Assembly: GCA_022616275.1 (NCBI GenBank)
Contig: JAKEFB010000209.1
Span: 1-64,000, forward strand
Length of the DNA stretch: 64,000 nucleotides
Reading direction: 5' to 3'
Source of the DNA: Chloroflexota bacterium
GTDB lineage: Bacteria > Chloroflexota > Anaerolineae > Promineifilales > Promineifilaceae
Part shown: positions 1 through 64,000 of the stretch, in pieces
Position numbering within the stretch: position 1 is the stretch's first letter
Layout: each line of letters starts with the position of its first letter
Notes under the pieces: model-generated
The model's input: the letters and a program-made list of their open reading frames with translations, nothing else
Databases searched by the model: none
Told to the model about the DNA's origin: nothing
Made by a program: the position numbers and the translations under genes

Positions 1-3000
1 ACGTTGAGCGCGCTGGGCGTGCCGGGCGGGTACAGCGCAGCGTTTACGACGAACCCGGTGACGCCGCCGGGGGCCAGTACGATGAACGTGACTAACACCG
101 GAGCGGCCACGGCCGGCAGCTACCTGATTGATATCGTCGGCACGGCCCCGACCAGCACCCACACCACGACGGTTGAGCTGAACCTGTACACGGCCGTGCC
201 CGGTAGCGTGACGCTGACCGACCCGGCCGATGGCGAGATAGACGTGAGCCTGGTGCCCACCTTTATGTGGACGGCGGCGACACAAGGGGCGAGCTATTAC
301 CTGGAAGTGGCCACCGACATAGCTTTTAGCAACGTCGTCTACTCGGCTACAACTAATCTGACCAGCCACACGATGAGCACGGCACTGTCGCCACTGACGA
401 CCTACTACTGGCACGTGCGGGCGACCAATACCTGCGGCACGGGCAGCTTCTCGTCCACTTTCGACTTCATCACGCGAGACATCCCGCCAATTCTATTGGT
501 GGACGACGACGACAATGCGCCGGACGTTCGCAGTTACTACACGGACACGCTGGATGCCCTGGGCCTGTTCTATGATGTGTGGGACACGGGCAATAGCGAC
601 AACGAGCCAACTACGACCGATCTGTTGCCTTACAAGATCGTTATCTGGTTCACCGGCGTCGAGTTCGGCGGCTTTGCCGGTCCTGGCTCGGCCGGCGAAT
701 CGGCTCTGTCGAGCTGGCTGGATTCGTCGGGCGATAACTGCTACTATATCAGCAGCCAGGACTACACCTACGACCGTGGCCTGACCCCCTTCATGACCGA
801 TTACCTGGGCGTCCAGAGTTTCGGCAGCGACGCCGGCGATTACACCAGCGTTACCGGCGCAGGTAGCGTCTTCGGTGGGCTTGGCCCGTACACGCTGATC
901 TACCCTTTCATTGATTTCTCTGACCGGCTGACGCCAGACGCCACGGCCGAAGTCGCCTTCGTGGGTAACAACAACAACGACGCGGCTTTGGATAAAATTG
1001 GCCCGAACGGCTACCGGAGCACCTTCTGGGGCTTCCCGTTTGAGGCTATTCCCAACCTGGCCGACCGGATGGTAGCCCTGAACACCTGGGTTAACTGGTG
1101 CGCTGCTGAACTGGGCACGTTGACCGGTACAGTGACCGACGTTGATTCCAGCCTGGGCATTGAAGACGCGACGATTACGGCCGACGACGGCGTCCAATTG
1201 CGGACGACAACGACCGACCCCAGCGGCGTCTATACCATCTCCATGCCGGTAGGCACTTACACGGTCACGGCTTCGGCAACGAATTACGTGTCGCAGACTG
1301 TGCCCGGCGTGGTGGTCACGTCCACCGCGCCGACCGTCCAGGACTTTGCGCTGCAGGGTTCGTCGCTTTTGTACACGCCACCCTTCATCGAAGAGTCCAT
1401 GAACATCGGTGACGTGGTGACGAACACGGTGACGGTGACCAACACCGGTCCACTGACGATCAACTACGACGTCAACATCGGCAGCTTTGGCGGGCCTGAC
1501 CTGGCGGCGCCGGCCAGCCCGGTATCCATTCCGGCCAGCGACGGCAACTTCCCACGCGGCGCAACACCGGCCTCGACAGCGCCGGCTCCGGCGACGGAGG
1601 TGAGCGGCGATGGGAGCAGCGCCGGAGCAGGGACAGAGTTGTCTGACCTGCTGGGCGCGCCAGCCTACGGGGTCGAAATCAACTTCTCGACCTTCCAGTT
1701 CGAGTTGTCGTCGTTTGACACGGATACGCCGGGGACATTGAACGTCATCGGGACGATCGGCGGCGACCACTTCGTGGGCGCTGATTTCCTGAACGGGGAC
1801 TTCTCGACGTTGTACGTGCTGGACGACGATGCGGACCAGTTTGTGGCTATAGACACGGCCACGGCTGGGGTGACGGTGATTGGCACATCCACCGCGGCGG
1901 GCGAGGACTGGACGGGCATGGCCAACGACCCGACGGGCGGGGTGTTGTACGCCTCCTCGAGTGCGTGCAGCATCTCCAGCAGTCTCTACACCATTGACGT
2001 GGCTACCGGGGCGGCAACGCTGGTCGGGTCTATCGGCAGCGGCACCTGCATCATCGGCATTGCCGTGGACGCGGCCGGGCAGATGTATGGCGTGGACCTG
2101 ATCGCCGACAACCTGCTGAGCATTGACAAGGCGACCGGGACCGGCACAGTCATTGGCTCCATCGGCTATGACGCCAACTTCAGCCAGGGCATGGACTTCG
2201 ACGAGGCGACGGGCACGCTGTTCCTGGCGGCCTACAACAACAGCAGTGGCACGGCTGAACTCCGCATCGCCGACACGGCGACCGGCAACAGCACGCTCGT
2301 CGGCCCGCTGGGTACGCCCGGCACCCTGGAGATGACGACGATGGCAGTAGCTACCGGCGGCGTTGCCGGTGGTTGGGCCTACGCGGTGCCTGACAGCGGC
2401 GCCATTGGGCCGTTCAGCACTTCGACCTTTGACGTGGTCTTCGACGCCAGCTCGTTGTACCAGGTTGGCGACTATACGGCCCAGTTGGACTTCTCGGGCA
2501 CCTTCGTCAACGACCCGCCGGTGATGCCACTGACGATGCACCTGAGCTGCCCGACCTGCGGCTTCCTGACCGGCAATATCTACGACGACTTCACCAACGA
2601 CCCGTTGACGGCCGACATCCACATCACGGGGCCAAGCAGCTTCGACGTCACGCTCTCTGGCGATAGCTATAGCCTGGCGGTCCAGCCGGGTAGCTACGAC
2701 TTCACCGTCGAGGCTAACGACTACTTCAGTGAAACGGCTACCATTGTCGCCACGCAAGGGGTGACGACGACGACCGACTTTTACCTGACGCCGATGGTCG
2801 CCCTCCTCGACTACACGCCACCTGCCATCGAAGAGTTCATGGAGATAGGCGATGTGGTGACGAATACGGTGACGGTGACCAACAGTGGTACGATACCGCT
2901 CAACTGGCAGGCAGAGATCGGGAACTATGGTTGGCCGGGCCTCTTGACAGTCCGGCAGAGTTCAGTCACTCCGCTGCAGGCCCAGCCTTACCAGCCGCCT

Positions 3001-4521
3001 GCTGCAGCGGCCGCAACGGCAACGAATCTGGGGCAATTTGCGGAAAGCGATGTCCACCAGGTAGATCGGCCAATCCAGCCTGAAAGCCCGCTCCAAGATG
3101 TGATTCTGGATCAGCAACCGAACCAGTCGAATGGGATATTCAGCGATGTCTCTTGCGACCTCTGCGGTGGTCCGCAAGTGCTGGCTGAGAACTTCTCCTT
3201 GTCCGGTTCGGAGACCATTGGCCAGATCGTCTTCTGGACGGGTTACTTCCCAGGGGATGTCCCGATCGATCCCGATACCATCACCGTCATCTTCCACGAA
3301 GATACGGGTGGATTGCCAGGGCCAGCTGTGTACACTGAGACGGATGTGTCTTATGAGCGTGTCCAGACGGGGATCATTCTGTTCGGTGTGCATGAGTGGA
3401 TGCATACCCTGACCCTGGCCTCGCCGGTCACCCTCGGTCCCGGCAACTTCTGGGTCGAGATTTACAACGACACGGGATTTGGTACCGATGACTTCTTCTG
3501 GGAGGTCGGTAATGCGGATACGGTTGGTAATGGCCTGCCGGGCAGCGCCTTCGCCTTCGCCGCTCCTGGTAGTGGCTGGTTGTTTGATTCAATTACTGAC
3601 TTTGCCATCCAGCTCATCACTGGCTCGGCAGGACCAGAGTGGGCTTACGCCGCGCCGGAGTCCGGAACCATCCCGGCCTACAGCACCTCGACCTTCGAGG
3701 TGGTCTTCGACGCCTCGTCGTTGTACCAGGTTGGCGACTATACGGCCGAGTTGAGCTTCTCGGGCGACTTTGACAACGTGGCGCCGGTGATGCCGCTAAC
3801 GATGCACCTGAGCTGCTCGACCTGTGGCTTCCTGGTTGGCTCGATCACGGATGCCATCACCAATGACCCGGTGGGGGCCGACATCCACGTTACGGGGCCA
3901 AGCAGCTTTGACGTCACGGTCAGCGGCGAGAGCTATAGCCTGGCGGTCCAGCCGGGTAGCTACGACTTCACGGTTTCGGCCGACGGCTACATCAGTGAAA
4001 CGGCTACCATTGTCGCCACGCAGGGAGTAACGACGACAACGGACTTTGCCCTGACGCCCATTGCTGCCATTCTCGAGTATGCGCCGAACCTGATCGAGGT
4101 GACTGTACCGTTGGGCGGCTCAGCGCAGGAAACGCTGGTGATGACCAACACGGGCTCGCTCCTTCTCACTTACGACCTGGCAGACAATGCGCCCTGGGTT
4201 AACGTGTTGCCGAACTCCGGGACCATCCAGCCAGGCCAGTCGGTGGATATTGATGTCAACTTCAATAGCGCCAGCATCACCCAGCCCGGCACCTACACAG
4301 CCACCTTGATCCTCTCCGGGAACTTTGTGAACCCGGTGGGTCCGGCTACCCTAGTGATGCACGTTGTTTCGACTGACGTCTATCTGCCGTTCGTCATCAG
4401 AGGTAGCACGGCGGTGGTTCCCATCCAGCCGGAAGCGGCGACCTGGCCATTAGGCGGACTGGTCTTGCTCCCGGCAGCAGCCGGACTGGGCTTCCTATCT
4501 TACTGGCGCAAACGCCGGTAA
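1..4521 (+). CDS. Secreted multidomain repeat protein, C-terminal part (5' end outside window)
   Basis: The frame is open from base 1, so the true start lies upstream; about 1506 codons are visible. Near residues 75-155 there is a fibronectin-III-like stretch (LTDPADGEIDVSLVPTFMW). It is followed by a DDDDNAPDVRSYYTDTL segment like those found in large secreted peptidases. The rest alternates carboxypeptidase-regulatory-like domains (about 370-450, 850-930, 1270-1350) with domains opening on YTPPxIEExMxIGDVVTNTVT. Two of these module pairs are nearly identical, which points to internal duplication. The C-terminus has VYLPFVIRG, a hydrophobic helix and RKRR, which fits an exported protein anchored in the membrane. 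VYLP-type endings are common in Chloroflexota surface proteins. The catalytic part, if any, lies outside the window, so no enzymatic role is assigned. Confidence 0.8.
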   Translation, partial: TLSALGVPGGYSAAFTTNPVTPPGASTMNVTNTGAATAGSYLIDIVGTAPTSTHTTTVELNLYTAVPGSVTLTDPADGEIDVSLVPTFMWTAATQGASYYLEVATDIAFSNVVYSATTNLTSHTMSTALSPLTTYYWHVRATNTCGTGSFSSTFDFITRDIPPILLVDDDDNAPDVRSYYTDTLDALGLFYDVWDTGNSDNEPTTTDLLPYKIVIWFTGVEFGGFAGPGSAGESALSSWLDSSGDNCYYISSQDYTYDRGLTPFMTDYLGVQSFGSDAGDYTSVTGAGSVFGGLGPYTLIYPFIDFSDRLTPDATAEVAFVGNNNNDAALDKIGPNGYRSTFWGFPFEAIPNLADRMVALNTWVNWCAAELGTLTGTVTDVDSSLGIEDATITADDGVQLRTTTTDPSGVYTISMPVGTYTVTASATNYVSQTVPGVVVTSTAPTVQDFALQGSSLLYTPPFIEESMNIGDVVTNTVTVTNTGPLTINYDVNIGSFGGPDLAAPASPVSIPASDGNFPRGATPASTAPAPATEVSGDGSSAGAGTELSDLLGAPAYGVEINFSTFQFELSSFDTDTPGTLNVIGTIGGDHFVGADFLNGDFSTLYVLDDDADQFVAIDTATAGVTVIGTSTAAGEDWTGMANDPTGGVLYASSSACSISSSLYTIDVATGAATLVGSIGSGTCIIGIAVDAAGQMYGVDLIADNLLSIDKATGTGTVIGSIGYDANFSQGMDFDEATGTLFLAAYNNSSGTAELRIADTATGNSTLVGPLGTPGTLEMTTMAVATGGVAGGWAYAVPDSGAIGPFSTSTFDVVFDASSLYQVGDYTAQLDFSGTFVNDPPVMPLTMHLSCPTCGFLTGNIYDDFTNDPLTADIHITGPSSFDVTLSGDSYSLAVQPGSYDFTVEANDYFSETATIVATQGVTTTTDFYLTPMVALLDYTPPAIEEFMEIGDVVTNTVTVTNSGTIPLNWQAEIGNYGWPGLLTVRQSSVTPLQAQPYQPPAAAAATATNLGQFAESDVHQVDRPIQPESPLQDVILDQQPNQSNGIFSDVSCDLCGGPQVLAENFSLSGSETIGQIVFWTGYFPGDVPIDPDTITVIFHEDTGGLPGPAVYTETDVSYERVQTGIILFGVHEWMHTLTLASPVTLGPGNFWVEIYNDTGFGTDDFFWEVGNADTVGNGLPGSAFAFAAPGSGWLFDSITDFAIQLITGSAGPEWAYAAPESGTIPAYSTSTFEVVFDASSLYQVGDYTAELSFSGDFDNVAPVMPLTMHLSCSTCGFLVGSITDAITNDPVGADIHVTGPSSFDVTVSGESYSLAVQPGSYDFTVSADGYISETATIVATQGVTTTTDFALTPIAAILEYAPNLIEVTVPLGGSAQETLVMTNTGSLLLTYDLADNAPWVNVLPNSGTIQPGQSVDIDVNFNSASITQPGTYTATLILSGNFVNPVGPATLVMHVVSTDVYLPFVIRGSTAVVPIQPEAATWPLGGLVLLPAAAGLGFLSYWRKRR

Positions 4522-4547
4522 GCGTGGACCTGGTCTGACCTGATATG

Positions 4548-4582
4548 AAAAGGGCGTTCCCAACCGGGAACGCCCTTTTTTT
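4548..4582 (+). terminator. Rho-independent terminator after the surface protein
   Basis: Arms AAAAGGGCGTTCCC and GGGAACGCCCTTTT flank a 4-base loop and run into a T tract. It ends the upstream gene on the plus strand. The A tract on the left arm means it could also serve the convergent minus-strand methyltransferase gene. Confidence 0.9.
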
Positions 4583-4608
4583 GGTAATTGGAGTCATTGG
4601 GTAATTCT

Positions 4609-5307
4609 TTAGCGGCCGGGCTTCAGGGCGAGGAATAGTTCCCGGCCGTAGGGGTCCGGCGCAATGCGGGGGTCGAAGCCGACCTGGCGTAGTAGTTGCA
4701 GCCAGGTCGCGCGGGGAAAGAGACCGCAGATGTGACGGTCATGCTCGGCGCGCACGGCGCCGTTGGCTTCGCGGAGCAGATAAGCGAAGTCTGTGGTGTA
4801 AACGGTGTCGTTTTCGTCCGGGTCATAGGTCCATTCCAGGTAACGAAGGGCGCGATCCGGACCATCGTGGCCGCCATGATCGGCGCCAGGGGTGAAGTTC
4901 TCCCGGACGTAGTCGGGGGCGACTAACAGCACACCGCCCGGCCGGCAATGGACAAAGGCAGTTTCCAGGGCGCGGCGCAGGTCGTCTTCGGTGATCATGT
5001 AGTCTATGGCGTCGTGAATGAAGACGGCGTCAAACAGCCGGCTGAGGCGCACGGTGCGCATGTCCCCGAGGTGGTGCTCACATTCCGGGTTGAGACGGCG
5101 ACTGACTGCGACCATGCCGGGTGAGACGTCTACGAGGGTCATTTGATAATGGGCTTTCAGATGGGAGGCGTTGTTGCCGCCGCCGCTGCCCAGCTCCAGG
5201 AGCGTGTGGGGCGGTGGGGTGACAGCTTCCTGCAAGAGCCGGTGGAAAAAAGCAGCTTCTTCGGCGTAGTCGGCCGGCGCGGAAAGCAGCGGCCACCAGG
5301 AAGCCAA
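4609..5307 (-). CDS. Class I SAM-dependent methyltransferase
   Basis: This is a small Rossmann-fold methyltransferase. Motif I is LLELGSGGGNNASHL (about residues 37-51), followed by the acidic residue of VDVSPGM and a GDM motif. The substrate cannot be told. The first ordinary start codon is TTG at 5307, but that cuts into a conserved-looking N-terminus: in-frame codons upstream read LYDDL directly before ASWW. The frame stays open upstream with no ATG, GTG or TTG. An ATA at 5361-5359 lies 7 bases after GAGGT, and a CTG lies at 5346-5344. The real protein is therefore probably 13-18 residues longer, or its start was altered when the repeat at 5378-5475 arrived. Confidence 0.85.
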   Translation of the reverse strand: MASWWPLLSAPADYAEEAAFFHRLLQEAVTPPPHTLLELGSGGGNNASHLKAHYQMTLVDVSPGMVAVSRRLNPECEHHLGDMRTVRLSRLFDAVFIHDAIDYMITEDDLRRALETAFVHCRPGGVLLVAPDYVRENFTPGADHGGHDGPDRALRYLEWTYDPDENDTVYTTDFAYLLREANGAVRAEHDRHICGLFPRATWLQLLRQVGFDPRIAPDPYGRELFLALKPGR

Positions 5308-5377
5308 GTCATCGTAAAGCCTGGGTGTGGGGTTTGCTGACTCCAGAGAGTCTGGTTCTATTTCAGTTACCTCTTTC

Positions 5378-5500
5378 TTTATCGCGAATGACGCGAATGG
5401 GACAAATAACGCGAATCATTTGGTCCTTTATCGCGAATGACGCGAATGGGGCAAATGACGCGAATCATTTGGTTCTTTATCGCAGATGGCGCGAATAGGC
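5378..5500. repeat. Tandem 49-bp repeat of GCGAAT words, 2.5 copies
   Basis: Copies at 5378-5426 and 5427-5475 differ at about four positions. A third partial copy at 5476-5500 is more diverged. Each contains several GCGAAT/ACGCGAAT words and belongs to the dispersed family also seen at 16599, 18616, 28497 and 50059. The partial third copy encodes the last residues and stop of the NUDIX gene on the minus strand. Confidence 0.85.
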
Positions 5501-6526
5501 TGAATCAGCGGGGGTAATGATCGCCTGGACGACGCTTTCGTTGTCGTCGGCAAAGGTGAAACGTGCCTCCAGGCGCTGGCCTTGCAACAGTAGCGGCAGC
5601 CAGTAAGGCGCATCCGGCCACATCAGGGGATAGGGAAGCTGGCTGGCGGGGAACCAGACCGGTTTCATTTCCCGGCTTTCGACCGGCTCGCCTGGCCATT
5701 GCCGGACTAGAAAAACGTGGACGACCTGGTTCCAGGCCGACCGGGCCGGGAAGAGGAAGGTCAGGCGAGCGGCCGGCTCTAGAGTGGTGGGCAAGACCTG
5801 GACGCCGGTTTCTTCGGCCAGCTCGCGGGCGGCGGCCTCGGCCGGGGTCTCACCCGCTTCTATTTTGCCGCCGGCCCCAACGTACCGGCCAGCGCCAAAG
5901 CCGGTCTTTTTGTGGCCCAGCAGGAGTTCGGCCGGTGGGTCGCCCCGAACCAGGAAGCAAAGGGTGGCCTGGCTCATCGCCGGCGGCCGGCGGGGGCCAG
6001 CTACGGCGGTCACGGCGTCGCCGTCCAAATCGAGCTGGAGGGGATGTTCCTGGTTCTTCCACAGCCGGTACAGCTCGATGGCGCGAGCCAGCAGCCAGCG
6101 CTCATTGACGGGAACGATGACGTTTACAGCCTCGTCCATCAGCTCGTCCAGCGGCCACCAGCGGAAGCGGCTACCGGCCATGTCGTCGCCGGGTTGGACC
6201 GGGCCGCCTTCGTAGGCCATGAGATAGGCGATGCTGAGCATGTAGCGGGCGTGGTCGTCGTAGTGGAAGGTGGAGACATGGATAGCGCCGAGCGGCCGGA
6301 CGCGAACGGCCGGGCCGGCCTCTTCCCACGTTTCGCGCAGGCAGCCGGCCAGGGCGCTTTCGCCGGCTTCCAGGGCGCCGTTAATCACTTCCCAGCCGCC
6401 GTTGCGCTGGGGGTGGGCCAGCAGAAGGATTTCTTCCCGGTCGTTGACGATGAAGACTTCGACGGCGGCCGGGGAGCAGGCAAAGGTGCGACGGCCGTCG
6501 GCGGTGGTGATAAAGGGTTGGGGCAT
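5477..6526 (-). CDS. Two-domain NUDIX hydrolase
   Basis: Two NUDIX domains are fused in one 349-residue protein. The first box starts GALEAGE and continues with RETWEEAGP (about residues 50-72). The second starts GKIEAGE and continues with RELAEETGV (about 222-244). Both fit Gx5Ex7REUxEExGU, so both sites should bind metal and cut nucleoside diphosphate-X compounds. The second half resembles MutT/8-oxo-dGTP-type enzymes; the substrate of the first is unclear. The ATG at 6526 has GGAG 5-6 bases upstream. It abuts the stop of the upstream DUF1579 fragment, so the two are likely co-transcribed. The last six residues (YSRHLR) and stop come from the adjacent repeat. Confidence 0.9.
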   Translation of the reverse strand: MPQPFITTADGRRTFACSPAAVEVFIVNDREEILLLAHPQRNGGWEVINGALEAGESALAGCLRETWEEAGPAVRVRPLGAIHVSTFHYDDHARYMLSIAYLMAYEGGPVQPGDDMAGSRFRWWPLDELMDEAVNVIVPVNERWLLARAIELYRLWKNQEHPLQLDLDGDAVTAVAGPRRPPAMSQATLCFLVRGDPPAELLLGHKKTGFGAGRYVGAGGKIEAGETPAEAAARELAEETGVQVLPTTLEPAARLTFLFPARSAWNQVVHVFLVRQWPGEPVESREMKPVWFPASQLPYPLMWPDAPYWLPLLLQGQRLEARFTFADDNESVVQAIITPADSAYSRHLR

Positions 6527-6775
6527 TTAACTCCTGCGGGTGTACTGTGTTTCGGCGGCTTTGGCTTCTTCGCCGGCCGGGGAGATGTTATAGACGGTGA
6601 TGACGACGTGGTCGGGGTCAAGGATGAGGCGCATGACGCCCCGAGTGGGGGACTCGTCGGCCAGTTTGCCAGGCTCAAACCAGGTGCGGGTAAGGCCTTC
6701 CCATTCGCCAGCCAGGAGGCTGAGACGGTGGTGGAGGCCTTCGGTGCGGGATTGTTCAAAGGGGTCGTTCATCAT
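6527..6775 (-). CDS. DUF1579-like mini-protein, apparent internal deletion
   Basis: Only 82 residues remain. The N-terminal part (LAGEWEGLTRTWFEPGKLAD, then ESPTRGVMRLIL) looks like the start of a DUF1579 protein. The C-terminal part (PDHVVITVYNISPAGEEAKA) looks like the end of the same family. The middle, about 80 residues in typical members, is absent, so the ends appear joined by an in-frame deletion. That comparison is from memory of the family. ATG codons lie at 6775 and 6772; a TTG at 6784 is also possible. The stop directly abuts the NUDIX start. It may be a decayed gene or a small stable protein. Confidence 0.6.
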   Translation of the reverse strand: MMNDPFEQSRTEGLHHRLSLLAGEWEGLTRTWFEPGKLADESPTRGVMRLILDPDHVVITVYNISPAGEEAKAAETQYTRRS

Positions 6776-6807
6776 TAATCTCAAAGGAACATAGAGAGCA
6801 CAGCGGT

Positions 6808-8199
6808 TTAGGGGAGCCAGGCGGGGAGGAGGCCGGGGGCGGCGAGCTGGCGCATTTCCTTCGTTTCGACGTCCAGGACCCAGATGCCCGGACCGGCGCC
6901 GGGCTCGGCCAGCAGGTAATGTTGGAAGAGCAAGGTGCGGCTATCAGGTGACCAACTGGCCGGGCCGTGGTGGACCTCGTAATCGCTGGTCAACTGGGTC
7001 GCTTCGCTGCCATCCGGCCGTATCAACCACAACTGCCGACCCATGGGCACGGAGGGAATTTTGCGGCCGAAGGCGATCCACCGGCCGTCGGGCGACCAGG
7101 CCGGCGCGCCGTCGTTGATGACCGTGTCGCTGCCGCTCAGGTCGGTGATCTCGTTAGTGGCCAGGTCAATCCTGAAGAGATGAGTGGCAAAGCTTTCGCC
7201 GATAAACTGGATCTGGCTGACAACGAGGGCCTGGTTGTCCGAACTCCAGGTGGCGGCTTCGCCTGTCTGGCTTTCGATGAGCAGGGAGCGGCCTGTTTCC
7301 AGGTTGAAGGCCTGGACTTCCTGTGATTGGGGCGAAACGTAGCTCAACCAGCGGCCGTCAGGTGAAAAGCGAGCTTGCAGGCCCAACCACTGGCTGTCCT
7401 GGAAGACGGCGGCCGTCTCGCCAAGGCGCAGGTCCAGCCACCACAACCGGGGCGAGCCGGGCGGGCCGCCGGGAGAGGTGAAGTTGCGCCGCTCGTAAAG
7501 AATCCGCCAGCCGTCCGGCGACCAGAGGGGGTTGTTGCAGGCCCCGCCGGTGCAGTCCAGCAACTGGCGACGGTTCCGGCCGTCCACGCCGATGGCCCAC
7601 AGGTCGGTCCCACCGTCCGGGCGGGAGCTGCTGTAGGCAATGGTCTGGCCATCAGGCGAGATGCCGTAGTCGAGGACGTCGTCCGGGCTGCGGGTGAGCT
7701 GGGTGGGTTGGCCGCCGTCCATTGAGATGACAAAGAGCTGGTTGCGCCGGCTGGCGTCCCAGGCCAGGTAGACGACGCGCGGCCGGCCGGTGCGGAATTG
7801 CCAGGTGACGGGCCGGAGCACCTGGCGGCCGCCCTGGCTGGATAGCCCGGCGGGCAGGGTGGCGGTGTAGGCGGTGTCCGGGGCCAGGGGGACGGCCGGC
7901 TGGAAGACGAGTGTTCGCCCTTCCCAGCGGATAGCGCCGCTCACCGGGGGAGAAATAGACAGCTCTGGGCTGGCTGAGGTGGCCATATCCTGGGCAAAGG
8001 TGATGCGCAGGGTGGCCCGGGTCGAGACGCCGCCGGCGCCGTCGGCCGGGCTGAGCTGGGCTACGGGCACGCCAACCCGGTCGCCGCGCCACAGAAGGAG
8101 GGCGGCCAGGAGCAGCAAGCCGATCATCGTTAGCAGGGCGGACCGGTCGAAAAGGCTTAAGCCCCGTAGACTGAGTGTCGAGCGCTGGACGTTAGCCAT
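6808..8199 (-). CDS. Membrane-anchored TolB/PD40-type beta-propeller protein
   Basis: The 463-residue protein starts with a single membrane helix (LLTMIGLLLLAALLLW, about residues 22-37). An Ig-like Big_5-type domain follows (RATLRITFAQDM, about 65-130). Then come several WD40-like PD40 blades with repeated SPDG motifs (SPDGQTIAYSSSRPDGG, WSPDGWRILY, FSPDGRWLSYVS, WSPDGRWIAFGR). This is an exported beta-propeller without enzymatic motifs; a scaffold or sensor role is inference. Its ATG lies inside the end of the upstream DUF1980-type gene (ATGGCTAA, 8-base overlap), so translation is probably coupled to that gene. Confidence 0.85.
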   Translation of the reverse strand: MANVQRSTLSLRGLSLFDRSALLTMIGLLLLAALLLWRGDRVGVPVAQLSPADGAGGVSTRATLRITFAQDMATSASPELSISPPVSGAIRWEGRTLVFQPAVPLAPDTAYTATLPAGLSSQGGRQVLRPVTWQFRTGRPRVVYLAWDASRRNQLFVISMDGGQPTQLTRSPDDVLDYGISPDGQTIAYSSSRPDGGTDLWAIGVDGRNRRQLLDCTGGACNNPLWSPDGWRILYERRNFTSPGGPPGSPRLWWLDLRLGETAAVFQDSQWLGLQARFSPDGRWLSYVSPQSQEVQAFNLETGRSLLIESQTGEAATWSSDNQALVVSQIQFIGESFATHLFRIDLATNEITDLSGSDTVINDGAPAWSPDGRWIAFGRKIPSVPMGRQLWLIRPDGSEATQLTSDYEVHHGPASWSPDSRTLLFQHYLLAEPGAGPGIWVLDVETKEMRQLAAPGLLPAWLP

Positions 8200-8911
8200 A
8201 GAGATAAGGTTGCGCCGGCGGCTCGATACGTTTCACCTCGTCAGGGGTGAGAATCGGTAGGGTTACGCCGCTGAACGTGCCAACGGTGAAGCGGCCGGTA
8301 ACCTCCAACCATTGGTCGGCCGGCAGGGAGGCGGCGTCGGGCCACTCGACGATGAGGCCCACCGGCGAGGCGTCGGCCACGCAGCAACTGACGATGAAGC
8401 GGCCGACGAGGAACTGGTTGGCGGCAAAGCGGTCGTCGCGGTAGACGAAGCCGATGACGTGGACTTCCTGGCCGGCCAGGGCGGAGGGGTCGGAGGTTTG
8501 CTGGATGGCATGGAGCCAGTCGAGGATATTTTTCTCGCCGGCGACCAGCCCCATGCGGTCGTCGTTGCGTGGTGGAGCGACGGAGGAAAGGCTACCGACG
8601 TTCACTTCCCGGTTGCCGACGGCCGAAGCGCCCAACGGCTGGGGGGGTACCAGCCAGCCCAGGACGAGGGGCAGCAGGACAAGGAGGAAGCCCAACCAGT
8701 TGAGCCGGCCGTGGTCGTGGCCGGCGTGGTCTGCTTCCTGGCCGGCGCTGCGGTAGTAGCTGGCGGCCACCAGGAGGAAACCGGCCGAAGCCAGCAAGAC
8801 GAGGACGACAAAACGCTGGTTGATATAGTAATAGATAGTCCCGTTCAGCAAGCGGGTATAGAGGAAGAGGCCCGTCGCCAGGAGAACCAGGAACTTTAAT
8901 AATCGTTGCAC
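8192..8911 (-). CDS. DUF1980/TIGR03943-type membrane protein (YcgQ-like)
   Basis: Three to four N-terminal membrane helices (within about residues 1-105) are interrupted by a His/Asp-rich loop (ADHAGHDHGRLN). An extracytoplasmic domain follows with the conserved IGFVYRD and VSCCVADASPVGLIVEW segments. These mark the family usually encoded beside a DUF318/ArsP-type permease, as here, where the permease lies 68 bases upstream on the same strand. Together with znuA, znuC, znuB and zur nearby, a role in zinc or another metal seems likely but is inference. It overlaps the propeller gene downstream by 8 bases. Confidence 0.85.
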   Translation of the reverse strand: MQRLLKFLVLLATGLFLYTRLLNGTIYYYINQRFVVLVLLASAGFLLVAASYYRSAGQEADHAGHDHGRLNWLGFLLVLLPLVLGWLVPPQPLGASAVGNREVNVGSLSSVAPPRNDDRMGLVAGEKNILDWLHAIQQTSDPSALAGQEVHVIGFVYRDDRFAANQFLVGRFIVSCCVADASPVGLIVEWPDAASLPADQWLEVTGRFTVGTFSGVTLPILTPDEVKRIEPPAQPYLYG

Positions 8912-8928
8912 AGGATTACCTCTGAGGT

Positions 8929-8975
8929 AACCTCCCGGAGGTTGGCGGTTTCACCGCTCAAACCTCCGGGAGGTT
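8929..8975. repeat. Inverted repeat of the AACCTCC...GGAGGTT type
   Basis: AACCTCCCGGAGGTT and AACCTCCGGGAGGTT, each nearly self-complementary, flank 17 bases between two co-directional genes. It resembles the CCCCGCAGGT hairpins at 11400, 32743 and 62092. It may modulate readthrough from the permease into the DUF1980-type gene. There is no T tract. Confidence 0.7.
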
Positions 8976-8979
8976 GACC

Positions 8980-10056
8980 TTACCAGCCCAGATTAAGATT
9001 GACGAAAATGGCAATGACCAGGTTGAAGAGCAAGGGCAAGAGCACCAGGTAAAGGACGGTGCGGCGGCGGAAGACGCCCAGGAACATGAGCGAGCTTTTG
9101 ATGTCCACCATCGGGCCAAAGGTCAGGAAGGCCAGGATAGAGCCGGTGGTGAAGGTGTTGGTGAAGGAGAGGGCAACGAAGGCGTCTACGGTCGAGCAAA
9201 TGGATAGCACGAAAGCCACGAGCATGAGGGTGACGACGGAAATGACTGGCCCCCGGCCGAGCGCCAGCAGGGTGGATTGGGGGATGACGGTCTGCATGGC
9301 GGCGGCCAGCATGGAGCCGGCTACCAGGTAGCGGGCCATGTCCAGGAAGTCGTCGCCGCCGATGGCCAGGGCGCGCCACAGCCGGCCGCCAATCAGCCGC
9401 CAACCGGCCGGCCTGGCAGCCGGTTGGGCCACTCCGGCGGCGTGGTCATGATCGTGGTGGTGGGCATCACCGGCCAGGTGGCCGGCCGGCAAGAGCACCT
9501 CGCCCGGCCGGGCCAGGCCAAAAAGCAGAGCCACGGCAAAGGCGATCAGAATGGTGAAGAGCAGGCGGCCGATGAGCACCAGCCCCCAACCAAAAGCGGC
9601 GTAGGTGCTGAGGATGACAATGGGGTTGACCACCGGGGCCGCCAGCAAAAAAGCCACTCCCACCGGCAGAGGCAGGCCCTTCTGGTAGAGGCGACGCGTC
9701 ACGGGCACCACGCCACACTCACAGACGGGAAAAGTCAGGCCCAGAAACGCCCCGGCCAGGGCGGCCGGCAGCGCCCGGCGGGGAATGAAGCGGTCGAGGG
9801 CGCTGCGGTCCACAAATTCCTCGATGATGCCGGAAACGGCCGAGCCGGCCAGCAGGAACGGCGCCGCCTCAATGAAAATGCCCAGGAAGATGGTGACGAA
9901 GGTTTGAAAACGTTGGCTAAGGGGAGTGGCCGGCAAGCGAGGCAGCAGAATAGCCAGTAATATTACCAGGGCCAGGCCGGCGATCAGGTACCTGAGGCCG
10001 TTACTCGACTCTTTTCGGGCGGCCGGGGCGACCGTAACCTGTTCTGTTGTTTCCAT
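8980..10056 (-). CDS. DUF318/ArsP-type permease (YcgR-like)
   Basis: This polytopic protein has about eight helices and the family's [12 protein letters not shown] motif (about residues 115-126), followed by [16 protein letters not shown]. The central loop is His-rich ([13 protein letters not shown]), suggesting metal binding. It forms a pair with the downstream DUF1980-type gene. It is divergent from znuA, so it shares the intergenic region that holds a candidate Zur operator. The ATG at 10056 is preferred; a TTG at 10065 adds MLA, and neither has a clear ribosome site. Organo-arsenical export is known for ArsP relatives, but the zinc setting argues for metal handling here. The cargo is unknown. 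Confidence 0.85.
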
Positions 10057-10191
10057 TGCCAGCAAGCTTATAAAAACCGGGCCACTTCGTCAAATTCAAT
10101 GTCCAGGAAATTTTAGTTTGGAGATGCCAAAGCGATTGTCAACCAGTTGCAATAACCATGTTGTCGAAGTTGTACCTAGCTCAGAATAGTG

Positions 10192-10219
10192 TTGACAAGC
10201 GCCAAATGCTGATTAGAAT
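10192..10219 (+). promoter_or_regulatory. Sigma-70-type promoter of znuA
   Basis: TTGACA (10192-10197), 16 bases, TAGAAT (10214-10219). The -10 box runs into the palindrome at 10218-10236, so a protein bound there would block initiation. The rpoC promoter has the same layout. Confidence 0.75.
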
Positions 10220-10236
10220 TGATACAAAGTATCAAT
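10218..10236. promoter_or_regulatory. Candidate Zur operator upstream of znuA
   Basis: A perfect palindrome, ATTGATAC-AAA-GTATCAAT, covers the -10/start region of the znuA promoter. A second copy with the same AAA centre (TTGGTAT-AAA-ATATCAA) lies just before znuC, and a Fur/Zur-family gene lies 5 kb downstream. Assignment to Zur is inference from this pairing. Confidence 0.75.
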
Positions 10237-10240
10237 GGTG

Positions 10241-10270
10241 AATGATAGTGAATGATAGTGAATGATAGTA
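10241..10270. repeat. Three tandem decamers in the znuA leader
   Basis: AATGATAGTG occurs twice, followed by AATGATAGTA, between the operator and the ribosome site. The 10-base period equals one DNA turn. A role in regulation is possible but not shown. Confidence 0.8.
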
Positions 10271-10283
10271 AATGGAGGAGAAG

Positions 10284-11369
10284 ATGCGCTGGCAACAAAA
10301 ACGACTGTGGAGCTGCCTGTTGTTCACCATCACGGCGAGCCTGCTTTTCGTGGCTTGCAATCCGTCCAGGCAAGCGAATACCCCGGCGGCAACAGAGGCA
10401 CCCAGCAGCAGCCTGGCAAACCCGGAGCATGAAGCCGAACATGAAGAAGGGGAGCATGACGAAGAACTGGCCATGTTGACGTTGCCAGAAGTCGCGGCCG
10501 TTGACCTGGGCGGCCGCCGGCTGCGAGTAGTGGCTACCACCACGATTATCGGCGACGTGGTGGCCCAGGTAGGTGGGGAAGCGATTGAACTGACGGTGCT
10601 GATTGGCCCGGCGCAGGATTCGCATAGTTACGAGCCGTCGGCGGCCGACCTGGCCAGCGTGGCCGAGGCGGACGTCGTCTTTGTCAATGGTTGGAACCTG
10701 GAAGAAGGGTTGCTGGCCAGTCTGGAGAATGCCGCCGAAGACACGCCCCTGGCGCCTGTTTCGGCCAACATTGAGCCGCTGGCTGCCAGTGAAGCGGGCC
10801 ACGAAGAGGAAGCCGGGGAAGAACATGGGCACGGCGCGGCCGATCCCCATACCTGGCTCGATCCGCACAACGTGCTCCAGTGGGTGGCCAACATCGAGCA
10901 GGTGTTAAGGACGCTGGACCCGGCTAACGCAGAAACGTACGCCAACAACGCCCGGGCTTACCTGGCCGAGGTGGAGGAATTGATTGCTTACTACGACGAG
11001 CAGGTGGCCCAAATTCCGGCCGAACAGCGCAAGCTGGTGACGAACCACGACGCCTTTGGCTATTTTGCGGCCGCCTATGGTTTTGAAATCATTGGCACGG
11101 TTATCCCTGCCACCAGCACGCTGGCCGAGCCGTCGGCCAGCGGCCTGGCTCAACTGGCGGAGACGATGCGCCAGGAGGGGGTTTGCGCCCTCTTCGCCGA
11201 GAGTACGGCCAACGACGAACTGGCCAGAACCGTGGCGGCCGAGGTGGAGACGTGCCGGGTGATACAGGTTTTGACGCTTTATACGGAAGCCCTGGGCGAG
11301 ACTGGCAGTTACCTGGGGATGATGCGGGCTAATATAGAGGCGATGGTCGCTGGTTTGGGCCAGAGTTAG
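10284..11369 (+). CDS. znuA: Zinc ABC transporter substrate-binding lipoprotein
   Basis: This is the cluster A-I/ZnuA-type metal-binding lipoprotein that delivers Zn2+ to the ZnuBC permease. The signal peptide ends in a lipobox (LFVAC, Cys25). A His/Glu-rich loop follows (HEAEHEEGEHDEE), with a second in EAGHEEEAGEEHGHG. The three expected His ligands are in DSHSYEP, DPHTWLDP and TNHDAFGYF, and the acidic one is in FAEST. The ATG at 10284 is chosen because GGAGGAG ends 3 bases before it; an in-frame ATG at 10272 lies ahead of that site. The promoter, operator and decamer array lie directly upstream. Confidence 0.95.
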   Translation: MRWQQKRLWSCLLFTITASLLFVACNPSRQANTPAATEAPSSSLANPEHEAEHEEGEHDEELAMLTLPEVAAVDLGGRRLRVVATTTIIGDVVAQVGGEAIELTVLIGPAQDSHSYEPSAADLASVAEADVVFVNGWNLEEGLLASLENAAEDTPLAPVSANIEPLAASEAGHEEEAGEEHGHGAADPHTWLDPHNVLQWVANIEQVLRTLDPANAETYANNARAYLAEVEELIAYYDEQVAQIPAEQRKLVTNHDAFGYFAAAYGFEIIGTVIPATSTLAEPSASGLAQLAETMRQEGVCALFAESTANDELARTVAAEVETCRVIQVLTLYTEALGETGSYLGMMRANIEAMVAGLGQS

Positions 11370-11399
11370 AGCTAGAGTTAGCGTTAGAGTGGTGAGAAA

Positions 11400-11430
11400 A
11401 ACCCCGCAGGTTTCCCAAACCTGCGGGGTT
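11400..11430. repeat. CCCCGCAGGT-family hairpin between znuA and znuC
   Basis: AACCCCGCAGGTTT and AAACCTGCGGGGTT flank a CCC loop. Its last two bases are the first two of the second Zur-like palindrome. Just upstream (about 11363-11393) is a GAGTTA/GAGCTA hexamer stretch. The hairpin could reduce readthrough from znuA, but it has no T tract. Confidence 0.8.
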
Positions 11431-11445
11431 GGTATAAAATATCAA
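11429..11445. promoter_or_regulatory. Second candidate Zur operator, directly before znuC
   Basis: TTGGTAT-AAA-ATATCAA matches the znuA site in half-site and spacing with one mismatch between arms. It ends one base before the ATG at 11447. It may regulate a separate znuCB promoter, with TATAAA inside the site as a possible -10. It could alternatively act in the mRNA. Confidence 0.65.
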
Positions 11446-11446
11446 T

Positions 11447-12322
11447 ATGAGCGCTTTCGTAGCTAAAGTAAAAGAACGAGGTATTGCCCACGAACCGGCT
11501 GCGCCGGCGCTGGAAATGCGAGACGTGTCGGTGGCTTACGTGGCCGGGGCGCAGGGCCTGGTTGGGCCGGCCGGCAATGGAATGACGGCCGACGGCTATG
11601 CCCTGAAGGATGTTTCTTTCACCGTGGAGGTGGGGCAGCGGATTGCCGTGGTTGGCCCGAATGGCGCGGGGAAGAGCACGTTGTTCAAGCTGGTGGCCGG
11701 GATGCTGAAGCCGACCCGAGGCATGGTCAACGTGTACGGCCGGGTGGCAGACAAGCACATCTGTATTGCCTACGTGCCGCAGCGCAGCCAGATTGATTGG
11801 TCTTTCCCGGTGACGGTGGAGGACGTGGTGATGATGGGGCGGGTAGGGCAGATCGGCCTGTTCCGCTGGCCCGGCCGGCGCGACTGGGAGATGGTCCGGG
11901 CCAGCCTGGCACGAGTCAATGCCGGACACCTGGCCCACAAGCAAATCGGCGAGTTGTCCGGCGGGCAACAGCAGCGGGTGTTTATCGCCCGGGCCCTGGC
12001 CCAGGAGGCTGACCTGCTGCTGCTCGACGAGCCGTTTGCCGGGCTGGACGTACCCAGCCACGAGGCCATCTTTGAGATCCTGGACATGCTCCACCGCGAC
12101 GGAGTGACGGTGCTGGTGGCGACCCACGACCTGAATATGGCCGCCGAGCGCTTTGACCAGGTAATGTTGTTGAACCGGCGAATTGTAGCCCTGGGGCCGG
12201 CCGGCGTGGCGTTGACCCCGGACAACCTGCTGCAAGCGTATGGCGGCCACCTGCACCGGGTAGCGGACGAGGGGCAGGTGGTGCTGGTAGCGGATAGTTG
12301 TTGCGAGGAGGAGAGAGGTTAG
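11447..12322 (+). CDS. znuC: Zinc ABC transporter ATP-binding protein
   Basis: This ABC ATPase of the Mn/Zn importer family has Walker A GPNGAGKST (about residues 72-80), signature LSGGQQQR (about 168-175), Walker B LLLLDEPFAGLD and the H-loop ATHDLN. It should energise ZnuB import of zinc bound by ZnuA. The N-terminus carries about 20 extra residues before the usual ALEMRDVSVAY start. The ATG at 11447 has no ribosome site and touches the operator-like palindrome. The message could be leaderless, or translation may begin downstream (for example the ATG at 11516). Confidence 0.93.
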   Translation: MSAFVAKVKERGIAHEPAAPALEMRDVSVAYVAGAQGLVGPAGNGMTADGYALKDVSFTVEVGQRIAVVGPNGAGKSTLFKLVAGMLKPTRGMVNVYGRVADKHICIAYVPQRSQIDWSFPVTVEDVVMMGRVGQIGLFRWPGRRDWEMVRASLARVNAGHLAHKQIGELSGGQQQRVFIARALAQEADLLLLDEPFAGLDVPSHEAIFEILDMLHRDGVTVLVATHDLNMAAERFDQVMLLNRRIVALGPAGVALTPDNLLQAYGGHLHRVADEGQVVLVADSCCEEERG

Positions 12323-12350
12323 AGATTGGAGATTGGAGATTGGAGATTGG
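12323..12350. repeat. Heptamer array, AGATTGG x4
   Basis: Four perfect tandem copies follow the znuC stop codon. The same heptamer occurs in inverted form at 22242-22288 and 60808-60850. Confidence 0.9.
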
Positions 12351-12407
12351 CAACCAGAGGTTGCTCACCATCTTAATCTCCACTCCATTCTCTGCATGAG
12401 GGGCATG

Positions 12408-13259
12408 ATGGATTGGTTGCTGGAACCACTGAGTTACTCCTTTATCTTTCGCGGGCTACTGGCGGCGGTGGTGGTGGGGGTGGTCTGCTCGGTGCTGGGG
12501 ACGTACGTGGTGCTGCGGGGGATGGCCTTCTTTGGCGATGCCCTGGCGCACACGATTTTGCCGGGCGTGGTGGTGGCCTTTTTGCTGGGCTGGCCGCTGG
12601 CGTTGGGGGCGCTGATCATGGGAACGCTGACGGCGGTGGGGATTGGCGCACTCAGTAGCCAGGGGATAGTGAAGGAGGATACGGCTATCGGGGTGATTTT
12701 TGCCGGCGCTTTTGCCCTGGGGGTGGCCTTGCTTTCGGCCACGGGCAATTACACCATAGACCTGGCCCACTTCCTGTTTGGTAATTTGCTGGGCGTTTCG
12801 AAGGCCGATTTGTGGCTTATTTTTGGCCTGGGCGGCGGCGTGCTGCTGGTGGTGCTACTCTTTTATAAGGAGTTTCTGGTAATCTCTTTTGACCCGATCC
12901 TGGCCTCCACGTTGCGCTTGCCGGCTACCTTTTTGCGTTACCTGCTGCTGGTGCTGACGGCGGTGACGATTGTCGTGGCCTTGCAGGTGGTCGGCCTGGC
13001 CTTGATGGTGGCCATGCTGGTTACGCCGGCCGCCGCCGCCTCATTGCTCACCCGGCGAGTGCCGGCGATGATGGCCGGCGCGGCCGCCATTGGCGCGTTC
13101 TCCGGCGTGGCAGGGCTGTATGTTTCTTATTACCTGAACATCGCTTCCGGCCCGGCCGTGGTCCTGGTGGCCACGCTCATTTTCCTGGCCGCTTTTTTGT
13201 TTGCTCCCGGCCGGGGGGTGATCACGCGTTTGCAGTTGAACGGGCCGGCCGGCTCCTGA
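12408..13259 (+). CDS. znuB: Zinc ABC transporter membrane permease
   Basis: This ABC-3 family permease has about eight membrane helices. Family segments are VVLRGMAFFGDALAHTILPG near the N-terminus and a GLALMVAMLVTPAAAA-type stretch in the second half. It should form the channel of the ZnuABC importer. The start at 12408 (MDWLLEP) has TGAGGGG four bases upstream; in-frame ATGs also lie at 12405 and 12396. A longer reading from 12333 would translate the heptamer repeat and is unlikely. It follows znuC by about 85 bases. Confidence 0.92.
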   Translation: MDWLLEPLSYSFIFRGLLAAVVVGVVCSVLGTYVVLRGMAFFGDALAHTILPGVVVAFLLGWPLALGALIMGTLTAVGIGALSSQGIVKEDTAIGVIFAGAFALGVALLSATGNYTIDLAHFLFGNLLGVSKADLWLIFGLGGGVLLVVLLFYKEFLVISFDPILASTLRLPATFLRYLLLVLTAVTIVVALQVVGLALMVAMLVTPAAAASLLTRRVPAMMAGAAAIGAFSGVAGLYVSYYLNIASGPAVVLVATLIFLAAFLFAPGRGVITRLQLNGPAGS

Positions 13260-13278
13260 AGGACAGGGGCAACAAATT

Positions 13279-15096
13279 ATGTCTCTTACGCACCAACTCA
13301 ATTCCCTGGAAGCTTCGGGCCTCATTATCCTGACTATCACGCGGCCGGAGATTGAATACCTTTTCCGGCACGGGCTAATCCAGGATGCTGCCTATGCCTC
13401 CTTGTTGAAAGCAGAACGGAAGCGTCTTCACCAGACGGTCGGCGAGGCATTAGAAAAGTTGTACGACAACCGTCAGGGAGAACTCGCCGGCCTACTAGCG
13501 CATCACTTCGCTGTTGCTGGAGAACGCAACAAAGCAGTCCACTACTCCCGTGAGGCAGCTCATCAAGCCGAAGCCAGGTATGCTTATGAGGAGGCTGTTC
13601 AATACCTGCGCTCCGCGCTCAATCTAATGGAAGGGGACGAACAAAGCGGAACGAAGCTGGCCTTACTGGAAGAATTGGCTGACGTTTACCAACTGCTCCG
13701 CGAAGGCCCACAAGCCCTGGCGCTCTATCAGCAGGCGCTTGAATTGTGGCGCAAGCTGGCAGGCGTGAATAACGTCATCGCCCTGCGCCTTCATCGTAAG
13801 ATCATCCAAACGGTCTCCGATATCCGGTGGGCGACCAGAGTTGAGCAACAGGAAGAAGCGGACCGGATCGGCATCGTTTCGCGGGCGAGCCTGGAAGATG
13901 CGCTGCAACTACTGGAGGACCAGGCGCCGCACCGGGAAACGGTCTATCTCCTGAAAACCCTCTCGCTGGATGCCTGGCGCAATCGCCTGCCTCCGAATTG
14001 GGAGGCCGCTGAACGCCATGCGCTGGCGGCTCTAAACGTGGCCGAGCAATTGAATGATCCGGCCGAAGTGTCAACTGCGCTCGGCGCCCTGGCCGTGATT
14101 TACCTGGCACGGGGGTTGCTGCAGGAGTATCTTCAGATCGCACTCCGGCGATTGGCCAGCAGCGCCGATGCCCGCTTTGATCACGTCCGCGAGCGCCTGG
14201 ACAGCCTGCGTACGGCCGGCAGCGCTCTGATGTACGTGGGCGAATACACGCAGGCCTTGACTCATCTTCAGGAGGCGGAAAGCCTTGCCGCCCAGATTCA
14301 AGCCGTGGGCGAGCAATTCAACGCCCTCTCCCTTCAGCTTCAATGCACCTTCCGCCTTGATCGCTGGGACGATGCGATCCGCATTGAGGCGGCATGGCAG
14401 GCCCTTGAACAACGTTATCCTCGCGAACGGGTGGGCGCGCCCTGTTTTGCCCTGGCGCTCGGCGCCAGCGTTCACGCGTTGCGTGGCAACTTTGACAAAG
14501 CCCACATGTACCGAAAAGCGTCGTATGACTATATGATCGCGAATACGGCGACAAGGGAACAATGGCAGCGTAATCAGCACTATTGAATGAGCCTGCCGTT
14601 GATGGCAGAGGGCGAGTTCGCCCTTGTCCGGGAATATCTGGAGCAGGGCCTCCAGAAAGTGAGTTGGCCAACCGAATGGGGTTCGATGGGGAGTGATCTG
14701 GACGTATACACCATGCTGGCCGACGTTGCGGCCGGGCATGGTGACGAGGCAGCCATCCGGCACTACGCCGGCCTGGCTGAAGAAATGGCAACGCATTGTG
14801 GTCATAGGCTGTATCAGGGTATTGCCCATCGCGCCTGGGGTGTTGCCCACCGGCTGGCCAACGAACCTGGTGAGGCCGAGTCTAGATTCAATCAAGCCCT
14901 GGAGTTGTTCGGCAAGCTGGATACGCGCTGGCAGATCGGGCGCACACTGGCTGAGTTGGGTGACCTGGCGCGAACGCGGCAGGCATTAGACGAGGCGCGC
15001 GATTACTTTGCCCGCGCCCTGGCCATGTTTGAGGAAATGAAGGCTACCCCAGACGCGGCACGAACGCGCGTGGCATTGGAATCAATGAATCTTTAG
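13279..15096 (+). pseudogene. Remnant of an AAA-ATPase/TPR regulator, split by an in-frame TGA
   Basis: Two open stretches in the same frame (13279-14586 and 14587-15096) are separated only by TGA at 14584-14586. Together they make about 605 codons of TPR-rich helical sequence. The first residues (EYLFRHGLIQDAAYASLLKA) are typical of the region after the ATPase domain in large adenylate-cyclase/AAA-TPR regulators, so the cyclase and ATPase parts are missing. A TGG-to-TGA change would explain the break (HY-W-MSLPLM). The lack of both the N-terminus and an uninterrupted frame argues for decay. The second half could restart at ATG 14587. It lies 19 bases after znuB and before zur, probably by insertion. 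Confidence 0.75.
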
Positions 15097-15102
15097 GTTC
15101 AG

Positions 15103-15136
15103 AGGTGACTGTCACTTCTGCAAGTGACAGTCACCT
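15103..15136. repeat. Perfect 15-bp inverted repeat before zur
   Basis: AGGTGACTGTCACTT and AAGTGACAGTCACCT flank CTGC. Each arm also contains an inner palindrome (GTGAC-T-GTCAC). It lies 16 bases before the zur ATG. It does not match the TTGATAC-type operator, so it may be a mobile palindrome, a terminator for the broken gene or a site for another regulator. Confidence 0.85.
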
Positions 15137-15152
15137 GAAAAGGACTTTGACG

Positions 15153-15581
15153 ATGGTTAATAAACTGGCACGCTTGAGCCAGGCGTTGCAAGAGAACGGC
15201 TACCGGCTGACGGCCGCCCGGCAGGAGATTTTGGCGGCCCTGGTGGGTAGCGAGGGACACGTCAGCGCTGACGAGCTGGTGGGCCTGGTGCGCCAGGATG
15301 CGCCGGGTGTCGGCCGGATGACGGTCTACCGCACCCTGGAGCTGCTGTCGGAGCTGGGGCTGATTCGCCCTGTCTACCAGGGAACGGGGGCCGCTCACTA
15401 CATCTTGTTGGACGATGGCCATCACCATCACCTGGTCTGCTCCGGCTGCGACCGGGTGATTGAGTTTGACGAGTGCGCGGTGCAAGAGATAAGCCGGGTG
15501 ATTAGCGGCCATTTTAATTTTGAGATTCACGGCCATTTGTTGGAGTTTTATGGGCGGTGTGAGGCGTGCCGGGGGGTATAG
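15153..15581 (+). CDS. zur: Fur-family metal regulator, probably Zur
   Basis: The 142-residue winged-helix repressor has the Fur-family DNA-binding part (YRLTAARQEILAAL, then GRMTVYRTLELL). The metal region has HHHHLVCSGC and a second CEAC pair, giving the structural Cys4 zinc site, plus HFNFEIHGH. Fur paralogues cannot be separated from sequence alone. Zur is favoured because znuABC lies beside it and two like palindromes precede znuA and znuC. The ATG at 15153 has AGGAC 8 bases upstream; a GTG at 15105 sits inside the inverted repeat and is rejected. Confidence 0.88.
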   Translation: MVNKLARLSQALQENGYRLTAARQEILAALVGSEGHVSADELVGLVRQDAPGVGRMTVYRTLELLSELGLIRPVYQGTGAAHYILLDDGHHHHLVCSGCDRVIEFDECAVQEISRVISGHFNFEIHGHLLEFYGRCEACRGV

Positions 15582-15582
15582 T

Positions 15583-15613
15583 TGTGTGGTTGTGTGGTTG
15601 TGTAGTTATGTCA
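15583..15613. repeat. TG-rich octamer array
   Basis: TTGTGTGG-type octamers repeat about three times after zur and end in GTAGTTATGT. The same words occur at 21703-21730 and 43036-43064. Confidence 0.7.
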
Positions 15614-15620
15614 GGCACGG

Positions 15621-16538
15621 TTACGGGGTGAGTGAGGCGGTTTTGGCCTGAATCAGGCGGAGCAGAAGTTCGTTGGCGGGGGTGGGGACGCCGTAGCGGC
15701 GGCCGAGGCGGACGACAGCGCCGCAAATGGCCTCGATTTCGGTCGGCTCGCCCCGGGCCATGTCCTGGGCCATCGAAGAGAGGTTGGCGGCCGTGGCCTG
15801 GGCTACTTCGAGGGCGCGCCGGCCGGCGCTGGCGTAGGGAAGGGTAATGCCCTGGGCGCGGGCGACGGCGGCCGTTTCTTCGGCGGCTTCTTCCATCACT
15901 TTCCGGGCGGCTTCGTTTTCGGCCAGGAAACCATTGGGTAGTTGCAGCAGGGCGGTAATGGGGTTGATGCCGGCGTTGACGGCCAGCTTGCCCCAGACGA
16001 GGCTGTCGGCGTCTTCGACCAGGTGGGTGACAAAGCCGGCGGCGCGAAAGAGGGCGGCGACCTCCTCTAACCGGCCGGCCGTGGCCGAGGTGGTGGCCAG
16101 GTGGGTGAGCCCGGCGCCGGCGTGGCGGACCAGCCCGGGGGCCAGCAAGGTGGCCCCTTCGGAGGTGACGCCCAGCGCGGCCCGCTCCTGGCCGACGACG
16201 GCGGCCAGGATTTCCAGGTTGCCCAGGCCGTTTTGCAGGGTCAGGGCCAGGCCGTTTTCACCCAACGCCTGGCGGGCCACGTCGGCGGCCGAGGCTGTTT
16301 TAGGGCTTTTGACGACGACGAGGGCCAGGTCAGCCCGGCCGATGACGTCCTGGTTGTCGGTGGCTTTGACGCGGTGGTGGGTCTCCCGGCCGTCGGGGTG
16401 GATGAGGCGAAGGCCGTGGGTGTTGAGGGTGGCGATTTGTTCCTGCCAGTTGCCGGCCATAATGACGTCTACCAGGGAGGAGAGACGGCCGGCAAACAGA
16501 CAACCCATCGCCCCAATACCGACAATAGCCACGCGCAT
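15621..16538 (-). CDS. panE: 2-dehydropantoate 2-reductase
   Basis: This ApbA/PanE-type enzyme reduces ketopantoate to pantoate with NADPH in pantothenate and CoA synthesis. The N-terminal nucleotide-binding motif is GIGAMG (residues 7-12). The expected KSPKT segment (about 88-92) and the NAGINPITALL active-site helix, with its preceding Lys in WGKL, are present. Length (305 residues) is normal. The partner gene panB lies 3 kb away on the same strand, separated by the sigma/anti-sigma pair. The ATG at 16538 is the natural start. Confidence 0.9.
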   Translation of the reverse strand: MRVAIVGIGAMGCLFAGRLSSLVDVIMAGNWQEQIATLNTHGLRLIHPDGRETHHRVKATDNQDVIGRADLALVVVKSPKTASAADVARQALGENGLALTLQNGLGNLEILAAVVGQERAALGVTSEGATLLAPGLVRHAGAGLTHLATTSATAGRLEEVAALFRAAGFVTHLVEDADSLVWGKLAVNAGINPITALLQLPNGFLAENEAARKVMEEAAEETAAVARAQGITLPYASAGRRALEVAQATAANLSSMAQDMARGEPTEIEAICGAVVRLGRRYGVPTPANELLLRLIQAKTASLTP

Positions 16539-16598
16539 AGGCGAATTGTGACATAATTTGCCTGTCCTGGCGAGGACTGTGGTAAGTGGGTAATTTCT

Positions 16599-16678
16599 GA
16601 ACGCGAATGACGCGAATGGGCGAATGACGCGAATGTTTTGTAAATTTTATTCGCGCCATTCGTGATTATTAGTCGCGT
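16599..16678. repeat. GCGAAT-family palindromic element
   Basis: Three GCGAATGACGCGAAT-like words are followed by a short AT-rich spacer and an inverted arm (ATTCGCGCCATTCGTG). The element can fold into one long imperfect hairpin. It fills the gap between panE and the DUF4349 gene and ends 2 bases before the latter's stop codon. Confidence 0.85.
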
Positions 16679-16679
16679 C

Positions 16680-18023
16680 TTACGAGGCGGCCGGGGGGGC
16701 CGGGCGGATGGGGCGGCGACGGCGGAGCAGCCGCCAGGCGAGGGCGACCAGAGCGAGGGGAACCAGGACGAGGGGGGAGTGGACGCCGGCCCAGACGAGG
16801 GTGGCGGCGACGGACTGGAGAATGCCGACCAGGTTGACCCAGGCTTCATTGGCGACGCGGGCCAAGCTGAATTCGGGCGGCTCCAGGGTCTCGGCGACTT
16901 CCTCGGTGAGCAGGGTGACGGTGATGAGGGAGGTGGCGGTGGTCTGTTCCAGCAGCTCGATCCGGCCGCGGGTCTGCTCGATTCGTTCACGCAGGTCCAG
17001 CAGGTCGTCGTAAATCTGCAGGATGTCGTCGCTCTCTTCGCCGCGTTCCTGGGCGCTGGCCAGCAGCTCACCAATTTCGGTCTCGGCCAGTTCCAGGTTG
17101 CGCAGCCGGGCGTTCAGGTCTACGTATTCGGCGGTGACATCCTGGCTGGCGATTTGCTCTTCGGTAACTTCCAGCCCCAGGTCTTTTAACTGTTCCAGGG
17201 TACTCATGAATCTTTCGGCCGGGACGCGGAGGGAGATGGTGGCCTCGGGGTCGCCGGCCGGCGTCTGGGCGGCCTGCAGGTTGACGATGGCCCCACCCTG
17301 GCCGGCGGCGATGCGCTGGACGCTGCGCTGGGTGGCAAAGACATCTTCGACGACGAGGACCAGCCAGGCCTCTTGTTGGATGAGCAGGTCGGGGAACTGG
17401 CTCCTCTGAACCTCGCCGCCGGCTCTACCGGCTACGGCTTCATCAGGCAGAGGCGTCTCCATCCTATAATAAGTACCTTCAGGGCCTAAGACGATGCTGT
17501 CGGGTAAAGCGGCCGGCTCTGCGTCTTGTCTGAAGAGACCATCCAGGAAAGAAGCATTTGGGCTATAGCTGCTATCTGTAAAATTATTTGTCGTAGCGGC
17601 TGTGGGGGTTGCGGGCGGGCGTGGCCGGAAAAGGATTACAGAGGCCACCAGCGCCAGGCCAAGCGTTGCGACCACCAACCAGCCGCGAGAGGGCCGGCGC
17701 GGCCAGGCTATGGCCGGCCAGCCCGGCCGGGCCAGGGGAAGACGCGGCCGGGCCAGGCGAGAACGGAGGCTGGCCAGATCGGGCCAGCGCCACCTGGCCG
17801 GCCGGAGCGTTGGTGGGGTATCGCCCAGTAAGAGGATGGCCAGTTGTTCCTGGAATTCCCGGCCGGGCTCCTCGACGACGGCGGCCTGGAGTTGGTCGAA
17901 GGCGGCCAAGAGGTGGTCCAGCTCGGGGCTGCCTTCGGGGGTAGGGGTTAGATGGCCGCTGTCGAGGCGGCCGGCCAGGGCGGCGGCTAAGGTGTCGTCA
18001 TCCCAGGGTAGTTGGTCAGTCAT
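16680..18023 (-). CDS. DUF4349-type membrane protein, probable anti-sigma factor
   Basis: The 447-residue protein has a short N-terminal cytoplasmic part, a Pro/Arg-rich stretch and a membrane helix (LVVATLGLALVASVILF, about 115-131). The extracytoplasmic DUF4349 domain contains the conserved coiled coil with EYVDLNARLRNLE. A second helix near 413-430 ends in RRRR. It starts 2 bases after the ECF sigma factor stop, the usual place for the sigma factor's own regulator, so an anti-sigma role is inferred from position. No zinc-finger anti-sigma motif was seen. Confidence 0.82.
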   Translation of the reverse strand: MTDQLPWDDDTLAAALAGRLDSGHLTPTPEGSPELDHLLAAFDQLQAAVVEEPGREFQEQLAILLLGDTPPTLRPARWRWPDLASLRSRLARPRLPLARPGWPAIAWPRRPSRGWLVVATLGLALVASVILFRPRPPATPTAATTNNFTDSSYSPNASFLDGLFRQDAEPAALPDSIVLGPEGTYYRMETPLPDEAVAGRAGGEVQRSQFPDLLIQQEAWLVLVVEDVFATQRSVQRIAAGQGGAIVNLQAAQTPAGDPEATISLRVPAERFMSTLEQLKDLGLEVTEEQIASQDVTAEYVDLNARLRNLELAETEIGELLASAQERGEESDDILQIYDDLLDLRERIEQTRGRIELLEQTTATSLITVTLLTEEVAETLEPPEFSLARVANEAWVNLVGILQSVAATLVWAGVHSPLVLVPLALVALAWRLLRRRRPIRPAPPAAS

Positions 18024-18025
18024 TC

Positions 18026-18526
18026 TCAGCTCTCCAGCTTCTTTTGCAGGCGCTCCAGGGCGCGCAGGCAGGCCATGGCCGCCGCGCCTTCGTTCATGTC
18101 CAGGGTGGAGGCAATTTCGCGGTTACTCAGCCCGGCCAGGCGCAGGGACAGCACGGCCTGGTCCTGGTTGGAAAGAGAAGTAAAGGCAATTTTGACGGCC
18201 AGGGCGTCGAGGTGGCGGCCGCTGCCGGGGGTGGGCTGGGGCGACGGCAAGGTTTCGTCGTCGTCTAAAGGTTCGTCGTCGCGGCGGCCGCTGGCCCGGT
18301 AATGGTCGGTCAGCAGGTTGCGGGCGATCTGGAATAGCCAGGCCTTGGGGGCGTGGCCGTTGAGGTTGTGCGGCGGCCAGCGGCGATGGGCGCGGAAGAA
18401 GGTTTCGGAGGTTAAATCTTCGGCCGTTTCAGTGTGCTGAACGTGAGCGAAGAAGAAGCGGTATAGTTGAGCGTAAGACTCAACATAAAGTTGGCTAAAA
18501 CGTTGCGAAGCGAGCGTATCGTCCAT
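18026..18526 (-). CDS. ECF-family RNA polymerase sigma factor
   Basis: The 166-residue protein has sigma region 2 (ESYAQLYRFF, then TAEDLTSETFFRAHR, about residues 12-50) and region 4 with a helix-turn-helix (LRLAGLSNREIASTLDM, about 127-145). The linker is short, as in RpoE-type factors. It should direct RNA polymerase to a small stress or envelope regulon when released from the membrane protein encoded next. No target promoter could be identified in the window. Confidence 0.92.
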   Translation of the reverse strand: MDDTLASQRFSQLYVESYAQLYRFFFAHVQHTETAEDLTSETFFRAHRRWPPHNLNGHAPKAWLFQIARNLLTDHYRASGRRDDEPLDDDETLPSPQPTPGSGRHLDALAVKIAFTSLSNQDQAVLSLRLAGLSNREIASTLDMNEGAAAMACLRALERLQKKLES

Positions 18527-18615
18527 CCTGGCCTGCTGGCAATTGTTGCGCGTTGAACTGTTACATTATAAGACGTTCGACGGGACAAAAATCAACAGGT
18601 AGGGGACGATAGGTT

Positions 18616-18700
18616 AAAACGCGAATCGCGCTAATAAGCGAATGACGCGAATTTTCTAAAAGAATTCGCGCCATTTGTCTATTCGCGTGATTGGCGTTTT
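18616..18700. repeat. GCGAAT-family palindromic element
   Basis: GCGAATGACGCGAATT and AATTCGCGCCATTTGTC face each other across TTCTAAAAG, with outer AAAACGC and GCGTTTT words pairing as well. It lies between the sigma factor and panB. Confidence 0.85.
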
Positions 18701-18705
18701 CTTTT

Positions 18706-19593
18706 TTAGCCTTCCAGCTCGGACAGGAAAGTGGCGAGTTCGGTTTCGTCCATGGGGTAGGTGTGTTCGGCGGCGGGGAAGCGGCCGGCAGCTACGTCCT
18801 CGACGTAGGCGACCAGGGCTTCGTGGATGGCCTGGCCGGCGTTGGCGTATTGCTTGACGAATTTGGGGGTGAAGCGGTCGAAGAGGCCAAGCAGGTCGTG
18901 GTAGACCAGCACCTGGCCGTCGCAGCCGGGGCCAGCGCCAATGCCAATGGTGGGGATACGCAGCCGACGGGAGATGGCTTCGGCCACCGGGGCGGGGACG
19001 GCTTCCAGGACGATGGCGAAACAGCCGGCCGCTTCCAGAGCCAGGGCGTCGTCGAGCAGGCGGCGGGCATCGGCGGCGGTTTTGCCCTGGACGCGGAAGC
19101 CGCCCAGCTTGGAGATGGACTGGGGGGTCAGGCCGATGTGGCCCATGACGGGGATGCCGGCGTTAACGATGGCCCGGGTGGCCGGGGCCACTTCGTGGCC
19201 GCCCTCCAGCTTGACGCTGTCCATGCCGCTCTCTTTGAGGAAGCGGCCGGCGTTGCGCACAGCCTCGACGACGTCGGCCTGGTAGGACATGAAGGGCATG
19301 TCGCCGATGAGAAAGGCGGCCTTCGCTCCCCGGGCCACGGCCCGGGCGTGGTGGAGCATCTCGTCCATGGTCACAGCCAGGGTGTTTTCCAGGCCCAGGA
19401 CGACCATGGCCAGCGAGTCGCCGACCAGGATGAGGTCCACGCCGGCCTGGTCCACGAGCAGGGCAGAGGGGTAGTCGTAGGCAGTCAGCATGGTGATGGG
19501 CTGGCCGTTGTTTTTTTTCTTTTGCAGGTCCAGGATGGACACCTTTCTCCGGGACCTGGCGGGTTCTTTTTGTTCACCTGGTTGGGTAGACAT
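18706..19593 (-). CDS. panB: 3-methyl-2-oxobutanoate hydroxymethyltransferase
   Basis: This (beta/alpha)8 enzyme adds a hydroxymethyl group from methylene-THF to alpha-ketoisovalerate, the first committed step to pantothenate. Family motifs are TMLTAYDYPSA, LILVGDSLAMVVLG (Mg-binding Asp), a central EGG (KLEGGHEV) and PTIGIGAGPGCDGQVLVYHD. The ATG at 19593 is chosen because GAGGT lies 6 bases upstream. An upstream in-frame start at 19623 is less likely. With panE it supplies pantoate. Confidence 0.93.
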   Translation of the reverse strand: MSTQPGEQKEPARSRRKVSILDLQKKKNNGQPITMLTAYDYPSALLVDQAGVDLILVGDSLAMVVLGLENTLAVTMDEMLHHARAVARGAKAAFLIGDMPFMSYQADVVEAVRNAGRFLKESGMDSVKLEGGHEVAPATRAIVNAGIPVMGHIGLTPQSISKLGGFRVQGKTAADARRLLDDALALEAAGCFAIVLEAVPAPVAEAISRRLRIPTIGIGAGPGCDGQVLVYHDLLGLFDRFTPKFVKQYANAGQAIHEALVAYVEDVAAGRFPAAEHTYPMDETELATFLSELEG

Positions 19594-19775
19594 GTTTACC
19601 TCTATGAAAATAATTTGACGCAAAGACGCAAAGGCGCAAAGGTTTAAAGAATTTTCATTTATCGTGGTGCGCCCCGCGCGTGTTGTCTCTTTTGAAATGG
19701 TCGGCCAGTGATTCTATTATACTGCGGCCGGCAAGGCGGGCACACCAGGCACCGGAATTGATGTATAATCGTTTC

Positions 19776-19805
19776 ATGAGAATTAAGGGGACGATCTGGC
19801 TCTAA
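19776..19805 (+). pseudogene. Nine-codon remnant of a BrnT-type toxin gene
   Basis: ATG-initiated codons read MRIKGTIWL and then stop. That string resembles the start of BrnT-like toxins (MxIxGxIWL), which normally sit just before a CopG-type antitoxin gene like the one at 19844. TATAAT lies at 19764-19769. The toxin body seems to have been lost by deletion or a stop near codon 10. This is inferred from resemblance and position; nine codons alone are weak evidence. Confidence 0.45.
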
Positions 19806-19843
19806 GAGAGCATTGATAAGGATAAAAAAGGAGCGCAGACAAT

Positions 19844-20089
19844 ATGGCGGATAGGATTGAGCCAATTCCCGATAATATGACTATCAGGGAGGCCTCAGAG
19901 TTTTGGGATACGCATAGCGTGGCTGACTATCCTACGCAAGTCGTGGAAATTGAATACTCACCGGGAGAGCGCGTGACGTTGGTGGCGGTTGCCAGCGACC
20001 TGTTAACTAAGGTGGAAGAAAAGGCGCGAGAGCGGGGTATATCGGTTGAGACGCTCGTCAATTTGTGGATTCAAGAAAAGGTGATGTAA
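19844..20089 (+). CDS. CopG-family antitoxin-like protein (orphan)
   Basis: The 81-residue protein begins with a REASEFWDTHSVADY segment typical of CopG-type antitoxins of BrnT-like or similar toxins. It ends with a ribbon-helix-helix-like part (EKARERGISVETLVNLWIQE). A ribosome site (GGAG) precedes ATG 19844. Antitoxins of this kind bind their own promoter and neutralise the toxin, but no intact toxin gene is next to it; the upstream gap holds only a nine-codon remnant. It may now act only as a regulator or guard against related toxins. Confidence 0.8.
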   Translation: MADRIEPIPDNMTIREASEFWDTHSVADYPTQVVEIEYSPGERVTLVAVASDLLTKVEEKARERGISVETLVNLWIQEKVM

Positions 20090-20096
20090 TTCTTTC

Positions 20097-21026
20097 TTAC
20101 CTGGCGAAGGCCAATACGTAAAGGTGCTCGGCCAATAGTTCAATGATATGCCGGTGGGCAAGGCGGGCGCGCCAGGCGTTGGGGATGGACTGCTCGCCGT
20201 AGTAGGCCCCGGCCAGTTGGCCGTAGATAGCGGCCGTGGTGTCGGCGTCGTCGCCCAGGTTGGCGGCGAGCAGGCAGCCGTCGCGGAAGTTATCGCTGTG
20301 GTCGAAGGCCCACAGGGCGGCTTCTAAGGAGCGGACGACGTAACCGGTGCCCTGGATGTCTGGTGGTTGGCGGACTTTGAAGGAGCCGCCGGCGACTTCA
20401 GCGATTTCCGGGGCCAGGAACTGGTCGTCCCAGTAGCCGGGGACGGGAGTATAGCGGGGGGCAAGCAAATCCTCTTTGGCGGTCCCGTTGAGCGCTCCCA
20501 CCAGGAGCGCGCCAAAGTAGTGGCAGGCGCTGACGGCGGTGGCGGCGCCGTGGGTGGTGTAGGAGCTGTCGCCAGAGCGAGCAATGGCCAGGGCGGGGTC
20601 GGCTGCAAAGAAGAGGGGGACGGGGGCCAGGCGCATCAGGGAGCCGTTGCCGGCCGTATGGGGGCCGGTGGAGCCGGCGTAGGGATTGCCAGTTTGCTCG
20701 AAGCGGTGAAGGGCGTCACGGACGGTGTTGCCAATGTCGAAGCAGCGGCCGGTGCTGCTGTGGTAGCCCTCATGGTACCAGCGCAGGTAGCGCCGCATCT
20801 GATCGGCCGGGTCGAAACCGCCGCAGGCGACCAGGCTTTCGGCCAGGCAAAGGGCCATGGAGGTATCGTCGGTCCACTGGCCCGGTTCCAGGTGGAATGG
20901 CCCGCCGCCGACCATATCGGCGATGGGGGTGAAGGTTCCCGGCGGCCGGAACTCCAGGGTCGTGCCCACGGCGTCGCCGGCCGCCAGGCCCAGCAAAGCG
21001 CCGCGATACCGTTCAAGCAGTTCCAT
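20097..21026 (-). CDS. ADP-ribosylglycohydrolase family protein
   Basis: This 309-residue DraG/ARH-type hydrolase removes ADP-ribose from proteins or small molecules using two metal ions. It has [13 protein letters not shown]-like opening residues, the first metal motif WTDDTSMAL (about 51-59), GNGSLMR (about 126-132) and the second metal motif [10 protein letters not shown] (about 258-267). No DraT or other ADP-ribosyltransferase gene is nearby, so the substrate is unknown. The ATG at 21026 precedes a region of twin palindromes. Confidence 0.9.
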
Positions 21027-21043
21027 TGTTGCCTCCCGGCGAG

Positions 21044-21062
21044 AACGATTTTCAAAATCGTT
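21044..21062. repeat. Palindrome AACGATTTT-C-AAAATCGTT, copy 1
   Basis: A perfect 9+1+9 palindrome 18 bases upstream of the ADP-ribosylglycohydrolase start. A second copy lies 29 bases away centre to centre. Confidence 0.9.
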
Positions 21063-21072
21063 TTACAGGGTG

Positions 21073-21091
21073 AACGATTTTCAAAATCGTT
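21073..21091. repeat. Palindrome AACGATTTT-C-AAAATCGTT, copy 2
   Basis: Identical to copy 1 and extended by one further pair (G...C). The two copies lie between divergent genes, so they could be operators for one or both, or a mobile palindrome pair. Confidence 0.9.
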
Positions 21092-21217
21092 CTACAAGGG
21101 ACATCCTTCATGTATAAGTTGTGATTATTGTCACTATTGGCATGGCCTGGGTTGGCATACACTCAAGATAGAAGTTATTGGTTATTGGTTATTAGGTGAA
21201 TTTGGAGAGCATTGAGT

Positions 21218-21676
21218 ATGTCACCCAGAGTCCGCTTTTTCTTGTCTATTGTACTGCTAATGGCGCTGCCTAGTCTATTAGTAAGTGGCTGCGCCGGCGG
21301 GGCGGCCGGAGGGGAGGAGACGCACGAGCTCCATATGGCGCCGCTAGAGAAGATGCCCCAGGAGGTGCAGCGTCTCCCGGCGCGGATCCAGGAGGCGTAC
21401 CGTTACGCCGTGGCCAATTACGACTTTCTCAGCCAGATCCCTTGCTATTGCGGTTGTGGCCCGCTGGGGCACAAGTCGCTGTACGATTGTTACGTGGATG
21501 GCGTGGCGGCCGACGGCACCGTTATCTATGACTGGCACGCCACGGGCTGCACGATTTGCGTGGATATTACTCACGACACGGTGCAAATGGCCAGGGAGGG
21601 TAAGGCACTCAGCGCCATACAGAGGATCATTCACATTGAGTATTCGCGGTACGGGCCGCCGACAGTCTTGGAGTAG
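21218..21676 (+). CDS. PCYCGC-motif lipoprotein
   Basis: This 152-residue exported lipoprotein has lipobox LVSGC (Cys25) after a hydrophobic signal. The family motif is PCYCGCGPLGHKSLYDCYV (about residues 70-88), with a further C-T-I-C pair (GCTICVDI). The conserved cysteines and His point to metal or redox chemistry outside the membrane, but no function is established for the family. The next two genes (DUF1573-like, TlpA/DipZ-like) suggest a thiol or copper-handling set. The ATG at 21218 has GGAG 10 bases upstream; a TTG at 21212 is possible. Confidence 0.85.
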   Translation: MSPRVRFFLSIVLLMALPSLLVSGCAGGAAGGEETHELHMAPLEKMPQEVQRLPARIQEAYRYAVANYDFLSQIPCYCGCGPLGHKSLYDCYVDGVAADGTVIYDWHATGCTICVDITHDTVQMAREGKALSAIQRIIHIEYSRYGPPTVLE

Positions 21677-21733
21677 GGGTGTGGGGGTGTAGGGGTGTGG
21701 AGGTGTAGTTGTGTGGTTGTGTGGTTATGTAGG
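21677..21733. repeat. TG-rich octamer tract
   Basis: GGGTGTGG, GGGTGTAG and TTGTGTGG words repeat between the lipoprotein and the DUF1573-like gene. It is related to the tracts at 15583 and 43036. Confidence 0.7.
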
Positions 21734-21747
21734 AAGGAATGAAAGGT

Positions 21748-22236
21748 ATGAATCATAATCGGTCGAAGCGGGTGGGGGACAGGCGGAAGCGCCAGGCAGG
21801 GGCACCAGCGCCATTGTTACTGGGGGTGGCCGGGTTGTTGTTGATTGTCGGGGCATTGTTGGCTTATTTGGGGGCCGGGTCGGAGTCTACGAAGTGGGGT
21901 GGGACGCCGCAACTGGTAGTAGACCAGGAGCGGATGGATTTTGGTGACGTGCAATTGGGTGAATGGGTGACGGCTTCCTTTACCCTGAGCAACACCGGGG
22001 ACGGGCCGGTGCGTTTTACGGAAACACCCTTTGTCGAAGTCGCGGCCGGGTGCTGACCGCCGACGCCGACCATCGGTTCGATGGTTATACAACCGGGTGA
22101 CAGCACGACATTATCCATGTCGTTTATGATGCACGAGGGTATGGAAGGGCCGCACGATTTTCGGGTCCATTTACCGAGCAACGATCCACAGTGGGAGAGC
22201 CGGACGTTGGTGGTTCTGTCGAATTGGGTGGAGTAG
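21748..22236 (+). CDS. DUF1573-like protein with in-frame TGA: candidate selenoprotein
   Basis: One frame runs 162 codons with a single TGA at 22054-22056 (codon 103). Before it are an N-terminal membrane helix (LLLGVAGLLLIVGALLAYLG) and a DUF1573-type beta domain (MDFGDVQLGEWVTASFTLSN). After it come PPTPTIGSMVIQPGDS, FMMHEGMEGPHDFRVHLPSN and VVLSNWVE, which are conserved-looking and uninterrupted. Relatives, as recalled, have GCCPP here; this gene has GC-TGA-PP, so the stop replaces a cysteine exactly. A 7-bp hairpin (22069-22085) with G at the loop start follows at a distance suited to a bacterial SECIS. Alternatives are a pseudogene by TGC-to-TGA mutation or a sequence error. AGGAAGGA precedes ATG 21748; ATG 21739 is also possible. 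No selA, selB or selC lies in the window. Confidence 0.75.
22069..22085 (+). promoter_or_regulatory. Candidate bacterial SECIS hairpin
   Basis: ACCATCG-GTT-CGATGGT lies inside the coding frame after the TGA at 22054-22056. The loop begins with G, 19 bases after the TGA, within the 16-37 base range given for bacterial SECIS elements. Folding was done by eye. Confidence 0.6.
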
Positions 22237-22241
22237 GAAAG

Positions 22242-22288
22242 AGATTGGGGATTGGAGATTGGTTTCATCAATCTCCAATCTCTAATCT
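22242..22288. repeat. Inverted heptamer element
   Basis: AGATTGGGGATTGGAGATT faces AATCTCCAATCTCTAATCT across 9 bases, with three mismatches. It is made of AGATTGG-like heptamers and could terminate the DUF1573-like transcript. Confidence 0.8.
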
Positions 22289-22333
22289 CCCTCTTCTTGA
22301 CGAGGGAGAGCTAATTGGCTATACCAGGCGGGC

Positions 22334-23449
22334 ATGAGCGAGAGGTTGTTGAACCGGCCGATTGTCCGCATGCCGGAATTTGCAGAGGGAGAGTGGCTGA
22401 ATAGGCCGCGGCCGTTGAGCCGGGCCGAGCTGCGCGGCCAGGTGGTCCTGGTTGATTTCTGGGATTACACCTGCATTAACTGCATTCGGACGCTGCCCTA
22501 CCTGAGCCGCTGGCACGAACGCTACGCGGACAAGGGCCTGACTATCGTCGGCGTCCATGCCCCTGAATTCAAATTTGCCAGGGCCCGGCCGCAAATCGAG
22601 GCGGCTATTGAGGAGTTTGGCATCCGTTACCCGGTGCTGCTGGACAATGAGTACCAGACGTGGGAACGGTTTGCCAACCGGGCCTGGCCCAGCAAGCACC
22701 TGGTAGATACGGAGGGGTACATCCGTTACCATCGCCAGGGAGAGGGGTATTATGCGGAAACGGAGGAGGCCATCCAGACCCTGCTGCGCCGGCGTGACCC
22801 GGCGGTGAGCCTGCCGGAGGTGCTGCCGCCGCTGCGGGGCGAAGATACACCGGGGGCGGTGTGTTACCGGCCGACGCCGGAGCTGTACGCCGGCTACCAG
22901 GGAGGCGGGTTGTTCGGCGGGGCGCTAGGCAACCCGGAAGGGTACGTCACCGGGGGCACGATGGCGTACACGTTGCCAGAGGCGGCGAAACGAGAGCGGG
23001 GACATTTCTATGTGGAAGGGTTCTGGCGGGCCGAGCCGGAGGCAATGGTCTACGCCGGACAGGAGGGTGGCCGGATTGTGTTACCTTACCGGGCGGCCGG
23101 GGTGAACGTGGTAATGAGCCCGTCCAGCGACCCTGTGGCCCTGGCGTTGAATTTGTGGCCCGGCGATTGGCCATCGCTGGTCGAGGTACGGCAGGATGGC
23201 GGGCCACTAACCCCGGTCACGGCCGGGGTTGACGTTACTTTTGACAGCCAGGGCCGGAGCCAGATAGTGGCCGACCGGCCGCGCCTGGTAGCGCTGGTAC
23301 AGAATCCTGATTATGAGGCCCACGAGTTGGAATTGATTTTCCACGCTTCCGGCCTGGCGGTGTACGCCTTTACCTTTACCATCTGTGTGACGACGCCAGG
23401 GGCGGTACAAAATCGCGGTTTCAATGAAGATACTTTTCGTGTAAAATAA
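22334..23449 (+). CDS. TlpA/DipZ-like thioredoxin-fold protein
   Basis: The N-terminal thioredoxin domain carries the redox motif CINC in DYTCINCIRTLPYL (about residues 48-61). Segments HAPEFKFARA and WPSKHLVDTEG, the cis-Pro loop, follow. From about residue 215 a beta-rich domain (HFYVEGFWRAEPEAMVYAG) resembles the C-terminal carbohydrate-binding-like part of DipZ. Such proteins pass electrons to extracytoplasmic thiols, usually fed by a CcdA/DipZ membrane part, which is absent here. No signal peptide is visible, so export or a cytosolic place is open. It is third in the redox cluster and may service the PCYCGC and Cys/Sec proteins. Confidence 0.87.
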   Translation: MSERLLNRPIVRMPEFAEGEWLNRPRPLSRAELRGQVVLVDFWDYTCINCIRTLPYLSRWHERYADKGLTIVGVHAPEFKFARARPQIEAAIEEFGIRYPVLLDNEYQTWERFANRAWPSKHLVDTEGYIRYHRQGEGYYAETEEAIQTLLRRRDPAVSLPEVLPPLRGEDTPGAVCYRPTPELYAGYQGGGLFGGALGNPEGYVTGGTMAYTLPEAAKRERGHFYVEGFWRAEPEAMVYAGQEGGRIVLPYRAAGVNVVMSPSSDPVALALNLWPGDWPSLVEVRQDGGPLTPVTAGVDVTFDSQGRSQIVADRPRLVALVQNPDYEAHELELIFHASGLAVYAFTFTICVTTPGAVQNRGFNEDTFRVK

Positions 23450-23576
23450 GAAGATGATTAGACTAAATACCCATTGACTTGGCCCGCTTCATCTGCTACG
23501 GTGGGGTATCCCTCTCCGGAGTATGCGCTCTTATGGAAGAGGCAGCCTCTCTATTTTATCTGAAGGAGGACATTAT

Positions 23577-23750
23577 ATGTTATTTCTTCTTCGCGAAGAG
23601 GGCCAGGGACTGATAGAGTATGCATTGGTGTTGGTGTTGATCGCGGTAGTTATTATTGTCATCTTAGCCCTGGTGGGTCCCCAGATTGGCAATTTGTATA
23701 GCCAGGTTGCACCGTGCATCGCGCCACCGATGGCGCAGTATTGTCTCTAA
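23577..23750 (+). CDS. Flp/Fap-type pilin
   Basis: The 57-residue class IVb pilin has a short basic leader, a prepilin-peptidase site (EGQG before LIEYALVLV, with Glu at +3) and a hydrophobic helix. The C-terminus has two cysteines (APCIAPP, YCL). The ATG at 23577 has AAGGAGGA 6 bases upstream; an upstream ATG at 23523 would disrupt the leader. No Tad export or assembly genes are in the window, so this pilin gene is isolated here. A strong terminator follows. Confidence 0.9.
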   Translation: MLFLLREEGQGLIEYALVLVLIAVVIIVILALVGPQIGNLYSQVAPCIAPPMAQYCL

Positions 23751-23769
23751 AGTGGTCCCTGCCCCCAGT

Positions 23770-23802
23770 AAAACGCTCCGCCCCGGCGGAGCGTTTTATT
23801 TT
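23770..23802 (+). terminator. Terminator after the pilin gene
   Basis: AAAACGCTCCG and CGGAGCGTTTT pair over a CCCCGG loop and are followed by ATTTT. Confidence 0.85.
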
Positions 23803-23831
23803 GGGGGGAGGTCGAGTATAATCTCCAGGCT

Positions 23832-24488
23832 ATGACATTTCCCTCCCTGGAAACGATCATTTCTTATTTGACGATTTGCTTTTCCGTTTTGGGGGCGTTG
23901 CTGGCCGCCATCTGGATTAGCCTGGTCATCTGGACGTTTCGTGATATGCGGGCCAGGTCGCGGGACCCTTTTGCCCAGTTGTTAGCGGCACTGGTGGTAG
24001 CGGTGCTGCCGGGCGCAGGGCTGGTGGTTTACCTGATCTTGCGGCCGCCGGAAACGCTGGCGGAGGCTTACGAGCGGGCGCTGGAAGAGGAAGCGCTGCT
24101 GCAGGAGATTGAGGAGCGGCCGGCCTGTCCCGGCTGTTCCCGGACGGTGGACCCGCGCTGGATTTTATGCCCTCATTGCCACACACGCCTGCGCAAGGTC
24201 TGCCCGGACTGCAACGCGCTGATGGAGTTGCAGTGGAACCTGTGTCCGTACTGCGGCAACCACCACGTAGACCCTTACCGGGTCGGGCCGCCGGCCGTGA
24301 TTCCGGTAGCTGAGGTGGCAGAGGAGGAAGCCGGCGCGGACGCCAACGACGGATTCCGCGAGGAGCGGCTGGAGATTCCGGCCGGGGAGGAGGAACACAG
24401 AGCACAGGGAGGAGACACAGAGAGCGGCAATCAAGGATTGCTTGGCAATCAAGGATTGCTTGGAGAGAGCACAAAGTTTTCTAGCTGA
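23832..24488 (+). CDS. Membrane protein with double zinc ribbon
   Basis: Two N-terminal helices (within about residues 8-70), with a WTFRDMRARS loop, resemble a PLDc_N-type membrane part. Two zinc-ribbon knuckle pairs follow (CPGC, CPHC; CPDC, CPYCGN; about 97-137). The tail from about residue 170 is low-complexity and seems to derive from intergenic repeat DNA: a tandem 18-bp unit gives NQGLLGNQGLLG just before the stop. A scaffold or regulatory role is possible; no catalytic residues were seen. The ribosome site is weak. Confidence 0.8.
   Translation: MTFPSLETIISYLTICFSVLGALLAAIWISLVIWTFRDMRARSRDPFAQLLAALVVAVLPGAGLVVYLILRPPETLAEAYERALEEEALLQEIEERPACPGCSRTVDPRWILCPHCHTRLRKVCPDCNALMELQWNLCPYCGNHHVDPYRVGPPAVIPVAEVAEEEAGADANDGFREERLEIPAGEEEHRAQGGDTESGNQGLLGNQGLLGESTKFSS
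24426..24461. repeat. Tandem 18-bp repeat inside the zinc-ribbon gene
   Basis: GGCAATCAAGGATTGCTT occurs twice in a row and in frame. The unit itself is palindromic (AATC-AAG-GATT). It adds 12 codons to the C-terminus. Confidence 0.9.
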
Positions 24489-24505
24489 AGGTTCTGAGTA
24501 ACTTG

Positions 24506-25321
24506 TTACTCGACGATCAGGCCGGTGAGGTCTTTTTCTGGCGGGGGGTATTGGGGGTTGAGGTCACGGAGGGATTGGACGATGGCACGGGTGACGGCCA
24601 GGTTGCGATACCATTTCTGATCGGCCGGAATGACGTGCCAGGGAGCCCAAGGGGTGGTCGTCTGATTCAGCATTTCTTCAATGGCGGCCATGTAGTCGTC
24701 CCATAACTTCCGCTTTTCCAAGTCTTCGAAGGAAAATTTCCAGTGCTTGGTTGGGTCGTCCAGGCGGGCCTGGAAGCGCTGGCGCTGCTCTTCGCGGGAG
24801 ATGTGGAGGTAGAACTTGAGGATGGTGGTGCCGGTTTCGGCCAGGAGCTGCTCAAAGTGGTTGATCTGTTCGTAGCGCGGCCGCCAGACCGCTTCCGGGA
24901 CGAGGTGATGGACGCGGACGACCAGGACGTCCTCGTAGTGGGAGCGGTTAAAAACGCCGATCATCCCATTGCCGGGCATGGCTTTGTGAATGCGCCAGAG
25001 AAAGTCGTGGGCCAGCTCTTCTTTGCTGGGTACTTTGAAGGACGTGACCTGGATGCCCTGAGGATTGACGCCTTTGAAGACGTTGCGAATGGTGCCGTCT
25101 TTACCACCGGCGTCCATGGCCTGCAAAACCACCAGCAGCTTAGGCCGACCTTCAGCATACAGACGTTCCTGCCAGTCGCTCAGCTCGTCACGCAAGCTTC
25201 TAAACTCTGCTTCGGCCGCCTCGCGGTCTGGATGGAACTGTTTTCCTTCGGTAGCCAGGTCGGCCAGACGGATGGGGCGGCCAGATTCTAAGCGATGAGG
25301 AGTGAGGGTTGCCTGGTTCAT
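24506..25321 (-). CDS. ppk2: Polyphosphate kinase 2 family protein
   Basis: The 271-residue PPK2-type kinase transfers phosphate between polyphosphate and nucleotides. It has the Walker A-like AMDAGGKDGTI (about residues 68-78), FNRSHYEDVLVVRVH and a lid region with REEQRQRFQARLDDP. Downstream WKFSFEDLEKRKLWDDY fits a single-domain AMP/ADP-phosphorylating class. The start at 25321 overlaps the stop of the NDH-2 fragment upstream (ATGA), so translation may be coupled to it. Confidence 0.92.
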   Translation of the reverse strand: MNQATLTPHRLESGRPIRLADLATEGKQFHPDREAAEAEFRSLRDELSDWQERLYAEGRPKLLVVLQAMDAGGKDGTIRNVFKGVNPQGIQVTSFKVPSKEELAHDFLWRIHKAMPGNGMIGVFNRSHYEDVLVVRVHHLVPEAVWRPRYEQINHFEQLLAETGTTILKFYLHISREEQRQRFQARLDDPTKHWKFSFEDLEKRKLWDDYMAAIEEMLNQTTTPWAPWHVIPADQKWYRNLAVTRAIVQSLRDLNPQYPPPEKDLTGLIVE

Positions 25322-25557
25322 AGGGTATGCTCTTTGTTGTCTAGGAGGAGAAAGGGGTGAGGGCCAGTGATGAGCCGGGCGCCGCGTTTACGGGTGAAGT
25401 AGGTCCAGGCCCGTCGTTTTTCCGGGTCGGGTTCCCGTTCGGCCGCTTCGAAGGCCAGGAAGATGCGCTGGCGCATTTCAATGGCATCCTCAATCGTCTT
25501 CAGCCCGGGGGCAGCCTCTTCCCAGGGCTTGCCGAAGTAGTAGGTCTGGGAGAATGA
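25318..25557 (-). pseudogene. Internal fragment of a type II NADH dehydrogenase gene
   Basis: Conceptual translation gives about 79 codons without a proper start. Residues such as SQTYYFGKPW, APGLKTIEDAIEMRQRIFLA and FEAAEREPDPEKRRAW match the middle of NDH-2-type FAD oxidoreductases. The following GGGPTGVE nucleotide-binding motif of the family is replaced by an unrelated tail (TRKRGARLITGPHP). A TGA at 25558-25560 closes the frame upstream. The N- and C-terminal parts are both missing. Its TGA stop overlaps the ppk2 ATG. Identification rests on recall of the family pattern. Confidence 0.65.
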
Positions 25558-25581
25558 TCACCTGGTGAGTCAAGGGCTGCA

Positions 25582-28476
25582 TCAATTCTGGCTGTCGAGG
25601 TGTCGCCAGACGGCGCTGGCCAGGGTTTCCCAATCGTAGGGTTTTTGGATAAAACCGGCGATGCCCCGCCCCTGGAAGGCGCGGTTGACTTCGGCGGCGC
25701 TGTAGCCGGAAGAAAGGATAACCTGCACCTGGGGATTGAGCCGTTGCAGTTCGCGAAAGGTCTCTTCGCCACTTAAACCAGGCATAGAGAGGTCCAGCAA
25801 CACCAGGTCAATATCGGCCGCCTGCTCCTGGTAGAGGTGAATGCCCTTCAGGCCATCGGCCGCAGCGATCACCCGCAGCCCCTCTAGTTCCAGGATGTCG
25901 CTGGCAGCTTCGCGCACGGCCGCTTCGTCATCAATGACGAGCACGGCGCCGGGCTGCTTTCTGACCGGTTGGGCCGGGGCGAGGATTGGCAGCCTGGCTA
26001 CTTCCGCTTCGCTGACGGGGAATAATAGCTCAAAGGTCGTGCCCTGGCCTACCTGGCTGGAGACCGACACGCCGCCCTTATGGCCGCGCATAATACCCAG
26101 CACGGCAGCCAGGCCCAGACCCCGGCCAGTGAACTTGGTGGTAAAGAAGGGATCAAAGATTTTGCCCAGGGTATTGTCGTCCATGCCGCTACCGTCGTCG
26201 GCGACCTTGAGGAAAATGTACTGGCCGGGTTTCAGGGGGTCGTTTGTTTCTCGCCAGTAGTGGTTGTCGTTCTGGCCAATCAGCCGTTCGCCGGTGGTGA
26301 TGACGATGGCGCCCGGCCGGTCGCCAATGGCTTCGGCAGCGTTCAATACCAGGTTCATGACGACTTGCTGAATCTGGCCCAGGTCGCCCTCAATGGCGAC
26401 CAGAGGGTCGGCCAGCTCCCAGCGCAGTTGGACGTGCTTAGGAAGGGAGACTTCCAGCAAGGGCGTACTTTCCCGGAGAAAGGCGTTCAAATCAATCGGC
26501 CGGTGAGTAAACTGGCCCCGGCCGGAGTAAGCCAGCAACTGGCGAGTGAGGTCGGAGGCTCGTTCGGCGGCCTTGACTGCTTTTTCGACGTGTTGACGGG
26601 CTGAATTCTCGGGCGGCAGCTTGAGCAAGGCCAGGGAGGTCTGGCCGAGCATGGCCACGAGCAGGTTGTTGAAGTCGTGGGCGACACCGCCGGCGAGGAT
26701 GCCCAGGCTTTCCATCTTCTGGCCGTGGCGCAGGGCCTCTTCCGCTTGTTTGCGCTCGGTAATGTCGGTGATAAAACCTTCCAGGGCCAGCACCTCGCCC
26801 TCGGACGAATAGACGCCCTGCCCCTGTTCCCAGACCCATTTTTCCCGGCCATCTTTGTGGTAAACGCGGTAGCTCAGGCGGAATGGTTGCCGCCTGGCCA
26901 GCGCTTCCTGAACTTCATTCCACACCCGGTCGCGGTCGTCAGGGTGGATCAGGTCGCCATAATACACCTGACCGCCTATAAATTCCTCGGGCCGGTAGCC
27001 GGTCAGTTCAATGCTGCCATCGCTGACAAATTCATTGCTCCAGCGGCGGTCGTTGCGACAACGGTAGACCATCCCCGGGAGATTGCTAATGAGCGTTGAG
27101 AGGGCGCGCTGGCTTTCCTGAAGGGCTTCTTCAGCCTGCTTGCGCTTGGTGATATCGCTGATGAAACCGGCCAGGAACAACAGCCGGCCGTCGTCGTCAA
27201 AAACGCCGCCCCCGTAATCTTCCACCCAGCGCCATTCGCCAGAGCGGTGGCGGATACGATAGCTAAGTTGGAAGGAGCCCTGCCGTTTTAACTCCTCGTC
27301 ATCTTCCGGCAGAATGAAGGGGCTATCGTCAGGGTGATAGATGTCTCGAAAGGTGATGCGGTTTTCCAGGAACTCTTCTTTGGGATAGCCGGTAAGAGTT
27401 TCTACAGCGTCGTTCAGGTAGAGCATGTTAAAGGTGTAGTTGTTTTGGCAGAGATAGATGACGGCCGGGGCGTTATTGGCCAGGATGTGAAATCGCTCTT
27501 CGCTCTGGCGCAACGCTTCTTCAGCTTGCCGGTAGTCAGTCACGTCGTGTAACACACCCTGGAGCAGGCGCTGGCCCTCCAGCGCGAAGATAGTGGCAAA
27601 GACCTGGACGCTCAGTTCCCGGCCGTCGTGGCGGATTAGCCGGGTCTCGACGGCGTGTTGCTCACCCTGGATGATCCGGTCGAAAATGTGCCGGGCCTCT
27701 TCGAGGTAGCCGGCCGGGGCCAGATGGGAGAGAGGCATGGCCTGTAATTCAGCCTCGGAATAGCCGGTTAGAAGCTCGGCCCTGGGGTTGGCCGAGATAA
27801 TCCGGCGCTGTTGGGGGTTTATGACGACGATAGCGTCGTTAGAAGTTTCAAAGAGGCGGCGGTATTGCACCTCGGCCCGGTGCATGGCCTGGAAGAGGCG
27901 GGCGTTTTCCAGGGCGACGGCGATGTGGTTGGCAAAGGCGACTATAGCCGGCACATCTGCGGCCGAAAGGCCAGGTCCAAAAACGGCAAGCGTGCCAAAG
28001 AGATGCCCTTCGCTCAATAGCGGCGCGTAAATACCGGGCTGTTCCCCTAGAGAGCCGGCGATCTCTTTAGCGTACTGGCGAACGTCGAGAGGGAGGACTG
28101 GGGCAATATCGCCGCTAATGTCAGCGACAAAGAAAGCCTCTTTGGTCGTAACCAACCGCCTGTAAACATGATCTTCATCGGTGGTGAAGGATAGACCTTC
28201 ACCTTTAAAGCCAATCATTTCTTCCAGACTTTGCAGCAGATGGCCGGGGAAGGCAACAGCGCGAAAGGTGAGTTTCTTACCTTGCTCGTCGAGCAGCGCT
28301 AGAGTACCGTTTAAGCCCACCCGAGTGATCTGTTCTTTGAAAGTGTGGAGAACTTTGACTTCAGAATGGGGTGCGCGTTGCAGAGCGGCCGCGGCGGCAT
28401 TCAACGCGTGTAGAAAATCTGCTCTTCGCGTGGCAGGAACTGGTTCTTCATCAGGCTGTGCGACTGTGTACACCAT
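25582..28476 (-). CDS. Hybrid sensor histidine kinase (GAF-PAS-PAS-PAS-HisKA-HATPase-REC)
   Basis: The 964-residue soluble kinase has a GAF domain (about 40-190) and three PAS domains (about 205-320, 325-445, 450-570; the latter two with PAC motifs such as WRWVEDYGGG and EKWVWEQGQG). Next are a HisKA with phospho-His in GVAHDFNNLL (about 600), a HATPase (about 700-820, with DDGSGMDDNTLGKIFDPFF and GRGLGLAAVLGI) and a C-terminal receiver. The receiver's Asp lies in DLVLLDLSMPG (about 894) and its Lys in IQKPY. There is no membrane helix. No output response regulator gene is adjacent, so the signal and target are unknown. It may act through a phosphorelay. Confidence 0.95.
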   Translation of the reverse strand: MVYTVAQPDEEPVPATRRADFLHALNAAAAALQRAPHSEVKVLHTFKEQITRVGLNGTLALLDEQGKKLTFRAVAFPGHLLQSLEEMIGFKGEGLSFTTDEDHVYRRLVTTKEAFFVADISGDIAPVLPLDVRQYAKEIAGSLGEQPGIYAPLLSEGHLFGTLAVFGPGLSAADVPAIVAFANHIAVALENARLFQAMHRAEVQYRRLFETSNDAIVVINPQQRRIISANPRAELLTGYSEAELQAMPLSHLAPAGYLEEARHIFDRIIQGEQHAVETRLIRHDGRELSVQVFATIFALEGQRLLQGVLHDVTDYRQAEEALRQSEERFHILANNAPAVIYLCQNNYTFNMLYLNDAVETLTGYPKEEFLENRITFRDIYHPDDSPFILPEDDEELKRQGSFQLSYRIRHRSGEWRWVEDYGGGVFDDDGRLLFLAGFISDITKRKQAEEALQESQRALSTLISNLPGMVYRCRNDRRWSNEFVSDGSIELTGYRPEEFIGGQVYYGDLIHPDDRDRVWNEVQEALARRQPFRLSYRVYHKDGREKWVWEQGQGVYSSEGEVLALEGFITDITERKQAEEALRHGQKMESLGILAGGVAHDFNNLLVAMLGQTSLALLKLPPENSARQHVEKAVKAAERASDLTRQLLAYSGRGQFTHRPIDLNAFLRESTPLLEVSLPKHVQLRWELADPLVAIEGDLGQIQQVVMNLVLNAAEAIGDRPGAIVITTGERLIGQNDNHYWRETNDPLKPGQYIFLKVADDGSGMDDNTLGKIFDPFFTTKFTGRGLGLAAVLGIMRGHKGGVSVSSQVGQGTTFELLFPVSEAEVARLPILAPAQPVRKQPGAVLVIDDEAAVREAASDILELEGLRVIAAADGLKGIHLYQEQAADIDLVLLDLSMPGLSGEETFRELQRLNPQVQVILSSGYSAAEVNRAFQGRGIAGFIQKPYDWETLASAVWRHLDSQN

Positions 28477-28496
28477 TCTCGCCCCAGGTAAATTGC

Positions 28497-28560
28497 AACG
28501 AATGACGCAAAAACTTTGCGCCGCGCAAGGTTTTTGCGTTCACGCGAATTATCGCGAAAA
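28497..28560. repeat. Palindromic element with GCAAAAAC and GCGAAT words
   Basis: GCAAAAACTTTGCGC and GCGCAAGGTTTTTGC pair with one mismatch, followed by ACGCGAATTATCGCGAA. It looks like a variant of the GCGAAT family upstream of the kinase gene. Confidence 0.75.
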
Positions 28561-28605
28561 AGTGGTGGGCGTTGGCCCACGGGAACTCCTGCCGTGAACT
28601 GTATC

Positions 28606-30021
28606 TTACACTAAACAGGGCTTCAATTTCCACTCACCAGTAAATTGAGGCAGGTAACGGGCGAAAGCAGCCAGATAATCGTCCAGGATGGCTCGGGCCC
28701 GGCCGATGTCGTTGATCATGGGGTCTAGCAGCAGAGCCTGGAGGGCCAAGTCACGGTCGCCGGTAACGGCCGCGTCTACGACCAACTCTACCAGCGCCGC
28801 TTCACGCCGGCATAGCTCGGCAATGGCGGCCGGCAGCGGAGCCAGGTTAATGCCCTGAACGCCCAGGCCACTGACCAGGGCCGGCAACTCGACAATAGTT
28901 TCGTCCGGCAGGTTGGGGATGGCCCCAGCGTTGGGGACGTTGACGGTGTCGGCGTAGTAGTTGGCGTTGCCGGCAATCGCTTCGATCAATTCGGCCGCTC
29001 CTTCGCTGGGAACATCACGGAGTCCTTCCACTGAGAGAGAACCAGCGGCCATTTTGGCAACCATGTCCTGGCTAAAGACGCGGTAGGCCTCGTTGCCGGC
29101 CCAATCGTAGAGCCGCAAGTTGTAAAACTCCCACGGCTTACCGGCCGGGTCGTGGGTCCAGGGCAAGTATTCGCACAGGTGGGTATCGCCAGGGACAGGG
29201 CAATAGCCCAGGACACGGAAAAGCTCCAGGGTTAGCGGCTCGAAGCCGGCCGGGACGTTGTGGGCGGCAGCGCGCAGGGCCGGGTAGAGGTCCTGGCCGG
29301 TGTGCCGGTCGCGGACGTCCACCATCCAGGTGAAGTGGTTGAGTCCGGCAGCTTTGATGTCCAGGTAGTGACGGCCGAGCTGGGCCATCATTTTAATGAC
29401 GGGCACGTTGGCCGGGTCGGAATGGAGATCTACCTGGGGCGGGATCTCAAAACCGAAGTGATCGGCCAGCAGGAAAGCGGCAATGGCGTAGCCAACATCC
29501 AACTGGTGGCACTTGCCAACCGTCTTGATGCGGCTGTACTTGGCGATGGCCCGCGTGACGCGGGGCAGGGGGTTGCTGAAGTTGACGAGCCAGGCATCCG
29601 GACAGAGTTCTTCCATATCGCGGACAATGTCCATGAAGGGAGGAATTTGCCGGCAGGCGTGCATCAGGCCGCCCGGGCCGCCGTTCTCGCCGTAAGGCTG
29701 GCGCAGGCCGTGTTTGAGGGGAATTTCCCAGTCCAGGCGCCATAAGACTTCGCGGGGCGGCACTTCGATGGAAACGACGACAAAACGAGCCCCGGCCAAT
29801 ACGTCGCGACGATCGGTGCTGGCTTGAATGGCCGTGCCGGCCTGCCATTCGTCGCTCATGCGCTCGGCCACGCGGGCCATGTTGGCCAGGGCCTGGGCGT
29901 CCAGGTCCACCAGGGCCAGGCGACTGTCCTTCAAAATGGGGCTGCGCATTATGGTGGCCAGTGTGCTGGGGCCAAAGCTGGCGCTGCCGGCACCGATAAT
30001 GACAATGTTTGTTGCGGGCAT
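28606..30021 (-). CDS. Glycoside hydrolase family 4 protein (alpha-galactosidase/glucosidase type)
   Basis: GH4 enzymes cleave glycosides by an NAD+- and Mn2+-dependent redox mechanism. The 471-residue protein has the N-terminal NAD motif IIGAGSASFG (residues 8-17), VNFSNPLPRVT, the metal-binding Cys-His pair in VGKCHQL and AGLNHFTWM. It resembles the alpha-galactosidase (MelA) and alpha-glucuronidase branch; the sugar specificity cannot be fixed. No sugar transporter is adjacent. The ATG at 30021 has GGAG 5 bases upstream. Confidence 0.92.
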   Translation of the reverse strand: MPATNIVIIGAGSASFGPSTLATIMRSPILKDSRLALVDLDAQALANMARVAERMSDEWQAGTAIQASTDRRDVLAGARFVVVSIEVPPREVLWRLDWEIPLKHGLRQPYGENGGPGGLMHACRQIPPFMDIVRDMEELCPDAWLVNFSNPLPRVTRAIAKYSRIKTVGKCHQLDVGYAIAAFLLADHFGFEIPPQVDLHSDPANVPVIKMMAQLGRHYLDIKAAGLNHFTWMVDVRDRHTGQDLYPALRAAAHNVPAGFEPLTLELFRVLGYCPVPGDTHLCEYLPWTHDPAGKPWEFYNLRLYDWAGNEAYRVFSQDMVAKMAAGSLSVEGLRDVPSEGAAELIEAIAGNANYYADTVNVPNAGAIPNLPDETIVELPALVSGLGVQGINLAPLPAAIAELCRREAALVELVVDAAVTGDRDLALQALLLDPMINDIGRARAILDDYLAAFARYLPQFTGEWKLKPCLV

Positions 30022-30164
30022 AGGTTCTCCTTAATAGCTATCAGCTTTCAGCTATCAGTTACAGTTTTACGTTTCAGGCGTTAGTAATTATACTTGGAGA
30101 GTAGGGAGAGTAAATTGGAGTTTTGAGCGAGAGCGAGAGCAAGAGTTAAATCAAGGAGGCATGG

Positions 30165-32069
30165 ATGTCTGAAAAAAAGCAGATGGTCGGTGACGTTTAC
30201 TATCCAACGCCTGAGGTTGTGGCCCAGGCACACGTTCCCGATTACGAGAAGGTTAACAGCGCGGCCGTGGCGGACCTGGCCGGCTTCTGGGGCAGAATTG
30301 CCGCCGAGAACTTTGAGTGGTACGAGCCGTGGGAAACGGTTCTGGACGAGAGCAACGCTCCATTTTATAAGTGGTTTGTGGGGGCCAAGGTGAATATTGT
30401 TCACAATGCCCTGGACCGCCACCAGCGCACGGCCGTGCGCAACAAGGCAGCGATGATTTTTGAAGGCGAGCCGGGCGACGTGCGGGTGCTGACCTACCAG
30501 CAGTTGAACCACCAGGTCTGTAAGTTTGCCAGCGTGCTACGCTCAATGGGTGTACGAAAAGGAGACCGGGTGACGATTTACATGGGCCGTATCCCAGAGT
30601 TGGCGATTGCTATGCTGGCCTGCGCCAAGATTGGGGCGATGCACTCGGTGGTCTACGGGGGTTTTTCGACCGAGGCGCTGCACGAACGGATTGAAGACAG
30701 CCAGTCCAGGGTGCTGGTGACCTGCGACGGGGCCTGGTTGCGGGGCCAGATCGTGGAGTTAAAGAAGATTGCCAACGAAGCGGTGGATCGTTCGGCGAGT
30801 ATTGAGACGGTGATCTGCGTCAAGCGCACCGGCCAGGAAGTGGAAATGGTTGCCGAACGGGACCATTGGTACCACGACTTGATGAATCTGCCGATTGCCA
30901 GTCCGAAGGCGGCCACGGAGGTGATGGATGCCGAAGACCCGCTTTTCATTCTTTATACTTCGGGGACGACGGGCAAACCGAAAGCGATTTTGCACACCCA
31001 CGGCGGTTACATGGTTGGTACGGCGACGACGCTGAAGTGGGTGTTTGACATTAAGCCGGAGGATATCTGGTGGTGCGCGGCCGATCCGGGCTGGATTACC
31101 GGCCACAGTTATATTGTCTACGCCCCGCTGGTGTTAGGGGCGACCAGTTTTATGTACGAGGGCGCACCGACCTATCCCAACCCCGACCGATGGTGGCAGT
31201 TGGTAGCCAGGTATGGCATTACCATTTTATATACAGCCCCGACGGCTATTCGGGGCCTGATGCGTTTTGGCGAAAGCTGGCCGGAGCAACACGATCTCTC
31301 TAGCCTGCGGCTGCTGGGGACGGTGGGCGAGCCGATTAACCCGGAGGCCTGGCGGTGGTATTATCGCTACATTGGCAAGGAGCGCTGCCCGGTGATGGAC
31401 ACCTGGTGGCAAACGGAGACAGGCAGCTTTATGATTACGCCGGTGCCCAGCATGCCCTTGAAGCCCGGCTCGGCGACGCGGCCGTTCCCCGGCTTGCAGG
31501 TGGACGTGGTGGACGAGGAAGGAAATCCGGTGCCGCCGAACGAGGAAGGTTACCTGGTAGTTAAAACGCCCTGGCCGGCGATGCTGCGGACGATTTATGG
31601 CGACCCGGACCGCTACGTCAACCAGTATTGGAGCCGTTATGAAGAGCAGGGCTGGTATCTGCCTGGCGACAGCGCCAAGAAGGATGAGGACGGGTACATC
31701 TGGATCATCGGCCGGATTGACGACGTGATCAAGGTCTCCGGCTACCGGCTGGGAACGGCCGAAGTGGAGAGCGCGCTGGTCAGCCACCCGGCCGTAGCCG
31801 AGGCAGCAGTGATTGGCGTGCCCGACGAACTGAAGGGTAACATTATCAAGGCGTTCTGTATCCTGCGTCAGGGTTACCAGGGCAGCGAGAAGCTGGCGAA
31901 GGAGTTGAAGGATCACGTGGGCCACGAGATTGGACCGATTGCCAAGCCGGCGACAGTGGAGTTTGTCTCGACGCTGCCGAAGACGCGTTCGGGCAAGATC
32001 ATGCGGCGGGTGTTGAAGGCGCAGGCATTGGGGCAGGACGTGGGGGACGTTTCGACGCTGGAAGCGTAA
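30165..32069 (+). CDS. acs: Acetate--CoA ligase
   Basis: This AMP-forming acetyl-CoA synthetase activates acetate via acetyl-AMP. The 634-residue protein has the ACAS_N start (AAENFEWYEPWETV), AMP-binding P-loop YTSGTTGKPK (about 264-273), the WWQTETG motif, the hinge region GRIDDVIKVSGYRLGTAEVE and the C-terminal catalytic Lys in KTRSGKIMRR. That Lys is the usual acetylation control site, and an HDAC-family deacetylase gene lies 3 kb downstream. AAGGAGG lies 5 bases before ATG 30165. Confidence 0.96.
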   Translation: MSEKKQMVGDVYYPTPEVVAQAHVPDYEKVNSAAVADLAGFWGRIAAENFEWYEPWETVLDESNAPFYKWFVGAKVNIVHNALDRHQRTAVRNKAAMIFEGEPGDVRVLTYQQLNHQVCKFASVLRSMGVRKGDRVTIYMGRIPELAIAMLACAKIGAMHSVVYGGFSTEALHERIEDSQSRVLVTCDGAWLRGQIVELKKIANEAVDRSASIETVICVKRTGQEVEMVAERDHWYHDLMNLPIASPKAATEVMDAEDPLFILYTSGTTGKPKAILHTHGGYMVGTATTLKWVFDIKPEDIWWCAADPGWITGHSYIVYAPLVLGATSFMYEGAPTYPNPDRWWQLVARYGITILYTAPTAIRGLMRFGESWPEQHDLSSLRLLGTVGEPINPEAWRWYYRYIGKERCPVMDTWWQTETGSFMITPVPSMPLKPGSATRPFPGLQVDVVDEEGNPVPPNEEGYLVVKTPWPAMLRTIYGDPDRYVNQYWSRYEEQGWYLPGDSAKKDEDGYIWIIGRIDDVIKVSGYRLGTAEVESALVSHPAVAEAAVIGVPDELKGNIIKAFCILRQGYQGSEKLAKELKDHVGHEIGPIAKPATVEFVSTLPKTRSGKIMRRVLKAQALGQDVGDVSTLEA

Positions 32070-32104
32070 AGAAGTAATTCGAGTCATTGGGTAATTGGTT
32101 AGCA

Positions 32105-32137
32105 AGACCCCGCCGGTCTTCGAGACCGGCGGGGTCT
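32105..32137. terminator. Perfect 15-bp hairpin after acs
   Basis: AGACCCCGCCGGTCT and AGACCGGCGGGGTCT pair over TCG. It belongs to the CCCCG(C)AGGT hairpin family. It may end the acs transcript, although no T tract follows. Confidence 0.75.
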
Positions 32138-32200
32138 GTGAATTGAGTCACCCTAAGGCATACCATTCAGTGCTGTGTAGCCGGCAGCCAGGGAGTCCTC

Positions 32201-32743
32201 ATGTTAAAGAGAAAAATACCTGCGTGGAGCCCACCAATTCTAATGGCAGTGTTATTTTTTGCGGCCGGTTTTGTGGTATCTCATCTTGAGAACTGGACCT
32301 CCTTTGGCCGGCCGCCCCAACCGGCTACTGAGATTCTTGCCTACGATTTTGGCTCCGTAACGGTTAAAACGTCTACTGGCGCTGTCTACCAGTGTAACGT
32401 TGATCGTATGGCGCTTCGGTATGGCTGTGATGGTTGGAGGGGGGTTGAACAGCCAGTAGATTCAGCACGAGCGCCTGTAGGGTTAGGTTACCCTTGTGGT
32501 GATTTTGCAATTCCTCCCGGGATCCCCAGGGATAGCGTTTCGCTTTGTAATGGCGCCGAGATTCGTTACACCGTACTTATAAATGGCACGGTTTGGGGCG
32601 TCTATCGTTATTTCGGTGATATGGATGTAGGTGGCCCCATTGTACTTGTCTTCCCGTGGTGTGCGGCCATTGTTGGACTCTTATTAGGCCTGATCGTGTT
32701 TGGCATGATAATGCCTGCCCTGCGCCGGCGATTTGCACAGTAA
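32201..32743 (+). CDS. Hypothetical protein with two membrane helices
   Basis: I do not recognise the family. The 180-residue protein has an N-terminal helix (ILMAVLFFAAGFVV), an outside domain with four cysteines (YQCNVD, YGCDGW, YPCGDF, SLCNGA) and a C-terminal helix (IVLVFPWCAAIVGLLLGLIV) ending in RRR. The cysteines could form disulphides if the loop is extracytoplasmic. Base composition is lower in G+C than its neighbours, hinting at acquisition. No convincing ribosome site precedes ATG 32201. Confidence 0.65.
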   Translation: MLKRKIPAWSPPILMAVLFFAAGFVVSHLENWTSFGRPPQPATEILAYDFGSVTVKTSTGAVYQCNVDRMALRYGCDGWRGVEQPVDSARAPVGLGYPCGDFAIPPGIPRDSVSLCNGAEIRYTVLINGTVWGVYRYFGDMDVGGPIVLVFPWCAAIVGLLLGLIVFGMIMPALRRRFAQ

Positions 32744-32788
32744 CCACAAAACCCCGCAGGTCTTTGGAGACCTGCGGGGTTTTGTGGT
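32743..32788. terminator. Perfect 21-bp hairpin, CCCCGCAGGT family
   Basis: ACCACAAAACCCCGCAGGTCT pairs with AGACCTGCGGGGTTTTGTGGT over TTGG. It begins at the last base of the stop codon of the preceding gene and lies between convergent genes, so it may act as a two-way terminator. Confidence 0.85.
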
Positions 32789-32843
32789 CCGGTTTCTGTT
32801 GGCGGACAGGCACGGTCGGAGACCGGCCTGAGCGGCTATCGTT

Positions 32844-35039
32844 CTAGATGAAGAGGGGGGCCAGGACCAGGGTGATGGTAGCCAGGAGCTTGATGAGGAC
32901 GTGGAGGGAGGGGCCGGCCGTGTCTTTGAAGGGATCGCCGACGGTGTCGCCGACGACGGCGGCGCTGTGGGCGTCGGAGCCTTTGCCCAGGACCCGGCCG
33001 CTGCTGTCGGTCAATTTGCCGGCCTCGATCAGCTTCTTGGCGTTGTCCCAGGCGCCGCCGCCGTTGTTCATCAGCAGGGCGACGAGGATGCCGGCCATGG
33101 TGCCGACCATGAGCAGGCCGGCGATGGCCTCGGCGCGGAGGAGCAGGCCGACGACGATGGGCAGCCCGACGGCCAGCAGGCCGGGGGCGATCATTTCACG
33201 CAGGGCAGCGCGGGTGGAGATGTCTACAGCCCGGGCGTAATCGGGCCGGCTGGTGCCGGCCATGATGCCAGGGTCGGCCCGGAACTGGCGGCGGACTTCG
33301 GCAATCATGCCTTCGGCGGCCTTGCCGACGGCGCGAATGGCCAGGGAGGCAAAGAGAAAGACGAGCATGGCCCCAGCCAGCGCGCCGACAAAGACGGGCA
33401 CTTTGCCCAGGTCCACAGTGTGAACGGCGCGGGCCATTTCTTCAATTGCTTCGGCCGAGAGGCCGGCGGCCTCGGCCTTGGTGCGGACGACCAGCTCAAC
33501 TTTATCCAGGTAGGCGGAGAAGAGGAGGAAGGCAGCCAGGGCAGCCGAGCCGATGGCGTAGCCCTTGGTGAGGGCCTTGGTGGTGTTGCCGGCCGCGTCC
33601 AGGGCGTCGGTGCCGGCCCGGACCTCTTCGGGGGCGTTGGACATTTCGACGATGCCGCCGGCGTTGTCGGCAATGGGGCCAAAGGTGTCCATGGCCAGGA
33701 TGTAGGCGGCGGTCATTAACATACCCATGGTGGCCACGGCGGTACCAAAGATGCCGGCGACGGCGTTAGAAACGCCCAGGGCCTCGGCGGCCGACGCGCC
33801 CAGGGCGTAGCTGGCCAGAAGGGCAATGGAGATGGACAGTACCGGCAGAGCGGTGGTCTCAAAGCCGACGGCCAGGCCGGAGATGATGTTGGTGGCTGTG
33901 CCCGTCTTGCTGGCCTCGGCAATAGAGCGCACCGGCCGGTACTTGCCCTCGGTGTAATATTGGGTGATAACCAGGAAGGCAATGGCGTTGCCCAGCCCAA
34001 TGAGGCCGGCGCCAAAGAAGTTGAGCCAGACGTTGCCCAGCATCAGGTAAGTGGTGAGAGCCAGGAAGAGGACGGACAGGCCGGCGGAGATGTAGAAGCC
34101 GCGGTTGAGGGCGTTCATGGGGTCTTCGGCGTCGTTGCGCATGCGGGCGACGAAGACGCCGACCAGGCTGGCGACGATACCGAAGGAGCGCAGGACGAGG
34201 GGGAAGACTATCCAGCCGGTATTGTTGGTCACGCGCCAGATAGCCACGCCTAAAATCATGGCGCCAATGTTTTCGGCCACGGTGGATTCAAAGAGGTCGG
34301 CGCCACGACCGGCACAGTCGCCGACGTTGTCACCCACCAGGTCAGCAACCACGGCCGGATTGCGGGGGTCGTCTTCGGGGATACCCTGTTCGACTTTACC
34401 GACCAGGTCAGCGCCCACGTCGGCGGCCTTGGTGTAGATGCCGCCGCCCAGTTGAGCAAAGAGGGCGACGAAGCTGGCCCCAAAGCCAAGCCCAATAATC
34501 AAGAAGGGGGCAGCCGCCATATTGGCGTGCAGGCGGCCGTAAATCTCGAAAAGGCCCCAGACGCCCAGCAGGCTGAGGGCTACGACCAGGAAGCCGGAAA
34601 CGGCGCCGCCCCGCAGGGCGACCGTCAGGGCCTGATTCACGCCGTGGCGGGCGGCGGCAGCGACGCGGACGTTGGACTTGACGGCCGTCCACATGGCTAC
34701 CACGCCAGAGATGCTGGAGAGCAGTGCGCCAAGGAGGAAAGCGATAGCCGTCTCAATACCAAACTGGAGGGATGATACGCCCGGCACCTCGACGTAACGG
34801 TCGAAGAGGGCGATGAGCGTCCCGATGATGACGGCCGTGACCAGGGCCAGCAGGCCAATGGTGGTGTATTGGCGGCGCAAGAAGGCGATGGCTCCTTCGT
34901 AGATAGTATTGCTGACCGCCATCATTTCGGCCGTGCCGGTCTCGCGACGCAATACATCGCGGACCAGGTAAACAGCCAGGCCGATGGCGATGATGATCGC
35001 CACAGGGACGATCCAGAGTAATTCATTTCCCAATGTCAT
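32844..35039 (-). CDS. hppA: Membrane-bound proton-translocating pyrophosphatase
   Basis: The 731-residue integral enzyme with about 16 helices couples PPi hydrolysis to ion pumping. The signature stretch contains YTKAADVGADLVGKVE, then DDPRNPAVVADLVGDNVGDC, and later DAAGNTTKALTKGYAIGSAA. The K-x-x-T pattern in GNTTKALTKG is that of K+-independent H+-pyrophosphatases; K+-dependent forms have Ala at the Lys position. Proton pumping is therefore likely. AAGGAAA precedes ATG 35039. PPi made by acyl-CoA synthesis (Acs nearby) could feed it. Confidence 0.95.
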   Translation of the reverse strand: MTLGNELLWIVPVAIIIAIGLAVYLVRDVLRRETGTAEMMAVSNTIYEGAIAFLRRQYTTIGLLALVTAVIIGTLIALFDRYVEVPGVSSLQFGIETAIAFLLGALLSSISGVVAMWTAVKSNVRVAAAARHGVNQALTVALRGGAVSGFLVVALSLLGVWGLFEIYGRLHANMAAAPFLIIGLGFGASFVALFAQLGGGIYTKAADVGADLVGKVEQGIPEDDPRNPAVVADLVGDNVGDCAGRGADLFESTVAENIGAMILGVAIWRVTNNTGWIVFPLVLRSFGIVASLVGVFVARMRNDAEDPMNALNRGFYISAGLSVLFLALTTYLMLGNVWLNFFGAGLIGLGNAIAFLVITQYYTEGKYRPVRSIAEASKTGTATNIISGLAVGFETTALPVLSISIALLASYALGASAAEALGVSNAVAGIFGTAVATMGMLMTAAYILAMDTFGPIADNAGGIVEMSNAPEEVRAGTDALDAAGNTTKALTKGYAIGSAALAAFLLFSAYLDKVELVVRTKAEAAGLSAEAIEEMARAVHTVDLGKVPVFVGALAGAMLVFLFASLAIRAVGKAAEGMIAEVRRQFRADPGIMAGTSRPDYARAVDISTRAALREMIAPGLLAVGLPIVVGLLLRAEAIAGLLMVGTMAGILVALLMNNGGGAWDNAKKLIEAGKLTDSSGRVLGKGSDAHSAAVVGDTVGDPFKDTAGPSLHVLIKLLATITLVLAPLFI

Positions 35040-35160
35040 GCGATTTCCTTTTCCTCCCTACTGGTTTTGGGGATAAGTGGAAGATTCTAATAGCTCTTGC
35101 CAATTCCGGCAAGGGTTTTGGAGGATGATTGTGCAAATTGGTACAAATAGTGGCAAGTAA

Positions 35161-35184
35161 GCAAGTTTGCAAGTATGCAAGTGG
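35161..35184. repeat. Octamer array GCAAGTNN x3
   Basis: GCAAGTTT, GCAAGTAT and GCAAGTGG lie in tandem between hppA and the deacetylase gene. They are related to the arrays at 44511 and 48636. Confidence 0.85.
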
Positions 35185-35266
35185 CAGGTGGCAGATAACT
35201 CGTAGACTCGCAACCTCAGTCCTCATTGCTATTTGGGGTATAATAAGAGGAAAGGGATAGAGAGAG

Positions 35267-36298
35267 ATGTCTACGTTATTGGTGAGTGTGCCGGCGACGG
35301 AGCACACGCAGTATGGCCACCCGGAGAACGCCGGGAGGATTGTGGCCATCTGGCAAACACTGGAAGAAGCCGGGGTTTTGCCGGATCTGGTAGCGGTAGA
35401 GGCGCGGCCGGCTACGGTAGAACAGTTGACCCGGGTGCATACGCCTGGCCTGGTGGAGCTAGTGTGGTGGGCAGCCGGGCAGGGCGGCGGGCGGCTGGAC
35501 GCGGATACTTATACGACGCCGGCCAGTTTTGAACTGGCTAGTCTGGCGGCCGGTGGGGCTTGTGTGGCGGTAGATGAGATTATGCGTGGTGCGGCCCGAA
35601 ACGGCGTGGCCCTGGTGCGGCCGCCCGGCCACCACGCCGAGCGGGACCGGGTGGGCGGCTTTTGCCTGTTTAACAATGTGGCCGTGGCCGCTCGCCAGGC
35701 CCAAATAGCCCACGGGGTGAAGCGAGTTTTGATCATTGACTTTGACGTGCATCACGGCAATGGGACGCAGGATATTTTTTACGCCGACCCCAACGTTCTC
35801 TTTGTTTCGCTGCACCTCTACCATCGTTTCTTCTATCCCGGCACCGGCTCGGCCAACGAGATTGGCCACGGCCCCGGCCGGGGAACTACTTTAAATGTTC
35901 CCTTTCAACCGGGCGCGGGTGATAATGGTTATGCGCTGGCCTTTGAAGGGCTTATTTACAGTAAAGCGAAGGAATTTCAGCCGGAGTTCATCCTCGTTTC
36001 AGCCGGCTTTGACGCCCATTGGGCCGACCCACTAGCCTCGGCCAATCTTTCGCTCAGTGGTTATGCCCATATTGCCCGGTTTATTCTGGAAATGGCGGCC
36101 GAACTGTGCCAGAGCCGGGTATTGTTTGTGCTAGAAGGGGGGTATCATCCGGATGCGCTGGCTTATGGCGTGCTGAATGTCATTTATGCCCTTCTCGGCC
36201 GGAGTGAGATTGTAGACCCCCTGGGACCCGCTCCTAACCCGGAGCGGGATGTTACTCCTCTCCTAGAGACGCTGCGCCAACTTCACTTGCTTTCTTAG
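35267..36298 (+). CDS. Histone deacetylase family (AcuC/HDAC-like) deacetylase
   Basis: This 343-residue zinc hydrolase of the class II HDAC/acetylpolyamine type has the charge-relay His pair in RPPGHHAERD (about 120-129). Zinc ligands are Asp and His in IIDFDVHHGNGTQ (about 157-169) and Asp in SAGFDAHWADPL. The transition-state residue region is LEGGYHPDAL. It may deacetylate acetyl-lysine proteins or small amines; Acs, a classical target of lysine deacetylation, is encoded nearby, which is suggestive only. TATAAT lies at 35240-35245 and GAGAGAG precedes ATG 35267. Confidence 0.92.
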   Translation: MSTLLVSVPATEHTQYGHPENAGRIVAIWQTLEEAGVLPDLVAVEARPATVEQLTRVHTPGLVELVWWAAGQGGGRLDADTYTTPASFELASLAAGGACVAVDEIMRGAARNGVALVRPPGHHAERDRVGGFCLFNNVAVAARQAQIAHGVKRVLIIDFDVHHGNGTQDIFYADPNVLFVSLHLYHRFFYPGTGSANEIGHGPGRGTTLNVPFQPGAGDNGYALAFEGLIYSKAKEFQPEFILVSAGFDAHWADPLASANLSLSGYAHIARFILEMAAELCQSRVLFVLEGGYHPDALAYGVLNVIYALLGRSEIVDPLGPAPNPERDVTPLLETLRQLHLLS

Positions 36299-36313
36299 GT
36301 GAAAGTTTGCATA

Positions 36314-36360
36314 ATCTGTTCAAGGGTGACTGGCAATGACCAATCACCCCTTGAACAGAT
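36314..36360. terminator. Inverted repeat between the deacetylase and WL-protein genes
   Basis: ATCTGTTCAAGGGTGA and TCACCCCTTGAACAGAT pair with one bulged C across a 14-base loop. It could be a terminator without T tract or a regulatory hairpin. Confidence 0.65.
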
Positions 36361-36414
36361 GGAAGAGATTGTGCTAGGAATTTGTCTGGCTGTGGCCAGA
36401 GGGGATAGCTTGGT

Positions 36415-39400
36415 GTGGCTCAAATTGCCCTACAGAATTATTTGAAACAAATAGAGGGGCTATTAGAGGAAAACCGGCTTACTGAAGTAGTTGCTCACTG
36501 TAGACACATTTTGCAGCGCCATCCACGCCACGTGGAAACATATCGGCTATTGGGGAAGGCGCTCCTGGAGCAACAGAAGTACACCGACGCGGCCGACGTT
36601 TTTCACCGGGTATTAAGCGCCGATCCGGAAGATTTCATCTCCCATGCCGGTCTGGCGATCATTTATAAAGAAGAAGGGATAGTCCCTCAAGCTATCTGGC
36701 ACATGGAACGCGCCTATGAGGCGGAGCCTTACAACGCGGCCATCCAGCAAGAATTGAAGGATTTGTACGGCCGGCGAGACGGCCTGGAGCCGGAACGCCT
36801 TAACCTGACCAGGGCGGCGCTGGCCCGGCTGTACTTCCGGGGTGGCCTTTACCAACAGGCCTCGGCCGAGCTACGCCGCATCCTGGCGGACCAGAAAGAG
36901 CGGCTTGACTTACTGGCGCTGCTGGCCGAAACGTTATGGCGCGACGACCAGCGGGTGGACGCTGTAGATGTGTGCATGAATATCCTGGATCAGTTGCCCA
37001 ACTGCATCAAGGCGAACGCTATCCTGGCTGAGGTGTGGTTAGTCACCGGCCGGATTGACGAGGCACAGGAATATTTACAGCGGTTGCGGGCCCTGACCTT
37101 GTTAGATGCACGTAGTTGCGATCCGGAAACACCCATTGGGCGAGCCTTTAGCGCCAATGGCGGCGTGGCCCTGCCAGAGCGGGTGATGATTGAGCAACTG
37201 GATTACGTCCCCAGTAGCGTACAGATGGCCGGCGAAACGTCGGATTGGGTCCAGGAATTAGGGATCGGCGAAGGAAAGGAAGTCCCGGACTGGCTCCAGG
37301 AGATAGGTGAATCAGGGAGTGAATTTTTTGGCGCCAGCGAAGAGCAGGAGGCCGGCGACGAGGGGATGCTGAATTGGCTGCGTGAGGTGGCGGTTGCTGG
37401 TGGCGATCCCTTTGCCGAGAAGCCGGTGGAGCTGTTTGGTGAAGAGACCGCCGAGGCGCCGGCCGAAACTTTCGAATGGTTTGAAGAAGCTAAAGAGCCG
37501 ACGACGACCGGGCAGCAACGGCCGGAAGAGGCGGATTGGTTAAGCGAGTTGAACGCCTCAGCGGAGGCGGATATGTGGGAGTCAATGGCGGCCGGGCAGA
37601 GTCCGGCCGCCGGCGAACGGAAGGCTGGAAAAGGCGCGGCCGATATGCCCGACTGGCTGCAGGAGTTCCAAGAGGAAACGCCGAAGGCCGAGGAGTTGGC
37701 TGAGTGGGATGCCTGGCAAGGTGAAGAAGGTGCGCCAGGCGGAACCAGTACACAAGGCGGAGCTGGCACGCCGAAAGTGACCAGTGAGCCGCAGGAAGAA
37801 GATTTCGCGGCCTGGATGAGTGAGCCGGCCGGAACAACCCAGGGCGCGGCCGAACTGGGCGACATGCCGGATTGGTTGCAAGCGCCGGACGAGGCGGCTG
37901 GCGCAGAGGAGTTTCCGGAGTGGTTGAGCGAACCGGCCGGAGAGAAGGCCGAAACGCCGGCAGCAGCGGAGCTACCGGACTGGCTGGGTGAGATGGCTGG
38001 AGAAGAAACGGCAGCGGAGGAAGGGGCCGAAGACAGCGTGCCGGAGTGGCTGAGTGAGCCGGCGGAAATGGCGACGCTTGAGTCGGCAGCTCCTGGGCCA
38101 GAAACGGAGGGGTTGCCCGACTGGCTTAGTGAAGTGGGTGCTGAAGAAACAGTCGTCGCCGCCGGTGTGCTGGATTGGCTGAGTGAGCCGGCCGGCGAGG
38201 CCACTGAAGCGGCGGAATCAGAGGAATTGCCCGATTGGCTAGGCGAAGTGGCCGGCGAGGAGACGGCCGTTGCCGGAGACAGACCAGGGTGGCTGGACGA
38301 ACTGGCCGGTGAGGCGGCCGTGGCGCCAGAGGCAGAAGAATTACCTGACTGGTTGAGCGAAACGGCCGGTGAAGAAACGGTCGTTGCCGCCAGTGTGCCG
38401 GATTGGCTGAGTGAGCCGGCCGGCGAAGAGGCGGTTGCCGCCAGTGTGTTGGATTGGCTGGGTGAGCCGACCGGCGAGGCCACTGAAGCAGCAGAATCAG
38501 AGGAATTGCCCGATTGGCTGGGCGAAGTGGCCGGCGAGGAGACGGCCGTTGCCGGAGACAGACCAGAGTGGCTGGACGAATTGGCGGGGGAGGCGGCCGC
38601 AGCGCCAGAGGCAGAGGAATTACCTGACTGGCTTGACGAAACGGCCGGTGAAGAAACGATTGTTACCGCAGGCAGACCGGAGTGGCTGGACGAACTGGCT
38701 GGAGAGGCAGCGGCAGCGCCAGAGGCAGAGGAATTACCCGACTGGCTGAGCGAAACGGCTGCTGAAGCGGCGGTTGCCGCCGGTGTGCTGGATTGGCTGA
38801 GTGAGCCGGCCGGCGAGGCCACTGAAGCGGCGGAATCAGAGGAATTGCCCGATTGGCTGGGCGAAGTGGCCGGTGAAGAAACGGCCGTTGCCGGAGACAG
38901 ACCAGAGTGGCTGGACGAATTAGCCGGTGAGGCGGCCACAGCGGCAGAGGCAGAGGAATTACCTGACTGGCTTGACGAAACGGCCGGCGAAGAGGCGGTT
39001 GCCGCCAATGTGTTGGATTGGCTGGGTGAGCCGACCGGAGAAGTGGATGAAACAGCGGCCGCAGAGGAGTTGCCGGAGTGGCTGGCCGAGACAGTGGACG
39101 TCGGGCCAGATTGGCCTGGGGACGGAAGTGGCGAAGAGAAAGATGAACAAGCGTTGTCGGGCTGGTTGAGCGAATTGGATGAGACGGAGGAAGGGGTAAT
39201 GGTTTTGACTGAAGAGCCGGAGAACGGCCAAGAGGCTCCAGAAGAAGAACTGGACGAAGCCATGAAATGGCTGGAAGAGCTGGCAGCTCAACAGGGGGCC
39301 CCACCCGGGGAATTGCCTTCACTGCTGCAGAAAAGAGAGCCGGAAGTGGAGTCCGGTGAGGAAGCGCCGGATTGGTTGCAGATGGACCTGGAGAGTGAAT

Positions 39401-42096
39401 TGCCAGGTGGTGAATCTCTGCCAGATTGGATGGGCTTGCTGGATCAAGAGCCGGCCGGGGCAGTAACAGGCGAAGAGGTGTTGTGGCCGGCAATTGAGGA
39501 TACTGGGGAACCGGCCGTGCCCAGCGACGATATTCCTGAGTGGCTGCGGGCCCAAATGCCGGAGGATTTAAGCCAGGCCACAGGTGCAGAGGAAAGTGAT
39601 GGCCTGAGCTGGCTAGATCAGATTGCCGCCGGCGAAGGGGCAGCCATTGAAGAGCCGCCAACTCTGCGCTGGGAAGAGGCCGAGCAGGAAGAGCCGGCCG
39701 GCGACCTGGCCTGGCTGGACAACTTGAGTGACCTGGGGGCCGGCGAAGTGGGAACTCTGTTTGCAGGGGAAGAAATAACGACTGAATGGGCGGCCGAACC
39801 AGCGGCCGAAGCGGAAGGTGGGTCGGAGGAAGAGATCTCAGGTCTGCTGGATGAAATGTTGGGTGAGACAGACGAGGCAATGACCTGGTTAGAGGAGCTG
39901 GCTGCCCAACAGGATGGGCCGATGGAAGAACTGCCCACGGTTGTGGACCAGGTGGAGGTTGAGCCACTGATCCTGGAAGAACCAATTGAGTTCTCCTGGG
40001 AAGAGCCGGCGGCCGAGCCATTGGCCGAGGTAGAAGCTATTGAGGAGATGGAGACCCTGGCTATACCCATGGAGGAGGTGGACCTGGCGACTCTGGCAGC
40101 CGATATTCCCGAGGACCCTGATGAGGCCATGGCCTGGCTGGAGCGGCTGGCAGCCCAGCAAGGTGCGCCGCTGGAAGAACTGCCCATGCTTGTAGACCAG
40201 ATGGAACTTGAGCCTACGCTCCTGGATGAGCCGGCCGAGCTACCTTGGGAAGAACCGGTGACCGAGCCAATGGCTGAGTCATTGGCTGAGCCGGTAGACG
40301 AGCTAATGGCTGAATTGTTCGCCGAGCCACTGATTGGGATGGAAGCGCTTGAGGAGTTAGAGGTCCCAGAGACGCCGGCCGAAGAGATGGAGCAGGCGGC
40401 CCTGACGGCCGATATTCCCGAAGATCCGGATGAGGCCATGGCCTGGCTGGAGCGACTGGCGGCCCAGCAGGGCGCGCCGTTGGAAGAACTACCAACGGTC
40501 ATGGACCAGATGAAAGTTGAACCGGCTATCCAGGAAGAGCCGCTTGAGCTGTCCTGGGAAGAGCTGGAGAGTGAGCCATCGGTTGAGACGCTGGATGAGC
40601 TGATGGCTGAATTGTTTGCCGAGCCATTGGTTGAGATGGAGGCGGCCGTATTGGAAGAGCCGATGGAAGGTTTAGGCGCGCCCGGCGAGGAGGTAGACCT
40701 GGCTACTCTGGCGGCCGAAGTTCCTGAGGATATGGACGAGGCTATGGCCTGGTTGGAGCAGTTGGCTGCTCAGCAGGGCGCACCGTTGGAGGAGTTGCCC
40801 ACGGTAGTGGACCGGATGGAGATCGAAGCAGAGGAGATGGCTTCGGCCGGCGAGCTATTGACTGAGCTGGAGCTAGAAGCCGAGGAGGTGGACCTGTCGG
40901 ACGTGGAGATGCCGGGAGACGTTGACGAAGCCCTGGCCTGGTTGGAAGAATTGATGGGCGGGCCGCCGGTAGGAACGCAGGCCGGAGCAGTGCCGCCGGC
41001 AGCGCCAGAAGTTGTGGAGGAACCGCCGACACCGGCGGTGGCCCACGATGTAGTGGCGGCGCAACGAGAGGCGGAAGCGATCCTGGCGCAGGTCGAAGCG
41101 CCAGCAGCGCCAGACGTGGAGTTGATGGGCGAGATGCCTGAGGACCCGGAGGCGGCGATGGCCTGGCTGGAGCAACTGGCCGCTCGCCAGGGCGCGCCTC
41201 TAGAGGAACTCATCTCGGTAGAGTCGGCCGGGGGTGAGGTTGAAATGCCGGATTGGGTGGCCCAGGAAATGGCACAGGCCCCACCAGAGGCGTTTATCTC
41301 CCCGGGCGAGGAAGCTCCAGAGATGGAAATAGCGGCCGAGGCCGGCGATTTTACCTGGCCGGCCGGGGTAGAAGAGACAGTCATAGCCGAGCCATTGACG
41401 TTGGAAGAACTGGCGCCGGCTTTGGAAGAGACGTTATTGCCGGAGGCGACAGCCGGTCCAGTAGAAGTGGAGGCGCCGGCGCTGGAAGAATCGTCGTTGT
41501 TAGAAGTGGACAGCGCGCTGCCTGATTGGCTGTCCTTTGAGCCAACCGGCGCAGCCAGGGCCGGAGAGATTGACTGGCTGGACGAATTTGCCGAATCGGA
41601 CGTTGATAGCTGGCTGGCGGCCGAGGAAATCATCAGCCTGGAGCTGCCGAAAACCGGGGAACTGCCACCGGAAGTAGTCAGTGGGGAACCGGCTATTGCG
41701 GTTGAGGTTGAGCCAGAAATGGCCGGGCCAGAAATGGCCGAGCCAGAAATGGCCGAGCCATTTTTAGCCGCAGCGGGCGAAGAAGAGGTAGCGTCTATAG
41801 CCGAAGCCCGGCCGGAACCGGCCCTGAGGGCGGCCGGCGCACCCGGCCGGCAGCAACAACTGGAGGCCGCTCATCGAGCGCTGGAATACGGCAATTATCA
41901 GGAAGCCGTCGAGGCATATAGTACTTTATTAAGCTCAGGGCAAAGTTTGCCGCTGTTGATTGCCGACCTGGAAGGGGCAGTGGCGGTACACGGCCGGCAG
42001 GCGACGTTACGGCGTTTGCTGGGCGACGCTTACATGCGTAACGGCCAGTTACAGAAGGCCCTGGATAGTTATCGCCAGGCGCTCGATCAAATATAA
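36415..42096 (+). CDS. Giant acidic TPR protein with about 45 Trp-Leu motifs
   Basis: The 1893-residue protein starts with a TPR domain (about 5-235) and ends with TPRs (about 1810-1893). Between them lies a very acidic, Ala/Glu-rich region built of two motif arrays. The first (about 275-1010) repeats short LPDWLGEVAGE, RPEWLDELAGE and VLDWLSEPAGE units. The second (about 1010-1650) repeats units such as DPDEAMAWLERLAAQQGAPL ending EELPT. No signal peptide, membrane helix or enzymatic motif was found. The spacing suggests an extended string of identical binding peptides held between two TPR scaffolds; no function is known to me. The GTG start at 36415 is tentative (AGGGG about 11 bases upstream). 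The minus strand shows a long Ser/Pro-rich open frame that merely mirrors the repeats. Confidence 0.88.
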   Translation: MAQIALQNYLKQIEGLLEENRLTEVVAHCRHILQRHPRHVETYRLLGKALLEQQKYTDAADVFHRVLSADPEDFISHAGLAIIYKEEGIVPQAIWHMERAYEAEPYNAAIQQELKDLYGRRDGLEPERLNLTRAALARLYFRGGLYQQASAELRRILADQKERLDLLALLAETLWRDDQRVDAVDVCMNILDQLPNCIKANAILAEVWLVTGRIDEAQEYLQRLRALTLLDARSCDPETPIGRAFSANGGVALPERVMIEQLDYVPSSVQMAGETSDWVQELGIGEGKEVPDWLQEIGESGSEFFGASEEQEAGDEGMLNWLREVAVAGGDPFAEKPVELFGEETAEAPAETFEWFEEAKEPTTTGQQRPEEADWLSELNASAEADMWESMAAGQSPAAGERKAGKGAADMPDWLQEFQEETPKAEELAEWDAWQGEEGAPGGTSTQGGAGTPKVTSEPQEEDFAAWMSEPAGTTQGAAELGDMPDWLQAPDEAAGAEEFPEWLSEPAGEKAETPAAAELPDWLGEMAGEETAAEEGAEDSVPEWLSEPAEMATLESAAPGPETEGLPDWLSEVGAEETVVAAGVLDWLSEPAGEATEAAESEELPDWLGEVAGEETAVAGDRPGWLDELAGEAAVAPEAEELPDWLSETAGEETVVAASVPDWLSEPAGEEAVAASVLDWLGEPTGEATEAAESEELPDWLGEVAGEETAVAGDRPEWLDELAGEAAAAPEAEELPDWLDETAGEETIVTAGRPEWLDELAGEAAAAPEAEELPDWLSETAAEAAVAAGVLDWLSEPAGEATEAAESEELPDWLGEVAGEETAVAGDRPEWLDELAGEAATAAEAEELPDWLDETAGEEAVAANVLDWLGEPTGEVDETAAAEELPEWLAETVDVGPDWPGDGSGEEKDEQALSGWLSELDETEEGVMVLTEEPENGQEAPEEELDEAMKWLEELAAQQGAPPGELPSLLQKREPEVESGEEAPDWLQMDLESELPGGESLPDWMGLLDQEPAGAVTGEEVLWPAIEDTGEPAVPSDDIPEWLRAQMPEDLSQATGAEESDGLSWLDQIAAGEGAAIEEPPTLRWEEAEQEEPAGDLAWLDNLSDLGAGEVGTLFAGEEITTEWAAEPAAEAEGGSEEEISGLLDEMLGETDEAMTWLEELAAQQDGPMEELPTVVDQVEVEPLILEEPIEFSWEEPAAEPLAEVEAIEEMETLAIPMEEVDLATLAADIPEDPDEAMAWLERLAAQQGAPLEELPMLVDQMELEPTLLDEPAELPWEEPVTEPMAESLAEPVDELMAELFAEPLIGMEALEELEVPETPAEEMEQAALTADIPEDPDEAMAWLERLAAQQGAPLEELPTVMDQMKVEPAIQEEPLELSWEELESEPSVETLDELMAELFAEPLVEMEAAVLEEPMEGLGAPGEEVDLATLAAEVPEDMDEAMAWLEQLAAQQGAPLEELPTVVDRMEIEAEEMASAGELLTELELEAEEVDLSDVEMPGDVDEALAWLEELMGGPPVGTQAGAVPPAAPEVVEEPPTPAVAHDVVAAQREAEAILAQVEAPAAPDVELMGEMPEDPEAAMAWLEQLAARQGAPLEELISVESAGGEVEMPDWVAQEMAQAPPEAFISPGEEAPEMEIAAEAGDFTWPAGVEETVIAEPLTLEELAPALEETLLPEATAGPVEVEAPALEESSLLEVDSALPDWLSFEPTGAARAGEIDWLDEFAESDVDSWLAAEEIISLELPKTGELPPEVVSGEPAIAVEVEPEMAGPEMAEPEMAEPFLAAAGEEEVASIAEARPEPALRAAGAPGRQQQLEAAHRALEYGNYQEAVEAYSTLLSSGQSLPLLIADLEGAVAVHGRQATLRRLLGDAYMRNGQLQKALDSYRQALDQI

Positions 42097-42171
42097 ACGT
42101 AACGCGATTTGTCAAATCGGGCCACGTAGAAAAGTATAGGGGAAGTACCGGGCACTTGCTGGAGTAACTGC

Positions 42172-42621
42172 ATGGAACAAACGTTGATTCTGGTAAAGCC
42201 GGATGGTGTTCAGAGAGGGCTGGTTGGCGAGATTATCGGTCGCTTTGAACGCCGGGGGCTAAAGTTGGCGGGCATGAAGTTTATTCGTATGTCCCATGAC
42301 CTGGCTGCTCGCCATTACGCCATCCACCAGGGGAAGCCTTTTTACGAGGGTTTGATCAGTTACATTGTCTCGGGGCCGGTTGTGGCCATGGTGTGGGAGG
42401 GCAAAGACGCGGTGGCGGCAGCCCGGGCAACGATGGGGGCGACCAACCCGGTGGCGGCTGCGCCGGGTACCATCCGTGGTGATTTTGGCGTGGAAATCGG
42501 CCGGAACCTGGTGCATGGGTCCGATAGTCCCGAAAACGCCGTCCAGGAAGTAAATTTGTTTTTTGGCGCGGCGGAACTGGTGATCTGGGAGCGAGCCAAC
42601 GAGCGGTGGATTCGCGAGTAG
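42172..42621 (+). CDS. ndk: Nucleoside diphosphate kinase
   Basis: This 149-residue enzyme balances NTP pools by a phospho-His mechanism. The active-site motif NLVHGSDS (about residues 113-120) holds the catalytic His. The N-terminus LILVKPDGVQRGLVGEII and C-terminal WERANERWIRE are typical. It shares a two-way terminator with convergent rsfS. Confidence 0.97.
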   Translation: MEQTLILVKPDGVQRGLVGEIIGRFERRGLKLAGMKFIRMSHDLAARHYAIHQGKPFYEGLISYIVSGPVVAMVWEGKDAVAAARATMGATNPVAAAPGTIRGDFGVEIGRNLVHGSDSPENAVQEVNLFFGAAELVIWERANERWIRE

Positions 42622-42643
42622 CCAGCGATCCGGAATACGACAG

Positions 42644-42673
42644 AAAAGAGCACCCGGCCGGGTGCTCTTTTTA
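42644..42673. terminator. Bidirectional terminator between ndk and rsfS
   Basis: AGAGCACCC and GGGTGCTCT pair around GGCC, with A and T tracts on either side. It serves both converging genes, and the rsfS stop codon overlaps its edge. Confidence 0.9.
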
Positions 42674-43018
42674 TTGCATCCGCAAAACGACGTGGGCGTC
42701 ACCCCACAGCTCTTCCAGGTTGTAAAAGGTGCGTTTGTCGGGGCTAAAGAGATGGACGATTACATCACCATAGTCCATCAGGATCCACCCACCTTCGGCA
42801 TCCCCCTCTACTCCCCAGGGGAGCGTAGTTGCTTTTTTCTTGGCATCTTCAGCAATGCCATCGGCCAGCGCCTGAAGCTGCCGGCCGCTTTCGCCAGTAC
42901 AGATCAGGAAAAAGTCTGTAAAGAGGGCTTTGTCGCGAATATCAAGCAGAATGATATCTCCACCTTTTTTATCCAGAACTGTGTCTACCAGTAAATGGGC
43001 AAGTTCCAATCCTTCCAG
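42671..43018 (-). CDS. rsfS: Ribosomal silencing factor RsfS (Iojap)
   Basis: This DUF143/Iojap protein binds L14 and blocks subunit joining. The sequence runs LLVDTVLDKKGGDIILLDIR, FTDFFLICTGESGRQLQAL and MDYGDVIVHLFSP with the usual 110-115 residues. The first ordinary start is TTG at 43009. A CTG at 43018, three codons upstream, has GGAGG exactly 6 bases before it and yields the more typical N-terminus MEGLELAHLL; an in-frame TGA lies two codons further up. CTG initiation is therefore proposed. Confidence 0.92.
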   Translation of the reverse strand: MEGLELAHLLVDTVLDKKGGDIILLDIRDKALFTDFFLICTGESGRQLQALADGIAEDAKKKATTLPWGVEGDAEGGWILMDYGDVIVHLFSPDKRTFYNLEELWGDAHVVLRMQ

Positions 43019-43214
43019 GTTTCACCTCCGAAGATGTAGTTTTGTAGTTATGTGGTTGTGTAGCGGTCCACACAATCACGTCATCACATTTTAGCATGGG
43101 CGTCTGGAGCGTCAACCGGACAGCAGGCTTAAGTCGTGCCCGGCGCGGGGTAGTAGGCGTTCATTTGGTGAGGTTATTTTGCCCCGTGCCAGGCACGGCC
43201 GGTTCGGGAATTGT

Positions 43215-43243
43215 TTGACCGTTTGTCGAAGTCGTTTTAGAAT
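43215..43243 (+). promoter_or_regulatory. Promoter of xseA-xseB
   Basis: TTGACC (43215-43220), 17 bases, TAGAAT (43238-43243), about 30 bases before the xseA start. The -10 word matches those of znuA and rpoC. The rest of the 43019-43275 gap holds a TG-rich repeat (43036-43064) and nothing else recognised. Confidence 0.65.
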
Positions 43244-43275
43244 TCGAGCAAATGTTCTAGCCAGGTTAAGGAGAC

Positions 43276-44496
43276 GTGCGCCATTTAGCAGACGATTCCC
43301 TTTTTTCCAGCCCAGTCTGGACGGTCAGCGACCTGACGGTCTATATTCGGGAGTTGTTTGACATTGATTATCGCCTGCAGGACGTCCAGGTAAGTGGGGA
43401 GATCTCCAATTTCACCCAGGCGCGCTCCGGGCATTTGTACTTCACTTTGAAGGATAGCCAGGCCCAATTGAAGTGTGTGATGTGGCGCTCTTCGGCCGAA
43501 CGGCTGCGATTGCGGCCGCAGGACGGGGACGCGGTGTTGGCCCGGGGCCGGGTGTCTATCTACGAGGCCGGGGGAGTGTACCAACTGTACGTGGATAGCT
43601 TGCAGCCGGCCGGGCGGGGCGACCTGGCGCTGGCTTTTGAATTGTTGAAAGAGCGGCTGGCACTGGAAGGGCTATTCGACGCGACGCGAAAACGGCCGCT
43701 GCCAGCTTTCCCCCGCCGGATTGGAATTGTGACTTCGGCCGACGCGGCGGCGCTGCGCGATATTTTGAACGTGTTGCGGCGGCGGATGCCGCTGGTGTCG
43801 GTGCTGGTTGCGCCGACGCTGGTGCAGGGCCGGGAAGCGCCGCCGCAAATCATCAGGGCGCTACAATGGCTGGACGGGCGGGACGACATTGACGTGATTA
43901 TCGTGGCCCGGGGAGGAGGGGCCATTGAGGATTTGTGGGCTTTTAACGACGAGAACGTGGCCCGGGCGATTTGTGCGACGCGCCACCCGGTCATCTCCGG
44001 CGTGGGCCACGAAACGGATTTTACGATTGCTGACTTTGTAGCCGACGTGCGCGCTCCCACGCCTTCAGCGGCGGCCGAGCTGGCCGTGCCGGACATGGCC
44101 GAAATCGCGCTTCACGTCCAGAAACTGCGGGCCAGACTGGTCGGTAGTATGCAGGCGATGATTGGGCAACGCCGGGCGCAGGCGCAGGCCCTGTCTCGTG
44201 CTTTGGGCCACCTGAGCCCACGCACATCTCTAAACAGCAACCGCCAGCGATTAGATAGCCTGGTCGGCCGGCTGGACCAGGCCATGCAGTGGCGGTTGGA
44301 ACGCAACCGGTCGCGGCTGGCAGTAGCCCAGGCTGGGTTGGCGGCCGTTGGCCCGCTGGCGACGCTTTCCCGAGGGTATGCCATTGTCCGCCGGGCGGAT
44401 GGCCAGGTGGTGCGCTCGGTGGGTGACGTGGCCGCCGGGGAAGCGTTGCACGTGCAGGTGAGCGATGGGGAGTTTGGGGTGAGGGTTGAGGTGTAG
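43276..44496 (+). CDS. xseA: Exodeoxyribonuclease VII large subunit
   Basis: The 406-residue subunit of the ssDNA exonuclease has an N-terminal OB fold (VSGEISNFTQARSGHLYFTL, about 37-56). The catalytic domain carries RRIGIVTSADAAALRD, IIVARGGGAIEDLWAFNDE and HPVISGVGHETDFTIADFVAD. The start is GTG at 43276 with AAGGAG just upstream. The small subunit gene follows on the same strand, 55 bases after the stop. Confidence 0.96.
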   Translation: MRHLADDSLFSSPVWTVSDLTVYIRELFDIDYRLQDVQVSGEISNFTQARSGHLYFTLKDSQAQLKCVMWRSSAERLRLRPQDGDAVLARGRVSIYEAGGVYQLYVDSLQPAGRGDLALAFELLKERLALEGLFDATRKRPLPAFPRRIGIVTSADAAALRDILNVLRRRMPLVSVLVAPTLVQGREAPPQIIRALQWLDGRDDIDVIIVARGGGAIEDLWAFNDENVARAICATRHPVISGVGHETDFTIADFVADVRAPTPSAAAELAVPDMAEIALHVQKLRARLVGSMQAMIGQRRAQAQALSRALGHLSPRTSLNSNRQRLDSLVGRLDQAMQWRLERNRSRLAVAQAGLAAVGPLATLSRGYAIVRRADGQVVRSVGDVAAGEALHVQVSDGEFGVRVEV

Positions 44497-44510
44497 TTGT
44501 ATAAAGGTGG

Positions 44511-44534
44511 GCGAGTTTGCGAGTTTGCGAGTTT
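44511..44534. repeat. Octamer array GCGAGTTT x3
   Basis: Three perfect tandem octamers followed by GCAGGTTA sit between xseA and xseB. Confidence 0.9.
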
Positions 44535-44551
44535 GCAGGTTAGAGGAGGAG

Positions 44552-44779
44552 ATGATGCAAGCGGCGATTGAGGAGTTGTCTTTTGAAGTGGCCTTGCAGG
44601 AGTTGGAAATCAGTGTGGCCCGGTTGGAGGCCGGGGATTTGACGCTGGAAGAAGCGTTGGCTCTGTTTGAACGGGGGCAAAAGCTGGCGGCTCATTGCAG
44701 TTCACAGCTTGAACGGGCTGTCTTGCGGGTGGAGCAATTAACGGCCGAGGGGGAGATTGTGGAGATAGTTGATGGTTGA
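44552..44779 (+). CDS. xseB: Exodeoxyribonuclease VII small subunit
   Basis: This 75-residue helical subunit has the typical SFEVALQELE, VARLEAGDLTLEEALALFER and GQKLAAHCSSQLERA segments. GAGGAGG precedes two consecutive ATGs (44552, 44555). It functions with XseA encoded just upstream. Confidence 0.95.
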   Translation: MMQAAIEELSFEVALQELEISVARLEAGDLTLEEALALFERGQKLAAHCSSQLERAVLRVEQLTAEGEIVEIVDG

Positions 44780-44818
44780 TGGTTGGTAGCGGTCTGCCAA
44801 CTACCAACTATCAACTAC
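44766..44818. repeat. Inverted heptamer element after xseB
   Basis: TAGTTGATGGTTGATGGTTGG faces CCAACTACCAACTATCAACTA, an imperfect hairpin of GGTTGAT/GGTTGGT heptamers that includes the xseB stop region. Confidence 0.75.
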
Positions 44819-44848
44819 TAACGTTAATGCCAGGTTAAGGTATTGCTA

Positions 44849-44877
44849 TTGAAAAGTGCTTGCGGCTGATCTATGAT
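44849..44877 (+). promoter_or_regulatory. Promoter of the Usp-like gene
   Basis: TTGAAA (44849-44854), 17 bases, TATGAT (44872-44877). The leader to the ATG at 44967 is about 80 bases, with no recognised element. Confidence 0.55.
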
Positions 44878-44966
44878 ATATAGAATGTAGTGGTCCCCCA
44901 TCGCTGCCTTCACACATAGTCGTTCGTTGGGGTTATTAGGGGAGGGCCCTGAACAGGAAGGCACAC

Positions 44967-45305
44967 ATGATTCAGCACAAGCAGGTTTTAGTTCCATTTG
45001 CCAGCCTGCCCTTGCCGGCCGAGACGTTTGAATCGGCCTGTACTGTTGCCAGGGCGTTATCGGCCGAAATTGTTTTGCTGCGGGTTAATCCGCCAATAGA
45101 CCCGGCTACCCAGACGACGGATTGCGAGAGCCTTTATTCAGAGTTGAAAGCCCTGCAAACCCAATTGCGGGTGTGTGACGTGGCCGTCAAAATTGAAGCA
45201 GCCAACCGTGGCGCGGACAAATTAACCGTTCCTTATGCAGCGCCGGAGGACGTGGATTTTGTCATCATAAGCGGGCGCGAGGCGGCGGCCCAGCCTTGCG
45301 CCTGA
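44967..45305 (+). CDS. Short universal stress protein-like protein
   Basis: The 112-residue protein resembles the N-terminal part of UspA proteins: QVLVPFASLPL, ACTVARALSAEIVLLRV and DVDFVIISG. It ends before the G-x2-G-x9-G(S/T) nucleotide-binding stretch normally found at residues 115-130. It may be a truncated or non-ATP-binding form. AGGAAGG precedes ATG 44967. Confidence 0.7.
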   Translation: MIQHKQVLVPFASLPLPAETFESACTVARALSAEIVLLRVNPPIDPATQTTDCESLYSELKALQTQLRVCDVAVKIEAANRGADKLTVPYAAPEDVDFVIISGREAAAQPCA

Positions 45306-45356
45306 GAAACGCGCCATCCGGCAGGCAACGGCGCCAAATTCCCTCAACGGCTAAGG

Positions 45357-48300
45357 CTAATCAGCAGTAGTTGGTAGTGAATCGGTAACCAACTGGCGGG
45401 ATAGCTCCAGCGCCTCTTGCAGCGACGATTCTACCTGGGCCAGGTCGGCTACCGCCAGGGACGCTTGGGCCTGGTCGAGAAGTTCTCCGGCCCTTTCGTA
45501 GGTGGCGGCCCATCCCTCTGCAGAAGCCACCAACGCCGCTTCAAATTCCTCTAAATCTGTATATTGCTGCGCCAGCCGTTCCCAGGCCTCGGGATTGGGT
45601 GACGCAGCCCAACGGGCCAGCCCCTGGCGGAGGGCGGCAATGGCGGCCCGGTAGGTATCGGCCGTCTGGCCCTCGGCCGGGCAGGCCAGGTGGAGGCCGG
45701 CCATTTCCACGTACGTGCTGGCGTAGTAAGGGTCGGCTCTGGCCGACTCCTGGTAAAGGTCAATGGCCCGGTCACATTCCTGGCCTTGTCGGTAGACCAT
45801 GTCGGCGTATTCGTTCCAGATCACTCCATTGCGCGGGCTGAGGGTGAGGGCGGCCTGGTAGTGCGACCCGGCGGTCGCTACAAGCGCCTCTTGGTCAGCG
45901 CCGGAATCCAGCCGGGCACGCGTTGCCTCCAGGCGGGCCAGGTTAACGGTAAAGTTCGGGTGGAGAGGAAGCTGGCGCTGAGCCTGCGACAGGTGCGTTT
46001 GGGCCTCTTGCCACAAGTGGTCCTGGGCGGCCGGTTCGGCGGTAATAGAGGCTTTTTGTAAATAGGCCGATCCCAGGAGCGACCGGTAGAGCGCTTCCTG
46101 GGGGGCCATGGCCACGGCCTGTTCATAAAAGGAAATAGCCTGATCCAGCCGGACCGGGTCCCTGGCCTGGAAGGCCTGCTGGTCGAGCACTGTAGCCTGT
46201 TTATAGATAACGTCGGCCTGGTTCGGCCGGAGATTGGTCTGGTAAACGAGGTAAAGAACGAGCGGCAACAAGAGGAGGAGGCTTACCCAGCCGGCGGCCG
46301 GGTCCTTTTCACGGCGCGACCAGGAAAAGTCACTCAAGACGAGGGCCAACAAGAGCATCATCCCCAGGATGAACAGGTAGAAGAAGCCCAGGAAGTGTGT
46401 TGACTGCAACGCCTGAGCCAACTGCGGATCTAGCAGCCCGGCCGGCTCGCTCGAAGTAAAAGCTCCGGCGTAAAGCTGGAGGGCCTGGAAATAGGGGTAG
46501 GCCAGGCCAAGAATGAGAGACAGGCCGGCAAGAAGGCCGGCCGGCAAGAGGGAGTTGTTCCAGGCGCTGTCCCAGAGGCGATAGAGAGCGGCGGCAGCCA
46601 CAATGGCCAGGCTCAACCCCGCCCACAATCCGACCGCCAGGCCGAGGGGTACGGCGGCAATGAGGCCAACCAGGGCAGCCAGGGCGGCCGCTACCCGGCT
46701 GGCCGGCCGGGGCGGCACAGGGGCAATGACTCCCGACTTAGCCAGTTCTGTCAGGCTGATCAGCGTGCCAGTCAACCAGGCAGCCAGGATGAGAAGGAAA
46801 ACGAAAGGCGAAGTGGCCGGGCCGTTGCTGAAGAAGGAGCGGCGGAGAATGGTTGCAGCCGAGGAAAGGGCTGTCCCTGATTCTATGGTGAATCCCTGAG
46901 GAAAGAGGACAAATTCGTAGCCGACGACGGCCACCAACAGGGCAATGACCAGGGCGGCGGCCAGCACAGGGGCGAGCCAGCCGGGGCGGGCTGCTTTGCT
47001 CGCACCGACCGGCGGCTTTTGCTTGCGGCTCTTGCGACTGGAACCCCTACCAGGAGTCCTGTTATCTTTCCGGTTTGTCGTAACCGCTGTGGTGGTTTCC
47101 GGCCTGGCCGCTATCTCGGCCGCCGTTTGCCGGCGGCCGACGACAAAGAGGATCGCCGCCAGGATAAAGAAGAGCGTACGGGTGCCGACGATAGCAATGC
47201 CAAATTGGATTTCGACGAAGTGGGCGACGAACGCCGCCAGTAGACCGGCCAATAAGAGATAATCCGGCTGGCTAGCAGGCGCTCCGGCGGCCGGCGGCTC
47301 TCCCTTCGCCTGTCTGGCAGTGTAAAGCAGGTAGAGGAAGAGGCCGGCCACGTTCCCGGCCGGGAAAGCGACCCCCAGGTAGGCCGGGCCACGCCAGAGG
47401 AGTATTAGTGCGGCCAGAACGACTCCACCGCCCAGCCACAGGCCAACCAACAGGCCCCGCTCGAAATGAGCACGGCTCTCGAAGCCAACGCGGATCAACC
47501 CCAACCAGGAAAAGCCGTAGTAAAACAGGCCCAGGAAGAGAAACTGCCAGGCGATAAAACCGGCCAATCCGGTCATAGCCAGCACGTCCAGCGTTTCGTT
47601 GTGGGCCCGGTCTATGGCGGTATCGCGCGCTTCCAGGCTGGCAATTTCCGGGTCGTAGAAGGGACTATATACCAGGAGCAGGGTATCCGGCCCGTAGCCG
47701 AGGAAAGGGCGTAAAAAGTTAAGGTCGTCGGTCTGCCCGTCCGGGAATGAGAGCGGTTGGTGCGGCCGGATCAGGTCTACGGTGCCCTGCCAGATGAGCA
47801 CGCGTACCCGGCCGGTGCTCGTCTCCGTTTCCAGTAGCCGGCCGAAGCGGCCGAGAGTGGGATGTTGGCGCCAGCCATCCATGGCGGCCAGCAGGCTGCC
47901 CAGCAGTGGCGTTTGCCGATAGGGGGCGGTGGTGGCAGACGGCAAATTAAAGAGGATAAACCAGCCGGCCAGTAGGGTGCCCAAAACCGCGCCACCGCCC
48001 GATAACCAGCGCCAGGATCGGCCGGTTACTTTTCCCTCCCGGCGCAGGGCGACGACTAGGAGAGCAACGAATAAGCCCATTCCTGCGACCAGCCCCAACA
48101 ACGGTCCCCGGCTGCCGGACCATAAGATGGCCAGCAGTTGCAAAACGGCGACGAGGCTATAGAGCAAAATGGACAGTGTCTGGTGTATAGGGTGTGACGC
48201 GTGGCCCGGTTCGGAGGACGCTGCAGGCAATACGTTTTCCCCAATCCTGGCGGCCGTCAGGGGAAAGAGCATCGCCAGGTAGGCGGCGACAAAAATGGGA

Positions 48301-48881
48301 TGGCCCATCTGACCGATGACCCGTAACTGGACGCGCACTTGCCAGCCACCGCCCCAGGGAATGGGGTCGAGGTTGTAGCGTTGTAGGCCAGCATAAAGGG
48401 CAATAGGGACGCTGGTTAGAATGGCGGCGGTGACTGCCCGCCTCACCTGCGGCCTGGTGCGCATGGAGACCATGGTCAGGGCCATGATGGTGGCGTAGGC
48501 CAGCAAGGTATAGCTGCCCTGCAGGCGCCGGTAAGAGCCGGCCCAACTGACGGCCGGGGCAATGGACAGGGCGGTGGCCACCAGGTAAACGAGAATCAGG
48601 AGCAGGAGGGGTAAGACGAACGGCCGACTGATAAAGTCTGCAAGTCTGCGTGTGGGCGAGTCTGCATGTGGGCGAGTCTGTGAGCCGATTGCAGAGTCGC
48701 ACACTTGTTGGACCAGCCAGGCCAGGGCCATGACGAGGGCGATAGAACGCAGCAGGGAGGTTTTCTCGGCGTCGAAGACCCGGTCGGAGTAAACGTTGAA
48801 GAACAGGGGAATGGTGATAATGGCGGCAAGCCAGCCTGCTTCAATCAGGTAATAACACCAGCGCGATAGCTTGGAATTCAT
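45357..48881 (-). CDS. O-antigen ligase/polymerase-like membrane protein with C-terminal TPRs
   Basis: The 1174-residue protein has about 18 predicted membrane helices in two groups (about 10-560 and 600-860) with the Wzy/WaaL-type region around SFPDGQTDDLNFLRPFLGYGP. The soluble C-terminal third (about 880-1160) is TPR-like. Such proteins join or polymerise surface glycans; the substrate is unknown. A 48-bp array of octamers (48636-48683) lies in frame after the second helix and encodes a 16-residue charged insert (within SQTRPHADSPTRRLADF). The Arg/Lys-rich stretch NRKDNRTPGRGSSRKSRKQK separates the halves. No other glycan genes are nearby. Confidence 0.82.
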   Translation of the reverse strand: MNSKLSRWCYYLIEAGWLAAIITIPLFFNVYSDRVFDAEKTSLLRSIALVMALAWLVQQVCDSAIGSQTRPHADSPTRRLADFISRPFVLPLLLLILVYLVATALSIAPAVSWAGSYRRLQGSYTLLAYATIMALTMVSMRTRPQVRRAVTAAILTSVPIALYAGLQRYNLDPIPWGGGWQVRVQLRVIGQMGHPIFVAAYLAMLFPLTAARIGENVLPAASSEPGHASHPIHQTLSILLYSLVAVLQLLAILWSGSRGPLLGLVAGMGLFVALLVVALRREGKVTGRSWRWLSGGGAVLGTLLAGWFILFNLPSATTAPYRQTPLLGSLLAAMDGWRQHPTLGRFGRLLETETSTGRVRVLIWQGTVDLIRPHQPLSFPDGQTDDLNFLRPFLGYGPDTLLLVYSPFYDPEIASLEARDTAIDRAHNETLDVLAMTGLAGFIAWQFLFLGLFYYGFSWLGLIRVGFESRAHFERGLLVGLWLGGGVVLAALILLWRGPAYLGVAFPAGNVAGLFLYLLYTARQAKGEPPAAGAPASQPDYLLLAGLLAAFVAHFVEIQFGIAIVGTRTLFFILAAILFVVGRRQTAAEIAARPETTTAVTTNRKDNRTPGRGSSRKSRKQKPPVGASKAARPGWLAPVLAAALVIALLVAVVGYEFVLFPQGFTIESGTALSSAATILRRSFFSNGPATSPFVFLLILAAWLTGTLISLTELAKSGVIAPVPPRPASRVAAALAALVGLIAAVPLGLAVGLWAGLSLAIVAAAALYRLWDSAWNNSLLPAGLLAGLSLILGLAYPYFQALQLYAGAFTSSEPAGLLDPQLAQALQSTHFLGFFYLFILGMMLLLALVLSDFSWSRREKDPAAGWVSLLLLLPLVLYLVYQTNLRPNQADVIYKQATVLDQQAFQARDPVRLDQAISFYEQAVAMAPQEALYRSLLGSAYLQKASITAEPAAQDHLWQEAQTHLSQAQRQLPLHPNFTVNLARLEATRARLDSGADQEALVATAGSHYQAALTLSPRNGVIWNEYADMVYRQGQECDRAIDLYQESARADPYYASTYVEMAGLHLACPAEGQTADTYRAAIAALRQGLARWAASPNPEAWERLAQQYTDLEEFEAALVASAEGWAATYERAGELLDQAQASLAVADLAQVESSLQEALELSRQLVTDSLPTTAD
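48636..48683. repeat. Six octamers inside the O-antigen ligase-like gene
   Basis: GTCTGCAA, GTCTGCGT, GTGGGCGA, GTCTGCAT, GTGGGCGA and GTCTGTGA follow one another. Six times eight bases equals 16 codons, so the frame is kept. The words resemble the intergenic GCAAGTNT arrays. Confidence 0.85.
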
Positions 48882-48972
48882 ATAACATCCATCGCAGACA
48901 CGGCCAGAGACAGCCTGGCAAATTACGGTAGGGCTATTGTAAATGAGGGCGGCCGGCGCGCAAAGATGGAAA

Positions 48973-49020
48973 ACCTCGCAGGTTGGTGCACGAAGCGTGC
49001 CCTCAGAAACCTACGGGGTT
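48973..49020. repeat. Imperfect CCCCGCAGGT-family element
   Basis: AACCTCGCAGGTT and AAACCTACGGGGTTT face each other across about 20 bases, upstream of ftsY. Confidence 0.6.
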
Positions 49021-49044
49021 TGTGCCACATGGGCGGGACGGTGA

Positions 49045-49138
49045 TATAATTTCATCTTGCCTGATGTATTCGGGCAGCATGCGCCGGGGTTGGCTGACCA
49101 ATGTCCCGGCATCATTTTTGTTTAGGTGAGGGTTTTTC
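49045..49138 (+). promoter_or_regulatory. ftsY promoter -10 and structured leader
   Basis: TATAAT at 49045-49050 is a good -10; no clear -35 was found. The leader contains GCCGGG...CCCGGC (about 49083-49110) followed by ATCATTTTTG, a terminator-like fold that could act as an attenuator. Confidence 0.45.
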
Positions 49139-50047
49139 TTGTTTAAAGGTATTCGTGAATCGTTAAGCCGGACAAGACAGAGTGTCTTCGGCCAGATTGT
49201 CAACGTCCTGGGGATGGGGGAGATAACTGAAGAAACTTGGGATGATCTGGAAGCCCTGCTCATCCAGGCCGATATGGGCGTCCCGACGACGATGGACCTG
49301 ATAGAGGCAATGCGCCGGCGGGTGGAGCAGGAGGGCCTGTATCGCGCCGACCAGCTTCTCCGGGCGATGAAGGAAGAGATGCGAGCGATGCTGACCAGCC
49401 GCCAGCCGTTTGAGCTGGAGGAACCGCGCCAGTTGACGGTGGTGATGGTGGTGGGTGTGAATGGCTCCGGCAAGACGACGACGATTGGTAAGCTGGCTTA
49501 CTATTATAAGAACCGCGGCCGGAAGGTGATGGTGGCGGCCGGGGATACGTTCCGGGCGGCGGCGATTGACCAGCTTAAAATCTGGAGCGAGCGGGCCGAT
49601 GTGCCGATTGTAGCCGGGCAGCCAGGCGGCGACCCGGCAGCAACGGCATATGACGGTATCCGGGCCACCCGGGCCAGGGGACACGACTTGTTGTTTATTG
49701 ATACGGCCGGCCGGCTGCATACCAAGTTCAACCTGATGAAGGAGCTGGAAAAGGTGTATAGCGTTTGCCGTAAAAGTGTCCACGCCGCGCCGCACGAGGT
49801 GCTGTTGGTACTGGATGCGCCGACCGGCCAGAACGCCCTGATCCAGGCGACTAAGTTTAAAGAGTCGGTCAAGGTCACCGGGGTGATTTTGACGAAGCTG
49901 GACAGCACGGCCAAGGGAGGCATAGTCTTTGCTATTTACCGGGAGCTGGGACTGCCAGTGCGTTTTATCGGCACGGGGGAAGGCATCCAGGACCTGGCTC
50001 CTTTTGACCCAGACGCTTTTGTGGAAGGGTTGTTTGAAAGTGAATAA
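49139..50047 (+). CDS. ftsY: Signal recognition particle receptor FtsY
   Basis: The 302-residue SRP receptor GTPase consists of the N and G domains only, without the long acidic A domain of E. coli FtsY. GTPase motifs are GVNGSGKTTTIGKLA (about 101-115), DTFRAAAIDQL, DTAGRLHTKFNLM and LTKLDSTAKGG. It docks ribosome-SRP complexes at the membrane. The start is TTG at 49139 with AGGTGAGGG upstream. Confidence 0.96.
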   Translation: MFKGIRESLSRTRQSVFGQIVNVLGMGEITEETWDDLEALLIQADMGVPTTMDLIEAMRRRVEQEGLYRADQLLRAMKEEMRAMLTSRQPFELEEPRQLTVVMVVGVNGSGKTTTIGKLAYYYKNRGRKVMVAAGDTFRAAAIDQLKIWSERADVPIVAGQPGGDPAATAYDGIRATRARGHDLLFIDTAGRLHTKFNLMKELEKVYSVCRKSVHAAPHEVLLVLDAPTGQNALIQATKFKESVKVTGVILTKLDSTAKGGIVFAIYRELGLPVRFIGTGEGIQDLAPFDPDAFVEGLFESE

Positions 50048-50058
50048 GCCTTTAAGAA

Positions 50059-50144
50059 ATCGCGAATGACGCGAATGGGCGAATTACGCGAATAAATCTT
50101 TTTAAGATTCGCGTGATTCGTTATATTGGTGCTATTCGCGTTTT
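50059..50144. repeat. GCGAAT-family palindromic element
   Basis: CGCGAATGACGCGAATGGGCGAATTACGCGAAT-like words (three units) face ATTCGCGTGATTCG and CTATTCGCG across TAAATCTTTTTAAG. It lies between ftsY and prfB. Confidence 0.85.
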
Positions 50145-50173
50145 AAGTGCCAACCAAAAAGGACGATACAGCT

Positions 50174-51266
50174 ATGGAAGAGTTACTGACACAACTTGAG
50201 GAATTGCAGAGTACGGTGGACCACTTGCGGAGGCGTCTTTGACGTAGACGTCAAGCTGGAAAAGATTGCCGAACTGGAAAAACAGACGATGGCGCCTGAT
50301 TTTTGGCAGGATTCGGCCGCAGCGCAGGAAACGATGCGCCAGTTGACCCGGCTGCGCCGGCAGGTGGCGATCTGGGAGAAAATCGGCGACCAGTTGGCCG
50401 ACGCGCAGGAGCTGGCGGCGTTGGGCGACGATTCTTTGTATGAGGAGCTGGCCCACGAAGTGGAGGCGCTGACTAAAACCGTTCACGAATTGGAGTTCCG
50501 CGCTCTGTTCTCCGGTCCCTACGACGACGAGCCGGCTATTCTGGCTATTCACGCCGGGGCTGGGGGGACAGAGGCCCAGGACTGGGCGCAAATGTTGCAG
50601 CGGATGATTATCCGCTGGGCCGAATCGCGGGGTTTTAAGGTGGAAATCCTGGACCAGAGTCCCGGCGACGAAGCTGGGATTAAGAGCACCTTGATGTCCA
50701 TTGAGGGGGACTACGCTTATGGCTGGCTCAAATCGGAGCGGGGCGTTCACCGGTTGGTTCGGATTTCCCCTTACGACGCCTCCAGCCGCCGCCATACCTC
50801 TTTTGCCAAGGTGGAGGCCTGGCCGGACGTGGCTGAAGAGATTGAGATCGAGATTGACGAAAAGGACCTGAACATTGATCGATTCCGGGCCAGCGGCGCC
50901 GGCGGCCAGCACGTCCAGAAGAACGAGACGGCCGTGCGTATCACCCACCTGCCGACCGGAATCGTCGTTTCCTGCCAGAACCAGCGTTCGCTGACCCAGA
51001 ACCTGGAGGTGGCGATGAAAATCTTGAAGAGCCGGTTGTTTGACCTGGAGCGGCGCAAACAGGAAGCGGAAATGACAGCTTTGAAGGGCGAGGACGTTAA
51101 TGCGGAGTGGGGCAACCAGATTCGTTCGTATGTGCTACACCCTTATAAGATGGTGAAGGATCATCGCACCGATCATGAGACGGGGAATACGCAGGCTGTC
51201 TTGGACGGCCGTTTGGACGACTTCATGGAAGCTTATCTGCGACAGCGTGTTGGCCAGCCAGTCTAA
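50174..51266 (+). CDS. prfB: Peptide chain release factor 2, with programmed +1 frameshift
   Basis: RF2 reads UGA and UAA. The first 22 codons from ATG 50174 end in CGG-AGG-CGT-CTT-TGA-C (TGA at 50240-50242). Reading then continues in the +1 frame from GAC 50241. CTT-TGA-C with an upstream AGG is the classic autoregulatory RF2 frameshift site. The body has the GGQ motif in GAGGQHVQKNE. The stop-codon recognition tripeptide appears as SPY (RISPYDASSRRHTSF) rather than SPF. The product is about 363 residues after frameshifting. Confidence 0.95.
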
Positions 51267-51419
51267 GGCCGTATTTTTTCAGGGGAACAGAGAGATACAC
51301 AGAGTAGGCACGGAGATTCACAGCGAGAACACAAAGAAAATAATCTGCGTCTATCAACGTTAATCTGCGTCCTACCCTGTTCTAGCCTATAGAGGCACTT
51401 TTATCAGGAGGTAAATACG
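51267..51419. other. Gap with purine-rich and TAATCTGCGTC repeats
   Basis: An ACAGAGAGATACACAGAG-type purine-rich stretch (about 51283-51335) is followed by a direct repeat of TAATCTGCGTC (near 51340 and 51360). AGGAGG lies before ATG 51420. The same purine-rich words appear near 24395-24480 inside the zinc-ribbon gene. Confidence 0.6.
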
Positions 51420-52703
51420 ATGGACCAGGATTCAGATAAGAAACCTAATATTCGAGGGATTGCCAGGAAGATTCAGCGGGAGGTGAGGCAGGAGGTTAAC
51501 CGACCGGCTCGCGTGCCTCCCCCACCGAATCGGGCGGCAGCACGCGCCCGGCTGGCCGCTCGCAAGGCAGCGGTCCGGCAGCCGGCTGCCCCCCGGCAAC
51601 CTCAACCCCAACCCCGGCCGGCGGCTCCCCGGCCGGCGGCGTCCCGCCCGGCAGCGGGGCTCACTCCGGAAGTGAAGGCCCAGATTAGTTCCTTGCAACA
51701 ACGGTTTACGTCGCTGGAGGGCCGGTCGCAATTGAGCGACGTGTACGACGCGATTGGCGAGATCGAGCACAAGCTGACCAATCTCCCCCTCGAACTGGAC
51801 GGGCTGCGTGATCGGGGATACGTCCACTCCGGCCAGTTGGAGGACCGGCTGGCGGCCGTAGACGAACAGTGGGATGACATCCGGTCGCGGGTGGAATCTA
51901 CGTTGCAGCAGCAAGTCAACCGGCTGGATGCCGACGTGGATAGCGCCATACGCCTGGTCAACAACGCGGCTACCGGCAACGCCGCGGCCGTATCGGCCGC
52001 CGAACGAGCGGTGAGTGGGCTGGACAGCAAAATCAGCGCGGCCCAGAGGGCCGTCAGCAACCTGTATGATAACCCGAGGAATGAGCTACAGGCGGTTGAG
52101 CAGGCGATTGGCCAATCAAAGTGGATGATCGAACAGCTCGAGGAGTCGCCTGAGATTCAGTTGTATGAGGCCGAGGGACCGATTGTGGCGGTGGAGACGC
52201 AATGGCAGCGCGATGGCAAAGAAGGTCCTGAGGGTGTGCTTTACCTCACCGATCAGAGGGTGCTTTTTGAGCAAAAAGAGGAGATCAAGAAGAAGCTGGG
52301 TCTCTTTAAATCCGAGTCAGAGAAGCTTCACAAACTGCTGCTCGACATTGCCGCCTCGGACATTGAGTCTACTGCGCATAGTGAGGAGGGTGGTTTCCTG
52401 GGGATGGGTAAGGCCGACATCCTGGAGCTGGTTTGCTCCAGCAACGCGCCGGTCTCGCGGGCCAGGTTTCACCTGAAGGGGCAGAACTCTTCGGAGTGGG
52501 CCGCCCTGATTAAACGGGTCCAGAACGGCGACATTGACGCCGACCGGGCCGAGGAATACCTGGAGGCGGTGAGCGAGGCAGAAGCGGCGGCCGGTTCTTT
52601 CCCGGCCCAATGCCCCAACTGTTTTGCGGCCGTGATCCCGCCACCCCGTGGCGTCACCCGGATTAACTGCGAGTTTTGTGGTAGCGTCATTACTGCCGGT
52701 TGA
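51420..52703 (+). CDS. Coiled-coil protein with PH/GRAM-like domain and zinc ribbon
   Basis: The 427-residue protein has a Pro/Ala/Arg-rich N-terminus (PAAPRQPQPQPRPAAP) and a long coiled coil (about 80-245). A beta-rich domain with GVLYLTDQRVLFEQKEEIKK follows, resembling bacterial PH or GRAM-like domains (about 255-365). A C-terminal single zinc ribbon (CPNCFAAVI... CEFCGSVI) closes it. A role in tethering or sensing is possible; I know of no assigned function. AGGAGG precedes ATG 51420. Confidence 0.78.
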   Translation: MDQDSDKKPNIRGIARKIQREVRQEVNRPARVPPPPNRAAARARLAARKAAVRQPAAPRQPQPQPRPAAPRPAASRPAAGLTPEVKAQISSLQQRFTSLEGRSQLSDVYDAIGEIEHKLTNLPLELDGLRDRGYVHSGQLEDRLAAVDEQWDDIRSRVESTLQQQVNRLDADVDSAIRLVNNAATGNAAAVSAAERAVSGLDSKISAAQRAVSNLYDNPRNELQAVEQAIGQSKWMIEQLEESPEIQLYEAEGPIVAVETQWQRDGKEGPEGVLYLTDQRVLFEQKEEIKKKLGLFKSESEKLHKLLLDIAASDIESTAHSEEGGFLGMGKADILELVCSSNAPVSRARFHLKGQNSSEWAALIKRVQNGDIDADRAEEYLEAVSEAEAAAGSFPAQCPNCFAAVIPPPRGVTRINCEFCGSVITAG

Positions 52704-52710
52704 CCCGGCG

Positions 52711-52745
52711 GGGATTGCGGGTGGGAGAACCCCACCCGCAATCCC
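52711..52745. terminator. 15-bp hairpin after the coiled-coil gene
   Basis: GGGATTGCGGGTGGG and CCCACCCGCAATCCC pair over AGAAC. No T tract follows, so termination is likely but unproven. Confidence 0.7.
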
Positions 52746-52846
52746 GGCGAAAAAACCTGCCCTGGAGACAGAAGCGAGGCCAGCAAAAATTTGCCATTTC
52801 ACGTATTTTGTGATATAGTTTCTAATTCACTTCCAATCTTTTTTCC

Positions 52847-52874
52847 TTGACATATTGACGTTCACCGATAGAAT
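52847..52874 (+). promoter_or_regulatory. rpoC promoter
   Basis: TTGACA (52847-52852), 16 bases, TAGAAT (52869-52874), the same layout as the znuA promoter. It shows that rpoC has its own promoter. Confidence 0.75.
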
Positions 52875-52931
52875 AGAGTCATCAAGAAAGAATCAGGATT
52901 CCTGAATCATTACACTAAGGAAGGGAGAAGC

Positions 52932-52965
52932 AAGAGCGTTGGCAATAGGGCCAAACGCTCTTTTT
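52932..52965 (+). terminator. Terminator-like hairpin in the rpoC leader (possible attenuator)
   Basis: AAGAGCGTTGGC and GCCAAACGCTCTT pair with one bulge and run into TTTTT. It lies between the rpoC promoter and its GTG start, so it could control how much transcript reaches rpoC. The gap 52704-53051 holds the hairpin at 52711, this promoter and this leader, and nothing else recognised. Confidence 0.65.
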
Positions 52966-53051
52966 CCGTGTTTATACACTTTGACCCTTTTGGTAGGATT
53001 TAGTCAGTTTAGCTAAATCCCCATCTGGAGCTTTTTGGGAGGTCACACCTG

Positions 53052-57398
<4,347 letters not shown>

Positions 57399-57424
57399 GC
57401 CGCCAGGCCGGTAGAGGTTGAATG

Positions 57425-57459
57425 AAAAGGGCGACCCGATCATCGGGTCGCCCTTTTTC
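57425..57459. terminator. Bidirectional terminator between rpoC and the prenyl synthase gene
   Basis: AAAAGGGCGACCCGAT and ATCGGGTCGCCCTTTT, separated by one C, form a long hairpin followed by TT. It suits both converging genes. Confidence 0.92.
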
Positions 57460-57471
57460 ATGTTAAGGCAG

Positions 57472-58494
57472 TTAACTCTGGCGATTAAGAAGCCGGGCGG
57501 TGAGCTGGTGGAGGGCGGTGGCGGCCGGTTCCTGGGGAGCGGCGGCGGCCAGGTGGTGGAGGGCGCTCTGGGAGTAGGCGTTTTCCTGGGCCTCGGCAAA
57601 CTCGCGCGCGCCAATGTCGTCCAGCAGGTTGGCAACGCGCTCGACAAAACCGGGGCCGTTGTCGGACTGGATGTATAGCCGGCGTAGCTCCTGGCTTTGG
57701 GCCAGGCCGTGGAGCACAGGCAGGCTCTTTTTGCGGGTGGCAATGTCGGTAGCGGCCGATTTGCCGATCAAACTTTCATCCCCCCAAATGCCCAGGATGT
57801 CGTCTCGCATCTGAAAGGCCAGGCCCAGGTCCCGGCCGAAGACGGCATAATGTTCGACGGTAGCCGGATCGCGGCCGGCGACCAGAGCGCCTAACTCGGC
57901 AGAGAGGGACAGGAGCGCGGCCGTCTTGCCACCAATCATAGCCAGGTATTCGGCCACGGTTACGTCGTGGCGTTGTTCGAAGCGCATGTCGTGGTGCTGG
58001 CCCAGGGTCAGGTGGATACAGGCTTCGTCCAGGCGGCGGGTGGCCTGAACGACGAGCGGCGCGGGCACGCCCCGCTCGGCCAATCGGTTGATAGCCAGGT
58101 GGGCGAAGGCGAACATGGCGTCGCCGGCGTTGATGGCCTGGGCCTCGCCCCAAATGCGCCAGACAGTCGGCCGGCCGCGCCGGGTGGGGCTGGCGTCCTG
58201 GATGTCGTCGTGGATGAGGGTGAAGTTGTGGATCAGCTCCACGGCCGCGGCCGCAGGGAGCGCCTGTGACCAATTCCCACCGGCCGCCTGGCAGGCCAAC
58301 AGGCACAGCAGCGGCCGGACTCCTTTGCCACTGTGGGCGGCCGGGTTCAACTGCTCGTCTACCCAGCCCATCTGGTAGTGCAGCATGCTGTGAAAGGGAT
58401 CGGGTGGCTCCTGGTTGGCATTAAGGGCGGCGCGAAGTTCTTGCTCCGCGGCCGGCAGCATTTCTTCGGCAACTGTTTTTAAAGCGTCAGACAT
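57472..58494 (-). CDS. Polyprenyl diphosphate synthase (GGPP synthase type)
   Basis: This 340-residue trans-isoprenyl diphosphate synthase condenses IPP with allylic diphosphates. The first Asp-rich motif is DDIQD in FTLIHDDIQDASPTRRG (about 90-106). The second is DDILG in FQMRDDILGIWGDE. Lys and Arg residues for diphosphate binding are in GKGVRPLL. A C20 product is plausible but chain length cannot be set from sequence by eye. It forms an isoprenoid locus with the terpene-synthase-like gene and fni. Confidence 0.93.
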   Translation of the reverse strand: MSDALKTVAEEMLPAAEQELRAALNANQEPPDPFHSMLHYQMGWVDEQLNPAAHSGKGVRPLLCLLACQAAGGNWSQALPAAAAVELIHNFTLIHDDIQDASPTRRGRPTVWRIWGEAQAINAGDAMFAFAHLAINRLAERGVPAPLVVQATRRLDEACIHLTLGQHHDMRFEQRHDVTVAEYLAMIGGKTAALLSLSAELGALVAGRDPATVEHYAVFGRDLGLAFQMRDDILGIWGDESLIGKSAATDIATRKKSLPVLHGLAQSQELRRLYIQSDNGPGFVERVANLLDDIGAREFAEAQENAYSQSALHHLAAAAPQEPAATALHQLTARLLNRQS

Positions 58495-58711
58495 AATATC
58501 TATTTATCCTTGCAGCAATGTTTGAGCGGTAATTGTACCACTTTTCTCATCGTGCCGGGTAAGGCGCAACTGACGGAAAGTGGATAAGCAATGGACGGTT
58601 TCTGGACGGCCGGGGTTTACAATTTGGAACAAATGCTCACAATATCAATATCATTTTTGTTATCCTAACGACAGTGGTGTTAAAAACTTGGGCTAACAGG
58701 AGACAGAGAAA

Positions 58712-60707
58712 ATGTACGAACCAGGACTTTACCGGGTCATCTCTACAGCGGTGGAGTGTATTCGGACCAAGATGGCCGCTGTTGTGCCTTTTATGGCTGA
58801 AAGAGCGCAAGGCTGGATGGCCCAGTTATCGGGAACGGCCCGGCCGGAAGATTACTTTTTGCATCCGGTCGCTTTTCCCATGTTTCTGCTGCCGTGGTGG
58901 GCGGAAAAGACCGTTCAATCAGAACCTACTATCGCTCTGCAGTCTAACCTGGCTTACTCGACGGCTAATGGTTACTACACCATTCGCCTGATTGACAACC
59001 TGATGGATGGTGATGCCAACGCTGACGTGGCTTTATTACCATCCCTTAACTTCTTTCACACCGAATTTCAACGACCCTACCAACTCTACTTCTCGGCCGA
59101 TCACGCTTTCTGGTCGCTTTTCACTCATGTCTGGTTCCGCTCCGGCGAGTCGGCGATGGAGGATGCTGCCCTGACCGACCTGGACGAAAGCCAGTTCCGG
59201 CAGGTGGCGGCGCAAAAGGTGTGTGCAGCCAAGATCCCGGTGGCGGCCATTTGTTATGTCCACGACCGGCCGGAACTGGTCGAGCAGTGGTCACAGCTTA
59301 TAGACCTGCTGGGTTGCTGGCATCAGATGTGGAATGACCTGTTTGACTGGCACAAAGACCTGGCTCACCAGGCGCAGACCTATTTCCTGGCCGAAGCGGG
59401 GCGGCGCAAGGGGCCGGCCGAGTCGGTTGCGGGGGCATTACAGTTACCCGATTGTGCGGGTAATGGCGGCGGCGGGCATTCCCCTGGAACGACCGGTGGT
59501 AGCGGAGAAGGTCCTGGGGGCGATGCTGCTGACAGGGGCGATTCGCCAGCTCTGCCAAGAATGCCAGGAGCGGCTGGCCGCCGGCCGGGCCACGGCCGAA
59601 GAGATAGGCCTGCCGACCTGGGTAGCCTACTTTGACTTATTTGGCGAGGTTATCCAGGAGCTGAGTGGGCTGTTCTCGCTGAAGAAAGCGGCCGGCCAGC
59701 CGGGCCAGCCGGTGCGCAACGCTTTCGCGCCGTACACGAACACGCTGGCCAAGGCGGTTCAAGCGGCCGAGGATTACTTGTTGTCTGACTTAACTTTTCG
59801 CGAAGGTTGGGATACGCAACGCCATACCCTTCTTGACCGGCCGAAGGTGGTGGCCCGGGCCTTTCCAGTAGGGTTGGTTGTAGAGACCTTGTGCGCGAAC
59901 GGGCACGACATGTCTACCCCGGTGGTTGACGTTTTCCGGTGGCTGGCCGAAAGCAATTTTGGCTACTGGGAGGGTTTCTCCATCCAGCCTGATGCTGACT
60001 GCTTGGGCCTGTTGCTACGGCTCTTTCCCTACTCACCCCAGAAGGAATCTCACCACGACTTGCTCCAAAGACCGCTGCGCTGGTTAGCAGCCAATATTCT
60101 CCCTTCCGGTGAAATCCCGGTCTTTTTTCAGCAAGGGCTGGACGGGATTACTCCCGAAACCATTGTTTGGGGTAATAATTGCGTAGCGGTTGAAGTAAAC
60201 GCTTTGTTAGGGTTGATTGCTTACGATTGGGAACAATACCAGCTAATCATTGAAAAATCGGCCCTGAACCTGTTTTCCCGCCTGGTCCGAGATGGGCTGA
60301 GTCCACTTTCTCACTACCCGCCGCCATATGGCTTGTGGGGGGTATTTAACCTGATGGCCCAATTATCAGCCCAACCTATCAGCCCGGCGTTGCAACACCA
60401 GATAGAACAGGCTGGCCATAGGCTCAGGCAGCAGATGGCGCAAGTGGCGCAGGCGTGGCCGGTAACTGCCCAGAATGCGGCTTTTTGTGCCCTGGCCTGC
60501 CTGGGAAGCGCGGCCGAGCCATTGTTTGATCGCCAATGGATTACCCGGCTACTCAAAAGCCAGCGGTATGATGGTGGTTGGGATGACGAAGCTCTCTACC
60601 CAACGGCCGCTCGCGGCGGCCAGGCCCAATGGTACAGCAGCCGGACGGTGACGACGGCCTTTTGCTACCACGCTTTGCAAACGTACCAGCGGCACACAGG
60701 GGTATAA
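58712..60707 (+). CDS. Terpene synthase-like two-domain protein, interrupted by a frameshift
   Basis: Two open frames overlap (58712-59635 and 59334-60707). Dropping one G from the run at 59431-59435 joins them into about 664 residues, with VAGHYSYPIVRVM across the joint. The N-terminal half is an all-helical class I isoprenoid-synthase-like domain with an Asp-rich DNLMDGD (95-101) and a downstream NDLFDWHKD (208-216) resembling the two metal sites. The C-terminal half has GNNCVAVEVNALLGLIAYD, QPDADCLGLLLRL and SQRYDGGWDDE, like alpha-toroid prenyltransferase/terpene cyclase repeats. It may make a cyclic terpene from the neighbouring synthase's product. The frameshift may be real (decay or phase variation) or a sequence error. 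Confidence 0.68.
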
Positions 60708-60807
60708 AAGCTGTGGTACAATCGGCGCAAGAGTTAGAGTTAGAGAAGAGCGCAGGTAGCTAAGAGGCTGGCTTGGGTTTAGAACTTTGGACTGAAGGGT
60801 GAATTGG

Positions 60808-60850
60808 AGATTAGAGATTGGAGATTAGATGAATCTCCAATCTCTAATCT
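60808..60850. repeat. Perfect 19-bp inverted heptamer element
   Basis: AGATTAGAGATTGGAGATT and its exact reverse complement flank AGATG. The right arm supplies the last codons and stop of fni on the minus strand. Confidence 0.92.
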
Positions 60851-61920
60851 CTGCTCTCCCTGCTATACAGCGGCGTTTGAGCCAGGGCAGCCAGGTCGCT
60901 AGCGCTGCTGCAGAACATGGTGACGCGTAGCTCGTCGGTGATGGCGCCGGCGGTGTCTATGACGGCCTCGACGCCGCCGTTGACGGCCGCCCGGAGGAAA
61001 TCGCCGGCGAAACCGACGAGAGAGGCGCCCAAGGCAAGGCACTTGGCCACGTCTATGCCGTTGCGGATGCCGCCACTGGCGAAGATGGGCAAATGGGGCG
61101 CGCCCCGGCGGCAATATTGGATGGAGACGGCCGTGGGGATGCCCCAGTCAATAAAGGCCCCGGCTACCCGGGCGTGGCGGGCGGTTGGGGCGCGGTGCAT
61201 TTCTACCTGGCTCCAGGAGGTGCCGCCGGCCCCAGCCACGTCAATGGCGGCCACACCGGCCGCGGCTAACTGGCGGGCGGTGTTTTCGGCAAAGCCCCAA
61301 CCGACTTCTTTGGCAATGACCGGCACGGGCAGCCGGCGACAAATTTCCTCGACGCGGGCCAGCAGCCCGGCAAAGTTGCCGTCGCCTTCTGGCTGGACTG
61401 CTTCTTGCAAGGCGTTGAAGTGGAGGATCAGGGCGTCGGCCTGGCACAGGTCCACGGCTCGCTGGCAGTGGGCCAGGCCGTAGCCATAGTTCAGTTGGAC
61501 CGCGCCCAGGTTGGCAAAGAGGAGGATGTCCGGGGCTACGTCGCGCACCTGGTAGGTGTGGGCCAGGCTGGGGTCTTCGATAGCCGCCCGCATGGAGCCC
61601 AGCCCCATGGCTATGCCTGCCTCCTGGGCGGCGGCGGCCAGAGTGCGGTTAATCTGGCGGGCTTCGGCCGTGCCGCCAGTCATGGAAGAGATAAGCAGGG
61701 GAGTATGTAGCCTTTTGCCGAATAGCAATTGAGTAGTATCTACTTCGGCCAGATTTAGTTCCGGCAGGGCCTGGTGCATAAAGAAGTAGTTTTCCAGGCC
61801 GGTGGTGAGCGCTTTGAAGGCCACGTCTTCTTCAACGTTGATGCGAATGTGGTCGGCCTTGCGCCGTTCGTGCAGGCCGGCGGCTGGGGTGGAGGAGTCA
61901 TCTTTGCCTGTCGAATTCAT
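60844..61920 (-). CDS. fni: Type 2 isopentenyl-diphosphate delta-isomerase
   Basis: This FMN-dependent TIM-barrel enzyme interconverts IPP and DMAPP. The 358-residue protein has [14 protein letters not shown] (about 20-33), [39 protein letters not shown] (catalytic region), [21 protein letters not shown] and [13 protein letters not shown] (FMN phosphate). ATG 61920 has AGGA upstream. It provides allylic starter units for the neighbouring synthase. Its C-terminal SRESRD and stop come from the inverted heptamer element. Confidence 0.95.
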
Positions 61921-61955
61921 TGCTCATTCCTCATTGGTCGCTCCTGATTTGAGTG

Positions 61956-62039
61956 TCAGTAGATCGCATTGAAACGCGGGCATCTTGCCCACCTCTGCGG
62001 ACAGGATGTCCGCGTTCCCAGGGTATTTCGATCTACTGA
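61956..62039. mobile_element. Small MITE-like palindromic element
   Basis: Terminal 11-bp inverted repeats TCAGTAGATCG (61956-61966) and CGATCTACTGA (62029-62039) enclose a second inverted pair, AACGCGGGCATC and GATGTCCGCGTT. There is no coding capacity and no obvious target duplication. Confidence 0.6.
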
Positions 62040-62091
62040 GTGTGGATGGGGAGTATACTATGGGCCGGGGGGCAGTCCAAATTCCGTGGCC

Positions 62092-62120
62092 AAACCCCGT
62101 AGGTTTCCAAAACCTACGGG
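62092..62120 (+). terminator. Hairpin with T-rich tail, CCCCGTAGGT family
   Basis: CCCGTAGGTT and AACCTACGGG pair over about five bases and are followed by CTTTCTCTTTTTT. The element could end plus-strand transcripts before the cytochrome genes. Confidence 0.7.
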
Positions 62121-62204
62121 CTTTCTCTTTTTTGGACGCCGCACGGCTATTTTTTGGACGCCTCCTGGACGGCCATTCCATTAAACTCAGCCCCTGGAGG
62201 TCTG

Positions 62205-62906
62205 ATGAATACCAAGAAGTCGCAATCGCTGCGCAGACGCCAGAATATTGGGCTGGCGGCCGGGTCTCTTTTGAGCCTGGTCGTGGTCGGCCTGTGGTTG
62301 TTGCCGGTCCATACCAGGTGGCGCACGCCAGGGCCGATGAATGTGGGCCACGAAGAGTTGCTGTGCCAGGATTGCCACCAGCCGGCCGAAGGAACTCTGC
62401 GGCAACAACTGCAAGCTAATGCCAGGTATCTATTTGGTTGGCGAGAGACGGCGGCCGCGGTTGGTTCCAGGGACGTTGACAACGTGGCCTGCCTGGCCTG
62501 CCACGACCAGCCTGACGACCGGCATCCCGTTTTTCGTTTCCTGGAGCCACGCTTTGCCGAAGCGCGCGAGGAAATCGCGCCCCAGTTTTGTCTTTCTTGC
62601 CACCTGGAGCATAACGGGGCGCGCGTCACAGTACAGGACGCCGCTTTCTGCATTCATTGTCACCAGGAGACGAAGGTAAAAGACGATCCTATTTCGACGC
62701 CCCACGAGGAACTTATTGCCGCCAGGCGGTGGGAAACGTGCCTGGGCTGCCACGACTTTCATGGCAACCACGTGATGGAAACTCCGGTAGACGTGATAGA
62801 TGCTTTCAGCACCGAAGAGATTATGGCGTATTTTGCCGGTGGGCCTCCGCTTTATTCGAACACGAAAGTCTACGTCGCCCCCAAGGAGGGCCTGACGAAT
62901 GAGTAA
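62205..62906 (+). CDS. Pentaheme cytochrome c family protein
   Basis: The 233-residue protein has one N-terminal membrane helix (NIGLAAGSLLSLVVVGLWLL) and five CxxCH heme sites: CQDCH, CLACH, CLSCH, CIHCH and CLGCH. Several extra His (GHEE, PHEE, EHNG, FHGNH) could be distal ligands. It probably carries electrons on the outer face of the membrane. ATG 62205 has GGAGG 4 bases upstream. It overlaps the next gene by 8 bases, so the two and the following membrane gene form an operon. Confidence 0.92.
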   Translation: MNTKKSQSLRRRQNIGLAAGSLLSLVVVGLWLLPVHTRWRTPGPMNVGHEELLCQDCHQPAEGTLRQQLQANARYLFGWRETAAAVGSRDVDNVACLACHDQPDDRHPVFRFLEPRFAEAREEIAPQFCLSCHLEHNGARVTVQDAAFCIHCHQETKVKDDPISTPHEELIAARRWETCLGCHDFHGNHVMETPVDVIDAFSTEEIMAYFAGGPPLYSNTKVYVAPKEGLTNE

Positions 62907-63750
62907 CAAGAGCTTTGTTGTTATTACCCTGGTCCTGGTGGCCTTGATCGTCTATTTGTTTGCCAGCGCCCCGCCTCCTCTGGCGGAAACAAGCTCCCCG
63001 ACTGCTACTATCCCGATCGAAACGGTTTTCACGATAGTGGAAGCGGAAAATGACGTGGTTCGGGGGCTGTGGACGCAGGAGATTGTTAGCGCCGGCAAAG
63101 AAGTGGGACTGGCTTTTAATGAAGAGTGGCGCAGCCGAGAGGTTGAAGCCGGACCACTGCCGGCGCTGTTTTTGCGAGAAACGGCCGGCAGCTTAGAAAG
63201 GAATCCTATCAGCCTGGGGCTATTTTTAGGCTCCGATTTTCCTATCAACGAAGCGAACCTTTTGGCCGGGCAGCAGGCTGAGATGTTCACGCGTATTCAA
63301 GGTACCCAGGAACCTCAATTTTTCTTTGCCGAAGACACGGGGTTATACGTTGCCATGTTTTCTGATGTGGCCATAACGGAAGGGTGTGTGAAATGTCACA
63401 ATGAGCATCGGCAGAGCCCGAAGAATGACTGGCAGTTAGGGGACGTAATGGGGGCGACGACATGGTCGTATCCCAAAGAAAGCGTGACTCTGGACGAGCT
63501 ACTGGCCATTATGGAGGCTCTTCGCCAGGGCGTCCGGGACGCTTACAGCGCTTACCTGGCCGAGGTGGAGACGTTTACCAATCGGCCGGAGATTGGCGAG
63601 AGGTGGCCGGCCGAGGGTTACTACCTGCCGTCAGTGGACGTGTTTATGGCTGAGGTCAGCCAACTGGCCTCAGCGCATTCGATGAATATGATTCTGGGTC
63701 TGGATAGCCAGCCAACGAGCTTTTACGTACAGGAGCAGACAACGAAATGA
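62899..63750 (+). CDS. DUF3365 (Tll0287-like) c-type heme protein
   Basis: The 283-residue protein has a signal anchor (VVITLVLVALIVYLFASA), a central DUF3365-like domain and a single heme site CVKCHNEH (about 172-179). Tll0287-type domains are found in extracytoplasmic redox or sensor proteins. It starts inside the cytochrome gene and ends in ATGA overlapping the next gene. Confidence 0.85.
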   Translation: MSNKSFVVITLVLVALIVYLFASAPPPLAETSSPTATIPIETVFTIVEAENDVVRGLWTQEIVSAGKEVGLAFNEEWRSREVEAGPLPALFLRETAGSLERNPISLGLFLGSDFPINEANLLAGQQAEMFTRIQGTQEPQFFFAEDTGLYVAMFSDVAITEGCVKCHNEHRQSPKNDWQLGDVMGATTWSYPKESVTLDELLAIMEALRQGVRDAYSAYLAEVETFTNRPEIGERWPAEGYYLPSVDVFMAEVSQLASAHSMNMILGLDSQPTSFYVQEQTTK

Positions 63751-64000
63751 GTCTGAGAACAATGCCCAAGCTCTTCAGCAGGGCGAACGGCGACATTTTT
63801 CACTTACCTCGCCTGGCTCGATCCCCGGCGAACTTCCAATGGACGTGGAATGCCGTCGCCATTGTGTTGCTGGCCGCGTTTTTGTGGCAGGATGGATGGA
63901 ACTTTCAGTGGTCCTGGCTGCAACAGTTGCAGACCAAGGAGTGGTATAGATACCTTTCCGGTGTTGTGCTGATGATTTATATTGCCATACAATGGTTGTT
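63747..64000 (+). CDS. Membrane protein of the cytochrome operon (3' end outside window)
   Basis: From ATG 63747 the frame is open to the window end (84 codons). It overlaps the DUF3365 stop by 4 bases (ATGA). Two hydrophobic segments are visible: WNAVAIVLLAAFLW and YLSGVVLMIYIAIQWL. This may be the membrane subunit that hands electrons to or from the two cytochromes, but too little is visible to name it. Confidence 0.75.
   Translation, partial: MSLRTMPKLFSRANGDIFHLPRLARSPANFQWTWNAVAIVLLAAFLWQDGWNFQWSWLQQLQTKEWYRYLSGVVLMIYIAIQWL

Follow-up and report, generated by a model that had tools for sequence, protein, structure and literature searches.

Does the in-frame UGA codon of a DUF1573-like gene in this Chloroflexota genome encode selenocysteine (Sec), or does it end the protein? 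The gene lies in a stretch of 64 kb that was analysed as a whole and is called the window here. A preliminary description, made from the sequence, had proposed the gene as a candidate new selenoprotein. The frame was found as described there. It runs from 21739 to 22236, ends with TAG, and its sole in-frame TGA stands at 22054-22056 in the context GC-TGA-PP (more fully, FVEVAAGC-U-PPTPTIGSM). The peptide after the TGA stays in frame and reads as it had been quoted. The features of the gene are as follows; our own numbers are used for genomes (G), contigs (C) and loci (L).

21739 to 22236, forward strand: DUF1573-like putative selenoprotein gene, 165 aa when read with Sec106, TAG stop at 22234-22236
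22051 to 22053, forward strand: TGC codon for Cys105, adjoining Sec106; conserved as Cys in all 147 aligned relatives
22054 to 22056, forward strand: UGA codon, residue 106, assigned to Sec from the comparison of TGA and Cys codons in 148 relatives
22129 to 22155, forward strand: MHxGMxGPH motif, residues 131-139; M131, M135 and H139 in 147 of 147 relatives, candidate soft-metal ligands

Predicted product and the part after the UGA

From sequence and a predicted model, the product is likely a membrane-anchored, exported Ig-like (DUF1573/ASH-type) protein. It passed the Pfam gathering cut-off of DUF1573 (PF07610; 33.2 bits, cut-off 26.1) and the cut-off of the Ig-like HYDIN/VesB family PF22544 (37 bits, cut-off 25.5). 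A single N-terminal membrane segment was judged by eye at residues ~25-45, and the Ig-like domain covers residues ~57-165. A PDB sequence search matched chains of Hydin and FAP74 (E 3e-7 to 3e-5) and, at E 0.2-0.5, two DARPins. The fold search matched Ig-like folds of the ASH/PapD/VesB/HYDIN type, and among its matches there was no metal site that could be judged.

If the UGA were an ordinary stop, the gene would encode a 105-aa protein ending in AAGC, and the rest would be a remnant or a separate unit. The Table 11 ORF of 105 aa does end at this UGA. However, the downstream part is in frame, is conserved in 123 TGA genes and has low dN/dS in the tested pairs. Downstream lie the invariant residues M131, M135 and H139 and three of the eight predicted strands of the domain, and the Cys homologues run straight through. 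For dN/dS, Sec genes were paired when their downstream parts had the same length and shared 60% or more identity (751 pairs, 282 with usable dS). The median was 0.14 past the hairpin and 0.22 ahead of the UGA in these 282 pairs, which are not independent. We consider an ordinary stop very improbable.

Codon 106 in relatives and the downstream hairpin

A read-through search of 397 genomes of the class with the window protein gave matches in 105 genomes. Rows stronger than E 1e-10 were taken as members. The 52 weaker rows were left out; none had stops, they resemble ordinary DUF1573 proteins or short pieces, and one of them is the second piece of the G213 gene lying in L100. After re-extraction, 91 distinct genes were obtained, with codon 106 being TGA in 83, TGT in 4 and TGC in 4. 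TGA genes were present in 64 genomes and Cys genes in 7, both forms occurring in G129 and G247. L108, a partial match reported with three TGAs, was counted among the TGA rows. L100, a TGA copy broken by a frame change, was left out of the hairpin, tree and residue counts. In L022 (G129:C380), a Sec copy and a Cys copy stand in tandem within one genome.

A scan of named genomes with a single protein found nothing, and an alignment query was needed to find relatives there. The alignment-based scan gave 92 relatives, and the best 80 of the 92 comprised 79 distinct genes (60 TGA and 19 Cys), 22 of which were already known. The union of the class search and the best 80 of these 92 contained 148 distinct relatives, 124 with TGA and 24 with TGC or TGT. 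This ratio should not be taken as a frequency, because one of the two scan patterns spells GCCPP, which favours Cys forms, and because the best 80 of 92 were used. The 24 genes place Cys at the site of the TGA, and the GCCPP form ascribed to family relatives in the preliminary description does exist.

The carriers were mostly Anaerolineae-type MAGs. The other titles were single records of Acidimicrobiia, Actinomycetes and Acidobacteria and two of Rokubacteria/Rokuibacteriota. The 397-genome class sample includes 31 other genomes of the window's taxonomic family, and all of them lacked the TGA gene, which indicates that the window copy is sporadic and perhaps horizontally acquired. PanB, encoded on the same contig, was compared as a guide to whether the contig belongs to the genome; it shared 65-73% identity with genes of 4 family members and up to 72% with others in the class, which fits either answer.

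A sequencing or assembly error, or a pseudogene, with TGC or TGT as the true codon might also be considered, since TGA is one base from TGC and the genome bin is a draft. Against this, 124 distinct genes, of which 83 come from 64 sampled class genomes, have the TGA at the same codon, and the hairpin after it is in register in all but two shifted genes of 123. The recurrence in 64 class genomes means that a read error is not credible. An error of this kind is extremely improbable.

In bacteria, Sec insertion requires a stem-loop that follows the UGA closely and whose loop opens with G. Such an element was found in the window gene.

22069 to 22085, forward strand: bacterial-type SECIS hairpin, conserved 6-bp stem 22069-22074/22080-22085, loop GGUUC; basis: comparison, fold and covariation

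In the window gene a C-G closing pair adds a 7th pair, so that 22069-22075 pairs with 22079-22085 around the loop GUU (22076-22078). The 7-bp hairpin of the preliminary description is thus present, and the 19 bases given there separate the TGA from the loop; the stem itself starts 12 nt after the TGA. The 30-nt piece 22063-22092 folded into 8 bp, one of them G-U, at -9.7 kcal/mol, and 3 of 200 shuffles were as good. A 47-nt piece including the UGA preferred a different fold (-14.4 kcal/mol), with 62 of 200 shuffles as good, so the window sequence by itself is modest evidence. The hairpin case is convincing because of the comparison of TGA and Cys genes across relatives and because the stem is conserved with covariation.

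A fixed register was used for the stem (columns 16-21 with 27-32, counted from the T of the TGA). In the 123 TGA genes without L100, all 6 pairs were formed in 115 and 5 of 6 in 6 genes; in the two exceptions, L081 and L096, the full set of 6 pairs is formed three bases (one codon) further downstream. Five of the 24 Cys genes had 5 or 6 of 6 pairs (L135, L136, L155, L156 and L170), and L135 and L136 retained all six. In a free hairpin search the mean score was 17.9 for TGA genes (13-22, n=83) and 12.4 for Cys genes (9-18, n=8); the best-scoring Cys gene was L083, with a 7-bp hairpin whose loop differs. When the protein was fixed and the codons were recoded synonymously, TGA genes attained the observed stem in a mean of 17% of trials and Cys genes in 65%.

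Covariation was measured in an alignment of 121 sequences (A3), from which L081 and L096 were left out. The proportion of paired cells was 99.2%, against 88.9% after shuffling. There were 115 cells altered on both sides; shuffles gave 40.9 +/- 4.1 and slid registers no more than 33. The covariation score was 0.446, compared with 0.238 for shuffled and at most 0.277 for slid alignments. Two of the five covariation measures (3 both-side-changed pairs and 7 further pair types) were equalled in 500 of 500 shuffles. With the register slid by +3, 70.5% of the cells still paired. Kinship can beat shuffles without structure, so the slid control answers this point only in part.

The exchange of A-U for G-C in the stem demands covariation of the residues at U+6 and U+9. 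Among the 123 TGA genes these were Val/Thr in 77 and Ile/Met in 39, and the 24 Cys genes had 13 combinations. The loop starts with GG in 89 of 121 TGA genes and with AG in 32 of 121, in agreement with the G expected in a bacterial SECIS.

In Rfam, searched with 21000-23500 at E up to 10, nothing resembling a SECIS was matched. The 12 matches were all far under the gathering scores, and 10 of the 12 were miRNA models; nine of these fell on a palindrome after the selenoprotein gene and the tenth on a repeat close to 21045. The remaining two were unrelated RNA families. The palindrome lies just 3' of the gene (22242-22290, GATTGGGGATTGGAGATTGG...CAATCTCCAATCTC) and may be terminator-like or a mobile repeat. 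The repeat is a short palindromic sequence, GAACGATTTTCAAAATCGTT, in two copies at 21041-21095, on the 5' side of the PCYCGC gene.

A quick tree of 147 proteins was built from 115 columns, with 65 of 144 inner branches open. Ten changes between Sec and Cys were needed on it, 8 of them forced by well-supported branches, against 22.5 with shuffled labels. The Cys form at L155:4001-4345 keeps 5 of 6 stem pairs, and its nearest relative, L162 of the same MAG, is a Sec form. L155 looks like a recent change from Sec to Cys.

Selenocysteine machinery and known selenoproteins

The window genome, G000, has 8.53 Mb in 309 contigs (98.25% complete, 5.5% contaminated). It was searched for the genes of Sec insertion, and all those named as a check in the preliminary description were present: tRNA-Sec (70.2 bits, ARAGORN agreeing), SelB (334 bits), SelA (569 bits) and SelD (366 bits). 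These genes sit on contigs other than that of the window. The SelD gene has its own in-frame TGA in CAG-U-ASKLGP, which we take to be the usual SelD Sec site. In the class, SelA was over the cut-off in 316 of 397 genomes. Because SelA is so common, its co-occurrence with the TGA gene gives weak support. Of the 64 TGA genomes, 56 had a SelA match of E 1e-90 or better; among the other 8, SelB was over the cut-off in 6, and G128 and G355 had neither SelA nor SelB. Five genomes had Cys forms only; G252 and G246 had both SelA and SelB, and in G288, G222 and G326 neither was over the cut-off.

An open frame is also what would be seen if UGA were reassigned genome-wide to Trp, Gly or Cys, and nothing else favours this reading. 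TGA is the terminator in 24 of the 91 distinct class-search genes, which speaks against wholesale reassignment. The homologues have Cys rather than Trp or Gly, the hairpin is conserved, and SelA, SelB, SelD and tRNA-Sec, the one UGA-decoding tRNA that was sought, are present. We regard such a reassignment as hardly conceivable. In the preferred reading, SelB with Sec-tRNA would decode UGA 22054 as Sec owing to the hairpin 12 nt downstream. On this comparative evidence, we put the probability that the window gene encodes a selenoprotein at about 0.9. For the family as a whole, computational evidence makes Sec insertion at the UGA nearly certain.

The claim of novelty has to be narrowed. The Sec reading was supported by comparison, but a DUF1573 selenoprotein is already known. 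OS_HP2 (PF07610; NF041425) likewise has a Sec-containing Ig-like domain of the DUF1573 superfamily, and its motif is given as UGC in the tables of PMC13188914 and PMC9312934. The window protein has G104-C105-U106 and no UGC motif of this kind. It scored 21.4 bits with the OS_HP2 model NF041425, whose curated cut-off is 100, and none of 249 class genomes reached this cut-off. L221 (G169) was considered as an OS_HP2-type selenoprotein and rejected, as its only in-frame TGA passing the filter is far upstream of the domain.

Ordinary DUF1573 proteins in the class carry CGCT. When the present family was compared by profile with these CGC-type proteins (probability 99.1%, E 4e-19), G104-C105 aligned with the GC of CGC, and U106 and the next residue formed a two-residue insertion. 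The U of OS_HP2, as taken from the printed motif, would correspond to the first Cys of CGC, whereas Sec of the present family follows the second Cys. The 2026 review PMC13188914 describes families differing in Sec position as distinct subfamilies. Each of the family tables of PMC13188914 and PMC9312934 has a single DUF1573 entry, the UGC one, and none of the GCU type. The family was not met in the portions of the deep-Sep paper PMC12013277 that were consulted. The groundwater-MAG survey of Deng et al. 2026, cited in PMC13188914 as reporting further candidates, may contain it. With OS_HP2 compared by its printed motif, the present family appears to be a DUF1573 selenoprotein subfamily with Sec at a new place.

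The vicinal Cys-Sec pair had been called unusual, and it is, but it is not unique; it may also be strongly redox active, as the preliminary description proposed. In the table of PMC13188914, a CU motif is also given for SaoC, SaoL, HgcA, MbdU, KCU-star and the CopZ-family 2Fe-2S protein form 2, which belong to other domain families. Several of these are tied to metals there, and one is named for a copper chaperone family.

Neighbouring genes and proposed function

Two genes flank the selenoprotein gene in the window.

21212 to 21676, forward strand: PCYCGC gene (PF13798, OS_HP4/CYCXC-like), Cys form, 62 bp upstream, lipobox seen by eye
22334 to 23449, forward strand: thioredoxin/TlpA-like gene (CINC, Thioredoxin_10 C-terminal domain), 97 bp downstream

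The window PCYCGC copy scored 60.6 bits with NF041379 (cut-off 90). The neighbourhood was sampled in 109 of 148 regions, those extending 3 kb or more upstream and 1 kb or more downstream; the regions are not independent and the counts are raw, without a matched background. Neighbours were named by Pfam for five representatives, and CopA and multicopper oxidase by eye from sequence. Within 5 kb, the 109 regions had PCYCGC in 72, COX2-like in 66, polyferredoxin-like (Fer4_5) in 54, Cu-ATPase-like in 40 and multicopper-oxidase-like genes in 12. A common gene order was PCYCGC, cupredoxin, polyferredoxin, cupredoxin/cytochrome c and selenoprotein. Of the 75 members of the COX2 cluster, 58 had CxxxCxxxHxxM, 48 had CXXCH and 36 had both. 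In the 64 kb of the window, six neighbour types were sought and only PCYCGC was found. When G000 was searched with one of the COX2-like neighbour proteins, the matches were weak (best E 9e-11) and no clear partner emerged. The copper context is therefore that of the relatives rather than of the window copy.

OS_HP4/CYCXC (PCYCGC, PF13798; NF041379) is a different protein family from the present one, but a neighbour of it. In 3 of 49 distinct matched copies (L058, L063 and L065), the conserved Cys of PCYCGC was TGA, in HAFG-U-(S/T)IC, which fits the UxxC listed for OS_HP4 in PMC13188914. At these three loci, two selenoproteins of different families would stand close together.

Relatives of the downstream thioredoxin/TlpA-like gene also contain TGA. 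A second G000 gene of thioredoxin-like type, C294:41070-41510 (L225), has TGA in G-U-INC; a TAA was also reported in its search match, and none lies within the aligned stretch. In L225-L231, TGA replaces the first Cys of CINC (UINC/UMNC); all 7 of 7 had TGA, having been picked since stops had been reported in them. A hairpin-like sequence was seen by eye after the TGA of L225. L225-L231 are probably UxxC thioredoxin-like selenoproteins.

C105, U/C106, M131, M135 and H139 are invariant in the 147 aligned relatives. The probably exported Ig-like domain would carry a vicinal Cys105-Sec106 pair and the set M131..M135...H139. From these residues and the neighbours, we give about even odds that the product is a protein of the cell envelope that handles soft metal (Cu(I)), thiol-selenol chemistry or both. 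For example, it might receive or reduce copper, or the cysteines of Cu sites, for CuA-type cupredoxin/cytochrome c proteins and PCYCGC lipoproteins, and the adjacent thioredoxin-like protein (22334..23449) could hold the Cys-Sec pair reduced.

The main rival to a copper or soft-metal function is a selenoprotein that handles no metal and whose Cys-Sec pair serves simply as an oxidoreductase centre of thiol-selenol type or as a peroxide/disulfide reductase centre. According to PMC13188914, the uncharacterized selenoproteins of prokaryotes are for the most part believed to be redox proteins, which would suit a plain redox role. A thioredoxin-like neighbour in the window and DsbD/CcdA-like neighbours in some relatives point the same way. 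However, the predicted fold is Ig-like and not thioredoxin, Met, Met and His are invariant, and many neighbours resemble copper proteins. A plain redox role is a serious contender, somewhat short of an even chance.

Sco1 and PCuAC are copper chaperones of the CuA site. An analogy with them may be proposed, as the present protein would also be exported, combine a thiol with Met/His ligands and have CuA-type neighbours. Sco carries CxxxC, and the present family has a Cys-Sec pair instead. Sco proteins also have a thioredoxin-like fold, unlike the Ig-like fold predicted here. As a tentative and rather doubtful proposal, the protein could be a widespread, exported, selenium-based copper chaperone of Ig fold, in which Cys-Sec, two Met and a His form a Cu(I) site serving CuA-type proteins and PCYCGC lipoproteins.

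If this proposal is true, Anaerolineae and the bacteria with which they exchange genes would have a route of copper delivery in the envelope, in which the PCYCGC clients themselves sometimes contain Sec. Set on an Ig-like fold rather than at a site of the usual thioredoxin type, and accompanied by invariant Met/His and by neighbours resembling copper proteins, the vicinal Cys-Sec pair would allow a direct test of whether bacteria use Sec as a copper ligand. Genes of the family may be annotated as truncated or missed where the UGA is taken as a stop, and a family present in 64 of 397 sampled class genomes may be largely unseen. The repeated switches between Sec and Cys would also let the reasons for keeping Sec be studied as a natural experiment.
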